NCBI GenBank assembly: GCA_020073365.1
Contig: JAIQFL010000007.1
Span: 1 to 64,000 of the forward strand
DNA from: Terriglobia bacterium
GTDB lineage: Bacteria; Acidobacteriota; Terriglobia; Bryobacterales; Bryobacteraceae
DNA length: 64,000 nt
Direction of reading: 5' to 3'
Positions 1 to 64,000 of the stretch are shown piece by piece. The position numbers and the translations under genes are program-made. The notes under the pieces are model-generated. The model was not told where the DNA came from. It worked only from the letters and a program-made list of their open reading frames with translations, and did no database searches. The number at the start of each line of letters is the position of its first letter. The stretch's first letter is position 1.

Positions 1-693
1 ATCCTGAAAATCCCGACCATGTGGTGGATCATCGCTTCGGGCGCGCTGCTGAACTTCAACATGTATGCCATCGCCACTTTCCTGCCCGCGTTTCTGAGCC
101 GCATTCACGGATTGACCCTGGCCCGGTCGGGCATCGCCACGGGGATCGTATTCGCCGTCGGCGGGGTCGCGGGAGGCCTGCTCGCGGGACGCTGGGGAGA
201 CCGCATCATCCACAAGCGCAAGAATGGGCGGCTCCTCGCCGCGGCGGCCATTGCGGCTATCGGAGCACCGGCCGGGTACCTGGGCATCGGCGCAGGTGGC
301 GTGTTCGCGGCGATCGCGCTGATCGCCGTCGCCTACGCCACGCTGAACGCTTACTACGGCCTGGTCTACTCCGCCATTCAGGATATCGTCGCGCCCTCCA
401 TGCGCGGCACCGCCATGGCGATGTACTTCATGGCGATGTACCTGTGCGGCGCCTCTTTTGGGCCGCTGCTCACCGGCAAGCTCAGCGATCTGATGGCGCG
501 GCGTGCCGCCGATGCGGCGGGCGCCGCGCGGGTCACGGAAGCCTTCAAGGCGATTGGGCTCCAGCAGGCCATGTTTATCATCCCCATCCTGTCCCTGCTG
601 CTTGCGTTCGTGTTGTACTGCGGGTCGCGAACCATCGTCGCGGACATGCGCAAGAGAGAAGCCCCCGCAACGTCGAGCGTGTATGCAGATTGA
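1..693 (+). CDS. MFS transporter, C-terminal part (5' end outside window)
   Basis: The frame is open from base 1, so the annotated Met at 19 is probably internal and the gene starts upstream. The visible 230 residues are almost entirely hydrophobic helices, about six, with the basic loop RWGDRIIHKRKNGR after the second, the position of the MFS cytoplasmic loop motif. This fits the C-terminal six-helix half of a major facilitator permease. Its last 11 bases overlap the MaoC gene, so the two are translationally coupled and the substrate may belong to the acyl-CoA pathway that follows. The substrate cannot be read from this half. Confidence 0.85.
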   Translation: MLKIPTMWWIIASGALLNFNMYAIATFLPAFLSRIHGLTLARSGIATGIVFAVGGVAGGLLAGRWGDRIIHKRKNGRLLAAAAIAAIGAPAGYLGIGAGGVFAAIALIAVAYATLNAYYGLVYSAIQDIVAPSMRGTAMAMYFMAMYLCGASFGPLLTGKLSDLMARRAADAAGAARVTEAFKAIGLQQAMFIIPILSLLLAFVLYCGSRTIVADMRKREAPATSSVYAD

Positions 694-1129
694 AGACGTG
701 AAGGCATCCATCGGCCGGGAAGCCGGAGTCAGCGAATGGCTTGAGGTCACGCAGGAGCTCATCGACGAGTTTGCCTCCCTCACCGGCGATCGGCAGTGGA
801 TCCACGTCGATCCTGAACGCGCGCGCCGCGAATCGCCGTTTGGCGCCACGGTCGCCCACGGATTCCTGACGGTGGCGCTGCTGAGCAGGCTCGTGAGCCA
901 GGCGGTCGACCTCCAGATAGAATCCAAGCTGCGCGTGAACTACGGCTTCAACCGGCTGCGCTTCCCCGCGCCCGTTCCCGCAGGGGCCCGGATTCGGGCG
1001 CACGTCACACCAAACGCCGTCCGGGAGGTTGAGGGCGGAGTCGAAATCGCCTGGGGGGTCGTGGTAGAGGTGGAGAACCAGGCGAAGCCCGCGCTCGCAG
1101 CCGAGTGGCTGCTGCGGATCTACTTTTGA
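683..1129 (+). CDS. MaoC-like hot-dog dehydratase
   Basis: 148 residues from the ATG at 683; the longer ORF from 503 runs inside the MFS gene and is rejected. Near residues 35-43 it has GDRQWIHVD, the MaoC/R-hydratase active-site motif with catalytic Asp and His, followed by the family-typical AHGFLT. MaoC hydratases add water to trans-2-enoyl-CoA to give (R)-3-hydroxyacyl-CoA. Single-domain length is normal. It lies between a transporter (overlapping) and an APH-type kinase (8 bases downstream), so it is part of a plus-strand operon for acyl-CoA turnover. The chain-length preference is unknown. Confidence 0.85.
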   Translation: MQIEDVKASIGREAGVSEWLEVTQELIDEFASLTGDRQWIHVDPERARRESPFGATVAHGFLTVALLSRLVSQAVDLQIESKLRVNYGFNRLRFPAPVPAGARIRAHVTPNAVREVEGGVEIAWGVVVEVENQAKPALAAEWLLRIYF

Positions 1130-1137
1130 GGAGCCCG

Positions 1138-2226
1138 ATGGCAGCGTCTTCCGAAACCATCGAGATGCGGGACGGTGAGAGGATTCCTCTCGATGCCCTC
1201 CGCGACTATCTGCGCGGCAAGATCGACGGGACGGAGCGTGGGGTCGAACTGGAGCAGTTTCCCAACGGGCATTCGAACCTCACGTACCTGTTGCGAGTTG
1301 GCGGACGCGACTACGTGCTGCGCCGCCCTCCCCTGGGACCTGTGGCGCCCAAAGCTCACGACATGGTCCGCGAGTATCACGTTCTACGCGCGGTCGGTCC
1401 GCACTTCCCCCAGGCGCCAAAGGTCTTCCTTTCGTGCCAAGACCCCGCCGTGTTGGGAGCGCCGTTCTTTGTGATGGAACGGCGGCATGGGGCGGTGTTG
1501 CGGAAGGAGATCCCTGCCACGATCGCGGCCATCCCGGAACACCCGCGGCTGATCAGCGAGGCGTTTCTAGATACCATGGTCAGGCTGCACGCCATCGACG
1601 CCTCGGCCGATGACGTGCGCCCGTTGGGAAAGCCCGAAGGCTACGTCGAACGCCAGGTGCGCGGCTGGGCGGACCGCTGGGAGCGCGCCAAAACGGCGGA
1701 CGTTTCCGAGATGGATCAGGTGGTCCGATGGCTTGCCGCGCGGATGCCGCAGCCGCTCGCGCCGTCGCTGATTCACAACGATTACAAGCTGGACAACATC
1801 ATGCTGGCTTCCGGCTCTCCCGGCTGGGACACGGCTGGTACTACCGCTTCGCTGGTGGAGGCGGTGCTCGATTGGGAGATGGCTACCATCGGCGACCCCC
1901 TTTCCGATCTCGGTTTGACCTTGTGTTATTGGACCTGGGCCACGGACCCGGAGGTCCGCGCGGCGGGCATCCCGGCTTTATCGGCAAGGCCCGGATGGTA
2001 CACTCGCGACCAGCTTGTGGCGCGGTATGCCGAACGCACCGGGCGCGACGTGACCCACATCGGCTATTACGAAGTGCTCGGGGTCTTCAAGCTGGCGGTG
2101 ATCATTCAGCAGATTTATTGCCGATTCCACCGCGGGCAGACGCACGATGAACGGTTCGAAAACTTTGGGGCTCGCGCCAGGGGATTGGCGAAACGTGCCG
2201 CCTGGCTCGCGGAGAAATACAGTTAG
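1138..2226 (+). CDS. APH/ACAD10-type phosphotransferase (acyl-CoA kinase-like)
   Basis: 362 residues. It has the aminoglycoside-phosphotransferase fold signature: N-terminal NGHSNLTYLL loop, Brenner motif LIHNDYKLDNIML near residue 210 with catalytic Asp, and metal-binding LDWEMATIGDP after it. Relatives paired with acyl-CoA dehydrogenases, such as the N-terminal domain of ACAD10/11 and LvaA of levulinate catabolism, phosphorylate 4-hydroxyacyl-CoA rather than antibiotics. Here the next gene, 12 bases on, is an ACAD10/11-like dehydrogenase, which favours that role. The start at 1138 is preceded by GAGGAG; the ORF start at 1105 lies inside the MaoC gene. Confidence 0.8.
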   Translation: MAASSETIEMRDGERIPLDALRDYLRGKIDGTERGVELEQFPNGHSNLTYLLRVGGRDYVLRRPPLGPVAPKAHDMVREYHVLRAVGPHFPQAPKVFLSCQDPAVLGAPFFVMERRHGAVLRKEIPATIAAIPEHPRLISEAFLDTMVRLHAIDASADDVRPLGKPEGYVERQVRGWADRWERAKTADVSEMDQVVRWLAARMPQPLAPSLIHNDYKLDNIMLASGSPGWDTAGTTASLVEAVLDWEMATIGDPLSDLGLTLCYWTWATDPEVRAAGIPALSARPGWYTRDQLVARYAERTGRDVTHIGYYEVLGVFKLAVIIQQIYCRFHRGQTHDERFENFGARARGLAKRAAWLAEKYS

Positions 2227-2238
2227 CGGGAATCATCC

Positions 2239-3435
2239 ATGCATTTCGAATTCTCAGAAAGAGTAAGAGACCTTCAGAAGCGATTGACCGCCTTTATGGA
2301 TGAGCACATCTATCCCAATGAGGCGCGCTACCACGAGCACACCAACGGACCGAACCGATGGCAGGCGGTCCCGGTGATCGAAGAGTTGAAGCCCCATGCG
2401 CGGGCGGCCGGGTTATGGAACCTGTTCCTGCCGGAAAGCGACCTCGGCGCCGGGCTCACCAATCTGGAGTACGCTCCGCTGTGCGAGATCATGGGCCGCT
2501 CGACGATGGCGCCCGAGGTTTTCAACTGCTCCGCGCCCGATACCGGCAACATGGAGGTGCTGGAGCGCTATGGCTCTCCGGAATTGAAGGAGCGCTGGCT
2601 CAAGCCGCTGCTCGCCGGTGAGATCCGTTCCTGCTATGCCATGACGGAGCCGCAGGTGGCATCCTCGGACGCCACCAACATCGAGGCCGCGATCCGGCGC
2701 GATGGCGATCATTACGTCCTCAATGGCCGCAAGTGGTGGATCTCGGGCGCCGGCGACCCGCGATGCAAGGTCGCGATCTTCATGGGCAAAACGGACACCG
2801 CCGCGCCCAAGCATAAACAGCAGTCCATGATCGTCGTGCCGATGGATGCTCCGGGCGTGACCGTCAAGCGCATGCTGACCGTCTTCGGGTACGATCACGC
2901 GCCGCACGGGCACGCGGAGGTCTGGTTTGAAAACGTGCGCGTGCCGGCGGCCAACCTGTTGTTGGGAGAAGGACGCGGCTTCGAGATCGCGCAGGGGCGG
3001 CTCGGACCGGGGCGGATTCATCATTGCATGCGCCTGATCGGCGTGGCGGAGCGCGCCCTGGAGGGCATGGGCCGGCGCGTCCGGTCGCGCGTGGCGTTTG
3101 GCAAGACCCTGGCGGAACAGGGGACCATCCGCGCGGACATCGCCAACTCGCGCATGGAAATCGAACAAGCGCGCCTGCTGGTCTTTAAGGCCGCTTACAT
3201 GATGGACACGGCGGGCAACAAGGCCGCGCGAGCGGAGATTGCCATGATCAAGGTGGTGGCGCCCAATCTGGCTCTACGCGTGCTAGACCGGGCCATTCAG
3301 GCGCACGGCGGCGGCGGAATTTCCCAGGACTTCGAATGGGCCGCTGCCTGGGCCAACTCGCGGACTTTGCGGTTTGCCGATGGCCCGGATGAAGTGCATC
3401 GCGAATCCATCGCCAAGCTGGAGCTGAAGAAATAG
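2239..3435 (+). CDS. Acyl-CoA dehydrogenase, ACAD10/11-like
   Basis: 398 residues, normal for the family. It contains the FAD/substrate region [18 protein letters not shown], the beta-domain [10 protein letters not shown], and the C-terminal stretch [19 protein letters not shown] followed by [14 protein letters not shown], the ending typical of ACAD10/11-like enzymes. It would introduce a 2,3 double bond into an acyl-CoA and pass electrons to ETF. With the kinase just upstream it forms a two-gene version of eukaryotic ACAD10/11, in which both domains sit in one chain. A palindromic repeat starts 3 bases after its stop. Confidence 0.88.
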
Positions 3436-3437
3436 AC

Positions 3438-3469
3438 GTGGGACAGACCATCGTTTTTGGTGGTCTGTC
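3438..3469 (+). repeat. GTGGGACAG-family palindrome, copy 1
   Basis: GTGGGACAGACCATCG, a short loop, then a GGTCTGTC return arm; it can fold into a hairpin. It sits 3 bases after the acyl-CoA dehydrogenase stop. An inverted copy lies at 3916-3947, so the small gene between them is bracketed by oppositely oriented copies. It may double as a transcription terminator. Confidence 0.75.
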
Positions 3470-3505
3470 TTTTTGGACAGACTGTCATTTGATAGGATCA
3501 ACACC

Positions 3506-3901
3506 ATGCGTTACATGACGATGTTGTTCGCGCTACTCATGATCGCGACCGCTGCCGATCGCGATTTGGCGGGCCGTTATGCGGGCGAATGGAAGAGCAG
3601 CAGCGGCAGTGGAGACGGGGCCATTCGCTTGAGCCTGGATTCAGCACCCGACGGCGCCTGGAAACTGGACGTCGTGTTCACCTTCGCCGGTGCCGATGTC
3701 AAGACCATCGTGCGCCAGATCAAGGTCGATCAGTCCAAACTGGACGCCTCCTACGATTTCGACTTGATGGGCAACACGCTACGCTCCAAGATCACGGGCG
3801 AATTGAAGGGAACGGCGTTGGAGGGGCGTTATCAGACGACCACGGTAGATGGTGGCACGGCGGTGGATGAAGGTACGTGGAGCGCGGCGCGGGCGAAGTA
3901 G
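3506..3901 (+). CDS. Small secreted protein of unknown function
   Basis: 131 residues from the ATG at 3506, chosen because it begins a clear signal peptide (MRYMTMLFALLMIATAA, then cleavage); the ORF start at 3473 would put 11 polar residues in front. The mature part is about 110 residues of alternating polar/hydrophobic strands with many Asp, Gly and Lys, for example FAGADVKTIVRQIKVDQSKL and LEGRYQTTTVDGG, suggesting a small beta-barrel or lipocalin-like fold. Not assigned to a named family. It is isolated between two inverted palindromes and reads independently of both operons. Confidence 0.65.
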   Translation: MRYMTMLFALLMIATAADRDLAGRYAGEWKSSSGSGDGAIRLSLDSAPDGAWKLDVVFTFAGADVKTIVRQIKVDQSKLDASYDFDLMGNTLRSKITGELKGTALEGRYQTTTVDGGTAVDEGTWSAARAK

Positions 3902-3915
3902 CTGCAGCCCGGAAA

Positions 3916-3947
3916 GACAGACCACAAAAGGCGATGGTCTGTCCCAC
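3916..3947 (-). repeat. GTGGGACAG-family palindrome, copy 2 (inverted)
   Basis: On the minus strand it reads GTGGGACAGACCATCG, CCTTTT, then GTGGTCTGTC, nearly identical to copy 1 but in the opposite orientation. It lies between the convergent ends of the small secreted gene and the SDR gene, where a bidirectional terminator would be expected. Confidence 0.75.
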
Positions 3948-3951
3948 AGGA

Positions 3952-4725
3952 TCATGGTAGCAATCGGCCCCCATCGACGATCAGGGTCTGCCCGGTGATG
4001 TAGGAGCCGCGCTCGCTGGCCAGCAGCAGCGCCATTTCGGCGATCTCCTCCGGTTGGCCCAAGTGCTTGATAGGCTGCTCTTCCATGATCTTTTCGCGCT
4101 TGGCGTCGTCTTTCCAGTAGTACTCGCTGAGCACCGTCTGAATCATGCCGGGCGCAATGGCATTGACCCGCACGCCGCGGGGGCCAAGTTCCAATGCATA
4201 AGACTGCGTCATCATGATTAAGGCCGCCTTGGTCATGCTGTACAGCATCCCGTGATATTGCGGACGAATACCGGCGATGGACGCGATGTTGACGATCGAG
4301 CCCCAGCCGCGTTCGCACATGCCCGGCGCAATCGCCTGCATCAGGCGGAAAGCACTTTTCAGGTTCACCTCCACCATCTTGTCGAACTTGCCCTCATCGA
4401 TCTGCAGCACGGGCTCCTGCGCGATGTTGGTAGCCGCGTTGTTGACCAGGATATCGATCCTGCCGAATTGCCGGTTGCAGGTTTCCACCAGGCGTTGAAT
4501 CTGGTCGGCGCGGCCAACGTGGCAGGCCAGCGGATAGAACGTGCCAGGGTTCCCTGCCATTTCCGCAGCCACCTGGTCGAGCGTTTCCTGCTTGCGACCG
4601 CAAATCACCACCGTAGCTGCTTCACGCGCGAAGGCCTGCGCAATCGCGCGGCCGATGCCGCGGCTCGCTCCGGTCACCACGGCGACCTTGTCCTTCAGAA
4701 TAGGGCTGGATATCGTCATTTTCAT
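3952..4725 (-). CDS. Short-chain dehydrogenase/reductase (SDR)
   Basis: 257 residues from the ATG at 4725, chosen because GAGGCG precedes it and MKMTISSPILKDKVAVVTG is a natural SDR start; the ORF start at 4782 adds an unconserved leader. Classical SDR marks are present: TGASRGIGRA cofactor loop, NNAA after beta-4, an upstream Ser, and YSMTK giving catalytic Tyr and Lys, ending IVDGG. It is an NAD(P)H-dependent oxidoreductase, plausibly a 3-hydroxyacyl-CoA dehydrogenase or 3-oxoacyl reductase given the neighbours. It is transcribed divergently from the thioesterase gene; the two start codons are only 13 bases apart. Confidence 0.88.
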   Translation of the reverse strand: MKMTISSPILKDKVAVVTGASRGIGRAIAQAFAREAATVVICGRKQETLDQVAAEMAGNPGTFYPLACHVGRADQIQRLVETCNRQFGRIDILVNNAATNIAQEPVLQIDEGKFDKMVEVNLKSAFRLMQAIAPGMCERGWGSIVNIASIAGIRPQYHGMLYSMTKAALIMMTQSYALELGPRGVRVNAIAPGMIQTVLSEYYWKDDAKREKIMEEQPIKHLGQPEEIAEMALLLASERGSYITGQTLIVDGGRLLP

Positions 4726-4738
4726 TTGCGCCTCGACA

Positions 4739-5188
4739 ATGCTAAAATCACCAGACTTGGACCACCCGAAGAGTACGGCCACTAAAACTCGGACCTACCT
4801 GACCCGGCATGCGTTCAATCACCTGGTTGGATTCGAACTGGTTCGCGTGCATCGCGACGGGCTCACTATCCAATGCCGCGTGCGGCCCGAACTCCTCAAC
4901 AGCGCGGGAGCGGTACACGGCGGTGTGACTGCCAGCCTTGCCGACGCGGCAGTCGGCAGCGCGCTCCACCACCATTTTGGCGGGACACGCCGCTTCACCA
5001 CCGTGGAACTGAAGATCAACTACTTCCGCCCAGTCACGGAGGGCCGGCTGCTGGCGCGGTCCCGCCTGGTGCGGATCGGCTCCAAAATATGTGTAGGCCA
5101 GGTTGATCTCTCTGATGAACATCGGCGGAGTGTGGGCCTCGCAATCGTAACTTACATGTTCCTGGACGCTCCCCCAGCAGCCTCTTGA
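4739..5188 (+). CDS. PaaI-type hot-dog thioesterase
   Basis: 149 residues from the ATG at 4739; the longer ORF frame from 4541 is the shadow of the SDR gene. The motif LLNSAGAVHGGVTASLADAAVGSA matches the PaaI/YdiI hot-dog thioesterase core, with HGG and an acidic residue on the long helix, and TVELKINYFRP is the next conserved strand. It would hydrolyse acyl- or aryl-CoA thioesters. It diverges from the SDR with 13 bases between starts, so each promoter must lie inside the other gene. The 3' end overlaps the convergent acyl-CoA dehydrogenase by 37 bases. Confidence 0.8.
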   Translation: MLKSPDLDHPKSTATKTRTYLTRHAFNHLVGFELVRVHRDGLTIQCRVRPELLNSAGAVHGGVTASLADAAVGSALHHHFGGTRRFTTVELKINYFRPVTEGRLLARSRLVRIGSKICVGQVDLSDEHRRSVGLAIVTYMFLDAPPAAS

Positions 5189-6312
5189 TTGACAGGGGTT
5201 GGCAGGCTGAAGCCTGCCCTACCGTCGACTACCGTCCTGGCGATCCGTTCCCGATGAAAGGCCGCGTCGCCAAAAGCGATCTCGGAAGCCTTGGCGCGCC
5301 GATAGTACAGATGGATGTCGTTCTCCCATGTGAATCCCATACCGCCGTGCACCTGGATTCCGCGATTTCCCACGTCCCGATAGGCCTCGCTGGCATAGGC
5401 TTTGGCCACCGAAACCGCTGTACGCGCATCCGCTGCGCCTTGGTTCAAAGCCCAGGCGGCGTAGTATGCGGCCGAGCGCGAGCTTTCCGTCAGCAGCAGC
5501 ATATCCGCACACTGGTGCTGCACGGATTGAAACTGGCCGATCGCCTTTCCGAACTGCTTCCGCGTCTTGGCGTACTCCACCGAAAGTTCCAGGATCCGCT
5601 GCATCCCGCCTACCATCTCCGCCACCAACGCCACCGTGGCCACATCCATCGCGCGATCCAACGCCGCTTGCGCCTGGTCTCCGCGCGCCAGCACCTCGGC
5701 GGGCGCCTCGTCGAACGCCACCGAGTACAACTGTCGCGTCCGGTCGATTGAGGGCATACGGCGAATCGAGACCCCCCGCGCGGAACTACACACCTGCGCG
5801 ACCACCACCTTGTGGCTGCTGCGCGCCACGCACAGGAGCAAGTCCGCGGTGGCCGCATCCGGCACCAGCAACTTGGTTCCGCTGAGCCGTCCATTCCTCA
5901 GTTCCATCCCGACGCCGCCGGTCTCCCAGCACGCGTTTTCCTCGAGCAGCGCCAGGGTCGCGCGTGCGCGCCCTTCGCAAATCGCCTTCAGCCCGTTGCC
6001 CCCTTGCGGGAGAGCGTTCAGTAATGCGCCGGCAACAAACACGGTCGAGAAATACGGACCCGGCAGCAGCGCTCGGCCCATCTCTTCGGCGGCAACCGCC
6101 ATCTCGACCAGGCCCAATCCCATGCCGCCCGACTCCTCGTCGAAGATGATCCCCGTCCAGCCATGCTCCACGATTTTTCGCCACAGCTCTTCATCGTATG
6201 CGCCGTCGATTTCCATGAGCCGCCGCACCTCCGCGATCGGGCACTCGGATGTGAAGAAGCTGCGCGCCGTATGCTGCAGCATCTGCTCGGTCTCGGTGAG
6301 TCCAAATTGCAT
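5152..6312 (-). CDS. Acyl-CoA dehydrogenase (partner subunit type)
   Basis: 386 residues. N-terminal helical domain from MQFGLTETEQMLQHTARSFF, acidic loop FDEESGGMGLGLVEM, and C-terminal IQVHGGMGFTWENDIHLYYRRAK, the conserved flavin/CoA contact of the family. The middle beta-domain is divergent and lacks the usual MTEP-type motif, as in the smaller subunit of the heteromeric FadE pairs known for sterol and side-chain degradation. It lies 10 bases after another dehydrogenase gene, so the two may form an alpha2-beta2 enzyme. The last roughly 15 residues are encoded by a palindromic repeat and are probably not conserved. Confidence 0.85.
   Translation of the reverse strand: MQFGLTETEQMLQHTARSFFTSECPIAEVRRLMEIDGAYDEELWRKIVEHGWTGIIFDEESGGMGLGLVEMAVAAEEMGRALLPGPYFSTVFVAGALLNALPQGGNGLKAICEGRARATLALLEENACWETGGVGMELRNGRLSGTKLLVPDAATADLLLCVARSSHKVVVAQVCSSARGVSIRRMPSIDRTRQLYSVAFDEAPAEVLARGDQAQAALDRAMDVATVALVAEMVGGMQRILELSVEYAKTRKQFGKAIGQFQSVQHQCADMLLLTESSRSAAYYAAWALNQGAADARTAVSVAKAYASEAYRDVGNRGIQVHGGMGFTWENDIHLYYRRAKASEIAFGDAAFHRERIARTVVDGRAGFSLPTPVNQEAAGGASRNM
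5201..5218. repeat. GGCAGGCTGAAGCCTGCC palindrome
   Basis: GGCAGGCT then AGCCTGCC: an 18-base palindrome with a two-base centre. It lies inside the last codons of the minus-strand acyl-CoA dehydrogenase and gives its tail residues around GRAGFSLPTP. It resembles dispersed repeats more than conserved coding sequence. Confidence 0.6.
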
Positions 6313-6322
6313 GGCGTGTTCC

Positions 6323-7516
6323 CTAGTAGCTCCTCGGCAGGCCCAGCACGAAGTGGCCGATGATGTTGCGTTGGATCTCCGAGGTCCCGGCCTCGATCGT
6401 GTTGCCGCGCGCGCGCAGATACGAATACGCCCACTGGCCCTCGTCGAATGCGAACTCGCTCCCCTTCTCGAGTTGAGCGAATGGGCCCAATACCTCCTGG
6501 GCTACCTGCTGGAAGCGCTGGTTCAACTCGCTCCAGAAGAGTTTTTGAAGGGAGCCCTCCGGCCCCGGCGTCCCATTGTGGTTGACACGGCTGATCGAAC
6601 GAATCTGGTTCAGCCGCATGATCTCGATTTCCGCGTAGATCTGGCCCAGCTTTTGGCGGATGACCGGATCGCGCGACGCCGGCGCGCCATGGCGGTCGAT
6701 CGTGTGGGCCAGATCCACCAGCCGCTCGAACTGCCGTTTGTAGAGAACGTGCAGGCCCGCACCCAGAGTGGCGCGTTCATGCATGAGCGTACCCAGCGCC
6801 ACGTTCCAGCCATCATTCACGGCACCCAGGACGTTCTCGGCCGGCACGCGAACGTCGTGGAAGAACAGTTCGTTGAATTCCGATTCTCCGGTGATCTGAC
6901 GCAGCGGCCGGACTTCCACCCCGGGACTGCGCATATCCACCAGCAGCACCGTCAAACCGTTGTGCTTCGCCGCGGAGGCATCCGTGCGCACCACCAGTTC
7001 GCACCAGTCGGCTGCCCAGCCCAGGCTGGTCCAGACCTTCTGCCCGTTCACCACGAAGTGGTCCTCTTCCAGTCGCGCCTCGGTGGAAAGGGCGGCGAGG
7101 TCCGAACCCGCATTCGGCTCGGAGAAGCCCTGGCACCAGATTTCCTCCGCGCTGAGGATCTTGCTCAAGAAGCGCTGCTTCTGCGCCTCCGTTCCGTGGG
7201 CGATGATGGTCGGCCCGATCAGCGTGAGGCCCAGCACGTTGGCCAGGGGGGGCGCCGCGGCGCGCGCCATTTCCTCGGTGAAGATTACCTGCTCGATCAG
7301 CGCGGCCCCGCGGCCGCCATACTCGCGAGGCCACGATACTCCGGCCCATCCTCCCTCGTGCACTTTCTGCTGCCAGGCGCGGAGCCAGGCGAAGTTCTCC
7401 TCCATGGACTCTCCGGCGGAGTTGCGGTCCTGCCAGTCGCTCGGGATGTTGATCGCTAGCCACGCCCGTAGTTCGTCCCGAAAGGCGCGTTCCGAGTCCG
7501 TGTAGTTGAGGTCCAT
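6323..7516 (-). CDS. Acyl-CoA dehydrogenase
   Basis: 397 residues from MDLNYTDSERAFRDELRAWL at 7516; the ORF in the track starts at 7798 but its first 94 residues are a shadow of the phosphatase gene. It has WCQGFSEPNAGSDLA (substrate/FAD loop), KVWTSLGWAADWCELVVRTD (beta-domain) and C-terminal GNTIEAGTSEIQRNIIG, which in the family holds the adenine and hydrogen-bonds the flavin. This is the complete, canonical member of the adjacent dehydrogenase pair. It is part of the minus-strand operon thiolase, phosphatase, dehydrogenase, dehydrogenase with gaps of 5 and 10 bases. Confidence 0.88.
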   Translation of the reverse strand: MDLNYTDSERAFRDELRAWLAINIPSDWQDRNSAGESMEENFAWLRAWQQKVHEGGWAGVSWPREYGGRGAALIEQVIFTEEMARAAAPPLANVLGLTLIGPTIIAHGTEAQKQRFLSKILSAEEIWCQGFSEPNAGSDLAALSTEARLEEDHFVVNGQKVWTSLGWAADWCELVVRTDASAAKHNGLTVLLVDMRSPGVEVRPLRQITGESEFNELFFHDVRVPAENVLGAVNDGWNVALGTLMHERATLGAGLHVLYKRQFERLVDLAHTIDRHGAPASRDPVIRQKLGQIYAEIEIMRLNQIRSISRVNHNGTPGPEGSLQKLFWSELNQRFQQVAQEVLGPFAQLEKGSEFAFDEGQWAYSYLRARGNTIEAGTSEIQRNIIGHFVLGLPRSY

Positions 7517-7521
7517 TTGGT

Positions 7522-8331
7522 CTACCGCCAGGTCCGCAAAGCGGCGTCCTCGATGAGATGGGGGATGCCATTGAAGGAGTCGAGGGTGAAGCGCTCCCGG
7601 TCGAAGATGAACTCGGTCACCGAACTGTTGCGAACGCGCCAATTCACGTCGAGAAAGCTCCTGACGGGCGCCCGGAGCGCGAAGTGGACGGCGAAGCCGA
7701 TCGGTCCGCCTGAGGTAAAGACGGCGACGCGGCGGCCCGGCGGCCCCTCCATGATCCGGCGGATCGCGCCGGACACGCGGTCGCGGAAGGTAGTCCAAGG
7801 CTCCACGCCGTCAGCCGTGCCGCCCTCCAGCCAACGCAACATCAGCGCTTCAAACATTCGTTGGAATGCGCGATTGGCATTGGGTCCGGAGCGGGCCTGC
7901 GCATACTGAGCGGCCAGCGTCGCCAGGATCTGCTCGCTCCCGGTCGCGGCTGGGTCTGGGTCTAGTGGGACAGGCGGTTCCGCCTGTCTCGCCCGCTGGC
8001 GGGCGATGATTTCTCTCACAGTCGCGGCTCGGCTTGGGTCGGCTGACGCCAAATGCTGCAACATCCCGGGGGCGTCGTATTCGTTCCACGCCGCATCCGC
8101 CTGGGGCTCCGGCCAAGGCTGGCCCGACGCCCGAAAACAGTCCGCGACAACCTGCTCCGTTCGCGTCTGCCGCGGCAGGTCGCCCGAATACACCTCATCG
8201 AAACGAACCTGTTGGCGCAGCCAGAATTGCGCCAGCCTGGCGGCCTGGGTTTCCCCCAGCGATGTAAGGACAGAGCGCTCCCCCTGGAAAGGTTCTGCCT
8301 GGCCGTGTCTCACGAGCGTCAGAGTACTCAC
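7522..8331 (-). CDS. Histidine phosphatase family protein
   Basis: 269 residues from a GTG at 8331 giving VSTLTLVRHGQAEP; the RHG motif holds the phosphorylated His. The GTG overlaps the thiolase stop (GTGA), so the two are coupled. It has LTSLGETQAARLA and YSGDLPRQTRT, both typical. Where most relatives have SHGG with the second catalytic His, this one reads FTSGGPIGFA, so that His is replaced; such variants exist in the family but activity is uncertain. A palindromic repeat (7965-7988) is carried in frame within it. In the ordinary annotation it would be a phosphoglycerate-mutase-like enzyme of unknown substrate. Confidence 0.82.
   Translation of the reverse strand: MSTLTLVRHGQAEPFQGERSVLTSLGETQAARLAQFWLRQQVRFDEVYSGDLPRQTRTEQVVADCFRASGQPWPEPQADAAWNEYDAPGMLQHLASADPSRAATVREIIARQRARQAEPPVPLDPDPAATGSEQILATLAAQYAQARSGPNANRAFQRMFEALMLRWLEGGTADGVEPWTTFRDRVSGAIRRIMEGPPGRRVAVFTSGGPIGFAVHFALRAPVRSFLDVNWRVRNSSVTEFIFDRERFTLDSFNGIPHLIEDAALRTWR
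7965..7988 (+). repeat. GTGGGACAG-family palindrome inside a gene, copy 3
   Basis: GTGGGACAGGCGG, TT, CCGCCTGTC: the same opening as copies 1 and 2 but with a GGCGG/CCGCC stem. It lies within the histidine phosphatase gene, where it is read as residues RQAEPPVPLD, between two helices. Because the frame is kept, it looks like a tolerated insertion. Confidence 0.7.
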
Positions 8332-9524
8332 GTTCCGTGAATCGCTTCGAACAACCCCGCGGCTCCCTGACCGCCGCCGATGCACATCGTCACGATGCCA
8401 TAGCGCGCCTTGGGACGGCGGGCCATCTCGTTGGCGAGCGTGCCGGTCATCCGCGATCCGGTCATGCCGAAGGGATGTCCGATGGAGATCGACCCTCCGT
8501 TCACATTGAGCTTTTCCATGGGGATGCCCAGGCGGTCGCGGCAATATACTACCTGCACCGCGAACGCCTCGTTCAGTTCCCAAAGATCGATGTCGTCAAT
8601 TTTGAGGCCCAGCCGCTGGAGCAGCTTGGGCACCGCGAAAACCGGCCCGATTCCCATTTCGTCCGGTTCGCATCCGGAGACGGCGAAGCCGCGGAAAACC
8701 AGCTTGTAGGGAATACCGAGCCGGTCGGCCCGCTCCCGCGACATCAGCAGCGTGGCGGAAGCGCCGTCGGAAAGCTGCGAGGAGTTGCCCGCCGTCACGG
8801 TGCCTTGCCCGCTGTCGGGATCGAAGTGCGGCTTCAACGCCAGCAGCCCTTCGAGCGTGGTGTCGGGACGATTGCATTCATCGCGGTCGCAGCACACCTC
8901 GCGGGTTCCGATTTTCTCTCCGGTCTTCTTGTCGAGCACCGCCATGGTGACTTTCATGGGCGCAATCTCGTCCTCGAAGAAGCCCTCCTGCTGCGCGCGG
9001 GCGGTGCGCTGCTGGCTGGCGAGCGAATACTCGTCCTGCGCCTCACGGCTGACCTTGTAACGCTTGGCCACGACCTCGGCGGTAACACCCATGACCATGT
9101 AGATACCGGGAAGCTTCTCCTGGAGCACCGGGTTGGGATGGTTATCGCGCGGGGTGAGGGAAATGCTCTCGACGCCGCCCCCGATGGCCGCGTCGACGCC
9201 CTCGTGAATGATTTCGTGGGCGGCTATGGCGATCGCCTGCAGGCCCGACGAACAGAATCGATTCACGGTAGTAGCTCCCGTAGTCACCGGCAGACCCGCA
9301 AGCATGGCGGCGATTCGAGCCACATTCTGGCCCTGCGCGCCGTGCGGCTGGGCGCAGCCCAGGATCACGTCCTCCACTTCCCGGGGATCGAGTTGAGGGA
9401 CACTACGCAGAGTATGGCTGATGCAATGGGCCGCCAGATCGTCCGGCCGGGTCATGTTGAAGGAGCCGCGAAACGATTTAGCGAGCCCCGTTCGTGCGCT
9501 TGCAACAACGGCAGCTTCCCGCAT
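8328..9524 (-). CDS. Acetyl-CoA acetyltransferase (thiolase)
   Basis: 398 residues from MREAAVVASARTGLAKSFRG at 9524, the standard thiolase start; an ATG at 9557 with AAGG upstream would add 11 residues and cannot be excluded. The nucleophile Cys is in NRFCSSGLQAI, the catalytic His in VNGGSISIGHPFGMTGSRM, and the second Cys in MCIGGGQGAAG. It cleaves 3-ketoacyl-CoA (or condenses acetyl-CoA). First gene of a four-gene minus-strand operon with a phosphatase and two acyl-CoA dehydrogenases, which fits complete beta-oxidation with the MaoC and SDR genes nearby. Confidence 0.9.
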   Translation of the reverse strand: MREAAVVASARTGLAKSFRGSFNMTRPDDLAAHCISHTLRSVPQLDPREVEDVILGCAQPHGAQGQNVARIAAMLAGLPVTTGATTVNRFCSSGLQAIAIAAHEIIHEGVDAAIGGGVESISLTPRDNHPNPVLQEKLPGIYMVMGVTAEVVAKRYKVSREAQDEYSLASQQRTARAQQEGFFEDEIAPMKVTMAVLDKKTGEKIGTREVCCDRDECNRPDTTLEGLLALKPHFDPDSGQGTVTAGNSSQLSDGASATLLMSRERADRLGIPYKLVFRGFAVSGCEPDEMGIGPVFAVPKLLQRLGLKIDDIDLWELNEAFAVQVVYCRDRLGIPMEKLNVNGGSISIGHPFGMTGSRMTGTLANEMARRPKARYGIVTMCIGGGQGAAGLFEAIHGT

Positions 9525-9711
9525 GGTGCTTGAGTGCTCACCAGTATATCTCATCATTGACGGCCTTACCTGCCGGTCGGTAGCCTGCTGGGGAGCGGGG
9601 CCTTCGGGCTGGCCTGAGGTTTGGCCATTCCGGGTGCCGGTGAACGACCGAAGATTGGGAGGTGGCTCCGGGAGCGGCGATCTTTTTTCTTATCAAACGA
9701 AATTCTGAGCC

Positions 9712-10302
9712 TTACAGGCTGGCGTGACAGAGCAGGCACGCGGCTTCCGGATGGTCCGGATTGGAACTCGCCAGGGCGTAGGTCTGGCCCCGAGCCTGCC
9801 ACAGGAGGCTTCCGTGGCCGAAGTCGGCGGACGTGCCCGCTCGCGCGATCAGCAGGGTGGCGGTGTCATCGCCGACGCGGTAGGTCACGGCACCGATGCG
9901 GGCTCCGCCTCTTTGAATCACGCGGGCGCCCACAAGCTGCGCACGGCTTCGCGTGGGGAGAGAGAGCTCCACGCCGGCCTGGCGATTCATCCACTCGTTG
10001 ATGTGGGCCGGGTCACTGGAGCGCAGGTCCAGCGGCTGGGGCTCGCGGAGTTGCTGGATGGCGAGTTGCCGGAGGTCGAGGACCGGCCCCTGGCCTTTCG
10101 CGGCCAGCCAGAGCGTGACGGCCGCGATCATCAGGGTGATGAGGGCGGCAATGGGCCACGACGCCCACGCCCACTTCACGCGCGGCGATTCGCGCCGGGC
10201 CGCGGGTCGAGGATTCAGGTTTCGGATGCGGTTCCACAATTCGTCGGGGGCGGCCACGGGACGCAACTCCTCCGCCAGCTCCAGTTCCAGCCAATCAGGC
10301 AT
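9712..10302 (-). CDS. Putative anti-sigma factor with a C-terminal CxxCH
   Basis: 196 residues. The N-terminal part, about 45 residues (MPDWLELELAEELRPVAAPDELW), is soluble; one transmembrane helix follows (WPIAALITLMIAAVTLWLAA, about 48-68), then about 125 residues outside the membrane. It overlaps the ECF sigma gene by 8 bases, the usual arrangement of a membrane anti-sigma. The unusual part is the very C-terminus, EAACLLCHASL: CxxCH is the covalent haem c site and here faces the periplasm if the topology is as expected. The outer domain is not a recognised zinc-finger anti-sigma domain. Role in sigma control is inferred from context. Confidence 0.7.
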   Translation of the reverse strand: MPDWLELELAEELRPVAAPDELWNRIRNLNPRPAARRESPRVKWAWASWPIAALITLMIAAVTLWLAAKGQGPVLDLRQLAIQQLREPQPLDLRSSDPAHINEWMNRQAGVELSLPTRSRAQLVGARVIQRGGARIGAVTYRVGDDTATLLIARAGTSADFGHGSLLWQARGQTYALASSNPDHPEAACLLCHASL

Positions 10303-10864
10303 GGCTGCCTCCCTTCTTGCCGGCCAGATGCGAAAGACGCCGTTCCAGCGCTTTGTGCGCGCGATTCAGGCGGGAAGCCACCGTTCCGGCGGAACAGCCC
10401 AGAACCCCGGCGATTTCGGAGTACGACAAGCCTTCGGTGTATCGCAGGATAATGGCGATTCGCAAATCGGGCGCGAGCCGGTCCACTGCCGCGCGGATAC
10501 GGGCGCAGAATTCGGATCGCAACATCTCGGCCAGACTGTCGGCGGAGGAGCGCAGCGTTGTAAGAAACTCATCGGCCAACGGGATCAGCCGCCAGTATTT
10601 GCGCTTGTGATCCAGGCAACTGTTGACCACCAGCCGGTAGACCCAGGTTTCGAAACTCGCATCGCCCCGGAATTCGCGGATCGAAGAAAAAAGCTTGAGG
10701 AAGGTGTCCTGGGCGATGTCCATGGCAACAGCCGGGTCGCCGGAATATCGCAAGGCGATGGAGTAGACCTTATCTTTATAGGTTTCGAAGAGCTCGCGAA
10801 AGGCTTCGCGTTCCCCGCGTTGGCAGGCTACGACGAGTTCCCTCTCCGACCCTTCCAGCACCAT
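10295..10864 (-). CDS. ECF RNA polymerase sigma factor
   Basis: 189 residues. Region 2 is ELFETYKDKVYSIALRYSGD through AQDTFLKLFSSIREFRGDASFETWVYRLVVNSCLDHKRK, with the -10 binding helix. Region 4 is ILRYTEGLSYSEIAGVLGCSAGTVASRLNRAHKALE, a helix-turn-helix for the -35 box. Length is typical for an ECF sigma. The downstream gene, overlapping by 8 bases, is a membrane protein that probably restrains it. No target promoter could be assigned from this window. Confidence 0.92.
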   Translation of the reverse strand: MVLEGSERELVVACQRGEREAFRELFETYKDKVYSIALRYSGDPAVAMDIAQDTFLKLFSSIREFRGDASFETWVYRLVVNSCLDHKRKYWRLIPLADEFLTTLRSSADSLAEMLRSEFCARIRAAVDRLAPDLRIAIILRYTEGLSYSEIAGVLGCSAGTVASRLNRAHKALERRLSHLAGKKGGSHA

Positions 10865-10933
10865 ATCGTTATGCGCTACGACAGGCCAAACGGCCCTCTC
10901 CCACCTTGGGTTCCACCATATGGGGTGAAACTG

Positions 10934-10957
10934 GTGGGACAGGCGGTTCCGCTTGTC
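10934..10957 (+). repeat. GTGGGACAG-family palindrome, copy 4
   Basis: GTGGGACAGGCGG, TT, CCGCTTGTC: almost identical to the copy inside the phosphatase gene (7965), with one arm mismatch. It sits in the 192-base gap between the GH43 gene stop and the ECF sigma start, otherwise without a visible gene. Confidence 0.7.
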
Positions 10958-11056
10958 CAGTTCTTTTCGTGGACACTACGCTGCCCTTCTATGACGATTA
11001 TGGCGCAAAATTTCTTCCCGCTTTTTGAGGGAGGACAGGGCAGGGGCGTCAATTTC

Positions 11057-12091
11057 CTAAGGAAGCACTCCCACTCTTGGCCAGCCGTCCTCCCAAACCA
11101 TGGTGGAGATCTGCAGGTAGGACCTCCCGGTGGTCCCCTGGTAGGCATGGAATACCAGGTAATCCGCGTTGCGTTCCTGCAGCACGGCCTCATGCCCTGG
11201 ACCGCGCCAGGCCGGCGTGGTGCCCGCAATCACCAGACTTCCACCACCCTCCGGCATGGGCTTCCCGGTCTTATCGAGAAACCGCCCGGTAACTTTGCGG
11301 GAGCGGCCGACCACGACGTTATAGGTACTGTTGGCGCCGCGGCAGCACCGGTCGAAGGACACGAACAAATAGTAATACCCACCGTGTTTGATCAGGAACG
11401 GAGCTTCCACGGAGCCGCCCACCGGCTGAGCCCGCTCCCGGCTGGACAGCGAGTACATGGTGGTGTCCCCGGTGGAGAGTTTTCCCGTCTGGGGATCGAT
11501 CCGTTTCATCTTGATGCCGCCCCAGAAGCTTCCCCAGTCGAGCCACACGCTGTTTTTCTTGTCGATGAAGAGATTTGGGTCAATGGCGTTCCAGTCGTCC
11601 TTGTCCTGGTAGGAGCGGAGCACCATGCCTTCGTCGACCCACTTGTATCTGGGGCTCTTGGGATCGAGTGTCAGGTTAGTAGCCAGCCCGATTGCCGAAT
11701 TCCTGCTTCCAAAAGTGGACACGGCGTAATAGAGATGGTATTTGCCGTTGTAAAACGAGATGTCGGGAGCCCACGCGCCGCCGGCCCGTGGAATCTCCTG
11801 GGTGGCCCACGCGGGCAGCTTTTCGAAGACGTACCCGGCAAGAGCCCAGGCGCGCAGGTCATTCGAGGTTCGGATCGGGATCACACCGGTGCCGGGCCGG
11901 CCGCCGGTCGAGAACACGTAGTACGTGTCGCCTTCTTTCATGATGACCGGGTCGTGCACCCCTTCGACGGCGCCGGTAAGCTGGAGAACTTCGGGGTCCT
12001 TCGAGGCCGCCGTTCCAGGCGGGGTGAACCCGATTGGCGCAACGGCCAGCAATGCCGCCGACAAAGCCACTAAGGATTTCGCTTGGCTCAT
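11057..12091 (-). CDS. GH43 arabinan endo-1,5-alpha-L-arabinosidase
   Basis: 344 residues with a Sec signal peptide (SLVALSAALLAVAPIGFT). The five-bladed propeller family GH43 is recognised from HDPVIMKEGDTYYVFST (catalytic base Asp near 47), NAIDPNLFIDKKNSVWLDWGSFW (pKa-modulating Asp near 171) and GSVEAPFLIKHGGYYYLFVS (acid Glu near 229). GRPGTGVIPIRTSNDLRAW and APDISFYNGKYHLYYAVSTFG are typical of endo-arabinanases. It should cut arabinan of plant pectin outside the cytoplasm. It stands alone, with no transporter or other glycosidase next to it. Confidence 0.88.
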   Translation of the reverse strand: MSQAKSLVALSAALLAVAPIGFTPPGTAASKDPEVLQLTGAVEGVHDPVIMKEGDTYYVFSTGGRPGTGVIPIRTSNDLRAWALAGYVFEKLPAWATQEIPRAGGAWAPDISFYNGKYHLYYAVSTFGSRNSAIGLATNLTLDPKSPRYKWVDEGMVLRSYQDKDDWNAIDPNLFIDKKNSVWLDWGSFWGGIKMKRIDPQTGKLSTGDTTMYSLSSRERAQPVGGSVEAPFLIKHGGYYYLFVSFDRCCRGANSTYNVVVGRSRKVTGRFLDKTGKPMPEGGGSLVIAGTTPAWRGPGHEAVLQERNADYLVFHAYQGTTGRSYLQISTMVWEDGWPRVGVLP

Positions 12092-12100
12092 GCTCAGTCC

Positions 12101-12460
12101 TTACGTCATCCACATGGTACTACCGCGTGATAAGAGCCATCGAAGCAATCGTGGCTCAGACTCTCGGTCTGCCACTTCCGGCGGGGAATAACCGGCAGCT
12201 CGAAAAGCATCGCGGATCTGGCGCGGCGAGAGATGCGCCAGCAGTTCTCCCATCCACCTGGTATCGGCGCGAGGCACCTGATGGCCGATCCACTCCAGCC
12301 CCACCCGCCGGACATACTCCTTCGGGTTCACCAGGTAAACATACCTCGGCCGGGCCGGCACGCGGAAGTCAACCCCGCCGTCGGTAACCTGGCGGAGAAA
12401 CAGCGACGACCCGAAGCCCATGAGAAGGGCGGAACCCGATCCGTGGAAAGAGTGGACGCT
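12101..12460 (-). pseudogene. C-terminal fragment of an unnamed protein
   Basis: The open frame 12101-12421 codes for GVDFRVPARPRYVYLVNPKEYVRRVGLEW and LSPRQIRDAFRAAGYSPPEV, conserved-looking blocks, and the same frame reads coding-like a little further upstream (SGSALL) without any start or signal. The whole length is about 110 residues, so it looks like the tail of a larger protein whose front is missing. It ends 10 bases from the start of the GH43 gene. I do not recognise a named family. The upstream limit is approximate. Confidence 0.45.
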
Positions 12461-12475
12461 ACGGCGGTAGAACGC

Positions 12476-13051
12476 CTATTTCTTCGGAGGGTTGATCATG
12501 ATGTGGGCACCCGCAGTCCCCGGGGACATCAGCCAGGGGGCGCTATCACTCGGCTTGGTGGAGAGTCCGGTGGATTGCGGCGTGGCGAACGGCACATAGA
12601 TTACCCATCGCAGGTAGGAGTCCGTCACTTTCCCTGTGGCGGCATCGAAGCCAGTCCCCGTGAGGACGTAAAGCGTCCGGGGCTCGCGTGGCAGCGAGAG
12701 TTTCCCTTCCGCAACCTCCTTCCAGCGTATGTCGTTGCGCTGCTGCCCCGTAACCTTCTGAGCCAGAAGTTCGCGGCCCCGAGCCATGTACGGCTCCAGT
12801 TCCCGGTGGTAACAGGCAACGCTGAATGAACTCCTGCTTGGGTCGCTGGCAAGACAGATGAGTTCGTTCTTGCCCGCGCGAAGGGTGACCAGATCTCCCT
12901 TAGGGTTGTAGCCAAGGACGGCTGCGCCTTCGCGTAGCTCGACAGGTGCAGCGAGAACGGCGGCAGCGATCTGCGTCTCCCGCGGCGCCACTTCGGCAGC
13001 ACCCAACGTTGAGGCCAAGAGAACCGTGCAATACAGGATGTTAATCTTCAT
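12476..13051 (-). CDS. Secreted protein of unknown function
   Basis: 191 residues from MKINILYCTVLLASTLGAAE at 13051, which is a signal peptide; the ORF start at 13111 adds 20 polar residues before it. The mature protein has regions VLGYNPKGDLVTLRAGKNELICLAS and RTLYVLTGTGFDAATGKVTDSYLRWVIYVPFAT, and ends AGAHIMINPPKK. The pattern suggests a compact beta-rich domain with two Cys that could form a disulphide. It is not assigned to a named family. It stands alone in the minus strand; a 145-base gap separates it from the amidohydrolase remnant. Confidence 0.7.
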   Translation of the reverse strand: MKINILYCTVLLASTLGAAEVAPRETQIAAAVLAAPVELREGAAVLGYNPKGDLVTLRAGKNELICLASDPSRSSFSVACYHRELEPYMARGRELLAQKVTGQQRNDIRWKEVAEGKLSLPREPRTLYVLTGTGFDAATGKVTDSYLRWVIYVPFATPQSTGLSTKPSDSAPWLMSPGTAGAHIMINPPKK

Positions 13052-13196
13052 GTCTAAACCGTGCGCTCCTAAAGCTGCCGTTCGATTCGCAAACACCGCG
13101 ACGGCCGGCATCCAGTCGTTTTCACATCATGTCTACCTTATCACCACACCAGACCCTGACGTTTAAACCAGTGCGGATGAGCCAATTGGCCGGGAG

Positions 13197-13760
13197 GTGA
13201 ACCTATCGGAGCCGGGATGCGTGCGATCGGATGAAGGCGATGAATGGTTGAAGATCGCCGGCATGAAGCTGATCGTGGATGGAGGATTTGAGGGCGGCCG
13301 GATGCGCGAGCCCTACGAAGAGCCGTACGGAAAGGATGGCACGTTTCGCGGGCTCCAATTGATGCCGCAGGATCGCTATACCGAGATTGTGAAGGAGTTG
13401 AATCGTCTCGGATGGCGCGTTGGCACGCACGCCGTGGGTGATGCTGCGATCGACGAAGTCTTGGCCGGATACGAAGCGGCGAACCGCGAGAGGTCGATCA
13501 CGGGCAGCCGCTGGGCGATCGAGCACGGATTTCTGCCGCGCCAGGAACATTTCGCGCGCATCAATGCTCTCGGCGTCTTCGTTACAGTGCAGGATCATCT
13601 GTATCTCGCCGGACCGAGCCTGGTTCATTACTGGGGAGGGGCACGCGCAGCGTGGGTCACGCCGGTGCGCGCCTATCTCGGCCATCGCGTGGAAGTCGCG
13701 GCAGGAACGGACGCTCCTGTCGTGCCATTTCAGCCTCTCTGGACGATATATCACTTCGTA
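13197..13760 (+). pseudogene. Amidohydrolase (YtcJ/LAF3-like) fragment
   Basis: The frame from 13197 reads IAGMKLIVDGGFEGGRM, VGTHAVGDAAIDEVLAGYEA, SRWAIEHGFLP and VAAGTDAPVVPFQPLWTIYHFV, all blocks from the C-terminal half of the large metal-dependent amidohydrolases that act on exocyclic C-N bonds. The metal-binding N-terminal half is absent, and after about 13760 the similarity stops abruptly where a minus-strand FAH fragment begins. So it is truncated at both ends. The rest of the 290-residue ORF (to 14069) is shadow of other remnants. Confidence 0.75.
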
Positions 13761-13985
13761 GGCCTGTTTGCCTATTACAATGGCCAGCTCACCCTCCCAA
13801 TCGACGCGTGGACGTCCGGGCGGAATCAGGTACGCTTCTCCTGGATCGATGATGCAGGAGCGCGGCGACTTCGCAAAAACGATCGGCCCGTCGCGGTCGG
13901 GATCGATGTCGGCCGCGGCGGAGGCATTGAAGCCTCCTCCGGCGCGCCCTCCACCCTGGGCGCTTGGAACGCCCGGTCCGTCCCC
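13760..13985 (-). pseudogene. Fumarylacetoacetate hydrolase family fragment
   Basis: On the minus strand the frame reads GPIVFAKSPRSCIIDPGE, AYLIPPGRPRVDWEGELA and IVIGKQAYEV, which is the substrate/metal-binding segment of FAH-family hydrolases (usual form KP..S.I.PGD....P...VD.E.ELA.VIGK). Only about 50-70 residues remain; one side joins the amidohydrolase fragment and the other the IS630 remnant. Boundaries are approximate. Confidence 0.65.
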
Positions 13986-14330
13986 ACCTCGTGCTGCTCC
14001 CAATGCAGCACTTTGTCTTTGGGGGTCCGCCCGTCGATCAGCTTCAGAAACCGAATCCAATCCTTGTGATTGTGGGTGGGCATGCACACGTCAATGACGC
14101 TTCCATCGTGTTCATGGCGGTAAACAGCGTCGTCGTTCCATGTCGTTTGTAGTCGTGCGTCATGGTGCCGCAACGGCCCTTCTTCCAGGGCAGGCCGGGT
14201 TGCGTACGGTCGCGATCCTCCGTGACGCCGTAGCGTTTAGGAGGCCCTGAGTCCAGGGGGATCAGCTCGCCTCCCTCGAACGCCTGAAGCGCCCCGTTTC
14301 GCGTGTCGGCAAAACAACAAAGCGCCCTCG
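13960..14330 (-). mobile_element. IS630-type transposase remnant, frameshifted
   Basis: Minus-strand translation gives RTQPGLPWKKGRCGTMTHDYKRHGTTTLF and, in a shifted frame, DGSVIDVCMPTHNHKDWIRFLKLIDGRTPKDKVLH. Both are characteristic of the catalytic domain of IS630-family transposases (the DDE core near the THDYKRHGTTTLF block). A frameshift near 14100 and missing ends make it inactive. No terminal inverted repeats or TA duplication were identified. Confidence 0.7.
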
Positions 14331-14337
14331 CACCATT

Positions 14338-14349
14338 GCTACCGATATC
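14338..14349 (+). repeat. GCTACCGATATC repeat, copy 1
   Basis: The 12-mer GCTACCGATATC followed by AG. It occurs again at 17092 and 18562; the first two copies flank the ADOP permease gene in the same orientation. The bases just before are only partly alike among copies. Function unknown. Confidence 0.4.
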
Positions 14350-14552
14350 AGTTCATAACGCCGCCTACAAACTTGGCTCGTGCACACAGATGGTCATTCG
14401 GCACCAATCTCCGAGTACCCGACTATCCTGGAGCCGTGACGCAAGGTTAGTTCGAAGCCTCCAGTACTACGATCGTCCTGAGTCGGTCCTCGTCGCTCCG
14501 ACACTGATAGAAAAAAGATGCTAAAGTCTCGAATAGATTGGGAGCTATTACC

Positions 14553-17027
14553 ATGCGGGAAACTGCACGGGTTACGTGGGCCTGGCGGTGGCTCGACACG
14601 CTGGCGCTGAATGTGCGCTATGCATCGAGAACCTTGCGCAAAAGTCCGGCCTTCACGTGTGTCGCCGTCTTGACATTGGCGTTAGCATTAGGCGCCAACA
14701 TGGCGCTCTTCACCTTGATCTATCGCGTGGTGCTACGGCCGCTCGGGTATCGCGATGTGGACCGGCTGATGGACGTCCACTTGATCCTGACGGAACAACG
14801 GCGCGGCACAATCCCGATGTCGTGGTCGTATCCGAAATTTGAGGAGCTGATGCGGTGGAACCGGAGCTTCGAAGCGCTGGCGGCGTTTCAAGACCGCAAT
14901 TTCACAATCAGCGGGATCGAGCTTCCGGAAAGGCTGACGGGCGAAATCGTCTCAGCGCAGTATTTCCGTGTGATCGCCCTACAGGCAACACTCGGCCGCG
15001 TATTCGTAGTCGAAGAAGACGCGCCCGGCGGCAAGTCGCCAGTGATCCTGATCTCGGACGGACTCTGGACGCGGGCATTCGGATCGAGTCCGGGTGTGAT
15101 CGGCCACAATGTCCGCGTGGACGGTACTCTCATGACCGTCGTCGGGGTACTTCCACCGGGCTTCAAGGGTGAGAGTGGCCGCGCGGATGTCTGGGCGCCG
15201 ATGGCGGCTTACTTCGTGGGAAACCGGCGGCCCGGCCGTGGGTCGCACAACCTGGAGGCGATCGGGCGTCTCAAGCCGGGTGTCACGGCGGCGCAGGCGA
15301 ACGAAGACGTGCGGGCGCTGGTGGCGCGAATGGAAAAGGAAACCCCGACAGATCCGACGGGCGCGACCCAGTGGTCGGGAGGTGCACGGCAGTTGCTCGA
15401 TGCCCGCGTCGATCCCGTGGTGCGGAAGGCTCTCTGGATTCTGCAAGCGGCGACGGTCTGCGTGCTGCTGATCGGATGCGTCAACCTGGCCAATCTCCTG
15501 CTCAGCCGCGGAATCGCACGGCGCAAGGAAATCGCCATTCGGCTCGCGCTCGGAGCCAGCCGCGGCGGCTTACTCCGCCAGTTCCTGATGGAACCCGTGC
15601 TGCTGGCTCTCGCCGGCGGGGTGGCCGGCTTGTTTCTCGCGCAATGGGGCCTGAAAGCGCTCGCACTTCTGCTGCCTAAGGCGGAGATGAGTTTCTGGTT
15701 CGACTACACGCGCTTGATCGACCCCGAGTCGCTCCGGCTGCAACTGCCGTTGATGGCGTTCGGGGTTGCACTTTCAGTGGCGACCGGCCTCGCGTGCGGC
15801 CTTTGGCCTGCGTGGCGGTCCTCGCGATCCGGTGCTCAGCAGGCATTGCGCGGCGGTTTGGCCGCCGGTATGCCCCATCTGCGGGTAAGGAACGCGTTGG
15901 TCGCGCTGCAAATGGCACTCGCCCTGGTGCTGCTGGCGGGCGCGGGCTTGATGCTGCGCAGCTTCGCCGCACGCTTGGCGACCAGGGTCGGCGCCGAAAC
16001 GCGCCATATCATCACGCTGAGGGTTCAGCCGGCGACGCGCGAACCGGCACAGTTCCGCGCGTTCTACCAGGAGCTCAAGCGCCGCGCAGCCGCCCTGCCC
16101 GGCGCGGAAGTTGCTGCGATCACCACGGGGCTACCGGTGTACGGCCCGGATCTCGGGACCACGGTTCACGTCGAAGGCAAGGATGCTCCTGTTGATACCG
16201 GTGAATACCATGTATCCACGGAATACTTCCGGTTGTTCCGTATTCCACTTCGTGCTGGGCGGTACTTCGACGAACGCGACCGTGCAGGCAGTCCAGCGGT
16301 CGTGGTCATCAGCGAGAGAGCCGCTCGGCAGTTCTTTCCGGGCGTGAACCCTTTGGGCCGGCTGATGGACTATCCCAATAAAACGGACACGCGGGCCGAG
16401 GTCATCGGCGTGGCTGCCGATGTGAAGTATGCTGCTCCCGGCGGCAAAGACCGCGCCGTGACCTACTGCTCGACCCTGCAAAGCGCGACCGGCGGCTTTC
16501 TTGCGGTGCGGACCGCGATCGACCCTGTGGCCTTCGTTGCTGCACTGCGCGAACAGGTGCGGCAGTTGGACCCCGAAGCACCCATTTACGATGTGAGAAC
16601 CATGGAGCAGCAGGTGGCCGCCTCAACCTGGCGCTCACGCTTCACGAGCGTGCTGCTCAGCCTGCTGGCGATGCTGGCTCTGCTGCTCGCGGCGCTGGGT
16701 ATCTACGGCGTGTTTTCCTATATGGTTGCGGCGCGGACACACGATATCGGAGTGCGCATCGCGCTGGGTGCGCGCCGCGGAGCCATTTTGCGCATGGTGC
16801 TGGGCGACGCCGCGTATCTGTGCGCTGCAGCTATCGCCTTGGGTCTGCCCGCCGCATTCGCACTGACGCGCGTGCTCGTGAGCCAATTATACGGAGTCAC
16901 GGCGAGCGATCCGCTAACTTTCCTCACGGTGGCGGCGCTTCTGGCGCTCGTGGCGATGGTTGCATGCTACTTTCCCGCGCATCGGGCCATGCGAATCGAT
17001 CCGATGGAAGCTTTGCGGGAAGAGTGA
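14553..17027 (+). CDS. Orphan duplicated MacB/FtsX-type permease (ADOP)
   Basis: 824 residues from the ATG at 14553, preceded by GGGAG; the TTG start at 14538 is less likely. Two FtsX units are visible: an N-terminal helix SPAFTCVAVLTLALALGANMAL, a periplasmic MacB-like domain (MTVVGVLPPGFKGE), three helices around 290-420, then a second helix, a second periplasmic domain (ADVKYAAPGGKD) and three last helices (VLLSLLAMLALLLAALGIYGVFSYM), ending MRIDPMEALREE. No ATPase is encoded next to it. This matches the acidobacterial duplicated orphan permeases, whose substrate is not known. Copies of a 12-base repeat lie on both sides. Confidence 0.88.
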   Translation: MRETARVTWAWRWLDTLALNVRYASRTLRKSPAFTCVAVLTLALALGANMALFTLIYRVVLRPLGYRDVDRLMDVHLILTEQRRGTIPMSWSYPKFEELMRWNRSFEALAAFQDRNFTISGIELPERLTGEIVSAQYFRVIALQATLGRVFVVEEDAPGGKSPVILISDGLWTRAFGSSPGVIGHNVRVDGTLMTVVGVLPPGFKGESGRADVWAPMAAYFVGNRRPGRGSHNLEAIGRLKPGVTAAQANEDVRALVARMEKETPTDPTGATQWSGGARQLLDARVDPVVRKALWILQAATVCVLLIGCVNLANLLLSRGIARRKEIAIRLALGASRGGLLRQFLMEPVLLALAGGVAGLFLAQWGLKALALLLPKAEMSFWFDYTRLIDPESLRLQLPLMAFGVALSVATGLACGLWPAWRSSRSGAQQALRGGLAAGMPHLRVRNALVALQMALALVLLAGAGLMLRSFAARLATRVGAETRHIITLRVQPATREPAQFRAFYQELKRRAAALPGAEVAAITTGLPVYGPDLGTTVHVEGKDAPVDTGEYHVSTEYFRLFRIPLRAGRYFDERDRAGSPAVVVISERAARQFFPGVNPLGRLMDYPNKTDTRAEVIGVAADVKYAAPGGKDRAVTYCSTLQSATGGFLAVRTAIDPVAFVAALREQVRQLDPEAPIYDVRTMEQQVAASTWRSRFTSVLLSLLAMLALLLAALGIYGVFSYMVAARTHDIGVRIALGARRGAILRMVLGDAAYLCAAAIALGLPAAFALTRVLVSQLYGVTASDPLTFLTVAALLALVAMVACYFPAHRAMRIDPMEALREE

Positions 17028-17356
17028 CCGATTCGGCCAGGAGACTCAAGGGCTCTGTGCGTTGCGGGGCGGGTTCAACGCCCGACAGGTAGCTACCGAT
17101 ATCAGACGATATCAGGCCGCGACTGCCCAAGGGCCCCCGACCCTCCACCAGGTTCGCAGCCTGGCAGCCACTGGGCGCGCTGGGCGGCAGTAAGCGACTG
17201 TGCCCGCCAAAGAGCGCGTAGCGCCCGCTGCAATATGCGCAAACCTCGACGCCGAAGTTTCCAGACAGTAATGGTGCATCCGAATTGCACCGCGGCATCT
17301 CGTTTTGCCCTATCCTAAAAGAGCATCAGGTCTGGAATATGCCACTGTGGTGACTT
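17028..17356. other. Intergenic region without a gene
   Basis: 329 bases between the ADOP permease and the next gene. It holds repeat copy 2 and GATATC palindromes (ACCGATATCAGACGATATCAGG) but no open frame with coding character. The promoter of the outer-membrane-like gene is presumably here; I could not pick clear -35/-10 boxes. Confidence 0.5.
17092..17103 (+). repeat. GCTACCGATATC repeat, copy 2
   Basis: Same 12-mer as at 14338, preceded by CGCCCGACAGGTA, which resembles CGCCCGCCAGGACA before copy 3 at 18562. It is 64 bases after the ADOP permease stop. Confidence 0.4.
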
Positions 17357-17869
17357 ATGAGAACCCTGAAATCCTTCCTCGTTTTCCTTGCGCTCAATCC
17401 CTTCGCCTTCGGGCAGAACACACAGATCGGCGGGATGATTGGGCGTGGCGGCATCGCCCAGCTTTTTGAGAACTCCGCGTACCATGTTGTGGCAGGCGTT
17501 GAGGGGTGTGTTTTGTGCGGCGGCCGATTCGGGTTATTCATGGAATACCACCATTGGCAGAAGACCGGGGTGGGCACCGACCAACCCGTCTCCCTGGATC
17601 TCGGCAGCGGCGGCCTGAGGATCCAAGGCAAGGGTGCGCGCGTGCGGCCGTTCCTCGATGTCGGTTTTCTGGCCGGCACCGAGAAAAAGGACCGTTTCAC
17701 CCTGCCGATTACCCAGGAATCCCACGGTGTGGCCGGCGGCGTGCTGGGATTTGGGGCTGCGATCTCGATTACGGAACACTGGTACATCCGCCCGTTGGGC
17801 AGGATCGTCGTGCTGTCCACTGCCGAGTTCGGTGGTTTTGCAGGGGCAGCGGTCGGCTACCGCTTCTGA
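17357..17869 (+). CDS. Outer-membrane beta-barrel-like protein
   Basis: 170 residues with a signal peptide (MRTLKSFLVFLALNPFAFGQ). The mature chain alternates short amphipathic strands with Gly-rich turns (GGRFGLFMEYHHW, VRPFLDVGFLAG, WYIRPLGRIVVLS) and ends FAGAAVGYRF, an aromatic C-terminus as used by outer-membrane barrels for BamA recognition. About eight strands could fit, similar to small OmpW/OmpA-like barrels. A CVLC pair sits in an early strand. Function is unknown. Confidence 0.65.
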   Translation: MRTLKSFLVFLALNPFAFGQNTQIGGMIGRGGIAQLFENSAYHVVAGVEGCVLCGGRFGLFMEYHHWQKTGVGTDQPVSLDLGSGGLRIQGKGARVRPFLDVGFLAGTEKKDRFTLPITQESHGVAGGVLGFGAAISITEHWYIRPLGRIVVLSTAEFGGFAGAAVGYRF

Positions 17870-17982
17870 ACTGCGGTTTTCGCCCGAGTCCGGCGTTCCG
17901 CGCCACATCCAGAACTGGTACCCGTCGCCCCGCACAACTCCCGACGGCTGCGTCCGTCCACCAGTTCTTCACCGGCCTGGCG

Positions 17983-18312
17983 TTATGATCCCAATCTGCG
18001 CCAATCAGTTGCTCTGACAGCGAGCTTCACGGCATTTTCCATCGGGTCTTTGAGGGGCGCCTCGATTCGAAGCAGGCCGTGCTCGTAAGTCGCTTCGGCT
18101 TTGTCAGGTTGCACCGGCCAACCTAAAGCCAGTGCTGCAACATACTCGACGTCCCTTGCTGGCGCTGTCAGGTGAACCCTGTCTTCCAGGATCTTCACAT
18201 CGATGGTATCCGTTGGCGCTCCTGGGATGGCGAACTCCAAGACTAGCTTGTGGTTCTCCGCGTCAGCATACGCTACTGTATCGGGTGCGACCCGAATCCG
18301 ATATTCCGGCAT
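17983..18312 (-). CDS. Hsp20/alpha-crystallin-like small protein
   Basis: 109 residues. The chain KLVLEFAIPGAPTDTIDVKILEDRVHLTA followed by ATYEHGLLRIEAPLKDP matches the alpha-crystallin beta-sandwich: a strand pair, a loop, and the GLLxIxxP block that replaces the usual GxLxIxxP. It lacks the long N-terminal arm and the C-terminal IxI anchor of true small heat-shock proteins, so it may be a minimal, non-oligomerising member. No partner gene is nearby; promoter not seen. Confidence 0.65.
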   Translation of the reverse strand: MPEYRIRVAPDTVAYADAENHKLVLEFAIPGAPTDTIDVKILEDRVHLTAPARDVEYVAALALGWPVQPDKAEATYEHGLLRIEAPLKDPMENAVKLAVRATDWRRLGS

Positions 18313-18788
18313 CTGACACCTTCCTTCCCGGCAATTCCTATTTTGGACTTCCGGATCCTAATTAAGTGTACACCAGCAGGCCTACCTTCAATCCTTCCTT
18401 TGCAGTTTTCCCTTCGGGAGCCCACCTGGAGAACTCTCGCAGGATAGGGAATGAGCGACGGGGCACTCGGAAATTGGGCCCGGCGCCCAATGCGGGCGTG
18501 TGGCTGGCTGGATTTGGCCAGCAGCCCAGGAACGCTGTGGGGCTTCGCGCCCGCCAGGACAGCTACCGATATCGCCGTCATCCAGGCATAGAACCTCTAC
18601 GGCTGCGCAGATCTCTCCATGCGCTGATCATGACCGGCTGAAGTCACGATTTCGGCGTTGCTCTGCCGGCGTGTGGCAGAACTCTCGAAACCTGCACACC
18701 CAACGGTTGGCGCAGACCGCGCGCGGCACGACATTCGAGTGTGGGGCATTTCCGGTGCGCAAAGCGAATTGGGGCGACGGCACTGGAT
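18313..18788. other. Intergenic region without a recognised gene
   Basis: 476 bases upstream of the Hsp20-like gene and downstream of the TolB-like gene. It contains repeat copy 3 and a hairpin TTGGGCCCGGCGCCCAA near 18475. The short ORFs in all frames lack coding character. The Hsp20 promoter must lie at its left end. Confidence 0.5.
18562..18573 (+). repeat. GCTACCGATATC repeat, copy 3
   Basis: Third copy of the 12-mer, in the gap between the Hsp20 gene and the TolB-like gene, preceded by CGCCCGCCAGGACA, similar to copy 2. Confidence 0.4.
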
Positions 18789-20945
18789 CTATCGGACGCC
18801 CGCGGTCCAGTTAATCACCACCGTCACCGGAGCAGATTGCTTTTCTTCGCTCAGCATGTTCATCAAAAAGCGTTGGCCATCAGCACTCACGGAATAGCCG
18901 GTGAGAAGGCCGCGAGTCGCCGGAAAGAGCGGCTTCGGTGGCGCGAATGTGAAAGCCGTCTGATCCGCCAGAGCCGCTGCCATCACTTGTCGATCGGCCG
19001 ATACATAGAATAACTCTTTGCCGTCCCCCTTCCATTCGGGGAAGGAGCCACCTTGGTGCGAGATCTTGCGTTTGCTTCCTGTCAGCGGAAAGGTCTGCAC
19101 GTAGACTTCATCCTGGCCGGATTCATCGGAGGTGTATGCGATCCGATGTCCGTCCGGAGAAAAGCGCGCGGCATACTCATTGGCCGCAGTCTGCAGGATT
19201 GGATAGGGTTTGCCGCCGCCGCTGAGCGGCAGGATCCACAAGTCGCGTCTCGTCTTAGGGTCCTCCTGATCGAATAACAGGAGCTTTCCATCGGTAGACC
19301 AATCGCTGGGGATTTTTCGAAAGCTGTTAGACAGCAGAAGCCGCTCACCAGAAGCGCCGCTCGATGGCTTCACGAACAGGTCGTCCTGGCCGGTCCTGTC
19401 CAGATTAAAGGCGATCTGTTTTCCATCCGGCGACCAAACCGGCCACCGCGAAGGTTCAAACGTAAATCGAGACGGCGTGCCGCTCTTCAGATCGATTAGC
19501 CAAACGCTGTACGATCCCGCGTCGGGATCGAGAACGCCCGCGGCCAATGTGCCGGCATCGGGCGACAGCGCTGGATGTATGTACAGCAGAGGCTGCGTGT
19601 AGAGGCTGCCTGGTTTATCGATCGAGCCGAGGTGTTTCCCCGTGCGATCGCGCCGGACCAACTGCTCCTGTCCGCCTGCTTGACGCGAGTATGCCAGCAC
19701 GCCATTATCGGATACTGAGAAGTCGGCTCGCCTGGACGAAAGGGCGTAACCGATCGGCCCGGCAATCCGAAATGGCTCTCCCAAAGGTTGAAATCGGTCC
19801 GGATCGAAGCGCTGCCCAAGCAGCGATCCTTCGCGAAGAAAGAGAAGGCAGCCCACCTCGCGCGCGAGCGGTCCTCCTGTCTCCAGCCGCGCCCAGGCGG
19901 CACTCGCTGGGGTCGATACCAGGCGAATCCGGGCGCGGGATCCGAGCTTACCGATATAGATCGCGTCGTTCTCCCGTTGCCGGGATTGCGCGGCATAAAG
20001 AAAGTGCTTGCCGTCTGGTAGAAACTGCGGCCAGAGGTGAGCAACTTCCCGGAGGGACGGGTCCAGATCGGTCACCGGCTCAGGAGTCCCGCCAGTCGAC
20101 GAGACATGATACAGCCGGCCGAGGGTCTCCGGAGCAAACACAATCTCGCCCTCGCGGCTCCAGGTGCCTCCCCTTCCACGGGGAACATCGCACAGAGTTT
20201 GCACGGCTCCGCTCGCGATCTCGATCCGCTTCAGTTTGGTTCCGGAGAAGAACCCGAGACTTCGGCTGTCCGGGGACCAAAAAGGAAGTCTGCCGTTTTC
20301 CGTCCCGGGAATGGGCCGTCCTTCCAGGGAATCCAGGCGGCGAATCCAAAGCATCTCCCGCGTCTCGACGGGGGCAACAAAAGCAAGCGTGCGGCCGTCG
20401 GGAGAGATGTTCGCGGGCGGCCCAGCGAACCCCTGGGGCGGCGGCAGGATCGAGAGCATCAATAGCTCGCCCGCCCGATGCGATTGACGCCAAAAGGCAA
20501 TGCCCAGCGCCACGGTTGCCAGGACGAAGAACCCCGCAACGCCGAGGGCCATCTTCTCCCATCCGGAGCGCGACCCGGCGGGAGCCGTTGGAGCAGGAGC
20601 GGGCTTCTCCATGGGCTCAAAAACCGGGACGTATCCCCTTTTCGGGAAGACGATGCGGATGGCGTCCTGTCTTCCCTCGGAGTCGTAGTAGCTGGCCAGC
20701 TTTTGGCGCAAGCGGCTGGCTTCGACCCGGACGATCGGGTCTGTTCGCGGATCGAACGAGTGGCGGCCAAACACCTCCAGGCCGAGGACGGATTCCTTGA
20801 TCTCCTCTTCACGGCCCTCGAGAGCTCGTTCGACGACGAAGCGCAGCATGCGCGCAGCCTGCGTGCCACTGCCGAAGCTCTGGCTCGATAGAATCTTCTC
20901 GAGTTGGGCGGTCACCCCATTGGAAGCTGGGCCATCCGGCGCCAT
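18789..20945 (-). CDS. TolB-like propeller protein with N-terminal regulator-type domain
   Basis: 718 residues. Residues about 10-110 form the domain common in acidobacteria and gemmatimonads (KILSSQSFGSGTQAARMLRFVV, then EVFGRHSFDPRTDPIVRVEASRLRQKLASYY and FPKRGYVPVFEP), usually annotated as a winged-helix-like transcriptional domain. One transmembrane helix follows (MALGVAGFFVLATVALGIAFW). The remaining 550 residues are PD40/WD40-like repeats with SPDGRTLAF, WSPDSRSLGFF, WSPDGKQIAF and FSPDGHRIAYTSDESG, as in TolB and prolyl oligopeptidase propellers. So a cytoplasmic DNA-binding-like domain is joined to a periplasmic propeller. It is divergent from the TonB receptor, which it may sense or regulate; this is inference. 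Confidence 0.82.
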   Translation of the reverse strand: MAPDGPASNGVTAQLEKILSSQSFGSGTQAARMLRFVVERALEGREEEIKESVLGLEVFGRHSFDPRTDPIVRVEASRLRQKLASYYDSEGRQDAIRIVFPKRGYVPVFEPMEKPAPAPTAPAGSRSGWEKMALGVAGFFVLATVALGIAFWRQSHRAGELLMLSILPPPQGFAGPPANISPDGRTLAFVAPVETREMLWIRRLDSLEGRPIPGTENGRLPFWSPDSRSLGFFSGTKLKRIEIASGAVQTLCDVPRGRGGTWSREGEIVFAPETLGRLYHVSSTGGTPEPVTDLDPSLREVAHLWPQFLPDGKHFLYAAQSRQRENDAIYIGKLGSRARIRLVSTPASAAWARLETGGPLAREVGCLLFLREGSLLGQRFDPDRFQPLGEPFRIAGPIGYALSSRRADFSVSDNGVLAYSRQAGGQEQLVRRDRTGKHLGSIDKPGSLYTQPLLYIHPALSPDAGTLAAGVLDPDAGSYSVWLIDLKSGTPSRFTFEPSRWPVWSPDGKQIAFNLDRTGQDDLFVKPSSGASGERLLLSNSFRKIPSDWSTDGKLLLFDQEDPKTRRDLWILPLSGGGKPYPILQTAANEYAARFSPDGHRIAYTSDESGQDEVYVQTFPLTGSKRKISHQGGSFPEWKGDGKELFYVSADRQVMAAALADQTAFTFAPPKPLFPATRGLLTGYSVSADGQRFLMNMLSEEKQSAPVTVVINWTAGVR

Positions 20946-21018
20946 GTTGAGTGGATATATCTTACAACGAGTGGGCGGCCTGTGTACAAACCGGGATGCC
21001 GTAACTGATTGAACCGGC

Positions 21019-21035
21019 TAACGTACGTAACGTTA
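21019..21035. promoter_or_regulatory. Inverted repeat, candidate operator
   Basis: TAACGT, ACGTA, ACGTTA: perfect 6-base arms with a 5-base spacer, in the 163-base region between the divergent TolB-like regulator and the TonB receptor. It is AT-richer than its surroundings. A regulator binding here could control both genes. No protein is assigned. Confidence 0.4.
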
Positions 21036-21108
21036 ATTAGCGGAAAAGTACTTGCCGGGCTGGCGGTAGCCGGTGCACGCTGGAGCATCAATTCGCTCGG
21101 AGGAGAGA

Positions 21109-24100
21109 ATGCGACTGTCTGTGATTCTGCTTGGAACGTTTGCCCTGTGCGGCGCTCACCTGTCTTGGGCCTCCCCCACGGGAAGCATTATCGGGTTCGT
21201 CAAGGATCCTTCCGGGGCCTTCATCGTTGGGGCAAGGATAACCCTGACCAACGCGGCCACCAGCGCGCGGCTGACGGCGCTGACCGGAACCAGCGGCGCT
21301 TACCTTTTCCCACAGCTTCCTCCGGCCACCTATTCTTTGGCCGCGGAAGCGGCTGGATTCAAGCGAGCCGGTATCACCAACGTCTTGGTGGAGGTCGATC
21401 AAATCACGCGCGCCGACCTTGCGCTGGAAGTCGGCGGCGTCACCGAAACGATCGAGGTGTCCGCCGCCGCTCCCCTGCTTCAGAGCGACAGAAGCACGCT
21501 GAGCAACGTGGTGGACAGCCGTACCATTTCCAGCATGCCCCTGAATACCCGGCAATTCCTCGACCTGGCGCTATTGACCCCGGGCGTCGTTCCCGCGGCC
21601 GTCGGCGCCTTGGGCGGCTTCGCCGTCGCCGGCGCGCGCTCCGAATCGAATGTCGCTCAGATCGACGGCGTCGCCAATATGGATGCGCCCGACAATATAG
21701 TGCTCACGAATTTTCGCATTACCGATGCCGTCCAGGAATTCGCAGTCCAGACGAGCGTAGCTTTGCCGGAGTTTGGCCGCGGCACGGGCGGGCAGGTCAA
21801 CATCGTCACCAGGAGCGGCGGCAACCGATTCCATGGATCGGCGTTCGAGTACTTCCGCAACACGCAAATGGATGCCGCGGACTTCTTTATCAACAAATCG
21901 GCCGGCAGCAAGAGTCCGTTGAACCGCAACCAGTTCGGCAGCACATTGGGCGGACCCATCGTGCGGGATCGGACCTTCTTCTTCCTGTCCTACGAAGGGT
22001 TCCGCCAGGTAGCGCCGCAGGTGAGTTCCACGCGCGTGCCGACGGCCGCCGATCGCGCGATGGTCAGCGACCCGATCTCGCGCCGCTTGCTCCAATTCTG
22101 GCCGGAACCTAACGCGTCGGGCACCACGAACTACATCGGTAACGCGCCGGCACGGAATAGCGACGACACAGGGCTGGCCCGCATCGACCACGCCATCAGC
22201 AGCGCGGATCGCCTCAGCGGCCGTTGCATCGAGTTCCAGGGATCCGGGGTGACGGCAGGCCCCACTCCTCTCACTGGCGGCGACTCAAGCGCTCCCGTGA
22301 CTCGATCGTTGGTCCTCAGTGAGACCCACACCTTCACGCCAAGATTCTCGAACGAGATCCGCTTAGGGTTCTCCCGGAATACGATCTACATGGCCGTTCA
22401 GGACCTGGGCTTCAACGCCGCTACGATTTTCACCGACCCCGCGGGCAACCCGCTACCCGGCGTAATCGACGGCAGCAAAGATCTGGCCCATTCCGGCCTT
22501 CCCCGCATTACCGTGGCGGGCGGATTCGCTGCGCTTGGGGGCTCCAATATGCGGCCCTTTGCCCGCACTGCAAATAGCTACGAGCTGTATGACAACATGT
22601 CGCTGATCAGCCCGTTCGGCCAGTCTCGCCACTCCTGGCGCTGGGGTTTTCACGCGCGGAGGGAGGACCTTCGGCACCGAAACGAATCGTCCTCTCGCGG
22701 ACTCTTCAGCTTTAACAGCTTCCCGGATTTCGCGAAGGGCCTGGTAAACACCGCCAGCTTGCTCACCGGCAGTTCCCTGAACTATTCGCGCCGGTATCCC
22801 TGGGACCTCTTCTGGCAGGACCAGTACAAAGTGAAGGACAACTTCACCCTCAATTACGGCGTCCGTTACGAGTATTTCTCGGTTTCCGAGGAGTCGCGGA
22901 ACAACTGGGCCAACTTCATTCCCGGAGTCGGCCCGATGGTGGCCGGAAGCAACCGGATCCTGGATAGCGATCCTGCCAAGACGGGGCCGGCCTCGATCTT
23001 CTTTCGGCAGGCTCCTTTCACCCTGTCATCCAGCGCTGGGGTCAAGCCGGACAGGAACAACTTCGGCCCGGTGTTGGGCTTTGCTTATTCTCCGCGCTTC
23101 GCGAGATCGGTCTTCGGAGAGAACGCCACCGTGATCCGTGGAGGATTCCGCGTCGGGTATGACGATGACTTTACCCTTCTGTTGACCAACCTGGCCCGGA
23201 ACACGCCGATTACCTTGGCGACGCGTCAAGTGGCCGGCACCACCCAGCCTGTCACATTTCCGTGGGCCATCGGATTCAACCAGGACGTACCGTTGATTTC
23301 GAATTTCGGCAAGCAGGGGCCGGGAAGCGCCACTCTGGGCGTGCTGCCATTTTATGCCGTGGACCCCAATCTGCGCAGCGCGTACCTGTACCAATTTAAC
23401 TTCGGCATCCAACGAAAGCTGAGGCAGAGTTTTTCCATTGAGGCCGATTACCAGGGCAGCGCCGGCCACAAGCTCGACCTCTTAGTCGATCAAAACGAGC
23501 CGAGGGTGATCGTGATGGATGCCACCAAACGCGGGCTGTTGGCGCCCAATGAGCAAATCTTCCCTTACAACCATTTCGCCGGCGTCAGTACTGGCAAGTC
23601 GATCGGCAATTCCAACTACAACGGCTTAATAGCGACCGCGAAATACCAGGGCCGGCAAGGTATATTCCTTCAAGGTTCCTACACGCTCGGCAAATCGATC
23701 GACGATCGTTCTGCTACGCAAACCACCGGACAAGGAGAACCGAATCTGCCGGCAGACAGCTACAACTTGCGGCTCGAGCGCGGACCTTCAGGCTTCGACA
23801 TTCGCCACCGCGCGGTGTTTGTCTATGTAATCGAGCTGCCGGTTGGTCCGGGTCATCGCGTCCTCGGCTGGAACAATGGTTGGAATCGCCAGATTCTCGG
23901 GGGCTGGCAGATATCGGGCAATACTACCTCGCAGACGGGCGCACCGTTTACCGTGACCACGGGCGCGCCCGATTATAGCGGCTTCAATTCGGGCGGCGGA
24001 GCCGTGAACGCGGGCGGCAACTCCGACCGTCCGGATGTGACCCGCCAGGGACCGCTTCCGCAGAATAATCGCAACCCGGACGCGGCGTTCGATGTGAACT

Positions 24101-24435
24101 ATTTCTCGCGAGCGCTCCTGGCCGGACGCGTGGGAACGTCCGGCCGTAATCAATACTACGGGCCAGGAGTGCAAAACTACGATTTCGCGGCAGCCAAGAA
24201 TTTTCCGCTGTGGGCGAAGCTGGGCGAACAGGTCCGTTTGCAATTCCGGGCCGACTTCTTCAATCTCTTCAATCACACCAATTTCGCCAACCCGGTCCGC
24301 ATGATGAGCGACGCCAACTTCGGCAAGATCATACAAACGGCCGCTACCGCTATCCAGGCCGGCACACTCTCTACGACTGCCGGCCCGATGGGCGGCCCAC
24401 GCCTGATCCAACTCTCCCTGCGGTTGCAGTTCTAG
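21109..24435 (+). CDS. Oar-like TonB-dependent receptor with carboxypeptidase-regulatory domain
   Basis: 1108 residues from the ATG at 21109, which follows GGAGGAGAGA and opens a signal peptide (MRLSVILLGTFALCGAHLSWA). Next is a CarboxypepD_reg beta-sandwich (GSIIGFVKDPSGAFIVGARITLTN), then the plug with LNTRQFLDLALLTPGVVP and GGQVNIVTRSGGNRFHGSAFEYFRNT, then a barrel ending in aromatic strand GPRLIQLSLRLQF. This is the acidobacterial and myxobacterial Oar-type, thought to import large glycans or peptides, but the substrate is unknown. It shares a regulatory gap with a divergent propeller protein; a dihaem cytochrome follows 9 bases downstream. Confidence 0.88.
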   Translation: MRLSVILLGTFALCGAHLSWASPTGSIIGFVKDPSGAFIVGARITLTNAATSARLTALTGTSGAYLFPQLPPATYSLAAEAAGFKRAGITNVLVEVDQITRADLALEVGGVTETIEVSAAAPLLQSDRSTLSNVVDSRTISSMPLNTRQFLDLALLTPGVVPAAVGALGGFAVAGARSESNVAQIDGVANMDAPDNIVLTNFRITDAVQEFAVQTSVALPEFGRGTGGQVNIVTRSGGNRFHGSAFEYFRNTQMDAADFFINKSAGSKSPLNRNQFGSTLGGPIVRDRTFFFLSYEGFRQVAPQVSSTRVPTAADRAMVSDPISRRLLQFWPEPNASGTTNYIGNAPARNSDDTGLARIDHAISSADRLSGRCIEFQGSGVTAGPTPLTGGDSSAPVTRSLVLSETHTFTPRFSNEIRLGFSRNTIYMAVQDLGFNAATIFTDPAGNPLPGVIDGSKDLAHSGLPRITVAGGFAALGGSNMRPFARTANSYELYDNMSLISPFGQSRHSWRWGFHARREDLRHRNESSSRGLFSFNSFPDFAKGLVNTASLLTGSSLNYSRRYPWDLFWQDQYKVKDNFTLNYGVRYEYFSVSEESRNNWANFIPGVGPMVAGSNRILDSDPAKTGPASIFFRQAPFTLSSSAGVKPDRNNFGPVLGFAYSPRFARSVFGENATVIRGGFRVGYDDDFTLLLTNLARNTPITLATRQVAGTTQPVTFPWAIGFNQDVPLISNFGKQGPGSATLGVLPFYAVDPNLRSAYLYQFNFGIQRKLRQSFSIEADYQGSAGHKLDLLVDQNEPRVIVMDATKRGLLAPNEQIFPYNHFAGVSTGKSIGNSNYNGLIATAKYQGRQGIFLQGSYTLGKSIDDRSATQTTGQGEPNLPADSYNLRLERGPSGFDIRHRAVFVYVIELPVGPGHRVLGWNNGWNRQILGGWQISGNTTSQTGAPFTVTTGAPDYSGFNSGGGAVNAGGNSDRPDVTRQGPLPQNNRNPDAAFDVNYFSRALLAGRVGTSGRNQYYGPGVQNYDFAAAKNFPLWAKLGEQVRLQFRADFFNLFNHTNFANPVRMMSDANFGKIIQTAATAIQAGTLSTTAGPMGGPRLIQLSLRLQF

Positions 24436-24444
24436 CGCGAAGCC

Positions 24445-25905
24445 ATGAAGCTGACGACGGTTGCTCTACTGCTGTCCACCGCTGGGCTGGCCGCCGAGGT
24501 CCCCAAAATCTGGGACGATAAGGCGCTGGCCGATTGGGCGACGCCGGTAGCAGGCCTGAACATACGGCCGGGACACTTTTCCGAGCGCGAATATTACGCG
24601 GCCCCGGTAGACAATCTGCGCACGTACCCGGTGTACGACCCGGAGCGCGAGCCCGTTGGATACTGGGAAACGTTGCAGAAGAAGACTCCCGAGCCGCTGG
24701 TTGAGATCGGCAGGCCCCGCTCCGCGGCGGATTGGGTGCGCGATGGCCGGCGCGTGTTCGAAGAACTCGACTTTCAGCGATCGCGTCTATACGATCCGCA
24801 GATCATCGCAATGGCGAGATCCCAGGGGGAGGTGAAGAAGTCGCGAGCCACCGTGCTCGGCGATGGCACTCTGTTCGGCCTTCGCTGGGTGGTGACCGCG
24901 AAGGGAATCGCGCTGAGCCTATCCGCCTGCGCCCTTTGTCATACACGCATTATGCCGGATGGGTCGCTGCTGCGCGGAGCGCCGCGCAATACCGCTGTGC
25001 GAGCCCTGGCTGTGCCGCTCACGGCTCAGGCGACGGCCGTCCTGTTTCCCGGCGATTCGTCGCAGATTGCGGATTACCGATCGTTCGGAGTGCCGTGGAT
25101 CAACCCGGACATTCACGAAGAGCTGAACACCATGCAACCGGCGGATCTCAAGCTGCTCAATTCCAGACCAGCCGGCGTATTCGCGCGGTTCAACGGCAGT
25201 CCTTTTTATCCAAGCAAGGTGCCGGACCTGATCGGCGTTGCAAGCCGCAAGTATTTTGACCACACCGCGACTCACCGGCAGCGTGGTATCGGCGACCTGA
25301 TGCGTTACGCGGCCCTGGTGATGACGGCCGACTCGGCGGATTTCGGACGATTCAAGATGTTCGCGGATCATCAACGCCGCGTGCTCTACCGGTATCCGGA
25401 CGAGTTGCTCTACGCGCTGGCGACGTATCTCTACTCGCTCGAGCCGCCCCCAAATCCGAATCCCTTTGACGAGCGCGCCGCGGCGGGCGAGAAGATCTTC
25501 GCTCGGGAGGGCTGCACGTTGTGCCACACTCCGCCGCTGTACACCAGCAACAAGCTCACACTGGCGCAAGGATTCACGCCGCCCAAAGAGCATTTCAAAA
25601 TACTGGATATCCTAGACGCCTGCGTTGGGACGGATCCGAATCTCGCGCTCAAGACGCGCAAAGGGACGGGATACTACAAGCCGCCATCGCTAAAGGGCGT
25701 GTGGTACCGGGGGCTCTATTTGCATGATGGATCCGTAGCCAGCCTGGAAGAGATGTTCGATCCCGGGCGGCTTAGCGACGACCACGTGCCCGGCGGATTC
25801 AAAGGTTACAAGATCGAGCATCGGGCGATACCAGGGCACGAGTTTGGGCTGAGGCTCTCCCCGGAGGACCGGGCGCGCCTGATCGCGTTTCTGAGGACAC
25901 TCTGA
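24445..25905 (+). CDS. Secreted dihaem cytochrome c (peroxidase-like)
   Basis: 486 residues with signal peptide (MKLTTVALLLSTAGLAAE). Two haem c sites: SACALCHTRIMPDGS near 160 and GCTLCHTPPLYTSNKLT near 360, the second in a context typical of the C-terminal MauG/CcpA-like domain. Other conserved blocks are YPVYDPEREPVGYWETL, DLIGVASRKYFDHT, GIGDLMRYAAL and TRKGTGYYKPPSLKGVWYRGLYLHDGSVASLEEMF. A second copy of the family lies at 46059-47567 (about 500 residues). The reaction is not known; peroxidase or electron-transfer partner is the likely class. It may be co-transcribed with the TonB receptor, only 9 bases upstream. Confidence 0.82.
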   Translation: MKLTTVALLLSTAGLAAEVPKIWDDKALADWATPVAGLNIRPGHFSEREYYAAPVDNLRTYPVYDPEREPVGYWETLQKKTPEPLVEIGRPRSAADWVRDGRRVFEELDFQRSRLYDPQIIAMARSQGEVKKSRATVLGDGTLFGLRWVVTAKGIALSLSACALCHTRIMPDGSLLRGAPRNTAVRALAVPLTAQATAVLFPGDSSQIADYRSFGVPWINPDIHEELNTMQPADLKLLNSRPAGVFARFNGSPFYPSKVPDLIGVASRKYFDHTATHRQRGIGDLMRYAALVMTADSADFGRFKMFADHQRRVLYRYPDELLYALATYLYSLEPPPNPNPFDERAAAGEKIFAREGCTLCHTPPLYTSNKLTLAQGFTPPKEHFKILDILDACVGTDPNLALKTRKGTGYYKPPSLKGVWYRGLYLHDGSVASLEEMFDPGRLSDDHVPGGFKGYKIEHRAIPGHEFGLRLSPEDRARLIAFLRTL

Positions 25906-26327
25906 ACTTTTCTGGCGACCAAAATCGAAGGTTTCGTCTCATGGCGTCGCGGCATCTGTGGGATGCTCGATCGGAAGCAGACCTGGAGTCTTCATGCAAT
26001 TCAACTGAATCGGACGGCCTGCACACGCCACATGCTGGCGGCGTAATGAGCAAATGTCGCCCATTCGGAAGTTGTCCCGAAGCGATTCCCTCCTGGTCGC
26101 CAACCGCCTACCAATACCGCCATCAGTGTATCGGCGCCCCCACCCCACAGGCACGCGAAGCGTCCGCCGCCCCGCGGCTTCGTTCAAGCCGGTCTTTCTG
26201 CCCCGATTCCATCGCAGGCACTGCTGTGCAGTGTTGGTAAACGCTTCGCGACAAGGATGTGGATTTAGCGTTGGATAAGGCCTTCGTCTTTATCGCCAAG
26301 GCCCCTACGCGGGGATTGTCGTTCCGC
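25906..26327. other. Gap of about 420 bases without a recognised gene
   Basis: No frame here has coding character. The minus-strand frame near 25939-26187 is open for 82 codons but reads as low-complexity basic sequence without a ribosome-binding site. No terminator hairpin was seen after the cytochrome gene. Confidence 0.5.
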
Positions 26328-26876
26328 TTACCGCTGAATGCTATTCCGAATCGCTCTTTTCCACTCGGCAAATAGCGGGATGTGAACCCTGCGTCGAACC
26401 GGCTGCCCTTCGGCGGCATTTTGCAGCAGGCAAACAATCTCGGCCGCAGGCACACGCCTCACAACCGCGTCCACCGCCGCGTAACGTACCACGTGGCTGG
26501 AGTCTATAATGAAGACGGTTGGCTTGGCGATGCCGCCTTTCTCTCCTGAATTGTAGATGCCCCAGTCCCTAACGACGCGACGTTCCGTATCGCACAAAAT
26601 CGGAAAAGGCAAAGAGAGGTCAACCCGCAGTGCCTCCGATTTGTCGGGTGCATCCACCGAGACAGCTACTACGCTCGCGCCCGCCGACCGGATTTCCAGG
26701 TAGTGCTCTCGGTAGTCCGCCAACTGGCGGAGGCAGAAAGGTCACCAATTACCGCGATAGAAGAGTAGCACCAAGCGACTGTGCGAGATCAGCTCCGACA
26801 GCCGCCGTGGCACTCGTGTCGAGTCTGGCAGTTCGAATTCCTGTGCAAGTTCGCCCGCGATGGGAACCTTTGCCAT
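26328..26876 (-). CDS. Peroxiredoxin-like protein, putative selenoprotein (in-frame TGA at residue 45)
   Basis: From the ATG at 26876 one frame runs 182 codons with a single interruption, TGA at 26744-26742, in VLLFYRGNW(TGA)PFCLRQL. In the AhpC/TSA Prx-like family this motif is RGxWCPxC, so the TGA replaces the first, redox-active Cys: a UxxC centre if read as selenocysteine. The rest is ordinary: FELPDSTRV, ASVVAVSVDAPDKSEAL, LPFPILCDTERRVV, PTVFIIDSSHVVRY. No other stop or frameshift occurs, which argues against decay. A 6-bp hairpin with a G-containing loop begins 10 bases after TGA, the bacterial SECIS position. The ORF track shows only the part after TGA (from 26723). selABCD are not in the window; a nonsense mutation is the alternative. 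Confidence 0.75.
26706..26741 (-). promoter_or_regulatory. SECIS-like hairpin just after the in-frame TGA
   Basis: On the minus strand, after TGA come CCTTTCTGCC, stem TCCGCC, loop AGTT, stem GGCGGA; outside it CTTTC can pair with GAGAG (one G-U) across an internal loop. The apical loop is 16 nt after TGA and has G as its second base, the pattern described for bacterial SECIS elements (G in the first two loop bases, 16-37 nt from UGA). It lies wholly in coding sequence, as in formate dehydrogenase. Confidence 0.65.
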
Positions 26877-27262
26877 CGCCCGAGTTTAACACTCCGGCCG
26901 GACGCGCTCGGTTATTTCGACTACACGAGCCTACCCCTCAGCGTGCCCTGGCTTTCTATATAGCACATGGCCGCACCGCCCAGCGGCCTCACACGTAAAT
27001 GCGTACTCCCCGCAGATCGGCGAGGATCGGCTGATCGAGTAGATCGCCAGTAACCCCGTAGTGTTTACCATTTCCCACCCACTTGGCGGAAAGTGGGCTT
27101 ATCTGGAGTGGCCCCAAGGCCTTCTGGGAAGCGACAGGCCGGCCCTGCTCGGACGGGCGGGTACTCGGACAGACAGAGAGACGACGGTCTCACACCCCCC
27201 GAGACGTCCGGTGGCCAATAATCCCGATGGCGAACAAAAAGCGAATATGATAAAATGATCTC
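26877..27262. other. Gap of about 385 bases with a possible gene tail
   Basis: Mostly non-coding. On the minus strand a short frame ending near 27000 reads LSAKWVGNGKHYGVTGDLLDQPILADLRGVRIYV and looks coding, but has no start and I do not recognise it; it may be the end of a lost gene. The peroxiredoxin promoter should be near its left end. Confidence 0.4.
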
Positions 27263-27574
27263 GTGGCCCTCCGAGACTGCCTGGTCTGTTGCCGTGATCT
27301 CACCGGAACCGACCATTCCGTTGAGGTCACCGCCGAGTCGCTGTACGAAGCGGTCGCCCGAGCGCTGTCGATTCTGCATAAGGACGCCTGGGTGGATCAA
27401 ATCGGCGACGGGCTTACGGAATTGAAGGTGCGCGTGCGCCAGCCCGCCGTCGAGCACCGGGTCCGCATGAAGGATTTTTGGCGTTGGCTGGACACCCATG
27501 GCAAAACGCCGGCAGAGACCGCACTGAAGAGACGGCTATCGGAGATAGTTCGCCCCGGAGGATCCCGAGAATGA
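27263..27574 (+). CDS. Small protein of unknown function
   Basis: 103 residues from a GTG at 27263. VTAESLYEAVARALSILH followed by a short strand KVRVRQPAVEHRVRMKDFWRWLDTHG suggests a small alpha/beta domain; I have seen similar small conserved proteins in acidobacteria but cannot name the family. Two Cys (LVCCRDL) open the chain. Its stop overlaps the ATG of the DUF72 remnant by 4 bases, so the pair was once co-translated. Confidence 0.6.
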   Translation: MALRDCLVCCRDLTGTDHSVEVTAESLYEAVARALSILHKDAWVDQIGDGLTELKVRVRQPAVEHRVRMKDFWRWLDTHGKTPAETALKRRLSEIVRPGGSRE

Positions 27575-28115
27575 TTCGCGTCGGCCCAGCCGGATGGTCC
27601 TACCAGGATTGGGAGGGGATCGTTTCTCCGAAACCGCCGAAGGGGTTTCACGGTGCCACGTACCTCGCGGGGTTTTTCGGCGCCATCGAGGTGAATTCGT
27701 CTTTTTATCGTCCCCCGACCCGTTCGCGGATGGGCCCAGCGGATCTCGGCGAGTCCGAACTACAGATACACTGCCAAGCTCTGGCGCGGGTTCACCCATG
27801 AACGGAATGCGACTCAGCAGGATGAGCAAGCAGTCAAGGAGGGTTTGGACGTGTTCGCCGGCGTCGGCCACCTCGGCGCCGTGTTGGTGCAGTTTCCGTG
27901 GTCGTTCAAGTTCACGCCACGCCGAAGACACGTACGTCACGACCAATAATCACAACCTGGGTAAGGCTGTCGTGAACGCATTTGAGCTGACGGCTTTCCT
28001 CTCGGGGCAGCCGGTCCGCGCTCCCGAGCATCTAGCCTCACGCTACCCGGTGCTGAAACAACTCGCAATGCACCCAGTGCACCCTGGCCAAACCTCCCGC
28101 GGAGATCTGCCATAA
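27571..28115 (+). pseudogene. DUF72 (YecE-like) gene, deleted and frameshifted
   Basis: The start IRVGPAGWSYQDWEGIVSP, FFGAIEVNSSFYRPPT is clear DUF72. After about 27745 the frame is lost, but the next frame reads YRYTAKLWRGFTHERNATQQDEQAVKEGL and GALLVQFPWSF-like GAVLVQFPWSFKFT, and a third piece near 27920 gives AEDTYVTTNNHNLGKAVVNAFEL, the C-terminal block. So the gene has a frameshift and an internal deletion of roughly 100 codons between the second and third blocks. DUF72 proteins are TIM-barrel proteins of unknown activity. Confidence 0.75.
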
Positions 28116-28122
28116 TCCCGCC

Positions 28123-28737
28123 ATGGCCATTTCAGCGGCGGCGCGCTCGCAAAACACCTTGTCGGGGTCGGAACAGTCTACCGTCGCGGTCTTGCTCGAT
28201 ATCGTGGAGCGCTGTATGCACGCCTCTCGCTCCGAATGGCTTTTCTTCCGCGAGCTGCGGGTTGGGACGGGGCGCCGGAACGGCAACGTACAGCGCCTGG
28301 ATGCGTTCGCTCTCAACTCCCTCCCGCATACGGCCATGAAGCGGGTCTGCTATGAGGTGAAGACTTCGCGTGCAGATTTTCTGGCGGAACTGAAGCACCC
28401 CCTCAAGCGCCGCATCGGGATGCGCTACTCGAACGAGTTCTATTTCATTACACCCGCCGGGCTCGTGGAGATTGCCGAAATCCCCGCAGAGTGTGGCCTG
28501 GTGGAAGCTGGTCTTGCGATGCCTGAGGACTGGAAACGGCTGATCGGCCGCCAGGCTGGGTTCTTCAGCTTCGATCCCGATACCCGGCAGTACTGTATGA
28601 TCAGGGTTCCGGCGCCGTGGCGCGATACACCGGGCCCCACCTGGCAACTGGTTGCCGCCATGCTACGCCATCAGCGTTGGGAACTTGAGGAGAGGCCACC
28701 CTCACCTCGCGCTCAGCAACGTCTTCCGTTTGAGTGA
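28123..28737 (+). CDS. MmcB-like DNA repair/PD-(D/E)XK-type protein
   Basis: 204 residues. RRNGNVQRLDAFALNSLPH followed by KRVCYEVKTSRADFLAELKHPLKRR gives the Asp ... Glu-x-Lys layout of restriction-like nuclease cores, in the form seen in MmcB-related proteins (genome-repair and mobile-element contexts). YFITPAGLVEIAEIPAECGLVE and an aromatic tail segment follow. The protein is complete and starts with ATG 8 bases after the DUF72 remnant. Nuclease activity is inferred from motif only. Confidence 0.65.
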   Translation: MAISAAARSQNTLSGSEQSTVAVLLDIVERCMHASRSEWLFFRELRVGTGRRNGNVQRLDAFALNSLPHTAMKRVCYEVKTSRADFLAELKHPLKRRIGMRYSNEFYFITPAGLVEIAEIPAECGLVEAGLAMPEDWKRLIGRQAGFFSFDPDTRQYCMIRVPAPWRDTPGPTWQLVAAMLRHQRWELEERPPSPRAQQRLPFE

Positions 28738-29200
28738 TCCCGCGGATCCGGACGGCAGGCAACGTTCGCCCCGACCGCCGCCAGGGCCCCGCCGTACCCA
28801 GATGAGCCAGTCTTTCCGGGCATGAACAGGAGACGGGAGGGGAAGCCATATAGACGGAAGGCAACAATCCTGGAGTGGAACGGTTACACCGCCGCCTTTT
28901 CGGCGGGTGATCATTAAACAAATTGAACAACATCAAGACACTTGAGGACCACAACGTCAGTTTTCATTGCGGTTACACAGGGACTGGATATTCACCTTGC
29001 AGAACCCGAATGCGAATTTGGGGCACAAAGAATAAAATTCCTCTTATTGCGTCGGAGGAACCACACCTGCGTGTGCTCAAAAGAAAGACGATCTGGAGAA
29101 GGCTCTTTTCGGCGTTCCTTTGAACGATCAGGCTGCATCGTTGCTGAAGGAAGTTGAGCAACTCTTCACTACTCGGGTCGAAGAATGGCTTGCCGGCGGC
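28738..29200. other. Gap of about 460 bases, possible terminator, no clear gene
   Basis: Contains a GC stem CCGCCGCCTTTTCGGCGGG near 28888, a likely terminator for the MmcB-like gene. A plus-strand frame near 29088-29190 reads KDDLEKALFGVPLNDQAASLLKEVEQL, coding-like for about 40 codons but without start or stop in a gene context; it may be a remnant. Confidence 0.4.
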
Positions 29201-29896
29201 TCAGTCGCGTCGCGACTTGTTCCGCGGGGACTTCTGATTGAGAACGGACATCAGTTGCTTGGCGGAGGCGGGTGGACGCGTCGCCTGATGCAACACAATG
29301 TCGGGGGCGCGCAGGTCTTTCTTGTACAGCTTCTTATTGGCATCGTTATCGGGACGCAACGTCGAACCTTCAAGCGAGACTCCGGCGAAGAGGCCACGTG
29401 AGCGCGAGTAGGATAGGATCTCTGCCCTCATGGTAACGTCTGTGGCGGCGGAGGCATCCCGCCCTTTGGGTCCAGCGGCGGCGGACGCGTCGGCGCCGAG
29501 TTTGACCTTGCTGCTGAGGATGCTTTGGGCGCCGCGCGTGTTCATGACCAGCAGCACGAAGTCAGTCGCCTGCCCTCCCAGTTGTAGTCCGAAGCTTCCT
29601 CCTTCCAAGGCAATCATGGAAGGAGCGCTCCAGGATCCGCTGAAATTCGCGCCGCCCCGGCATGTCATCACGCCACGGCCGTAGCTGCCGCCAATCCCGA
29701 CCGCAAACTTCAGCACCGAAGGCAGCACGATCACGCACTCGGCCTTTTGGAGCAGGTCAGCCGGAATGTTATCCGGGATCCGCAGGATCTCGCTCATTAC
29801 GCGGCCAGCGTTGGTTACCCTCTCGTTTTCCTTTTTCTGGGCGCAGACAGGCTGAAAAGCCAGCAGAATGCCTATTACCAGCCATCGATTGACCAT
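29201..29896 (-). CDS. SYLF/Ysc84-domain secreted lipid-binding protein
   Basis: 231 residues with a signal peptide (MVNRWLVIGILLAFQPVCAQ). The SYLF domain is plain: LLQKAECVIVLPSVLKFAVGIGGSYGRGVMTCR, SAPSMIALEGGSFGLQLGGQATDFVLLVMN and SSKVKLGADASAAAGPKGRDASAATD, ending FAGVSLEGSTLRPDNDANKKLY. The domain binds phosphoinositides in yeast Ysc84; bacterial versions are periplasmic or outer-membrane lipid binding proteins of uncertain role. It stands alone. Confidence 0.85.
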   Translation of the reverse strand: MVNRWLVIGILLAFQPVCAQKKENERVTNAGRVMSEILRIPDNIPADLLQKAECVIVLPSVLKFAVGIGGSYGRGVMTCRGGANFSGSWSAPSMIALEGGSFGLQLGGQATDFVLLVMNTRGAQSILSSKVKLGADASAAAGPKGRDASAATDVTMRAEILSYSRSRGLFAGVSLEGSTLRPDNDANKKLYKKDLRAPDIVLHQATRPPASAKQLMSVLNQKSPRNKSRRD

Positions 29897-30094
29897 GTTC
29901 TCTCCCTATAGTAGCGCGGCATAGCCGCAACCAAATGGCGCCCTGATACGGCACCAACGTGATTGCCGCATCGGCGGAAAGAACTCGCCGCTCGTATGAC
30001 GGGTCCATCTTACGGGGACCACACCGGGGGTACATCCGCGGGAACCGGCCGGAGGCCCGGTCCTGGTCCCCGATCCCGCTGATGATCCCGGTGG

Positions 30095-30560
30095 ATGCGT
30101 CGTATCCTCGTCGCCTTGCTTCTGGCCGCCAGCGCGATTGCTCCGGTCGCGGCCGGCACCAAGCGGGGTAGTGCTCCCCACGGCTCTGTCCGTTCCGAAG
30201 CCCGCAGCGCTCCTCGTACGGCAGCCCGTTCCAGCCGGCCCCGTTCGGCCGGTAGCTACGCCCGCTCCACTTCGTCGCAATGCACGGCTTGGGCAACGCG
30301 ACGCCAATGGCCGAATCAAGCGCGATCCCTCTGCCCGGCGCGTTCCAGCACCAGCACCCGTGCTCCACGACAGGACAGACAACCGGCACCCGTCCCCGGA
30401 TACGTGGTGACCACATTGCTGAGCGCTACTACGACGCGGCCAGCGAAGTCCGGACTCTCGCATTATTGTGTCGAAGCGAGCTGTGCGGACGAGTTGACGA
30501 ACACCCAGTGGCAGACCGTGGCGTATCGGAACGCCAAGGACTGCATCGAGTCAACTCCCG
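30095..30560 (+). pseudogene. Secreted HNH-endonuclease-like gene with several frameshifts
   Basis: The start MRRILVALLLAASAIAPVAAG is a good signal peptide. Downstream, pieces of an HNH module appear in three frames: RDANGRIKRDPSARR in one, AFQHQHPCSTTGQTTG in a second, and PGYVV and TNTQWQTVAYRNAKD in a third, where an intact gene would read C.RD..GRIKRS..A...F...HPCP.TG...G.CPGYV.DH...L..GG.D...N.QWQT. At least two frameshifts and a short insertion break it. Confidence 0.65.
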
Positions 30561-30988
30561 TGGCAGCCTCATCTAATCGGTCTTCGTTGCTGGCGGGCTC
30601 CAGGAATTGTATTCATAGCCGCGGCGCAGAAGGGAGTCGGGCTTCCGGGGCTCGTCGGCGGTACCTGGCCAATTGATGGCAAAGAACACTAATATTGACA
30701 GCAGTCCAGTATGCTCTACAACGGGGTGGACCGGGTATTGCTGAAATCGTCATGGGCGCGTTGTAAGAGCGTCGTGCGGCGCTCCCGGATGAGGCGTCGG
30801 CGGTCGAGGAGATATCGGAGTTCCTGCTCCGTGGCGAGGCGCGGCTCAAAGCGGCTGCTGAACTCGCCGGTGCGTACCCACGCTCCTGTCTCCCGTTGAG
30901 GAAGTGCGGCACAAACTCGCTCTCCTGGAATAAGGCTAAGCGCGAGAAAGCACTGGCAGCGGTCTCGTGCCCCGAAGACCCTCGGCAG
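30561..30988. other. Gap with degraded coding sequence
   Basis: A plus-strand frame around 30740-30890 reads DEASAVEEISEFLLRGEARLKAAAELAGAYP after a stop codon, then LLSPVEEVRHKLALLE in another frame. The pieces look like a decayed small gene; I do not recognise it. No promoter or terminator was picked. Confidence 0.35.
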
Positions 30989-31408
30989 TTAGTTGCCGGT
31001 TGAAGGTTTTACAAGCCGACTTTTCTGGGAGTAATCCGCCGACGATGTCACTTCCGCGGGTTGGGTGAAATAACCGGCCAAATTCTGTTTGATCTCCACT
31101 TCCGCCCACCTTAACTGCACCGCAGTGAGGTTGGGAAATGCATCCGGATTGAACAGGGCGTCGTGTCGCGTCCATAAATCCGTCAAGAAGGTGGGGCTAT
31201 AGGACGGCTCTTTCCAATACACGAGCCAACCCCACTCGCCCCCGATAATGTGCACGAGCGTGTCTCGCACGGAACGAAAGCTGCCGCCCAAATCGCGCGT
31301 GAACTGCTCCGGACTGAGCGCCGAGAGCGCCCGCAAAACCCTGTTGTTCGCCCAGCGGTCGTATTCGTAGAGCAAAAGAATGTCATCTCTCGTTACGGTG
31401 ACCCCTTA
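30989..31408 (-). pseudogene. DinB-family protein, truncated and without a normal start
   Basis: The frame reads RDDILLLYEYDRWANNRVLRALSALSPEQFTRDLGG, then VRDTLVHIIGGEWGWLVYW and WAEVEIKQ, the first half of a DinB four-helix metal-binding protein. The expected second half, with the last His ligands near HxxxHRGQ, is absent: after about residue 105 the chain becomes AGYFTQPAEVTSS and stops. The codon where Met is expected is GTC, so no start remains within the family-typical position. The sequence at the break resembles the inverted-repeat element at 32970. Confidence 0.6.
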
Positions 31409-31491
31409 ACCGGAGTGAATCTTGCCTTGCGCCGGCTATTCGGCAAACCCGGGACGTGGGCACTTCCGGCGCCTTGGCGATTTGGCCATCG

Positions 31492-31800
31492 TCAGACGGT
31501 GCTGGCGCGGACTTCGTAGTGCATTGCAAACGGCTCGATTCTGCACAATAGCCGTCTTGCTTCAGGTTCGAAAACCGGAGTTCTGTAGTCCGGACCCGCA
31601 AACCTCTTCACTGCTTCCAGCGAATCAAACAAGTTCACCACTACGAATTCGACCTCCCGCGGTCCGTCATTGCGAAGAATGTACCCACCTCGGTAACCTT
31701 CGATCCCCCTGAGATTTGGGAGCACTTTGTCCTTCAACAGATTCTCATAAGGGTCCGCGTCTGGGACTTCGGTCCAACCTCGCCAATGACGTGCAATCAA
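31492..31800 (-). CDS. Antibiotic-biosynthesis-monooxygenase-like (ABM) protein
   Basis: 102 residues, starting MIARHWRGWTEVPDADPYENLL. The pattern LRGIEGYRGGYILRNDGPREVEFVVVNLFDSLEAVKRFAG followed by VFEPEARRLLCRIEPFAMHYEV is the ABM ferredoxin-like fold. Such small enzymes act on quinones or haem, or have no known activity. Complete in length, but surrounded by gene remnants. Confidence 0.75.
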   Translation of the reverse strand: MIARHWRGWTEVPDADPYENLLKDKVLPNLRGIEGYRGGYILRNDGPREVEFVVVNLFDSLEAVKRFAGPDYRTPVFEPEARRLLCRIEPFAMHYEVRASTV

Positions 31801-32135
31801 GATTCACTCCACAATCGCGTGCTCAGTGTCGATTCAGATGCGGTCGGGTGCGATGAGCAGAAAGGGCAGGGGTCCATGCCGACAGAATACTATGCAGTGC
31901 AGCGGGAGGGAGGTATGGGCAGTCGAGCTGGGTACTTCCCGCAACGGGACCTCGCGGTCCTGTAGCTGCACTTCAACGGGCGTGATACAGCCAAGTGGAC
32001 CGCCGAGCGGCGGACACGATCGCACCCGCCGCCCATCTTCTCACTCGAGAACACCCGGTTCGACGTGGAAACGAGCGATTCGGGCACGGCGGGCGAGACT
32101 ATTCTGACTGTTGCTGTGACGTTAGGATAGAAGTA
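31801..32135. other. Gap of about 335 bases with a possible gene tail
   Basis: The plus-strand frame ending at 32130 reads SHPPPIFSLENTRFDVETSDSGTAGETILTVAVTLG, which looks like the end of a coding region without a start. Nothing else is supported. Confidence 0.35.
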
Positions 32136-32894
32136 GTGATCCGAACGCGAAGGCAATGGTTGCAGGCCGCGACGATGTTGCCGGCATGCCTCGCCCTGCG
32201 GGCTGCGCGGAGAGAATTCTGGGACAGTAAGGACCCCTCCAGTTGGAGCAACGACGAGAAGCAGCTTCTGCTCGGCCAATCCCCATGGGCGCAGGAAGGT
32301 CTGGTGCGCATGGAGGATGGACAAGACCGGCGCACAACCCCAGGTTACGGGAACAACGGGAGGTTGGGTGGCGACATGCCGGACATCAGACCGGGGGTCC
32401 CGCCCGGGGGCGTGCGGAGCGTACCGATCGGCGAGGCGCCGCCGAAGCCTCCGAACCCCGATCCGGGCCATCCGGTGCAGTTCCGCGTGCTGGCGCGATG
32501 GGAGACCGCGAAGCCAGTGCGTCTGGCAGGCGGGCCGGAGCTGCCGGAATTGAGCGGGCAGTTTTACGTGATCCGGCTGCGCGGTCTGCCGTTGATGCCA
32601 CCCCCGAAGACCAGGCCGGAAGAGGGTGCGCCGAATCCGAACGAGGTCATGCTGCAGGCGATTCAGCAGGGCAGCCGGCTGGAGCGTAAGAACAAGCCCG
32701 GCATTCCGTGTGCCCACCTGTTCACGGGGTCGGGAGATGCGGCTACCGAGGTGCTCCTCTTTTTCCCGCGCGGAGCGGACCCGATCCAAGTGGCGGATAA
32801 GTTAGTGACACTTGACTGCTGGTTTGCCCTGTTTCATCTGTCGGTCAAATTCCCACTGAAGGACATGATGTACAAGGGCGAGTTGGCACTCTGA
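32136..32894 (+). CDS. Exported protein of unknown function, Tat-like signal
   Basis: 252 residues from GTG 32136, preceded by GGAT; upstream codons of the ORF (from 31995) are not kept. The N-terminus VIRTRRQWLQAATMLPACLALRAARREFWD carries RR plus a short hydrophobic stretch, weakly Tat-like. WSNDEKQLLLGQSPWAQEG and the Pro-rich linker GEAPPKPPNPDPG are followed by a mixed domain with FYVIRLRGLPLMPPP and PRGADPIQVADKLVTLDCWFALFHLSVKFPLKDMMYKGEL. Not assigned to a named family. Confidence 0.6.
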   Translation: MIRTRRQWLQAATMLPACLALRAARREFWDSKDPSSWSNDEKQLLLGQSPWAQEGLVRMEDGQDRRTTPGYGNNGRLGGDMPDIRPGVPPGGVRSVPIGEAPPKPPNPDPGHPVQFRVLARWETAKPVRLAGGPELPELSGQFYVIRLRGLPLMPPPKTRPEEGAPNPNEVMLQAIQQGSRLERKNKPGIPCAHLFTGSGDAATEVLLFFPRGADPIQVADKLVTLDCWFALFHLSVKFPLKDMMYKGELAL

Positions 32895-32969
32895 GCGAGA
32901 CGGCCATTTGAGATCTCCACGTTTTCGCCGGAATCGCCACGGAGCGGCACCCAGTTCAGCGGTTCGGGT

Positions 32970-33047
32970 AAAAAAACCGGCCAAATCTGCTTGAGCGAAA
33001 AGCCTAGCGTAAGTGACTTAGAGTCAAGCAGTTTGGCCGGTTTTTTT
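32970..33047. repeat. Long inverted repeat, possible bidirectional terminator
   Basis: Left arm AAAAAAACCGGCCAAA and right arm TTTGGCCGGTTTTTTT, extended by TCTGCTTGA against TCAAGCA with one bulge, about 24 pairs around a 29-base loop. The A tract and T tract on the outside make it look like a terminator acting in both directions. Sequence of the left arm and its flank resembles 31065-31105, at the point where the DinB gene is broken. Confidence 0.65.
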
Positions 33048-33174
33048 ATGTTTCTCGTCAACTTGACCACTAGAAACTAAGCTTCGTGGCGCAAGCACTC
33101 GTGCGTGCCGCGTCCCCACTCATGGGGAGGCTTGGCGCCCATCCCCCCGTACCTGCACCGCAAGCCCTGTCATC

Positions 33175-33196
33175 GTGGGACAGACGATCGTCTGTC
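33175..33196 (+). repeat. GTGGGACAG-family palindrome, copy 5
   Basis: GTGGGACAGACGATCGTCTGTC: GACAGACGATCGTCTGTC is a perfect palindrome with no loop. It lies just upstream of the TIR gene promoter region and shares its first 10 bases with copies 1, 2 and 6. Confidence 0.7.
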
Positions 33197-33265
33197 ACCG
33201 TCTCCCCATCGCCCTCTCATTCGCGAACCGAAACCGCGCCGCCATAGCCTGTATAATAAGATACC

Positions 33266-35235
33266 TTGCCCGGCGTCTTTCTCAGTTACAGCCACCAGGA
33301 CAAACCCTTCGCCCGCGAACTCCACCGCCGCCTCACCCGCGACGGAGTCACATGCTTCTTCGACGAAGAGTCCATCGAGTGGGGCACCAACTTCGTAGTC
33401 ACTCTCGAGAAGGCCATCGACTCCTGCGACTTCTTCGTCCCCATCCTTTCCCCGATTTCGTCCGCTCCAAGTGGGCACAACTGGAGCGCACCTCCGCCCT
33501 CACCGACGACCCCGAAAGCAATAATCTCATCACCGTGCTCTCCCGCGCCGGGGAGATCGAAGTCGATGGCCGCCTCCCCCAATCCGCCCAACTGGAAACC
33601 ATCTTCGCCGCCCTGGCGCGCCGCCCCGCCATTCTCATGGTGTTCGACAACTTCTCCGAAACCGGATCGCTCTCCGGTTGGCTCCCACCCTCCGGCGACA
33701 TCCACGTCCTGGTCACCACGCGCCGCCGCGATCTCACCCGCTACCCACACCTCACGCTGCCCTTCCTGACACCCGAAGAGGGCCAGCGCCTCCTCAATCG
33801 CTTCGATAACGAAGCCCGCGCGCTCGTGGAAGATGTGGGCGGCCTGCCGCTGGCTCTGGAGTTCCTTCGCGCCTACCTGGACATCAGCCCCGGCCTCAGC
33901 TCCACCGCCCTGCGCCATGAGATGCAGAAGATTGGCGCCATACCGTTACTGGAACGCTTCGCCGCCGAGTACCGAGACGACCTCCCCACGCATCACGAGC
34001 GCAACATCACCGCCACCTTCCAGTTGAGTTGGAACCTGTCCGGCGAGGACGCCCGCGACGTGCTGCGGGTGATGTCGCAGCTTGCCTCTGCCCCCGTCCC
34101 GCAGCGCCTCCTGCGCGCCACTCTGGACTGGCCGGAAACGCCCGCGTTGGACGACCGTTTGGCCACCGCTCTCAAGGATCTCTGGCGGCTGTCGCTGGTG
34201 GAACTCGACGACCGCCAGCAGCCATCGGGACACCGACTGATCCTGGGTTTCGTGCACCATCTCCCGAAGGGCGATGCGCGATGGACCGAAACCGTAGCCG
34301 CGATCGAAAAGGAGATGGACCGCGCCTTCGACGTCCAGGACACGGCATCCTACCAGGAGTTGGACGGCGTGGTCGCGCACGCCGAAGCGATTCTGACGCG
34401 GCCGGATCTGCCGGCTCAACGCGGCATCGAAATCGCCGATGACTTGGGCAAGCATCACAGGACTCTGGGCCGCTTCCAGTTGGCGAAGCCGTTCTATCGG
34501 GACGCGCTGGACCGCGCCGAGCGGACCCATCCGAAGGGCCATCCCAAGATCGCGACGCGGCAATCCAACCTCGCCATGGGGCTGAGAGATCTGGGGGAGT
34601 TGGCCGAAGCACGGGATCTGCTGCGGAAGGCGCTTGAGTCGGACGAACAGACCTTTCAAACGGGCCATCCCACTATCGCCACTCGGCAATCCAACCTCGC
34701 CCTGGTGCTGAAGGATCTAGGAGAGTTGGCCGAAGCGCGGGACCTGCTGCGTAAGGTTCTGGCGTCGGACGAGCAAACCTATCCGGCTGGCCATCCCGAC
34801 TTCGCCATCGATCAATCCAACCTCGCCGTGGCGCTTCAGGATCTGGGGGAGTTCCCCGAAGCGCGCGACCTGCTGCGGAAGGCGCTGGCGTCGGCTGAAC
34901 AGAGCTATCCGGGGGGCCATCCCTACATCGCCATCGGTCAATCCAACCTCGCCGCGGTGCTGAAGGATCTGGGGGAGTTCGCCGAAGCGCGGGACCTGCT
35001 GCGGAAGGCGCTGGCGTCGGACGAACAGAGCTTTCCGGCGGGCCACCCCAGAATCGCCATTCTGCAATCCAACCTCGCCATGGTGCTGAAAGATCTGGGA
35101 GAGTTCTCCGAAGCGCGAGACCTCGCCCAGAAGGCCTACAACTCCTCCCTCGCCCAACTCGGCCCAGACCATCATTACACGCGAGCCTTCAAACGCCAGC
35201 TCGACTCCCTTTCCGACCCCGCCATCCGAAAATGA
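33266..35235 (+). pseudogene. TIR - NB-ARC-like - TPR protein, split by one frameshift
   Basis: TTG start, then VFLSYSHQDKPFARELHRRL ... FFDEESIEWGTNF ... FFVPILSP, a TIR domain. A one-base loss in the run TTTCCCCGATTT near 33453 shifts the frame; the other frame continues DFVRSKWAQLERTSAL, the missing TIR end with its conserved Glu, and runs to 35235. Then come an NTPase segment with Walker B-like AILMVFDNFSETG, VLVTTRRR, and GLPLALEFL (GLPL motif), a winged-helix-like part, and five 42-residue TPRs. The nucleotide-binding P-loop (GxxxxGKT) is not found between TIR and Walker B, so there is also an internal loss. TIR-NB-TPR proteins act in phage defence or cell death. Confidence 0.75.
34540..35130 (+). 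repeat. Tandem 126-base repeats coding TPRs
   Basis: Five tandem copies of about 126 bases, each coding GHPxIAxxQSNLAxxLxDLGExxEARDLLRKALxSxEQ, the tetratricopeptide unit of 42 residues. The DNA copies are highly alike (for example GCGCGACCTGCTGCGGAAGG), so copy number may vary by recombination or slippage. Confidence 0.85.
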
Positions 35236-35487
35236 AATTTAGTTCGTTTCGTCATTTTGCCTTCACTCACCCACCCACAGTGGGGCGGACCCCGTGGTCC
35301 GCGGCCAGCCCCCCGGCTGGCCCCCCCTCAGAATTTCCGGAACGATTCCACCGCTTTCTATCCAGCAACTTCTTCTCTTTCAACAAACCGCCCCTCGTTT
35401 TTCCGGAACGATGCTTCCGGAATTCGCCACCGCGCCACAACCCAACCCAACCAAACCTCGCACGCTATCATAAAGTAAGAAAGCACC
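35236..35487. other. Upstream region of kgd with hairpins
   Basis: 252 bases. It holds two neighbouring hairpins, GCGGACC/GGTCCGC (35280-35302) and GGCCAGCC/GGCTGGCC (35303-35322), related to the GTGGG palindromes, and two copies of TTCCGGAACGAT near 35336 and 35401. ATAAAGTAAGAAAGCACC precedes the kgd ATG, a usable ribosome site. No clear -10 box. Confidence 0.5.
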
Positions 35488-38400
35488 ATGCCCCACCCAT
35501 CCGACCCTGACCTGGGCATCAATAGCTGGCTCGAAGACGAGCTCTACGCCCAATACCTCCGCGACCGCACCACCGTCGACGAATCCTGGAAGCACCTCTT
35601 CGAAGACTCCAACGGCGGCACTCCGGCCCCCGCGCCAGCGAGCGCAGCGAGCCCTTCCCCGGCCCCCAACCCCCAGCCCCCAACCCCCGCTCGCGAAGCG
35701 AGCCCCGCCCTCCAACTGCTCAAAGGCGCCCCCGCCCGCATCGCCGAGAACATGTCCGCCTCCCTCTCCATCCCCCTCGCCACCTCCCAGCGCACCATCG
35801 CCGTCAAGGTCATGGACGAGAACCGGCGCATCATCAACCAGCACCGCACCCTCCTCGGCCACAGCAAGGTCTCCTACACCCACCTCATTGGTTGGGCCGT
35901 AATCAAGGCCCTCGAAGAAATCCCCGCCATCAATCACGCCTACGCCGAAAAAGACGGCCAGCCCTATCGCGTGATCCCCCCCCAAATCAACCTCGGCATC
36001 GCCATCGACGTCGCCGGTAAAGAAGGCTCCCGCAGCCTCATGGTCCCCAACATCCGCAACGCCGGCTCTCTCAATTTCCAGGAGTACGTCAACGCCTTCG
36101 ACGACCTCGTGGCCCGCGCCCGCGCCTCCAGACTCACCCCCGCCGATTTCCAGGGCACCACCATCTCGCTCACCAACCCCGGTACCGTCGGCACCATGTC
36201 CTCCAACCCGCGCCTCATGCCCGGACAGGGTGCTATCATCGCCGTCGGCGCCATCGACTACCCCGCCGAATACCAGGGAGCCGCCGACGGAACCCGCGCC
36301 GTCCTCGGCATCTCCAAGGTGATGACCCTCACCTGCACCTACGACCACCGCATCATCCAGGGCGCCGAATCGGGCGCGTTCCTCGGCAAAGTGCAGTCGC
36401 TGCTCGATGGCACAGACGGCTTCTATGAAGAGGTCTTCAGCCACCTCCGCATGCCGCACATGCCCGTGCGCTGGGAGAAGGACCGGGGCGCCCTCGGAGC
36501 CCCGCGCCACGCCGAAGCCTCCAAGGAAGCCGGCATCATCCAGATGATCAACGCCTACCGCGTGCGCGGCCACCTCATCGCCGATCTCGACCCCCTCGGC
36601 AACGAGCCCAGCTACCATCCCGAGCTCGACCCCGAAACGTATGCCCTCACCATCTGGGACCTCGACCGCGAATTCCTCACCGGCAGCCTGGGCGAGGCCA
36701 TCGGCGAAGGCAGCCCCAAGCCCGTCGCCACCCTGCGTGAAATCCTGGAGACGCTGCGCGACACCTACTGCGGCAAAATCGGCTGCGAGTACATGAACAT
36801 CCAGGTGCCCGAGCAGAAGCGCTGGCTGCAACACCGCATGGAGCCCGGCAAGAATCACTGGCCGCTGGACCGCGAGACGCGCCTGCGCATCCTCCGCAAC
36901 CTCCTGGCCGCCGAGGAGTTCGAACACTTCCTGCATTCCCGCTTCGTGGGCCAGAAGCGCTTCGCCCTGGAAGGCGCCGAAACCGCGCTGGCCGTCATGG
37001 AAGAGATCCTGGAGCGCGCCGCCGCCGGCAACGTCGCCGAGATCGTGATCGGCATGGCCCACCGCGGCCGCCTCAACTTCCTCGCCAACACGGTCGGCAA
37101 AGACGTCAAACAGATCTTCTCCGAATTCGAAGGCGAACTCGATCCCTCGAGCACCCAGGGTTCGGGCGACGTGAAGTACCACCTCGGCGCCACCGGCGTC
37201 CGCAAGACCGAAAACGGCCGCGAGATCGTGGTCTCGGTCTCGCCCAACCCCAGCCACCTGGAGGCCGTCGATCCCGTGGTCGAAGGCATCGTGCGCCCCA
37301 AGCAGGACCGCCTCGGCGACACCCAACGCGAGCGCGTCATCCCCGTGCTGATCCATGGCGACGCCGCCTTCGCCGGCCAGGGCGTGGTAGCCGAGACGCT
37401 GAACCTTTCACAGCTCGATGGCTACTCCACCGGCGGCACCATCCACCTCATCATTAACAACCAGATCGGTTTCACCACCAATCCCGATGAAGCCCGCTCC
37501 ACTCCCTACTCCACCGATGTCGCCCGCGGCGTGCAGGCGCCCATCTTTCACGTGAACGGCGACAGTCCCCAGGCTGCCATCCGTGTGGTGCAGATCGCTT
37601 TCGATTACCGCCAGCAGTTCAAGAAGGACGTGGTGATCGACATGTTCTGCTATCGCCGCCACGGCCACAACGAAGGCGACGACCCCAGCTACACGCAGCC
37701 CATCCTGTACCGCAAGATCAAGGAGCGTCCCTCCGTCGGGACGCTCTACTCCGAACGCCTGGTGCGCGAGGGCGTCCTGACCGCGGAGGAAGCGCAGGCC
37801 ATGCGCAAGGCTGTTTCGCAGCGTCTCTCCGATGCCTACGACGCCGTGCAGAAACAGTCCGAGCGCTACCAGGTCCAGGAACTGAGCGCCGTCTCCACCG
37901 AGGAGATCGGAGCCTTCTGCCCGCGGACGGCCGTGAACCAGGCGGTGCTGGAGCGCATCATCCGCGCCATGACCAGCTTCCCCGCGAACTTCCACCTCCA
38001 TCCCAAGCTGCGCGGGTTCGTCGATCGCCGCAGCGCCGTGATCGCCAATGGCGGCAGCATCGACTGGGCCTTCGGCGAGGCGCTGGCGTTCGGTACGCTG
38101 GCGCTGGAGGGAACCGCCGTGCGGCTCAGCGGCCAGGATTCCGGACGCGGCACCTTCAGCCAGCGCCACTTGGCCTTCTACGATTTCGAGACGGCCCGGC
38201 GCTACGTCCCCCTGCAGCACATCTCGCCCGACCAGGCGCGCTTCGAGGTCTTCGACAGCATGCTCAGCGAGTATGCCGTGCTGGGCTTCGAGTTCGGCTA
38301 CAGCGTGGCCGACCCGCTGAGCCTGGTGATTTGGGAAGCGCAGTTCGGCGACTTCGCCAACGGCGCGCAAATCATGCTCGACCAGTTCATCTCCAGCGCC

Positions 38401-39153
38401 GAATCCAAATGGGGCCAGCCCAGCGGCCTGGTGATGCTCTTGCCGCACGGCTTTGAGGGACAAGGCCCCGAGCATTCCAGCGCGCGCGTCGAACGCTATC
38501 TCACGCTGTGCGCCGAGAACAACATGCTGGTGGTCAACTGCACCACCCCCGCGCAATATTTCCACGTGCTTCGCCGCCAGATGTACGGCGGCTCCGACCG
38601 CCGCGGCATGCGCAAGCCGCTCATCGTCTTCACTCCCAAGAGCCTGGTGCGCCATCCGCGCGCCGTTTCCACCCTGCACGATTTCTCGACCGGGGGTTTC
38701 GCGGAAATCATCTCAGAAGCCGACGGCGCCGATCCCGCCAGCGTCACCCGCGTGGTCTTCTGCTCCGGCAAGATCTACTACGACCTGTTGGCGGCCAAAG
38801 AGGACCGCAAAGCCGATCATGTAGCCTTAGTGCGCGTCGAGCAACTCTATCCCTTCGAGGCCGGTCAGACCACCGACATCCTGGCGCGCTATGCCCCTAC
38901 AACCGAGGTGGTCTGGGCGCAGGAAGAACCGCGCAACATGGGCCCGTGGCGCTTCCTGCGCGAGCAGATCCAGCCGCTGCTGGATGCCACGCGCCGCGAA
39001 TTGCGCTACGTGGGCCGCCCCGAGAGCGCCAGCCCCGCGACGGGCTCGGGCAAGCTCCACCAGCAGGAGCAGGCCGAAATCGTCAATGACGCCCTGACCC
39101 CCGGCGCCATCTCCGAAACCCGCCGCGTCCGCGTAATCGCCCGCCGCAAGTAG
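35488..39153 (+). CDS. kgd: 2-oxoglutarate decarboxylase/dehydrogenase, E2-E1 fusion
   Basis: 1221 residues. Residues 1-45 (DLGINSWLEDELYAQYLRDRTTVDESWKHLFED) are the E1 N-terminal helix region. Residues about 84-310 are an E2 acyltransferase core, ending TYDHRIIQGAESGAFL with the DHR catalytic His. The remainder is E1, with GMAHRGRLNFLANTVGKDVKQIFSEFEG, thiamine diphosphate loop GDAAFAGQGVVAETLN and HLIINNQIGFTTNP. No lipoyl domain is present, as in actinobacterial Kgd/OdhA. It converts 2-oxoglutarate to succinyl-CoA (with E3 and another E2) or succinic semialdehyde. The middle linker is Ala/Pro-rich. A palindrome follows its stop directly. E3 and SucB are not in the window. Confidence 0.93.
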   Translation: MPHPSDPDLGINSWLEDELYAQYLRDRTTVDESWKHLFEDSNGGTPAPAPASAASPSPAPNPQPPTPAREASPALQLLKGAPARIAENMSASLSIPLATSQRTIAVKVMDENRRIINQHRTLLGHSKVSYTHLIGWAVIKALEEIPAINHAYAEKDGQPYRVIPPQINLGIAIDVAGKEGSRSLMVPNIRNAGSLNFQEYVNAFDDLVARARASRLTPADFQGTTISLTNPGTVGTMSSNPRLMPGQGAIIAVGAIDYPAEYQGAADGTRAVLGISKVMTLTCTYDHRIIQGAESGAFLGKVQSLLDGTDGFYEEVFSHLRMPHMPVRWEKDRGALGAPRHAEASKEAGIIQMINAYRVRGHLIADLDPLGNEPSYHPELDPETYALTIWDLDREFLTGSLGEAIGEGSPKPVATLREILETLRDTYCGKIGCEYMNIQVPEQKRWLQHRMEPGKNHWPLDRETRLRILRNLLAAEEFEHFLHSRFVGQKRFALEGAETALAVMEEILERAAAGNVAEIVIGMAHRGRLNFLANTVGKDVKQIFSEFEGELDPSSTQGSGDVKYHLGATGVRKTENGREIVVSVSPNPSHLEAVDPVVEGIVRPKQDRLGDTQRERVIPVLIHGDAAFAGQGVVAETLNLSQLDGYSTGGTIHLIINNQIGFTTNPDEARSTPYSTDVARGVQAPIFHVNGDSPQAAIRVVQIAFDYRQQFKKDVVIDMFCYRRHGHNEGDDPSYTQPILYRKIKERPSVGTLYSERLVREGVLTAEEAQAMRKAVSQRLSDAYDAVQKQSERYQVQELSAVSTEEIGAFCPRTAVNQAVLERIIRAMTSFPANFHLHPKLRGFVDRRSAVIANGGSIDWAFGEALAFGTLALEGTAVRLSGQDSGRGTFSQRHLAFYDFETARRYVPLQHISPDQARFEVFDSMLSEYAVLGFEFGYSVADPLSLVIWEAQFGDFANGAQIMLDQFISSAESKWGQPSGLVMLLPHGFEGQGPEHSSARVERYLTLCAENNMLVVNCTTPAQYFHVLRRQMYGGSDRRGMRKPLIVFTPKSLVRHPRAVSTLHDFSTGGFAEIISEADGADPASVTRVVFCSGKIYYDLLAAKEDRKADHVALVRVEQLYPFEAGQTTDILARYAPTTEVVWAQEEPRNMGPWRFLREQIQPLLDATRRELRYVGRPESASPATGSGKLHQQEQAEIVNDALTPGAISETRRVRVIARRK

Positions 39154-39185
39154 GTGGGACAGACGATCGCCTTTTGTCGTCTGTC
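39154..39185 (+). repeat. GTGGGACAG-family palindrome, copy 6
   Basis: GTGGGACAGACGATCGC, CTTTT, GTCGTCTGTC directly after the kgd stop codon, next to a second small stem GCCGGCCTTAGCCGGAC. Probably doubles as the kgd terminator. Confidence 0.75.
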
Positions 39186-39586
39186 AGCCGGCCTTAGCCG
39201 GACCAATGTGGAAAGCGATCCCCTCCGGTTTCGCCGCACAACAGTACATCCGCTAATACTGGAGGGCAGTTGTAGCGGGAATGCCGGGGCAAGGGCGGTG
39301 GCGTAACCAGCGGGTTGGCGCGACCTGCCTGGGTATAGTCAAAGGGCTGGAAGCCGATCATGCGGGGCGCCGGCGAGTTGCCCTGTAAGTGGAAATCGAA
39401 TGCCGCCGATCCGGCGCAGGGTTTGGCGCCGGGGCACACGAACAGTGGGTCCACGGTGGCGGTCGAGCCGATCTCTTCGGCGGGCGCGGGCGCTGCCTGC
39501 CATTGTGCCAGGTTATAGAGCTCCCACCACTTCAGGCTCCCCGCCGTTTTCGAGATCACTTCCTGCACTTTCATCATCCGCTCCAT
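39186..39586 (-). pseudogene. Tail fragment of a secreted beta-helix-like protein
   Basis: The minus-strand frame (39194-39586) reads LKWWELYNLAQWQAAP, then GNSPAPRMIGFQPFDYTQAGRANPLVTPPPLP. The NSPAPxxGFxPxDxTQAGR block is the end of secreted right-handed beta-helix proteins of acidobacteria, where the last helix rungs read SPAL..GF..ID....G. Only the last 130 codons are present, without signal peptide or start region, so it is a fragment. Confidence 0.5.
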
Positions 39587-39725
39587 TTCCGCGGATTGAA
39601 ATCGGTCCCTCGGGTATCACCCTTTCAGGATTTTCGTCCACTTCGAGCGGACATTTCCTATGAAAAAGGCACCACCTTAGCAGCAGCTTGACGCTCAGGA
39701 GGCATTTCGCCTATGATGAACGGCC

Positions 39726-41174
39726 ATGGGCGATGATCGGCGCCAGAACACGGGAACAATCCTTCACTTATCGGATGGAAGCGTTTCCGGTGAACATTCG
39801 GATCCGCCCACTCACCCCTTCCTGGTAGCTCCTCAAACCGCCGACGAGAAGAACACGCTTCGGCCCGGCTTGTTTCCGATTGCGTGCTGGAAACTGGACG
39901 ATATCCGCTTCGATTTCGACTCCTCGTTTATTAAGCCGGATGCCGAATCTGACGTGAAGAAGCTCGGCGAGCTGATCAAAGCGCACCCGAAGGCGCCGGT
40001 CTCGATATTCGGACACGCCGACCCGGTCGGCAAGGAGCCGTACAACAAGAAGCTGAGCGGCCGCAGGGCCAAGACGATTTATGGTCTGCTGACGCGCGAT
40101 CTGGCCATGTGGGAAGGCCTGTATTTGAGTCCCTACCATGGGGATCAATGGGGTCCGCCGCAAGTCCTCGCGATGCTCGGCGCCCTGGGTTATACCCCCG
40201 GCGACAAGGACGGTCTGCTGCAGGGAAAGGCCAGCGACGTCCTGAAAAAGTTTCAATCGGAGCATGGCCTTACGTCGCACGGATTTATCAACGCATCCAC
40301 CCGGAAGGAACTTTTCTCCGCTTACATGGACAAGCTATGCGGGCCCGGTTTCAAGCTGACGAAATCGGACTTCCTCGCGCAGGGCGCCGACGGCGACGGC
40401 CGCGGCGATTACCAGGGGTGCAGCGAGTTCAATCCTCTGCTGATCCTATCGCAGGACGAGGACCGGGAGCTCTCCAAGCCCGCCCGTCACAAGGAACGCA
40501 ACGCCGTAAACGCGCCCAACCGTCGCGTGATGGTCTTCCTGTTCCGCCCCGGCGTGAAGGTGATTCCCGGCAAATGGCCCTGCCCCAAGGCGGACACAGA
40601 GGCCATCCAGGCCTGCAAGGACCGGTTCTGGTCGGACGGCAAAAAACGGCTCCAAAACACGAGCGAGCGCCGCAATTACACCAAGGATGGGGACACCTTC
40701 GGCTGCCGTTTCTATGATCGCCTCAGCAGCCATTCGCCTTGCGAACAGCTCCAGGAGTATTGGGTGGTCCGCATCCTGGTCTCCTACTCCGATCCGTTAC
40801 CGAAGCGGAAACCTCTCGCCAACGAAGCCTTCATATTGATGGGTGTCGGGGAGGCGGGAGTGATCCGCGGCAGAACCGATAACGACGGAATTCTCCGCGC
40901 GGTAGTCAGGGCGGAGACTCCGTCCATGACGCTCCTCATTGCGGGCACGACAATGATCCTGAAGGGCGGCGCGCTTCTAGGCATGCCGCTCGGCGACACG
41001 CCGGCCCGTCAGCGCCTATATAATCTTGGCTATGGAGATCTGGATTTCGATTCCTGGGACGATGACGAATATAAAGCCGCGCTGAAGAAATTTCAGAAGG
41101 ATCACGGCCTGACCGAATCGGGAAGCGCCGACGCCGCCACCAAAGACAAGTTGCGGGAGGTTCACGGCAGTTGA
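39726..41174 (+). CDS. OmpA-like / peptidoglycan-binding domain protein
   Basis: 482 residues, no signal peptide seen. Residues about 55-130 are OmpA-like (IRFDFDSSFIKPDAESDVKKLGELIKAH ... GHADPVG ... NKKLSGRRAKTIYGLL). PG_binding_1 domain 1 is near 140-200 (VLAMLGALGYTPGDKDGLLQGKASDVLKKFQSEHGL); the C-terminus is a second one (RQRLYNLGYGDLDFDSWDDDEYKAALKKFQKDHGL). Between them is a middle domain of unknown fold and GVIRGRTDNDGILRAVV. This combination is frequent in cargo clusters of type VI secretion systems. First gene of five in the same direction. Confidence 0.75.
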   Translation: MGDDRRQNTGTILHLSDGSVSGEHSDPPTHPFLVAPQTADEKNTLRPGLFPIACWKLDDIRFDFDSSFIKPDAESDVKKLGELIKAHPKAPVSIFGHADPVGKEPYNKKLSGRRAKTIYGLLTRDLAMWEGLYLSPYHGDQWGPPQVLAMLGALGYTPGDKDGLLQGKASDVLKKFQSEHGLTSHGFINASTRKELFSAYMDKLCGPGFKLTKSDFLAQGADGDGRGDYQGCSEFNPLLILSQDEDRELSKPARHKERNAVNAPNRRVMVFLFRPGVKVIPGKWPCPKADTEAIQACKDRFWSDGKKRLQNTSERRNYTKDGDTFGCRFYDRLSSHSPCEQLQEYWVVRILVSYSDPLPKRKPLANEAFILMGVGEAGVIRGRTDNDGILRAVVRAETPSMTLLIAGTTMILKGGALLGMPLGDTPARQRLYNLGYGDLDFDSWDDDEYKAALKKFQKDHGLTESGSADAATKDKLREVHGS

Positions 41175-41231
41175 CCGCGGTCGCCAGAGGCACGGCGCCA
41201 GCACATACACAAGAGGAGAAACCGCCAAACG

Positions 41232-43061
41232 ATGGGTGTCACCGAAAAGAAGTGGGAGTACGACCGGCCATTTACGCGAATTAATTCCCCGTCCTACAAC
41301 GAGTCCCGCCAACCGCCGGACGGCGTCTCTACGAACCCCGATTTGACCAACACGTTTTGGTGTGGCTGCCGAATACCGGCGGAAGGCCCGCCGGGCACCG
41401 GCCCGTTCGCTAACATCAGAAGAAAGCTGATGGCCACCGTTCCGAGCTGGGTTCCAGTCGATTATGTTGTCAGGGCGCGCGCGCCGGGAGGAGACCGTCA
41501 CAATCGAGCTGAGGACCTTTATGAGGTCGAGGGCACGCTGACCAGGAGCTTTCAGACCTGGACCGACTTTCCACTCTACCAATGGCATCGTTGGTATGAC
41601 TGGAATTTCCACGTCATCCCGGACAAAGGCTATCAGTATCTGGCGGGCCTAGGAAATACGCCGAGCAAGACTCGCGCCGGTTTCAGAGACACCGAGCGCC
41701 GCGTGACCGACGTAACCGCACTCGAGTGCGAGATGGACGCGGGCGCCTTGCTCCAAGGTACCAGGGGTCCCCGGGAAACGCCTCGGCTTCCGTATGGACA
41801 CGGGGTCATGGGTCCGATGTTGATATTGGACTGGGCTTGGCCGATGACCGACGAGCACATCTGGGTGGCGGGCCGATGGGTCTACGATTGCGGGCATCCG
41901 GTGGACGGCCGGAACAGGACCGAACTGCACCCCTGTCTTGCGACGGCCTCGGCCCGCTGGGAAGGGGTGAAATTCGATGAAAATCCCTACTACGTGCCCG
42001 CCATTCAATTCATGTTCTTTTCATCCCGTGTCGGCGGTTATTACAATTTCTCCTCCATCAAACGCGATTACGAGTTCATTGTCGACTTGCCTAAGATCGC
42101 CAGGGACCCCCTCACGGCGCGCGTCGGCCACACCACGACCTTCCCGCTGAATACCATTACCCTCCGTGGAACCTATCTGCTCAAGAAGTTCCAGTACGAC
42201 CTCTTCTCGGTGGCCGGAGCCGAGCAGGTGGTCACTCCCGTGGTCGAGCCCATTCCGATGCCCGACCCTAAGGATCCGCCACAGCAGGTAAAGGTCAAAA
42301 TTCCCCTCGGTTCGGCCTCCGGCGAGCCCGAAGCCTACGGAGTCCTGATTTCCCTGGGCTGGTTCGATCCGGAAGGCGTGGAGGCCCGCAAACTGAAGAA
42401 GTGTGAAATCACCTTCCACGACGCCCACAAGGGCACGGTCGACCACAATACCTTTGCCGAACGGTGGCTGATCAAGGTAGGAGTGAACGGCCGCTGGTTT
42501 TCCCGATTTATGGAAGACGTCCACGACAACACCGTGATCAGCCTTCAGGAGAAAAATTACACCATCTACCTGGCCGAAGGCGCATCCGATGCGGAGAGCG
42601 ACAAGCTCACCATTTCGGCGCATGGCGCGGCGCTGCAGCGTGTGGAAAATGTCATGCAGGTGCAGGCGGAAAGGCCGCCGGGAGTCGACCAGCCGGACCG
42701 GACCCTGCGCATAGCGTTTGCCGATGATCCGGACCATCCCAGGCCGGTCACTTACAGCGGCCACATCGACTCCGGTATTCTGGAGGTGCAAAGGGCCATC
42801 GCCCCGGCAATCTATGACCGTATGTCGGAAACACGCGGCGAGGAGAATGAATCGCTGGGCGTCATCGACCGGGGCCACAGGCAACGCGCGAGCGATTCGG
42901 AGAACCCGGTCTCCATCCGCGGGTTTAAGGGTACGAAGGAACTCGAATATACCGCGCTCTTCACCAGCGAGGTGGACCGGACCGCGGAGCTCAAAGAAGA
43001 TACGGCGCGGATCGATTACCGGCTGCATGCCACCCTGGTAGTGACGCCGCAGATCCCATGA
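41232..43061 (+). CDS. Large protein of unknown function (cargo-like module)
   Basis: 609 residues with no signal peptide and no transmembrane helix. Start ATG at 41232 follows GAGGAGAAACC. Many Trp/Tyr/Arg near the front (TFWCGCRIPAEGPPG, WYDWNFHVIPDKGYQYLAGLGN) and beta-rich middle (EPEAYGVLISLGWFDPEGVEARKLKKCEI); a HDNTVISLQEKNYTIYLAEG stretch follows, and the end is LHATLVVTPQIP. I recognise no domain. The position, between an OmpA/peptidoglycan-binding gene and a HEAT gene, suggests a structural or effector role in the same module. Confidence 0.55.
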   Translation: MGVTEKKWEYDRPFTRINSPSYNESRQPPDGVSTNPDLTNTFWCGCRIPAEGPPGTGPFANIRRKLMATVPSWVPVDYVVRARAPGGDRHNRAEDLYEVEGTLTRSFQTWTDFPLYQWHRWYDWNFHVIPDKGYQYLAGLGNTPSKTRAGFRDTERRVTDVTALECEMDAGALLQGTRGPRETPRLPYGHGVMGPMLILDWAWPMTDEHIWVAGRWVYDCGHPVDGRNRTELHPCLATASARWEGVKFDENPYYVPAIQFMFFSSRVGGYYNFSSIKRDYEFIVDLPKIARDPLTARVGHTTTFPLNTITLRGTYLLKKFQYDLFSVAGAEQVVTPVVEPIPMPDPKDPPQQVKVKIPLGSASGEPEAYGVLISLGWFDPEGVEARKLKKCEITFHDAHKGTVDHNTFAERWLIKVGVNGRWFSRFMEDVHDNTVISLQEKNYTIYLAEGASDAESDKLTISAHGAALQRVENVMQVQAERPPGVDQPDRTLRIAFADDPDHPRPVTYSGHIDSGILEVQRAIAPAIYDRMSETRGEENESLGVIDRGHRQRASDSENPVSIRGFKGTKELEYTALFTSEVDRTAELKEDTARIDYRLHATLVVTPQIP

Positions 43062-43095
43062 CAGGGGCCAAACTGTAGCGGCATGAGGAATTGAC

Positions 43096-44379
43096 GTGTT
43101 GGTCATCATCGCACTGACGGCAGGACAACTGGCGTGCCTGGATTTCGGTGTACCACTCGAACCCCGTTCCTTTGAAGGGCGCCTGACGGCGATTCTGTCG
43201 GACTGGGACCAGCGCCGCGACGATTTGTGGGAAATACCGGTCAGCGACAGCAAGCCCATTCTGCGGCGGTGGCTCCGCGAGGCCGGGGACGACGCCAGCC
43301 GGCTCATTCGGCTGATGAGTGCGCTGGGCTGGCTTGCCGCCAGCGAGGAACCGGATCTGATTCGCAAACGGCTGAGCCACCCCGACGAGGCGGTTCGCCT
43401 GGCTGCGATCCGAGCGCTCGGGCAGACCCAGGATCCCGACAATGCGCCGGGCGTCGAACCTTTTCTCGATTCGAAAGACGCGCGTTTCCGCGCGGCCGCC
43501 ATAGCCGCTCTGGCCAAGCTTTGGCCGCGCTCGAACTATCCCCGCTTGCAGGCGGCCGCCGGCAGCGACCCGAACTTGCAGCGACTCGCCGAACAGGCGC
43601 GCCGCCACATGATGGCGATGGCTACGCTCAATCCCGCGCAAATTGCAAATGAGGCGATTGAAACCGGGGAGTATGAGGACCTGGTCCCCTGGATCTCAGA
43701 AGTACGCGAACCGCTCAAAGAAATGCTGAAGTCCGGCGAGCGATCGGCCGTGGTCCGGGGTCGCGCCGCGCGCATTCTCGGGCTGAGGCACCAGGAAGAG
43801 GTGAGCTGGACGCTCCGCACCATCCTGGGGAACGCCGATGAGCCCATGGAGCTGCGCGTGGAGGCGGCCTATGCGCTGGGACGGATCAGAATTCGCAGCT
43901 CCGTGGACGCCCTGATCGAGCTGCTGGACAGCGTCGATCCACGCATGCAGGAAGCCGCGGTTTTCGCCCTGGGTAAGATCGGTGAGCCGCGCGCGCTCCG
44001 TCCGCTTCTGGCCAAATGGAATGTGCGGGGCGGAGCGCTCCGGAACCAGATTCGCCTGGCCGCCGGCCGGCTCTGTTCATCCGATGGCCAAGAGCTGTTG
44101 ACGGGTTTGCTCCGCGCCGATGCCGATCTGACCAGCGAGGGAATCTGGTTCTTGGAAGACCGTCTCGAACTTCATGAATCGTACCAGGAGCGATTCATCG
44201 AACCCTTGGCCGCCAGCCCCAGCCCCCAGGCCCGGCGCGATGCGCTTCTGCTGCGCGTATTCTTTGGACACAAGGCGGAAGCCGCCAAGGCGATCGCCCT
44301 GGCGCGAGCCGACGAGGAGAGGACCAACCGTGAAATTGCGGAGCTCGCCCTGCACTGGCTCGAATCCAGGCGCAACTAG
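43096..44379 (+). CDS. HEAT-repeat protein
   Basis: 427 residues from the GTG at 43096. Repeats of 30-35 residues: RKRLSHPDEAVRLAAIRALGQT, DSKDARFRAAAIAALAKLW, GNADEPMELRVEAAYALGRI, DSVDPRMQEAAVFALGKIGEPRALRPLLAKW, APSPQARRDALLLRVFFG-like endings. HEAT or PBS-lyase-type scaffolds bind partner proteins; one is common in T6SS cargo clusters. N-terminal LVIIALTAGQLACLDFGVPL looks hydrophobic but is not a clean signal peptide. It ends 7 bases before the small membrane-protein gene. Confidence 0.75.
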   Translation: MLVIIALTAGQLACLDFGVPLEPRSFEGRLTAILSDWDQRRDDLWEIPVSDSKPILRRWLREAGDDASRLIRLMSALGWLAASEEPDLIRKRLSHPDEAVRLAAIRALGQTQDPDNAPGVEPFLDSKDARFRAAAIAALAKLWPRSNYPRLQAAAGSDPNLQRLAEQARRHMMAMATLNPAQIANEAIETGEYEDLVPWISEVREPLKEMLKSGERSAVVRGRAARILGLRHQEEVSWTLRTILGNADEPMELRVEAAYALGRIRIRSSVDALIELLDSVDPRMQEAAVFALGKIGEPRALRPLLAKWNVRGGALRNQIRLAAGRLCSSDGQELLTGLLRADADLTSEGIWFLEDRLELHESYQERFIEPLAASPSPQARRDALLLRVFFGHKAEAAKAIALARADEERTNREIAELALHWLESRRN

Positions 44380-44386
44380 GGCCGGT

Positions 44387-44734
44387 ATGCCGGTTACGCA
44401 CACACCCTTAGGCATCCAGTGGAAGCTGTTGTTTTGCGCTCTGTGGCTGGGGGCCGCTTACTGGAGCCAGGGCTACCGCGCCGCGAGACTCTGCTTTTCT
44501 TTCGTGGGCGGAGTCATCGCGGGCGCACACCTGCTCGCGCTGGCGGGCGTCGGAATCCAATATCTGCTGAAGCCTTCGATGATTCCTTATCTGGGGATAT
44601 GGATCGGCGAGATTTCTGGCGCTGTGCTGGGCGCCGGCGCCGGCCTACTGGCTTGGAAATACTTGCCGGTCTACTGGCTGATACAGATTCTTGCGGTGGT
44701 ACTCTTGGTGGTGGCGCCTCTGATCGACTGGTAA
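44387..44734 (+). CDS. Small membrane protein
   Basis: 115 residues from the ATG at 44387; the ORF start at 44174 is internal to the HEAT gene in another frame. About four membrane helices: LLFCALWLGAAYW, SFVGGVIAGAHLLALAGVGI, IPYLGIWIGEISGAVLGAGAGLLAW and YWLIQILAVVLLVVAPLI. No homology recognised. In an operon with HEAT and cargo-type genes, so it may be an immunity-like or anchor protein; that is only inference. Confidence 0.6.
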   Translation: MPVTHTPLGIQWKLLFCALWLGAAYWSQGYRAARLCFSFVGGVIAGAHLLALAGVGIQYLLKPSMIPYLGIWIGEISGAVLGAGAGLLAWKYLPVYWLIQILAVVLLVVAPLIDW

Positions 44735-44759
44735 GACGGCCTGAGGCCCGGGACATTAT

Positions 44760-45038
44760 ATGCTGACCATTCGCGACCAACAGATGAGCGCCATGGCGGC
44801 GGCCACTCCAGGGCGAAAGATGATCGTGCCTTGTGAAAAGACCTGGATTGAGGTTCGCCTCATCGACGATAAGCAAAAGCCCGTGCCGGGGGAGGAGTAT
44901 CATATCGTCCTGCCGGATTCCTCGATTGTGGAGGGTTCTCTGGATCGGGACGGCCGAGTGCGAATCGAGGGCATCCTAGCGGGGCAGTGTCAGATCACGT
45001 TTCCACGCCTGCACCGCAAAGAAGTGAAGGCAGTGTGA
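44760..45038 (+). CDS. Small T6SS-associated-like beta-domain protein
   Basis: 92 residues. MLTIRDQQMSAMA resembles the MLTIR(x)EQM start of small proteins that sit beside PAAR and VgrG genes. The body KTWIEVRLIDDKQKPVPGEEYHIVLPDSSIVEGSLDRDGRVRIEGILAGQCQITFPRLHR is the beta-sandwich extension (carboxypeptidase-regulatory-like, WIE.ELVDE.G.PVPGE.Y.I.LPDG) known from VgrG tails and their neighbours. It may link a cargo protein to a delivery spike. No VgrG, PAAR or Hcp gene is in the window, so the delivery system would have to be elsewhere. Confidence 0.65.
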   Translation: MLTIRDQQMSAMAAATPGRKMIVPCEKTWIEVRLIDDKQKPVPGEEYHIVLPDSSIVEGSLDRDGRVRIEGILAGQCQITFPRLHRKEVKAV

Positions 45039-45055
45039 GCAACAGGAACGCCTAC

Positions 45056-45871
45056 TCACGTGTGGTACCGCTCCATCGTCCTCGGGTTGTACCCCCAGTG
45101 AAACTCCAACTCGTAACCCATCGATTTCGCCAGGCCGTCCAGATCGGGAAACAGCGTTGCGAAAGTGATGTTCATGCGGTACAGTTCCCGCATCCCCACT
45201 TCCCGCACGGCGTTCGTCAGCACGATTTTCGCCAGAATATTCTCCTGGTCCTTGTCGCTCAGCATCTCCTCGATGGGCACATCCAGCACGCCCGGCACCG
45301 CGAAGGTCCCCGATTGCGCGATGAGCCGCCGGTTCATGGTGTGGGGCTCGCCCATCCAGATGAAGCGGTGGTTGCCCTTCAGGAAATATCGGCGGAAATT
45401 GCCTTTCGGGCGCGGGTCCATGCGGACCGGCTTGGGCGCGCGGCTGCTATCGATGCGCGCGGGGTTCATGGCCCACACCACGCCATCGGCCAGGGTCCGC
45501 TCCAGCGCGAAGAATGCCGCGACGTAGGGGGACCAGGTGAAATCGATCAGCCGCGTGGGGGCACCGTGGTGCTGCATGAGCGCCAGCCACTGGAAATCGT
45601 CATCGGGATCGGGAGGTTTGTCCAGGAACTGGTGTGCCTTGCGCTTGAAGATGCGCAGGATACGGCCTTCCTGCTCCGGCCACGCGGCAGGCGCGACGCC
45701 GAAATTCTGAAGGTAGCGGGAGAGCGAACTGTAGAGCGGCCAGCGCTCGTCGCGCTCGCCGCGAAATGCCCAATGCGAGTAGGGGGGCCTGGTGATGAGG
45801 TTGAGAAACGCCTCCCAGGTTGCCAGCCGGAAGACGCGGTAGGACCGCCGGGCCCGTTTGCGAACTGCCAT
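45056..45871 (-). CDS. FRG-domain protein
   Basis: 271 residues. HWAFRGERDERWPLYSSLSR contains the F-R-G signature, and WLALMQHHGAPTRLIDFTWSPYVAAFFALER is the second conserved block; together they define the FRG domain, found in bacteria and phages and often near defence or toxin genes. The enzymatic activity of the domain is not established. A basic N-terminus (MAVRKRARRSYRVFRL) precedes it. It runs convergent to the cargo-like module, only 17 bases from its end. Start MAVRKR was kept since no better one is in range. Confidence 0.8.
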   Translation of the reverse strand: MAVRKRARRSYRVFRLATWEAFLNLITRPPYSHWAFRGERDERWPLYSSLSRYLQNFGVAPAAWPEQEGRILRIFKRKAHQFLDKPPDPDDDFQWLALMQHHGAPTRLIDFTWSPYVAAFFALERTLADGVVWAMNPARIDSSRAPKPVRMDPRPKGNFRRYFLKGNHRFIWMGEPHTMNRRLIAQSGTFAVPGVLDVPIEEMLSDKDQENILAKIVLTNAVREVGMRELYRMNITFATLFPDLDGLAKSMGYELEFHWGYNPRTMERYHT

Positions 45872-45918
45872 CTATTAACTATCGTAGCGGTACAGTGCGC
45901 CCGATAGGGGGCCGTACG

Positions 45919-46050
45919 CTACGAATCGTACCGGTACAGCGCCTGTTCGATGGAGCCCCGCGGACCTCGATCCGCCTCAGGTCCGTCGTTCCTACAGCGT
46001 GCCCTTCGGCCAGCAGCAACGCGTTGTCGCAGGCTTGATAAGGGCGCCGA
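45919..46050 (-). pseudogene. Fragment of the DUF362 gene 3' end
   Basis: The 130 bases match the 3' end of the intact DUF362 gene (47782 to about 47912) in the same orientation, with scattered substitutions; both contain CTACGAATCGTA, CGCCTG, GGTCCGTCGT and CAGCAGCA. An even shorter degraded piece lies at 45882-45904. With the intact copy this forms a direct repeat around the cytochrome gene. Confidence 0.75.
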
Positions 46051-46058
46051 GCGATCGC

Positions 46059-47567
46059 TCAGAGCGTCTTGAGAAACGCGATGAGAGCGGCCTTGTCGTC
46101 CGCGGAGAGGTTGAGCCCGAAGGGATGCCCCGGCACCGCGCGGTGCTCGACTCCAAAACCTCTGAAGCCCGTCGGCACGTAGTCGCTCCGCAGTCGCTTT
46201 GCGTCAAACCAGTCCTCCAGCGTCGCTACCGATCCGCTATGCTCGAACGGCCCGCGATACCACACCCCGAGCAGCGAAGGAATCTTGTAGTATCCGGTGC
46301 CCCGGCGCGTGCGCATGGTTAAATCCGTATCTGTCCCCACAATCGTCGGTTCGATTTCATAGGTCCGCCGGTGCTCTTCGGGAATTTCGAACCCCCGCGC
46401 GGGCGTGAGCTTGTTGGAGTTGTAGAGGGGCGGCGTATGGCAGCGCGCACAACCTTCGCGCGCGAATACCGCCTCTCCCCTGCGCGAAGGATCGGTTATG
46501 CCATTCGGGTTCGGCGGAGGCGCGAGCGAATAGACATACTTGGCGAGCGCGAACAACTGCGGGTCTGAGTACCGCTCCAGTGCTTCCGGCGGCGGGAGAT
46601 GATCGTCTTTCAAGCCTGCGACTGGCGCAACTCCGGCAACCGGCCTGTACCCGGCGTAGTCGGACAACATGTCCGCGCCCTGGTTCAACGCGGCGTACCG
46701 CATCATGTCCCCGATGTCGCGGTGCCGCATCAGGCCGGTGCGGTCGAGATATCGCCGCTCGCGGACGCCGATGAGATCGGGAATCTGCACGGGCGTGAAA
46801 AGGCTTGTGCCGTGGCGCGCCACGACGCCGAGAGGCATGGCCGCTTTGATGGCGTTGATCTCGTCGATGCTCATCTTCTGAACGCGGTCGATCGGATCGT
46901 TGTCGATCCAGGGCACGCGGAATAACGCCCGTTGAAATGCGCGCGCGATTTGCACGTCCGGTGGGAAGCCGAGCAACAGATCGGGTACCGTGCCCTGCCC
47001 GCCTTCAATGACGGAGCCATCCGGCTGGATGCGCGTGTGGCACGTCGCGCAAGACAGAAATCCAGCCATCACGACGCCCTTCTTGGGCACCACAATGCTG
47101 AGGTGTGGATACGTCCCGTCGCGCGCAACGGGCACGCCGGTGCGTTCCATGATGGTCCGCCAGACTGCCAGCATGTCCACGGGAAACAAACCGATGGGAT
47201 ATCGGAATACCTGCTTGCCGGCACCGATCCAATCCTGCTCCGTGTGAAGTTTTCCGGCGTCGAACACTACCTCGGGCTCGGCGAGAGCCAGCTTCTCCAG
47301 ATAACCCGGCGGCTCGCGCTTGGACGAGTACACGGGGTAGGTTCTGTAGATGACGCGCTCCCTCATCCGATAGTAGTAGTCCGCGGGAATGTGCTTCACT
47401 GGCGCGTGAGCGACTGGCGGCTGGATCACGCCCGTCTCCAGCGCACGCTCATCCCAGGTCTTGGGCACGGCCTGCGCGTACGCCGGCACGAGCGAGAACA
47501 GATCCGCGGCGAACAGTGCTGCAAATACGCCCCTGGCGATTGCGTCGAACAGAACTTTACCCTGCAT
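46059..47567 (-). CDS. Secreted dihaem cytochrome c (peroxidase-like), second copy
   Basis: 502 residues from the ATG at 47567, preceded by GGAGGGGAAAG; the ORF start at 47648 lacks a ribosome site. Signal peptide region IARGVFAALFAADLFSLVPAYAQ. Haem sites GFLSCATCHTRIQPDGS and GCARCHTPPLYNSNKLTPA. Shared blocks with the 24445 protein: YPVYSSKREPPGYLEKL, DLIGVRERRYLDRTG, DIGDMMRYAAL, TRRGTGYYKIPSLLGVWYRGPFEHSGSVATLEDWF, and the end HPFGLNLSADDKAALIAFLKTL. Same class, but with a longer middle part. It is enclosed by DUF362 sequence on both sides. Confidence 0.83.
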   Translation of the reverse strand: MQGKVLFDAIARGVFAALFAADLFSLVPAYAQAVPKTWDERALETGVIQPPVAHAPVKHIPADYYYRMRERVIYRTYPVYSSKREPPGYLEKLALAEPEVVFDAGKLHTEQDWIGAGKQVFRYPIGLFPVDMLAVWRTIMERTGVPVARDGTYPHLSIVVPKKGVVMAGFLSCATCHTRIQPDGSVIEGGQGTVPDLLLGFPPDVQIARAFQRALFRVPWIDNDPIDRVQKMSIDEINAIKAAMPLGVVARHGTSLFTPVQIPDLIGVRERRYLDRTGLMRHRDIGDMMRYAALNQGADMLSDYAGYRPVAGVAPVAGLKDDHLPPPEALERYSDPQLFALAKYVYSLAPPPNPNGITDPSRRGEAVFAREGCARCHTPPLYNSNKLTPARGFEIPEEHRRTYEIEPTIVGTDTDLTMRTRRGTGYYKIPSLLGVWYRGPFEHSGSVATLEDWFDAKRLRSDYVPTGFRGFGVEHRAVPGHPFGLNLSADDKAALIAFLKTL

Positions 47568-47781
47568 CTTTCCCCTCCAATCGTTCACCCGGATGCGAGC
47601 GCCGCGAGCTCGGTGATCGTTCCTGAACTCGCCGTACCTTGCGTCCATATCAGTCTCCCCCGGTCACGACCGGCTGCGGAGTGACACCAGGTTCAAGCGC
47701 CTGTTGCGCCGAATGGGATTCCCTCATGAGAAGCAGATCGCTCTGCACCGGGATGGGGCGAACGACAATGCTTGAAAACTC

Positions 47782-48912
47782 CTACGAATCGTAACGGTAG
47801 AGCGCCTGCTCGATGGAAACGCCGCGGACGTCGATGCGCTTCAGGTCCGTCGTACCCACGCCGTGAGCGTCGGCCAGCAGCAGGGTGTTGTCGCAGGTCT
47901 GGAAGGGCCGGGTGCCGCGGGTGGCGCGTGGATTGTAACCCATTACCGCGGTGGAAACAGCGTCCGTGCACACCGGGTTCAGGCCCGCGATCAGCACCCC
48001 GGGCTTTACGATCCGCACGCCGCGAATCCACGGTCCCTCGCCGCCGGCGATGGATTCCACGCCGTCGATGATCGCCAGGTGGATCGGCCGGGCCGCCACC
48101 ACGTCGGCCACGATGTGCGGAACACGGTATCCGGGATCGTGGTTGACGCCGAAGTGCAACTCTTGCGGCGCGGATTTGGATGGCTGGCGCCTCCCCTGGT
48201 GCCCCACTGCCACCCGGCCATTGGGAGGATTCTCGTTGGGCTCATCCACCCCGGCGCTGTCGCCGTAGATGGAGGCCGGGATGATGCCGAAGCAGTTCTT
48301 CAGCGAGAGCGTGACCCCGCAGGTTTCGTGGTTCTTGAGCTTCGCCATGCTCACAAAGACATCCGTGTCTTCGTAAGAATGGTTCAGATCGTAGGCCGGG
48401 TACATGTACGGGTTGTCCGGCACCTTGAATCGCGAGTAGCGCTTCCCCTTCCCCAGTGCGTTGGTATTTTCGAACTCCACGCCGCTGGCGGCCGATTGCA
48501 GGGTGCGCACGTTCCATCCCGAATCCAGCATGGTGTCTTCGAGCGGTCCGGCGGTGGCCCAGGAACTCTCCACGAAGCGGATGCGCCTGGCCCCGGCCTT
48601 CCCCATCAGGTAGGCGGTGGCGCCTACCAGTTTGGGATGCGTGTAGTGCGTGAGCGCCGGCGCCAGGCCCTTGACGCGCTGCCCCGGACTGCCCGTCATG
48701 TTGAGCTTGACGGTCACGGTCTTGTTCCGCACCAGGCGTTCGAGGCCGCCCAGTTGGTCGAACATGGTTGCCAGTTTCGCCTGAACGTCTTCGTCGTAGG
48801 AAGCGCATTTGGCGATCGAAACGGGGGCGGTGGGTGCAGGGGCGCCCTCGGGGTCGGCGGCCTTCAGCAGGGGCGCGGCGGCCATCATCGCAAGCCATTC
48901 TCTGCGAGTCAT
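47782..48912 (-). CDS. DUF362 protein with Tat signal
   Basis: 376 residues starting MTRREWLAMMAAAPLLKAADP, a twin-arginine signal. VSIAKCASYDEDVQAKL and TVTVKLNMTGSPG open the DUF362 domain; FVSMAKLKNHETCGVTLSLKNCFGIIP, HIVADVVAARPIHLAIIDGVESIAGGEGP and NPVCTDAVSTAVMGYNPRA are its core. DUF362 relatives may bind Fe-S or act as exported oxidoreductase modules; function is not known. Three clustered Cys could bind a metal. The 3' end is duplicated at 45919. Confidence 0.82.
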   Translation of the reverse strand: MTRREWLAMMAAAPLLKAADPEGAPAPTAPVSIAKCASYDEDVQAKLATMFDQLGGLERLVRNKTVTVKLNMTGSPGQRVKGLAPALTHYTHPKLVGATAYLMGKAGARRIRFVESSWATAGPLEDTMLDSGWNVRTLQSAASGVEFENTNALGKGKRYSRFKVPDNPYMYPAYDLNHSYEDTDVFVSMAKLKNHETCGVTLSLKNCFGIIPASIYGDSAGVDEPNENPPNGRVAVGHQGRRQPSKSAPQELHFGVNHDPGYRVPHIVADVVAARPIHLAIIDGVESIAGGEGPWIRGVRIVKPGVLIAGLNPVCTDAVSTAVMGYNPRATRGTRPFQTCDNTLLLADAHGVGTTDLKRIDVRGVSIEQALYRYDS

Positions 48913-48946
48913 TTGATTGCTCCGTAACAGTCAAAAAAAGAAAAAC

Positions 48947-48970
48947 AACACAGGCAAGAATGCCCGTGTT
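48947..48970 (-). repeat. ACACGGGCATTCTTGCCTGTGT palindrome, copy A
   Basis: On the minus strand AACACGGGCA, TTCT, TGCCTGTGTT, one arm mismatch. It sits between the DUF362 gene start and the stop of the unknown secreted protein, after the A-rich stretch AAAAAAAGAAAAAC. Copy B is at 62774-62795 and agrees at 21 of 22 bases. Confidence 0.6.
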
Positions 48971-50399
48971 ACCACAGTCTGATGGTAGCGCAGACCGAAA
49001 CCTTGTCGATGTCCACGCCTCCACCATCTTCGGTCGGGTAAATTTCGAGTTGTTTTTCGGTTCCTTCCGGCGCAGTGAGGGCTGCGTGCCGGTAGTTGCC
49101 TATGAAATGCACGGCGACGTTTTCCACCGGATAATCCGTGTAGTTCACCAGGTGCAGGACCGCCGTCTTCCCGTCTCCGGAGATCAACAGGTTCGAAAGC
49201 ATGGAGGAGACGTTGAACAGCCGCACCCCCAGGTTGCGGCGCCCCACCATGGAATTCACGTCGCGCCAGATGTCGTTGAGGCGCTCTAGCTCGGCCTTCT
49301 CCAGCGTGATCTTGCCGTTGGGGGTGGGGTCCTTCCAGCCGGGCGGTCCGGTGAGCAGCGTGCCGCCGGAGCGCGCGAAGGCGCGCAGCACTTCCTTCTG
49401 CTCGGGAGTGAGGGAATCGGCATCCACGTTGACCGCCATGGTGACGCCGGTGAGCGCTTCGGACGTCAGGTGCTGCCGCGGAATGGGCCGCACGGGCGTG
49501 TGTTTCACCGCGATCATGTCCAGAATGCCGCCGGAAAGGAGGCCCCCCTTGGCCGGGTCCTGCACCACGGCCAGTTGTCCGTATTCGCGCATGGAGCGCC
49601 ATTCGGGGTGCTGCTCGAAGTAGCGGAGCAGCGTGGCGATGCGCCCCCAGTCGCTTATGGCGTCGGCCTCGCGGCCGTGCAGTCGCGCGGCGAAGCCGCT
49701 GTCAAAGGCCAGCACCCAGCGGGCTCCGGAGATCGCGGCGTCGGCGATCGCCTGCAGGTATCGCGCGCCCGTCACAACGGTCTTGGCAGGCGGCTCATTG
49801 GCGATCCAAAGCGCGGCGTCGCCCCAGGCCCGCACGGCGCGGATGAACCCGGTGTTGGTGTCGATCCAAACCGAACCGGTTGGTCCGGCCTTTTTCCCGC
49901 CATCGTCGAGTGCGGAGATGCCGGGCCAGACGCCCTGGTACGTGCCAAGAATTGAAACGCCGGGGGCGCCGGAAGGGCCGGAGCCCAGCCTGATGTGGTT
50001 GCGCGCGACCAGTTCGATGACCGGCGCTCCCCCCGCCGCCTCCCGCACACCGGCCGCCACGCCCTCCGCGAAGTCGCCTTCCAGCACGATGCCGTTGACT
50101 TTTCCCGCCAGCGCCTTGCGCGTTGCAGCAATGGCATCTCCACCCGGAGAGATCACCGCCAGCGTTACCAGCCCCTGGCTTGCGGCCGCCGACACCAGGT
50201 CCGCCGGATACCCTTTCACCAGCAGGCAGTTGACGGGACTGCCCGCCAGCAGTTCGAGAGACCTGGCGTCCGCCCACGGCCAACGGACCGGTACCCAGTC
50301 GGCGGGCTGGGGTACCGAGGCGCACAACAGCGGCAGGCAACTCAGGAAGGCCATCCACCTTAAACACTGCCCCGCGGGGCGGACCGCTCGCATCCACAT
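48969..50399 (-). CDS. Secreted protein of unknown function, possibly carbohydrate-active
   Basis: 476 residues, starting with WMAFLSCLPLLCASVPQ (signal peptide). A TIM-barrel-like first part (NCLLVKGYPADLVSAAASQGL, VNGIVLEGDFAEGVAAGVREAAGG, WVLAFDSGFAARLHG) is followed by RSGGTLLTGPPGWKDPTPNG, a region like beta-galactosidase trimerisation domains, and a last beta domain with AVLHLVNYTDYPVENVAVHFIGNYRHAAL. This resembles glycosidase-like proteins of unclassified type. No catalytic acid pair can be fixed. It lies 56 bases before DUF362 and shares its direction. Confidence 0.55.
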   Translation of the reverse strand: MWMRAVRPAGQCLRWMAFLSCLPLLCASVPQPADWVPVRWPWADARSLELLAGSPVNCLLVKGYPADLVSAAASQGLVTLAVISPGGDAIAATRKALAGKVNGIVLEGDFAEGVAAGVREAAGGAPVIELVARNHIRLGSGPSGAPGVSILGTYQGVWPGISALDDGGKKAGPTGSVWIDTNTGFIRAVRAWGDAALWIANEPPAKTVVTGARYLQAIADAAISGARWVLAFDSGFAARLHGREADAISDWGRIATLLRYFEQHPEWRSMREYGQLAVVQDPAKGGLLSGGILDMIAVKHTPVRPIPRQHLTSEALTGVTMAVNVDADSLTPEQKEVLRAFARSGGTLLTGPPGWKDPTPNGKITLEKAELERLNDIWRDVNSMVGRRNLGVRLFNVSSMLSNLLISGDGKTAVLHLVNYTDYPVENVAVHFIGNYRHAALTAPEGTEKQLEIYPTEDGGGVDIDKVSVCATIRLW

Positions 50400-50626
50400 A
50401 TACCTACTAATCTACGACAGGCGTAACTTTTATGTTCGGCCATGCGAATCCACTTCTCAAGGGCAGGGCGTTCACAGAGCCGCGACCGTAAGGGAGCGTT
50501 CACGTGGCCGGACTGTTCGGGCGGGCCCGCCGGGCCGCATGTTGGGCGGGCTGGTCGGCTGGCCTCGGGTGGCCCCGCCGGGTGGCGTGTCGTGTTGAGG
50601 CATAATTGGGAGAGCGAGTTTCCCCC

Positions 50627-51187
50627 ATGTGCCCGCACGGCAACCTGGAAGGACTGATGGCCGGCTATCAACGGGGCGATCCCGACTCCGCCGCGGCTCT
50701 GATCGAGTACGTGAGCCCGATGCTGCACCGGTATTTCATGGTCCAGGTGGTCAGCCGCCGCTACGCCGACGATCTGCTGCAGGAGACCTGGCTGCGGATC
50801 CACGAAGGCCGGCATACCTATCGGCCCGGCGCACCGCTGCTTCCCTGGCTGTACGCCATTGCGCGGCACGTCCGCGTGGATCAGTACCGGAAGGTGCGCC
50901 GCGTAGAAACGCGGGAACAACAGGTGGAGGCCATGCCGGAAGCCTCGGCCGAATCCTTTGCCGGGCCGGGACAGGGACCGGACCTGCAGGCCATCCTGGC
51001 TACCCTGCCGGAGAGCCAGCGCGAAGTGGTCGTCATGTTGAAGGTTTCCGGCATGTCGCTGGAGGAGGTCGCGCGCGCTACTTCATCGAGTGTCGGATCG
51101 GTCAAACAGAAGGCCCATCGCGCTTATGACAAATTGCGGGAACTGCTGCAGGGGTTCAGCAAGCCGAGTGCCGGGAGGGCGACATGA
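50627..51187 (+). CDS. ECF RNA polymerase sigma factor
   Basis: 186 residues from ATG 50627 (MCPHGNLEGLMAGYQRGDPD); the TTG start at 50606 adds 7 residues. Region 2: IEYVSPMLHRYFMVQVVSRRYADDLLQETWLRIHEGRHTY followed by PWLYAIARHVRVDQYRK. Region 4: LPESQREVVVMLKVSGMSLEEVARATSSSVGSVKQKAHRAYDKL. Overlaps the NrsF-like gene by ATGA, so the pair is translationally coupled. Confidence 0.9.
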   Translation: MCPHGNLEGLMAGYQRGDPDSAAALIEYVSPMLHRYFMVQVVSRRYADDLLQETWLRIHEGRHTYRPGAPLLPWLYAIARHVRVDQYRKVRRVETREQQVEAMPEASAESFAGPGQGPDLQAILATLPESQREVVVMLKVSGMSLEEVARATSSSVGSVKQKAHRAYDKLRELLQGFSKPSAGRAT

Positions 51188-51876
51188 CTGAGAAAGAGCT
51201 GGACGCCATCCTCAAACAGGCGGCGGCCGAGCCGCATGAAGTGGACCGGGCGGTGGTCGAACGCGTATCCGGTATCGTGCTGCCCTCGCTCCAGCCTGTT
51301 CGTCCGTTGCCGCCGGTGTGGGTCATCGCTGTGGTCCTCCAATTGATCTTCGTGGCAGTGGCCATATTGGGGGCTACCCTCCGGGGCCTCAACGGCATTC
51401 GCGTGCTGAACAGCGCACAGAGTTCGCTGATCTTCTGGGTGTTGGGTTCGCTCGGGCTCATGGCAGCCTCGGCCAGCGCTGCCGGTATGGCGCCGGGAAG
51501 CAAGAGCTGGTTCGACGCGCGTATTCTGTTGGCAACCTGTACCGCAGCGTTCGTCGCCGTGTTTGCAGTAATGTTTCACGACTACCGGATGGATCGCTTC
51601 CTGACGGAAGGCATCGCCTGCCTGGGAATCGGGTTGCTCCATGCTGTCGCGGCGGGGCTTCTCCTCTGGCTCGTGTTGCGCCGGGGGATGATTCTCAATC
51701 CGATGTCCGTGGGAGTGGCCGCGGGTACCCTGGCGGGGTTGGCTGGGTTTGGAATGCTGGAATTGCACTGCCCCATTCTGAAGGCGATGCACCTGATGGT
51801 CTGGCACATCGCCGTCATTCCGTTGAGCGGGCTGGCGGGATACCTGGTGGGCCGGTTGGTCAGGACTTGGGAGTGA
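51184..51876 (+). CDS. NrsF/DUF1109-like anti-sigma membrane protein
   Basis: 230 residues with six membrane helices ([110 protein letters not shown]). A short N-terminal tail [17 protein letters not shown] faces the cytoplasm as in NrsF proteins; [16 protein letters not shown] matches the conserved HCP block of this family. NrsF proteins hold an ECF sigma factor at the membrane. The stimulus is unknown. The end overlaps convergent msrB by 17 bases. Confidence 0.85.
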
Positions 51877-52447
51877 ACCGCAGGCTGGCGGAGTTCATGC
51901 AATAACGCAGGCCCGTAGGTTGGGGCCCGTCGTCGAAGACGTGGCCGAGATGGGCGTCGCACTTGGCGCATAGCACTTCGACGCGCTGCATGAACAGGCT
52001 GTTGTCGGTCTCGGTCCGGATGTTTTCATCGGCCGCGGGTGCCCAGAAACTAGGCCATCCCGTACCGGATTCGAACTTTTCGTCGGACCGGAACAGGACG
52101 TTGCCGCAGCAGACACACTGGTAGGTTCCCGCCGCGTGGTTATTCCAGTACCGGCCGCTAAACGCACGCTCGGTGCCCTTCTTGCGGGCCACCGCGAATT
52201 CCTCCGCGGACAGTTCCTTTTGCCATTCGGCGTCGGACTTCACGATTTTGTTCACTTCGACAATCTCCCTGTGTTTCCCGTCACCCGAGAAAACCACGAT
52301 TCTGACCTTGGGTCCGGCACCGCCGTTCCGGGGGTCCGGCAGGGTCCGTTCCTTGCGTTGCGAAAATGCGATCAGCCCGGCAGACGCGAACGGTATGAAC
52401 ATCCACACTCGCCGAGACAGCCTGTGCGATTCAATTGGTGAGAACAT
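51860..52447 (-). CDS. msrB: Peptide-methionine (R)-S-oxide reductase, membrane-anchored or exported
   Basis: 195 residues from ATG 52447, after GGGAGGGAAG; the ORF start at 52471 is further away. A hydrophobic segment near the N-terminus ([16 protein letters not shown]) suggests export. The MsrB domain has zinc CxxC pairs ([24 protein letters not shown]), [36 protein letters not shown] with catalytic Cys in RYCMN. It reduces methionine-R-sulfoxide. Its operon partner MsrA is not present. Confidence 0.9.
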
Positions 52448-52781
52448 CGATACTTCCCTCCCGAGACCCACGAGATGGCGGGGCCGCTGGGGCCCGGTTC
52501 CGCCCGGACCAACGGGCAGATGGACGCGCTTCCCCCATCATAGCGCGGGTGTCGAGCGCCACCATCCCGAAGCCTCTGCGAACCTCTGCGATCGGTATGA
52601 ATCCCCGCAGGCGAGCGTTTGGCCGATGCCCATCTCCGCGGTTGCCCATGTCCGCGGTGGGACTGCGGTCCCTTCGGTCCTTGGAAGGCCACACACACGA
52701 ATGCGGCGCCATTCAGATGGCGCCGCATATCGGCATCGCAGTGCTACAGTGTGAACCGCCTTCCCGGAGTCATCGCAGGAG
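52448..52781. other. Gap with terminator hairpin
   Basis: 334 bases between msrB and the first paralog gene. It holds the ATGCGGCGCCAT hairpin (52701-52728). No gene seen. Confidence 0.5.
52701..52728 (-). terminator. Hairpin at the end of paralog 1, loop of 4 bases
   Basis: ATGCGGCGCCAT, TCAG, ATGGCGCCGCAT: perfect 12-pair arms. It lies 54 bases past the stop of paralog 1 without a long T tract. The corresponding hairpin for paralog 2 carries a 36-base insertion in its loop (53668-53727). Confidence 0.6.
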
Positions 52782-53213
52782 CTATTCACCCTTGTCGTGC
52801 TGCATCACGACCACTGCGGCGCGGGTAGGCTCGTCCCGGCCCAGTTTGGGACGTGGGAACGCGTAGGCCGGTCTGTCGGGCCCGGTCCAGAGTTCCGTCA
52901 GGGCGCAGGGGGCAGTACCGCATTCGAAGTTCAACACCGCCTTGCCGGCCGCCTCCCACGCTTTATTCGGATCGTGCGGCGCCGTTCCCACCAACAGGAT
53001 CGACCGCCCCGCCTCCGCGCTCCTGATCTGGAAGAACGGAACCCCACTCTGTTGGATGTTGATTTTCACCTGATACGTTCCCGGCTGCATCACCACGCCA
53101 GCAGCGCGAAACGTGAACGGGATCTCCGCCTTCAGTATCTGTGCCGAAGCACTGCCAGCCGCGACCACTAGGGTGGCCGCCGCGATCATCATTCTCGTCG
53201 TGAAATTCGTCAT
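52782..53213 (-). CDS. Secreted protein, paralog 1 of a tandem pair
   Basis: 143 residues. MTNFTTRMMIAAATLVVAAGSASAQILKAEIPFTF is a signal peptide with mature chain after ASA. FRAAGVVMQPGTYQVKI, FFQIRSAEAGRSILLVGTA and APCALTELWTGPDRPAYAFPRPKLGRDE follow; a paired Cys (ECGTAPC). Similar to secreted acidobacterial proteins of unknown role. About 55-60% identical to paralog 2, whose 5' region is duplicated with it. Upstream lies a sigma-54 type promoter (53266-53283). Confidence 0.8.
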   Translation of the reverse strand: MTNFTTRMMIAAATLVVAAGSASAQILKAEIPFTFRAAGVVMQPGTYQVKINIQQSGVPFFQIRSAEAGRSILLVGTAPHDPNKAWEAAGKAVLNFECGTAPCALTELWTGPDRPAYAFPRPKLGRDEPTRAAVVVMQHDKGE

Positions 53214-53265
53214 TGTCGCACCCTCCGTCGGGCTCGCTTGATCACGTCCCGATTCGCATGGATAG

Positions 53266-53283
53266 AAAGCATCTGGCGGGCCA
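53266..53283 (-). promoter_or_regulatory. Sigma-54-type promoter of paralog 1
   Basis: TGGCCCGCCAGATGCTTT on the minus strand. GG and GC are 10 bases apart, the hallmark of -24/-12 sigma-54 promoters (TGGCACG-N4-TTGC), with mismatches only at two secondary positions. The GC is 56 bases from the start codon. The same 18 bases stand before paralog 2, in a region with other substitutions. Confidence 0.65.
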
Positions 53284-53388
53284 TCGCTCTTGGATCCGTG
53301 CCGAGATGCCGCCGCGATTCGTAAATCTATGAAAATCCATGTAACCGCATTTACGTTTCGCCGTATTCAACCGCCTTTCAGCGGTTTT

Positions 53389-53429
53389 GTGAACCCAATG
53401 GTTCACCGGCGTGAACCACCTGGTTCACC
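53389..53429. promoter_or_regulatory. Cluster of four GGTTCAC half-sites, upstream of paralog 1
   Basis: GTGAACC, CAAT, GGTTCAC, CGGC, GTGAACC, ACCT, GGTTCAC: alternating inverted half-sites 10-11 bases apart. It is about 110-150 bases upstream of the sigma-54-type promoter, the usual distance for an enhancer-binding activator. The same cluster stands at 54411. Confidence 0.6.
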
Positions 53430-53667
53430 AGCCTCCCGCGGAGCATGCTCAGCGGGGCCACCGCATAGCATTGCATGGAAGGAAGGACGCGAGGCATGAG
53501 CAAGCGCGGGAGGCTCGGGGCGGAGGGTCGCGTCTCCAGGCGTTCCGAGAAAGAGCCGGCGGCTACCCTGCCAGCCGGGCGACCACATTTGGAAAACGGA
53601 GTACTTACGGAGGACTTGGAGCGGATCGGGTTTAGGCGGCTGGAGTCAGCAGCGGCCACACACACGA

Positions 53668-53727
53668 ATGCGGCGCCATCCAAAGCTGGGACAGGCCTCC
53701 TGGCGTGTCCAGCGGATGGCGCCGCAT
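53668..53727 (-). terminator. Paralog 2 hairpin with a palindrome inserted in its loop
   Basis: Arms ATGCGGCGCCAT and ATGGCGCCGCAT are identical to those of paralog 1, but the loop is 36 bases instead of 4. It contains GCTGGGACAGGCC, TCCT, GGCGTGTCCAGC, a GGGACAGG palindrome of the same type as the dispersed family. So the element appears to have entered an older hairpin. Confidence 0.6.
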
Positions 53728-53803
53728 GTTGGCATCGCAGTTGCGAACCGCCTCTTCTGGCTCGTTCGACGCGCTGGTGCTTTCCTGGTGCTGATTCCTG
53801 GTT

Positions 53804-54232
53804 CTAGTCGCCCTTGTCGGGCCGCATCACGACCAACGCTGTGCGGGTTGGCTCATCTCGACCGGCTTTGGGGCGTGGGAACGTGTAGGCAGGCATTGCA
53901 TTACCGGTCCAGATTCCCGCCAGCGCGCAGTGGCTATCCGCGCACTCGAAGGACAATACCGGATTGCCACTCGCCGTCCACGCCTTATCCGGGTCGCGGG
54001 AAGCCCCTGACAGCAATATGACCGATCGATGGTCGTTCGCACTCCACAGCCGGAACATCGGGCGGCCGGTCAGTTTGTCGACGTTCACGCGATACGTTCC
54101 CGCTTGCATCACCACGCCACTAGCGCGAAATGTGAAGGGGATCTCCGCCTTCAGTGTCTGTGCCGAAGCACCGCCAGCCGCGACCACCAGGGTGGCCGCC
54201 GCGATCATCACTCTCGTCGTCAAGTTCGTCAT
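53804..54232 (-). CDS. Secreted protein, paralog 2 of a tandem pair
   Basis: 142 residues from ATG 54232; the ORF extends to 54361 but without a ribosome site there. Signal peptide MTNLTTRVMIAAATLVVAAGGASAQ, then TLKAEIPFTFRASGVVMQAGTYRVNV, MFRLWSANDHRSVILLSGAS, and a Cys pair (ECADSHC), ending FPRPKAGRDEPTRTALVVMRPDKGD. Paralog 1 shares the frame, length and ends. The activator gene starts 257 bases away in the opposite direction. Confidence 0.8.
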   Translation of the reverse strand: MTNLTTRVMIAAATLVVAAGGASAQTLKAEIPFTFRASGVVMQAGTYRVNVDKLTGRPMFRLWSANDHRSVILLSGASRDPDKAWTASGNPVLSFECADSHCALAGIWTGNAMPAYTFPRPKAGRDEPTRTALVVMRPDKGD

Positions 54233-54287
54233 TGTCGCACCCTCTGTCGGGCTCGCTTCGTTCACGTTCCCGATTCGCATGGATAGA

Positions 54288-54305
54288 AAGCATCTGGCGG
54301 GCCAC
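54288..54305 (-). promoter_or_regulatory. Sigma-54-type promoter of paralog 2
   Basis: Same TGGCCCGCCAGATGCTTT as upstream of paralog 1, at the same distance (56 bases) from the start codon, in spite of substitutions in the surrounding sequence. Confidence 0.65.
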
Positions 54306-54410
54306 AGGGTCTGGAGCGGTACCCAACCGCCGCCGCGATTCGTAAATCTATGAAAATTCATGTAACCGGTATTTACGTTTCGCCGTATGCGACCGCTTTT
54401 CAGCGGTTTT

Positions 54411-54451
54411 GTGAACCCAACGGTTCACCGGCGTGAACCATCCGGTTCACC
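54411..54451. promoter_or_regulatory. Cluster of four GGTTCAC half-sites, upstream of paralog 2
   Basis: GTGAACC, CAAC, GGTTCAC, CGGC, GTGAACC, ATCC, GGTTCAC. It lies upstream of paralog 2 and also just upstream of the divergent sigma-54 activator gene (54489), so it could serve autoregulation as well. Confidence 0.6.
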
Positions 54452-54488
54452 AGGGCTCTTGCGGGGCTTGCTACACTGCCTACCGGAT

Positions 54489-56216
<1,728 letters not shown>

Positions 56217-56244
56217 GTCGGAATCGCCCCGAAATAGAGAAGAC

Positions 56245-56721
56245 ATGTCCATCGTAGGCCTGATCTCCGACACCCACGGATTGATTCGGGAAGAGGCCTT
56301 GCACGCTCTCCGCGGGTCCGACCTGATCATCCATGCCGGCGATGTGGGTAAGCCCGAAATCATCGAAGCCCTGCGCGCCATTGCGCCGGTGGTGGTTGTG
56401 AAAGGGAACATCGACCGGGGGGCTTGGGCCGAAGCGTTGCCCGCAACCGCGGTGGCCGAAGCCGGGCCCGCGATCTTGTACGTGCTTCACGATGTCCACG
56501 AGCTGGACCTGGACCCGGTTGCCGCCGGGTTCCACGTGGTGGTCAGCGGGCACTCGCACCAGCCCGGCTGCACGGAGCGTTCCGGCATCCTGTATATCAA
56601 TCCCGGCAGTGCCGGCCCCCGCCGCTTTCGCTTGCCCGTGACCGTCGCCCGCCTGGATTTGCGCCCCGTGCCTTGGAAAATCGATTTCATCGATCTGCTG
56701 CGCGCCCAAATCGCGATATAG
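56245..56721 (+). CDS. YfcE-type metallophosphoesterase
   Basis: 158 residues. Metallophosphoesterase motifs in order: SDTHG (D-x-H), GDVG, VVVKGNIDRGAW (GN-D), VVSGHSHQPG and YINPGSAGPRRF. It belongs to the small MJ0936/YfcE class that splits simple phosphodiesters. The second metal site seems complete. It lies 28 bases after the activator gene and 69 before the ABC operon, whose expression it may share. Confidence 0.85.
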   Translation: MSIVGLISDTHGLIREEALHALRGSDLIIHAGDVGKPEIIEALRAIAPVVVVKGNIDRGAWAEALPATAVAEAGPAILYVLHDVHELDLDPVAAGFHVVVSGHSHQPGCTERSGILYINPGSAGPRRFRLPVTVARLDLRPVPWKIDFIDLLRAQIAI

Positions 56722-56790
56722 TGATGCCTTACGTGGGGAGGTCCTCGACCTGCCCAAGGGTCGCGCCAAGCGCGCCGTTGCTGACCGACC

Positions 56791-58284
56791 ATGCCGCTCC
56801 TCGAAGCCGCCGCCATCACCAAGTCCTTCGCCGGAGTCCAGGCCCTGAAGGGCGTCTCCTTCGAGCTCCGCGAAGGGGAAGTCCATGCGCTGATCGGCGA
56901 GAATGGCGCGGGAAAGTCCACCCTCATCAAAGTCATGACCGGGGCCCTGACGCCGGATTCCGGCACCCTGACGGTCTCCGGCCACGTGGTCACCCATCAC
57001 AGCCCTGCCGTCGCGCGGTCGCTCGGAATTGCGGCGGTCTACCAGCAACCCGCGCTCTTCGCCCACCTGACCGTGGCCGAGAACATCGCGATTTCGCTGG
57101 AGAGCGCCGGGCTGTGGCGGAGGGTGGACTGGAAGAGTCGCGGCGCGCGGGCTCGGGAACTTCTCCAGCGCGCCGGTTCCACCATCCGTCCGGAACGCCT
57201 GGTGGCCACCCTCAGCATGCCCGAGCAGCAGATCGTGGAGATCGCCAAGGCCATCGGAGCCAACGCCCGGATCCTCATCCTGGACGAACCCACCGCTTCG
57301 CTCGAAAGCCACGAAGTGGAAAGCCTGTTCCAGGTCATCGCCACACTGCGCGGCAAAGGCGTCGGCATCATCTATATTTCCCACCGGCTGGAGGAAATCT
57401 CCGCCATCGCCGACCGCGTGACCGTCCTGCGGGATGGGCAGAGCGTTGATACCCGCAGCCGCGGCGAAGTGGATCGTGCGGAACTCATCCGCATGATGGT
57501 GGGGCGCGAAGTCTCGGCCATCTTTCCCAAACGAGAGGTGCCCATCGGCTATGTGGTTCTGGAAACCCGCGGGCTGGGGAGCTGGGCGGCCGGCGTCCGC
57601 GATGTCTCGATTCTCGTGAGAAGTGGAGAGATCCTGGGCCTCGCCGGGCTGGTGGGCTCGGGCCGCACGCAACTGGCGGAAACTCTGTTCGGACTGACGC
57701 CCGCCGACTCGGGTGAGATTCTTCTCCGCGGCGCGGCGGTGCGGATTCTCTCGCCGGCGAATGCCATCGCGCTCCGCGTCGGCTACGTTCCCGAGGACCG
57801 GCGGCAACATGGCGTGGTGCTGGAACTGGCGATCGCGCACAACACCAGCCTGGCCAGTCTACAAGCGGTCTCCCGGCGTGGCATGATCGATCCCGCCTTG
57901 GAGTGTCAACTCGCCCGCAGCTACGTAGAGAGGTTGCGGATCAAGACGACGTCCCTCTATGCGGAGACCGGTTCGCTCTCCGGGGGAAATCAACAAAAGG
58001 TGGCGTTGTCCCGGTGGCTGGCCATTCGTCCTGCCGTTCTGATTCTGGATGAGCCGACCCAGGGAGTGGACGTCGGCTCGAAAGCCGAGATCCACCGCAT
58101 CATGGTCGATTTGGCGGAACAGGGCGTTGCGATTATCATGATCTCTTCGGAGCTGCCGGAGATTCTGGGAATGAGCGATCGGATCGCCGTGATGCATGCC
58201 GGCAAAGTGGCGGGCGTGCTGTCTCGCGAGGAGGCCACGCAGCAGAGGATTCTTTCACTGGCTTTGGGATCGGTGGCGGCATGA
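56791..58284 (+). CDS. Sugar-type ABC transporter ATP-binding protein (RbsA-like)
   Basis: 497 residues with two ATPase domains. Domain 1 has GENGAGKSTLIKVMTG, LSMPEQQIVEIAKA and ILILDEPTASLESHE; domain 2 has a degenerate P-loop (GLAGLVGSGRTQLAETLFG), signature LSGGNQQKVALSRWLA and VLILDEPTQGVDVGSK. This layout is the RbsA/XylG/LsrA class. It powers the two permeases that follow (stop overlaps the next ATG). Confidence 0.92.
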   Translation: MPLLEAAAITKSFAGVQALKGVSFELREGEVHALIGENGAGKSTLIKVMTGALTPDSGTLTVSGHVVTHHSPAVARSLGIAAVYQQPALFAHLTVAENIAISLESAGLWRRVDWKSRGARARELLQRAGSTIRPERLVATLSMPEQQIVEIAKAIGANARILILDEPTASLESHEVESLFQVIATLRGKGVGIIYISHRLEEISAIADRVTVLRDGQSVDTRSRGEVDRAELIRMMVGREVSAIFPKREVPIGYVVLETRGLGSWAAGVRDVSILVRSGEILGLAGLVGSGRTQLAETLFGLTPADSGEILLRGAAVRILSPANAIALRVGYVPEDRRQHGVVLELAIAHNTSLASLQAVSRRGMIDPALECQLARSYVERLRIKTTSLYAETGSLSGGNQQKVALSRWLAIRPAVLILDEPTQGVDVGSKAEIHRIMVDLAEQGVAIIMISSELPEILGMSDRIAVMHAGKVAGVLSREEATQQRILSLALGSVAA

Positions 58285-59264
58285 CCGACGGAACACGCCA
58301 GATGCTCCATCACTACCGCCGGGAGATCTCGCTGGTCATCGCGATTCTGGCGATCGCCGCCGTTCTGGCCGTGGTCGCGCCAGGCTTTTTCACCTTCGGC
58401 AATCAGCGTGACCTGGTGATGGCCAACATGCCGGTGCTCATCGTCGCGGTGGGTATGACCCTGGTCATCCTCACCGGGCAGATCGACATTTCGGTCGGTT
58501 CCCTGTTTGCCATTTGCAGCGTGGCTGCCGGCGTCTTCGCGAAGATGGGGCTGCCGACGCCTATAGCCGGTCTGGCCGCTTGCCTGGTGGGCGCCCTCTT
58601 CGGCGCTTTGAACGGCGTTCTGGTGGCCTATGTCCGGATTCCGTCGATCGTGGTAACTCTGGCCGTGATGGTGGCGCTGCGCGACGGTCTCCGCTGGGTG
58701 ACCCAGGGCGCCTGGGTGCAGGATCTGCCGCCGGCGTTCCAGTGGTTCGGAGCGTCGCAAGCCTCAAGCGAGCGGATCACTATCGGGTGCGCGATCCTGC
58801 TGCTGATTTCGGCCGCCTGGGGACTGCGGAACCTGGCCGGCGGCCGAGCCGTGTACGCCACCGGATCGAACCAGACTGCCGCACGCCTGGCGGGTATCGA
58901 TCCGAGACGCGTGATCTTCTCCGTTTTTACGCTTACCGGCGTCCTCACAGGATTGTCGGCCCTGTTCAATTCCGTCCGCTTCAATCAGATTCCGAGCAAT
59001 GCGGGCGTGGGGATGGAGATGCAGGTGATTGCCGCGGTCATCGTGGGGGGCACCTCGGTCTCAGGTGGCCGGGGCACGGTCGCCGGCACACTGCTGGGCG
59101 TCATTCTACTGGGCATCATCGGACCCGGTTTGACCTTTCTGGGAATCAGCGCCTACTGGGAGCTCGCCATCCAGGGCGGGGTCATTCTGGCGGCGGTGGC
59201 GATGGATGCCGCCGGCGTCCATTCGGGGAAATATGCAGGCAACCTTGCCGCTGAGCGAGCGTAG
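58281..59264 (+). CDS. Sugar ABC transporter permease (RbsC-like)
   Basis: 327 residues, about ten membrane helices. The conserved loop GQIDISVGSLFAICSVAAG and AVIVGGTSVSGGRGTVAGTLLG are both present. The ATG overlaps the stop of the ATPase gene. With the second permease it makes an asymmetric pair as in the rhamnose and autoinducer-2 transporters (RhaPQ, LsrCD). Confidence 0.9.
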   Translation: MTDGTRQMLHHYRREISLVIAILAIAAVLAVVAPGFFTFGNQRDLVMANMPVLIVAVGMTLVILTGQIDISVGSLFAICSVAAGVFAKMGLPTPIAGLAACLVGALFGALNGVLVAYVRIPSIVVTLAVMVALRDGLRWVTQGAWVQDLPPAFQWFGASQASSERITIGCAILLLISAAWGLRNLAGGRAVYATGSNQTAARLAGIDPRRVIFSVFTLTGVLTGLSALFNSVRFNQIPSNAGVGMEMQVIAAVIVGGTSVSGGRGTVAGTLLGVILLGIIGPGLTFLGISAYWELAIQGGVILAAVAMDAAGVHSGKYAGNLAAERA

Positions 59265-61299
59265 ATCCTGGCGGGAGCGCTGGTTTCCCAACAGCGAGTG
59301 GGTGCTCCTGCTGGCCCTGGCGGTGGAGACGGCCGCCTTCTCCGTGCTCGGCGAGAACTTCTTCTCCTGGGGCAATTTCTTCGAAGTCATCCGGCTCAGC
59401 GTGGAGCTGGGGCTGCTGGCCCTGGCGCTGACGCCTGTCGTGATCACCGGAGGAATCGACTTGTCGGTGGGCTCCATGATGGGGCTCGCTGCCGTGGTCT
59501 TCGGCGCGGCCTGGCGCGACTGGGGATTCCCAATCGCGGCAGCCGTTTTCTTGGCGCTCCTCCTGGGCGCGGCGGGCGGAGCGCTGAACGCGGTCCTCAT
59601 AACCCGCCTGAACATCCCGCCGATCATCGTTACGCTCGGGTCCTTTTCGATGTTCCGGGGGATCGCCGAAGGTCTCACCCACGGCGCCGTCAATTACAGC
59701 GGTTTCCCAAGCTCGTTTTTGGGGCTCGGCCAAGGCTATCTGTGGGGAGTGGTTCCGGTGCAGTTCCCCATTTTCGTGCTGGTGTTCATGGGGTACGCCG
59801 TTCTGCTGCACCGTTCGGCGATCGGCCGTACTCTGTACGTAATCGGCTTCAACGCCGCGGGCGCCCGCTATGCCGGTATCCGCGTGGAGCGCCGCACCGC
59901 GCTGGCCTATCTTCTCTCCGGCCTGGTCTCGAGCGTGGCCGCGATCATCTACGTGGCCCATCTGGGGCAGGCCAAGTCCAATGCGGGAACGGGCTACGAG
60001 CTCGCGGCGATCACCGCCGTGGTTCTCGGGGGAACGTCCGTATTCGGAGGCCGGGGAACGGTCTGGGGTACGCTGTTTGGTCTGTTCTCCATATCGGTCC
60101 TGCAGAATGGCCTGCGCCTGGCCGCGCTGCCCTCGGAGTTGACCGGCGTGCTCACCGGCACAGTCCTGATCCTGACCATCGCCATCAGCCGCCTTCGAAC
60201 CGGCTGGCAAAATCCGCGGCCCACCGCCCATGCCACAACCACCATCGAGGAAGAACCTCCCATGAGGAACACCCAACTTACCGTGCTCTGCGCCGTAGTT
60301 CTCGCCGGCTCCCTGATCGTTGCCGGGACCAACATCTGGCTGGTCCGTTCGCTTCGTCCCGCCGGCTCGGTGACAGGGGCGCCTGCCGCCGGCGGTCAAC
60401 GTCCGGTGATCGCCGTGATGCCCAAAGCCAAGGGCGACCCGTATTTCGTGAGCTGCCGCGCCGGCGCCGAAGAGGCCGCCCGCGAGACCGGCGTGGAGCT
60501 GATCTGGGACGGCCCCACGGGCCTCGACCCGGCCAAACAGAACGAAGTGGTGGAGGGCTGGATCACCCGCCACGTGGACGCCATTGCGGTCAGCGTGGAG
60601 AATCAGGCCGGCATTTCGACGGTGCTGCGCAAAGCCCGCGAACGCGGCATTCGCGTCTTGACATGGGACGCCGACGCTGCCCCGGACGCGCGCGATTTCT
60701 TCATCAACCAGGCCACCCCGGAGGGAATCGGGAACACCCTGACGGATGAAGCCGCGCGGCTGCTGGGCTCGAAGGGCGAGTTTGTGATCGTCACGGGCGC
60801 GCTGAGCGCGGCCAACCAGAACCTATGGATCGAGGCCATCAAGAAGCGGCTGGCCAAGTATCCGGAGATGAAACTGGTGACCATCCGGCCCAGCGACGAC
60901 GACCGCGACAAGGCTTTTTCGGAGACGCAGACGGTGCTCAAGGTTTACCCCGCGGTTCGGCTGATCATGGCCATCTCGGCGCCGGCGCTTCCCGGCTCGG
61001 GGGAAGCCGTGAAGCAATCCGGCCGTCAGGACGTGGACGTGATCGGGCTCTCGCTTCCGAATCTGAACAAGCGTTATGTGCACGACGGCAACGTGCAGGC
61101 TGTGGTTCTGTGGAACACGCGGGACCTCGGCTACCTGACGGTGTATACGGCGGCGATGTTGGCGCGGAATCGTATTTCCTCAGGAGCCACCACTTTCCAG
61201 GCCGGCCGCCTGGGGACCATCGAGATCCGCGGCGACCAGGTAATTTTGGGCAATCCGATCATCTTCAACAAGGCGAATATCGACCAGTTCGACTTCTGA
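59233..61299 (+). CDS. ABC permease fused to a RhaS/LsrB-like binding protein
   Basis: 688 residues from ATG 59233 (GGGGAAAT before it), overlapping the first permease gene by 32 bases. Residues 1-330: permease with GGIDLSVGSMMGLAAV and TAVVLGGTSVFGGRGTVWGTLFG. Next, without stop codon, the linker ATTTIEEEPP, then MRNTQLTVLCAVVLAGSLIVAGTNIWLV (membrane helix) and a periplasmic binding domain: VIAVMPKAKGDPYFVSCRAGAEEAA, VDAIAVSVENQAGISTVLRKA, GIRVLTWDADA, AVVLWNTRDLGYLTVY. An ATG at 60262 after GAGGAAGAACCTCCC could also give a separate binding protein. The ligand class suggested by similarity is rhamnose or AI-2. Confidence 0.85.
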   Translation: MQATLPLSERRSWRERWFPNSEWVLLLALAVETAAFSVLGENFFSWGNFFEVIRLSVELGLLALALTPVVITGGIDLSVGSMMGLAAVVFGAAWRDWGFPIAAAVFLALLLGAAGGALNAVLITRLNIPPIIVTLGSFSMFRGIAEGLTHGAVNYSGFPSSFLGLGQGYLWGVVPVQFPIFVLVFMGYAVLLHRSAIGRTLYVIGFNAAGARYAGIRVERRTALAYLLSGLVSSVAAIIYVAHLGQAKSNAGTGYELAAITAVVLGGTSVFGGRGTVWGTLFGLFSISVLQNGLRLAALPSELTGVLTGTVLILTIAISRLRTGWQNPRPTAHATTTIEEEPPMRNTQLTVLCAVVLAGSLIVAGTNIWLVRSLRPAGSVTGAPAAGGQRPVIAVMPKAKGDPYFVSCRAGAEEAARETGVELIWDGPTGLDPAKQNEVVEGWITRHVDAIAVSVENQAGISTVLRKARERGIRVLTWDADAAPDARDFFINQATPEGIGNTLTDEAARLLGSKGEFVIVTGALSAANQNLWIEAIKKRLAKYPEMKLVTIRPSDDDRDKAFSETQTVLKVYPAVRLIMAISAPALPGSGEAVKQSGRQDVDVIGLSLPNLNKRYVHDGNVQAVVLWNTRDLGYLTVYTAAMLARNRISSGATTFQAGRLGTIEIRGDQVILGNPIIFNKANIDQFDF

Positions 61300-61933
61300 G
61301 GGTAGGGCGCAGGTCTCAGTAGTCGGCGACTTTGGAGGTTTTGACGCTTTTAGACCTGTAAACTGGCGAACGGCGATTCGACCGCGTAAAACGACCCAAC
61401 CGCGCAGAATATACACACGCCTATGTCCAGCTCTTTTGGTGTATTGCTGAGAACAAACGCCCGTGAGTACTGAATCCCACTGCGGCAATCAAATTGCTTG
61501 AGAACCCGCACCGCTTTCTTGCACTCTGTAAAGTTACCGAAGCGGGGCAACCATGTCGAATTTTGGTACGACTCACATTCGGGCGGCATCGGTCAGGGAA
61601 ATCCACGGATCGGTCTCGCACATCGCCGCGTTTGCCGGTGAAGTCGAACAACGAGAGGCAGCCCATCGGCAGGTTCTTACCCCCGAACGCGATTCAGCAC
61701 ATATCGCACCTGAAACTCCTGGTGGTCGCGTGCGTCCGGCGAGAGGTGCTTTGATCGGTATTCTCTTAAGGCGCCGGTTTATGGGCCGTGATCCTCGGGC
61801 TGTTCTTTCTTCTCAAGCGCTAACTCATTAATTCTCCCCATTTCCGTGGAGCGGGCCTCCTGGCCTGCCATGCCTGCATGCTTCGAGGCATGTTCCTGGT
61901 TGAGCTTTCCGCGCCAACGGCCCCTCTCAATCC
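61300..61933. other. Gap of about 630 bases without a recognised gene
   Basis: Several short ORFs (for example 61494-61754, 61553-61831) are present but none has a ribosome site plus a recognisable domain. GGGCCTCCTGGCC near 61857 and GCATGCTTCGAGGCATG near 61876 are small palindromes. The SRPBCC gene operators begin at 61934. Confidence 0.45.
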
Positions 61934-61949
61934 GCAACTTTCCAGTTGC
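61934..61949. promoter_or_regulatory. Operator-like GCAAC-N6-GTTGC, site 1
   Basis: GCAAC, TTTCCA, GTTGC. Together with site 2, 41 bases further on (about four helical turns, same face), this is a likely binding site for the ArsR-type regulator coded at 62439. Confidence 0.6.
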
Positions 61950-61974
61950 ATTTCCCCTCCCGTTCGTTTAACAT

Positions 61975-61990
61975 GCAACTAGAAGGTTGC
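61975..61990. promoter_or_regulatory. Operator-like GCAAC-N6-GTTGC, site 2
   Basis: GCAAC, TAGAAG, GTTGC inside the longer palindrome ATGCAAC...GTTGCAT, ending 3 bases before the SRPBCC start codon and overlapping its AGAAGG ribosome site. Occupancy should block translation or transcription. Confidence 0.6.
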
Positions 61991-61993
61991 ATA

Positions 61994-62458
61994 ATGATTC
62001 CCTCCGAACTATCCAAAATCGAAAAACAAATTCTGCTTCGCGCACCCCGCGAGCGCGTCTGGCGCGCCATCACGAATATCGGGGAATTCTCGAAATGGTT
62101 CGGCGTCGACACCGCCGGTGTCTTCGAGCCCGGCGCGCGTCTGCAGATGACCTCCACCCACGAAGGTCACAAGGGCATCGAATTCTTCGTGATTATCGAG
62201 CAGATGGAGCCCATGCGCCTGTTCTCCTGGCGTTGGCACCCCGGAGCCCCACAACCGGGCGTCGACTACTCCACCGAACCCACCACCCTGGTGCAGTTTC
62301 AACTGGAGGACGCGGAGCATGGTACCTTGCTCACGGTGATCGAGAGCGGGTTCGACCGGCTGTCGCTCGGCCGTCGCGCCAAAGTCTTCGCGGAAAACGA
62401 GGCAGGCTGGGAATTCGAGCTGAAGTCGCTCGATCGGTATGTCGGCCCATCGGCTTAG
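61994..62458 (+). CDS. SRPBCC (AHSA1-like) protein
   Basis: 154 residues from ATG 61994 (AGAAGG before it); the ORF extends to 61946 over the operators. LSKIEKQILLRAPRERVWRAITNIGEFSKWFGVD opens the AHSA1/START-like domain, followed by FFVIIEQMEPMRLFSWRWHPGA and TTLVQFQLEDAEHGTLLTVIESGFDRL. These helix-grip proteins bind a small hydrophobic ligand or a chaperone partner; the family is often paired with an ArsR regulator as here. The next gene overlaps its end by 20 bases. Confidence 0.87.
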   Translation: MIPSELSKIEKQILLRAPRERVWRAITNIGEFSKWFGVDTAGVFEPGARLQMTSTHEGHKGIEFFVIIEQMEPMRLFSWRWHPGAPQPGVDYSTEPTTLVQFQLEDAEHGTLLTVIESGFDRLSLGRRAKVFAENEAGWEFELKSLDRYVGPSA

Positions 62459-62774
62459 CTCCGAGTTGAGAAACTCGGCCCCAGTGTTTGCGGCTCTGGG
62501 GGATCGGACCCGTTTGCGGCTGGTGGCTCGCCTGGGTGCCGGCGAGCCCCTGTCCATCACGCAACTGGCATCCGGGTCGCACGTCACGCGGCAGGCCATT
62601 ACCAAGCACCTGCACGTCCTGGCCGGTGCCGGCCTCGTGCGGGGATTCCGCCACGGCCGCGAGCAGCTTTGGGAATTAACCCCTCAACAGTTGCTGGCCG
62701 CCCGCCGGTGCCTGGACCTGATCTCCCATCAGTGGGACGATGCCCTTGCCCGCCTGAAGGCCGCAGTGGAGTGA
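62439..62774 (+). CDS. ArsR-family winged-helix repressor
   Basis: 111 residues. FAALGDRTRLRLVARLGAGEPLSITQLASGSHVTRQAITKHLHVLAGAGLVRGFRHGREQLWELTPQQL is a full ArsR winged helix: HTH with TRQAITKHL as recognition helix and the wing RHGREQLWEL. It has no metal-site Cys near the recognition helix, so it is the non-metal group typically linked to SRPBCC genes. It likely represses its own operon through GCAAC-N6-GTTGC sites upstream. Confidence 0.9.
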   Translation: MSAHRLSSELRNSAPVFAALGDRTRLRLVARLGAGEPLSITQLASGSHVTRQAITKHLHVLAGAGLVRGFRHGREQLWELTPQQLLAARRCLDLISHQWDDALARLKAAVE

Positions 62775-62795
62775 CACGGGCATCCTTGCCTGTGT
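62774..62795 (+). repeat. ACACGGGCATCCTTGCCTGTGT palindrome, copy B
   Basis: ACACGGGCA, TCCT, TGCCTGTGT. It is 21 of 22 bases identical to copy A (48947-48970, read on the other strand). It begins at the last base of the ArsR stop and may end that operon. Confidence 0.6.
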
Positions 62796-62879
62796 GGTTC
62801 TTCCCGGCCCATGCCCCGGCTACAGATTTCCGGCAACCTGCATTGAACCCCTCACCCTGTCCGCCTTATACTGAACCAC

Positions 62880-63500
62880 GTGGGTTCCTGCCGAAAACTC
62901 GCTTTCCCTGGATTGGCGGCTTTAGTGTGCCTGCCGGGAATGCTGCATGCACGGACGCCCCGGGATGCCTTCCCGGATCGCGCCGGCCGGATCTACTCCA
63001 TCCACATTCCTGCCCCCGGACCGCAGTCGACGTTCGAGTGGTCTGTTACCTATTCATCTACTGACGTGGGTCTCCTTCATGCCGTGCCGGCCAGCGTGTT
63101 CCCTGTAAGCACCCGTCTGGGCGATTGGGAAGTGACGGTCGCCGTGGACCTCGCTCGATGCGAGATTTACTGCGCCTATCGACGAATCCCGGACGCGCTG
63201 GGTCGAACACGCCTGACAGGTCTCTTACTGCCGCCCATCACGGCAATTCGGTTCTACACGGACTCCGCATCGAATCCCACCACCTTGATCGTGGATCCGG
63301 CCGGGCTCCGCTACCCGGCCGCGACGAGTACGGTTCCCGTATCCCAGGAAAAGCTCTACATACCCGGAAGAAGGGCGTTCGCGATCGTTCTCGTTGCGGA
63401 GGGCGATGATCGCGCCCCCGCCTCACTTCGGGCGCATTCCTTCTCTTCCACCAACAACCCGGAAACCACTGCACGCCCAGCTCTACCCCTGCGTATTTAG
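62880..63500 (+). CDS. Secreted protein of unknown function
   Basis: 206 residues from GTG 62880. The N-terminus KLAFPGLAALVCLPGMLHA is a signal peptide. The mature chain reads STFEWSVTYSSTDVGLLHAVPA, GDWEVTVAVDLARCEIYCAYRRIPD, and RAFAIVLVAEGDDRAPASLRAHSF, with one possible disulphide (CEIYC). No family recognised. It stands alone. Confidence 0.6.
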   Translation: MGSCRKLAFPGLAALVCLPGMLHARTPRDAFPDRAGRIYSIHIPAPGPQSTFEWSVTYSSTDVGLLHAVPASVFPVSTRLGDWEVTVAVDLARCEIYCAYRRIPDALGRTRLTGLLLPPITAIRFYTDSASNPTTLIVDPAGLRYPAATSTVPVSQEKLYIPGRRAFAIVLVAEGDDRAPASLRAHSFSSTNNPETTARPALPLRI

Positions 63501-63623
63501 AGAATCCCTCTCCAACCAAAGTGAACGCCGGCGGACCCAGGTAGGCGCCGCAGCACGTTTGATGGCTGCCGCTTGGACGCGCCGGAGGCTGTGACTCAGT
63601 TAGCTGCCCAAGAGGGAGGGGCC

Positions 63624-63848
63624 ATGAATATACAGATGACCGGTCGAGATCGCGTGCTGTGCCTGCATGCCGCGGCAAGGCGACTGCGTATTCCAGAACG
63701 TACGCTGCGCTATCAAGCCAGTCGAGGGCGGGTTCAAGGCGCATTCAAGCAAGGCAAGCTGTGGAAGTTTTCACTCTGCGCCCTCGAAAGCGCACAGCGT
63801 AGGCAACGCCCTATGCGGGAAACAACGGAGGTGAATCATGTCGCATAG
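63624..63848 (+). CDS. Small helix-turn-helix protein, excisionase-like
   Basis: 74 residues from ATG 63624, preceded by AGAGGGAGGGG. LHAAARRLRIPERTLRYQASRGRVQGAFKQGKLWKFSLCALES is a MerR/excisionase-type winged HTH, as in plasmid or phage Xis proteins and DNA-binding helix-turn-helix domain proteins. It overlaps the next gene by 11 bases. Confidence 0.7.
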   Translation: MNIQMTGRDRVLCLHAAARRLRIPERTLRYQASRGRVQGAFKQGKLWKFSLCALESAQRRQRPMRETTEVNHVA

Positions 63849-64000
63849 AAACCGAAACCGGCTCGCTTGGGGAATCGCGCTGTTGTCCGTGTGCCTGGTG
63901 ACGCCCGGTAGAACGCCCGCCGCGGTCATCGCCACCAATCTGCGGAAGGCCGCTCCGGACTTCACCCTGAAGGACTCCAAGGGCGCCTCTTTCCGATTGT
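63838..64000 (+). CDS. Thioredoxin-like (TlpA/ResA-type) protein, 3' end outside window
   Basis: 54 residues visible: MSHRNRNRLAWGIALLSVCLVTPGRTPA is a signal peptide or anchor, then NLRKAAPDFTLKDSKGASFRL, the usual start of a TlpA/ResA/AhpC-TSA thioredoxin fold. The CxxC motif would come about 25 residues later, past the window end. ATG at 63838 overlaps the HTH gene. Confidence 0.75.
   Translation, partial: MSHRNRNRLAWGIALLSVCLVTPGRTPAAVIATNLRKAAPDFTLKDSKGASFRL

Follow-up and report, generated by a model that had tools for sequence, protein, structure and literature searches.

A predicted sigma-54 enhancer module for two duplicated exported proteins in Bryobacteraceae, with enhancer-promoter distances in steps of about 11 bp

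Our computational analysis of a 64,000-nucleotide stretch of DNA (hereafter the window) suggests, with a probability of roughly 0.88, that it holds a dedicated sigma-54 enhancer module composed of an enhancer-binding protein (EBP), tandem dyads, a site for an IHF/HU-type bend, promoters of the TGGC-N8-TGC type, and two exported proteins, whose genes are here called cargo1 and cargo2. In the mechanism that we propose, the EBP (54489-56213) would be made from its own sigma-70-type promoter, and its dimers would bind the two tandem dyads GTGAACC-N4-GGTTCAC found upstream of each cargo gene. Once a ligand had relieved the N-terminal GAF-like sensor, the EBP would assemble its AAA+ ring and contact RNA polymerase-sigma54 at TGGC-N8-TGC by means of a DNA loop bent at the IHF/HU-type site, and this contact would switch on the two small, duplicated, and presumably exported proteins. 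A self-contained sigma-54 unit had in fact been proposed in an earlier note on this DNA, and the proposal is supported by the -24/-12 boxes, the locus-specific dyads, the GAFTGA-bearing activator, the presence of rpoN, and a phased conservation in 13 further genera. We consider such a unit very likely, and the control of both paralogs by one activator is also very likely. The elements of the predicted module are the following:

52785-53213, minus strand: cargo1, 143 aa, with a Sec-type signal peptide probably cut between ASA and Q; mature part predicted all-beta, with C-x4-C
53807-54232, minus strand: cargo2, 142-aa paralog, predicted to be exported, 64% identical to cargo1
53266-53283, minus strand: sigma-54-type -24/-12 promoter of cargo1 (putative), TGGCCCGCCAGATGCT
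54287-54304, minus strand: sigma-54-type -24/-12 promoter of cargo2 (putative), identical to the cargo1 box
53322-53334, minus strand: IHF-like site of cargo1, TTTCATAGATTTA, with 2 mismatches to WATCAANNNNTTR
54343-54355, minus strand: IHF-like site of cargo2, TTTCATAGATTTA
53389-53428, no strand assigned: candidate enhancer of cargo1, a pair of tandem dyads GTGAACC-N4-GGTTCAC at a distance of 22 bp
54411-54450, no strand assigned: candidate enhancer of cargo2, a tandem pair of dyads located between this gene and the divergent EBP gene
54469-54477, plus strand: extended -10-like element of the EBP gene, TGcTACACT (TGnTAnACT in orthologs), 11 bp before the ATG
54489-56213, plus strand: predicted sigma-54 EBP, with FHA (residues ~1-95), GAF-like (~104-240), AAA+ with GAFTGA (266-516) and Fis-type HTH (~534-563) domains

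Boxes, dyads and the duplicated genes

The 18-mer TGGCCCGCCAGATGCTTT occurs exactly twice, both times on the minus strand, while 0.13 matches at three or fewer mismatches would be expected by chance. The earlier note was correct in describing it as identical in the two copies, but not in placing it 56 bases upstream, as the distances from the end of the box to the starts at 53213 and 54232 are 52 and 54 bases, respectively. This identity is weak evidence by itself, because cargo1 and cargo2, together with their upstream DNA, form one tandem duplication of ~1 kb. A loose sigma-54 consensus scan of the whole window, moreover, returned 30 matches against 28 expected, which is not above chance, and the box therefore needs its context to be interpreted. 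When the test was restricted by position, a box as good as this one was found by chance in ~0.0014 of resampled promoter regions. The window box, TGGCCCGCCAGATGCT, carries GG-N10-GC within TGGCACG-N4-TTGCW and departs from the long consensus at two positions; the boxes of relatives match up to 7 of its 8 optional positions.

The strongest element of the locus, absent from the earlier note, is represented by the tandem dyads at 53389-53428 and 54411-54450. Exact copies of TGAACC-N4-GGTTCA number five in the 12.1 Mb genome and four of these lie at this locus, the fifth being inside the coding frame of an ORF similar to those of TonB-type receptors (named by eye). With up to one mismatch allowed, the genome has 30 such dyads, this locus included, compared to 15 for a reversed control. 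The enhancers of cargo1 and cargo2 differ at three positions, all within the N4 spacers, and the half-sites are unchanged. In the window, 122-123 bp separate the start of the proximal dyad from that of the -24 box, a distance within the ~80-200 bp used as a criterion for activator sites, and the dyads are likely to be the binding sites of the divergently encoded activator. Between dyads and promoter lies the IHF-like site, which in the window has 2 mismatches to WATCAANNNNTTR, and in many relatives has 0-1, at phased positions.

Identity between the two copies changes markedly from block to block, being 93% in the dyads, 90% from the dyads to the IHF-like site, 60% in the 25 bp before the box, 100% in the box, 93% in both the leader and the signal-peptide DNA, 72% in the DNA coding for the mature part, and 61% beyond the dyads. 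This pattern of drift favours a function for the box and the dyads. The statement that the flanking sequence differs thus holds for the 25 bp upstream of the box but fails for the leader and signal-peptide DNA downstream, where the 93% identity is due to both copies lying within the tandem duplication. Across 52785-53265 and 53807-54286, leader and signal-peptide DNA are far closer between the paralogs than the mature part is, with dS values of ~0.11 for the signal peptide and ~0.52 for the mature part; homogenisation by gene conversion, or selection that maintains the 5' portion, may account for this.

Both cargo proteins begin with a signal-peptide-like stretch that ends in ASA-Q, and it is from this N-terminus that we infer their export. 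No family in a Pfam/NCBIfam search fits them, and comparison of a cargo profile with PDB sequences gave nothing significant. An AlphaFold2 model (pLDDT 76.5) is all-beta and found no match among PDB folds at E<0.001. Homologues conserve the C-x4-C motif, one Trp, and A-[ED]-[IV]-P at the start of the mature part. GC-rich hairpins with common arm sequence ATGCGGCGCCAT follow both genes:

53668-53727, minus strand: hairpin 3' of cargo2, 14-bp perfect arms ATGCGGCGCCATCC/GGATGGCGCCGCAT, without a T-run; a possible terminator
52701-52729, minus strand: equivalent hairpin 3' of cargo1, 12-bp perfect arms ATGCGGCGCCAT/ATGGCGCCGCAT, without a T-run

Conservation and spacing among relatives

The host assembly comprises 12.1 Mb in 705 contigs, with a contamination estimate of 6%. 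It encodes one rpoN (Sigma54_DBD, E 2e-58) and eight matches to the HU/IHF family, in which IHF and HU are not told apart. Its relatives in one named collection are Bryobacterales/Solibacteraceae metagenome-assembled genomes, many of them from peat and palsa soil. Of 151 relatives, 40 have a cargo homologue at E<=0.001, and a profile search found homologues in 107 of the 237 genomes of the family at E<=1e-10; 76 regions were retrieved from relatives for comparison. In many relatives a divergent EBP ortholog adjoins one or two cargo genes, and upstream of the cargo lie a TGGC-N8-TGC box and dyads, often with an intervening IHF-like WTTCAANNNNTTR. Of 31 cargo promoters, 21 had GG-N10-GC with at least five of eight further consensus positions at -95 to -44, where resampled sequence would lead one to expect 0.43. 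Genome G054, for instance, has TGGCAGGAGGTTTGCT, G021 has TGGCACGCCGGATGCA and G078 has TGGCAGGGCAGTTGCA. The sigma-54 promoter claimed in the earlier note is supported by these data, as TGGC-N8-TGC, and with it GG-N10-GC, is kept at a distance of ~70 bp from the cargo homologues of 13 other genera, with dyads further upstream.

A composite dyad and promoter pattern had 12 matches in 151 genomes and one in the reversed control; at least 8 of the 12 lie directly upstream of located cargo genes. The pattern did not match the window itself, where the gap is just above the limit that we had set. The matches in G049 and G087:C98 look like coding DNA. At L085 300-440 (genome G006) dyads and a TGGC-N8-TGC box stand by a deacetylase-like gene (named by eye), with no recognised cargo. 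Five cargo homologues form a tandem array at L152 3385-6258 (genome G198, genus g43); four of them have a good TGGCA-type box, and a weak dyad lies exactly 89 bp away. Three members of the cargo family (L052, L104 and L161) have neither box nor dyads, and sigma-54 control is therefore not universal in the family. Nor is a one-to-one pairing of cargo and EBP general, as genomes G050 and G063 both include contigs that carry cargo loci but on which we saw no EBP. The host genome itself contains a distant homologue (L070) with an EBP next door, where such dyads were not found. Genus g5 has dyads of the form TTAACC-N4-GGTTAA, and its EBP has the recognition helix NSLLRMIR instead of NSLRRLIR, a lead, from one lineage only, that EBP and dyads might have evolved together.

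In 43 promoters from 14 genera, the distance between the start of the proximal dyad and the start of the -24 box was 57, 67-69, 78-80, 89-90, 101, 112-113 or 122-123 bp, i.e. seven classes in steps of ~11 bp, with one out-of-phase outlier of 71 bp (L163). A Rayleigh test with one value per genus and class, uniform spacing as the null, and the period maximised between 9.5 and 12.5, gave R = 0.952 at a period of 10.95 bp (p<=5e-5, genus level, n=20). With the distinct classes as data, p was 2e-5 without the outlier and 0.006 with the outlier as a class of its own; all these p-values are approximate, as the genera are related. The IHF-like site precedes the -24 box by 18, 28-29, 40 or 51 bp, and follows the dyad by 39, 49-51, 61-62 or 72 bp. 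The control distances, from dyad to ATG and from box to ATG, showed no phasing (p 0.54 and 0.72, respectively). Such a series of spacings looks like that of a looping sigma-54 enhancer.

The activator and the alternatives to the model

The AAA+ domain of the EBP is readily recognised (Sigma54_activat, E 2.4e-72) and has the GAFTGA motif, and HTH_8 was found in 10 of 12 homologues. Of the earlier description of this protein as an FHA-GAF activator with GAFTGA, the FHA, the AAA+ domain and the motif all stand, but Pfam does not recognise a GAF domain in the window protein. GAF_2 was identified by Pfam in 6 of the 12 homologues, and in the model of the window protein helices and strands follow one another in a GAF-like order, which would be compatible with a reduced GAF-like domain being the sensor left in this activator. 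As for the expression of the EBP gene, TGnTAnACT is found shortly before the ATG and directly after the distal dyad in 11 of 13 upstream regions compared by eye; the -35 position abuts the distal dyad, and in g5 (L072) the dyad almost touches the -10-like element. Judging from this arrangement, the dyad-bound EBP probably limits its own synthesis.

A different input had been suggested in the earlier note, namely that the FHA domain reads a signal from a Ser/Thr kinase and both exported proteins are thereby turned on. The N-terminus is a true FHA domain by Pfam (2.5e-10) and by fold, with OdhI and GarA as the closest structures (TM-score to target ~0.85), and it retains Gly-Arg at the site. FHA domains, however, contact the phosphopeptide through Arg, Ser and Asn (PMC4037201), and the Ser and Asn of this phosphothreonine site, unlike the fold, are not shared with GarA/OdhI: VSRRH and LNGT of OdhI are AAWDH and GAGT in the window EBP. 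Two of the three contacts are in fact replaced in all nine aligned FHA-bearing orthologs, where the Ser of SxxH is Ala or Asp and the Asn of NGT is Ala, Val, Gln, Asp or Glu, while a distant EBP in the same genome (L070) keeps both residues. Furthermore, the EBPs of three genera (G054, G077 and G063) start past the FHA domain, yet dyads, promoter and cargo are kept. Because of these replacements and losses, a kinase input through the FHA domain is unlikely.

Alternatively, the dyads could be operators of another protein, a repressor, with the EBP acting on something else. Binding of the EBP to the dyads is our own reading, and the dyads also adjoin the -10 of the EBP gene; nevertheless, they accompany the divergent EBP in genus after genus, they are in helical phase with the -24 box, and their sequence differs in the lineage where the recognition helix has changed, all of which makes a separate repressor very unlikely. 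Least probable of all, in our opinion, is that the identity of GG-N10-GC reflects mere hitch-hiking of the box in the ~1 kb tandem duplication, the cargo genes being transcribed from a sigma-70 promoter. Although the duplication is evident, and loose sigma-54 matches in the window are at chance level, the box has been kept at about -70 in 13 other genera, with phased dyads and amid changing surroundings, and, between the two copies, drift has brought identity in the 25 bp before the box down to 60%, while box and dyad half-sites are unchanged.

Known systems and neighbouring genes

The sigma-54 enhancer module proposed here resembles in its plan the NorR-norVW system of E. coli, where an EBP with GAF, AAA+ and HTH domains acts with three tandem enhancers and IHF on a single target (PMC4601167). 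Common to both would be a single EBP that acts from enhancer sites in tandem, probably with the help of an IHF-type bend, on the -24/-12 promoter of a dedicated target, whereas the extra degenerate FHA, the dyad GTGAACC-N4-GGTTCAC and the duplicated, presumably exported target are found only in the module described here; the likeness does not imply that the EBP is NorR. The module also resembles the LuxO-qrr system of Vibrio, in which the activator sites are likewise in tandem and the loop lengths of different species fall into groups ~11 bp apart (PMC4740811). In qrr enhancers, loops of ~80-120 bp are displaced by ~11 bp, and 10-11 bp indels are predicted to be tolerated (PMC4740811). That system spans one genus and its product is a small RNA (PMC4740811), whereas the present series has seven classes (57-123 bp) in many genera of another phylum, and the IHF-like site is itself phased. 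Given the Vibrio precedent, the phasing reported here represents a second, phylogenetically distant and wider instance, and not a new principle. A predicted exported target is also compatible with the frequent connection of sigma-54 targets to the exterior of the bacterium described by Francke et al. (2011, PMC3162934), in a survey whose theme is the transport and biosynthesis of envelope components and in whose accessible text Acidobacteria and Solibacter are unmentioned. Our literature search returned no paper that deals with enhancer-binding proteins of the sigma-54 type in either Acidobacteria or Solibacter.

On balance, we lean towards viewing these loci of uncultured Acidobacteria as a natural phasing experiment, in which enhancer, bend site and -24 box would have been shifted nearly only by whole 11.0-bp turns over a six-turn span, the FHA domain would have lost phosphothreonine reading and been discarded in some genera, and a shrunken GAF would be the sensor controlling a new exported all-beta family. 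With the module, the Bryobacteraceae, soil Acidobacteria known here mostly through metagenome assemblies, would gain a small and defined regulon that comprises an activator, an operator, a promoter and a target. From the series of spacings one would obtain, independently of the Vibrio data, an evolutionary measure of the helical repeat in a looping enhancer (~11 bp), together with a forecast of the insertions that should be tolerated. That a conserved activator has apparently lost its FHA chemistry, in turn, advises caution in equating an FHA annotation with a kinase signal.

Other genes of the window are also worth recording. At 50645-51876 (plus strand), ~1 kb from the module, a gene for an ECF-type sigma factor is followed by one for an NrsF-like anti-sigma factor. 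At 59206-61299 (plus strand), a single frame fuses an ABC sugar permease domain (BPD_transp_2, residues 58-324) to a periplasmic sugar-binding domain (Peripla_BP_4, residues 402-655), two functions usually encoded by separate genes, and immediately 5' of this frame lie an ATPase gene and a second permease gene.
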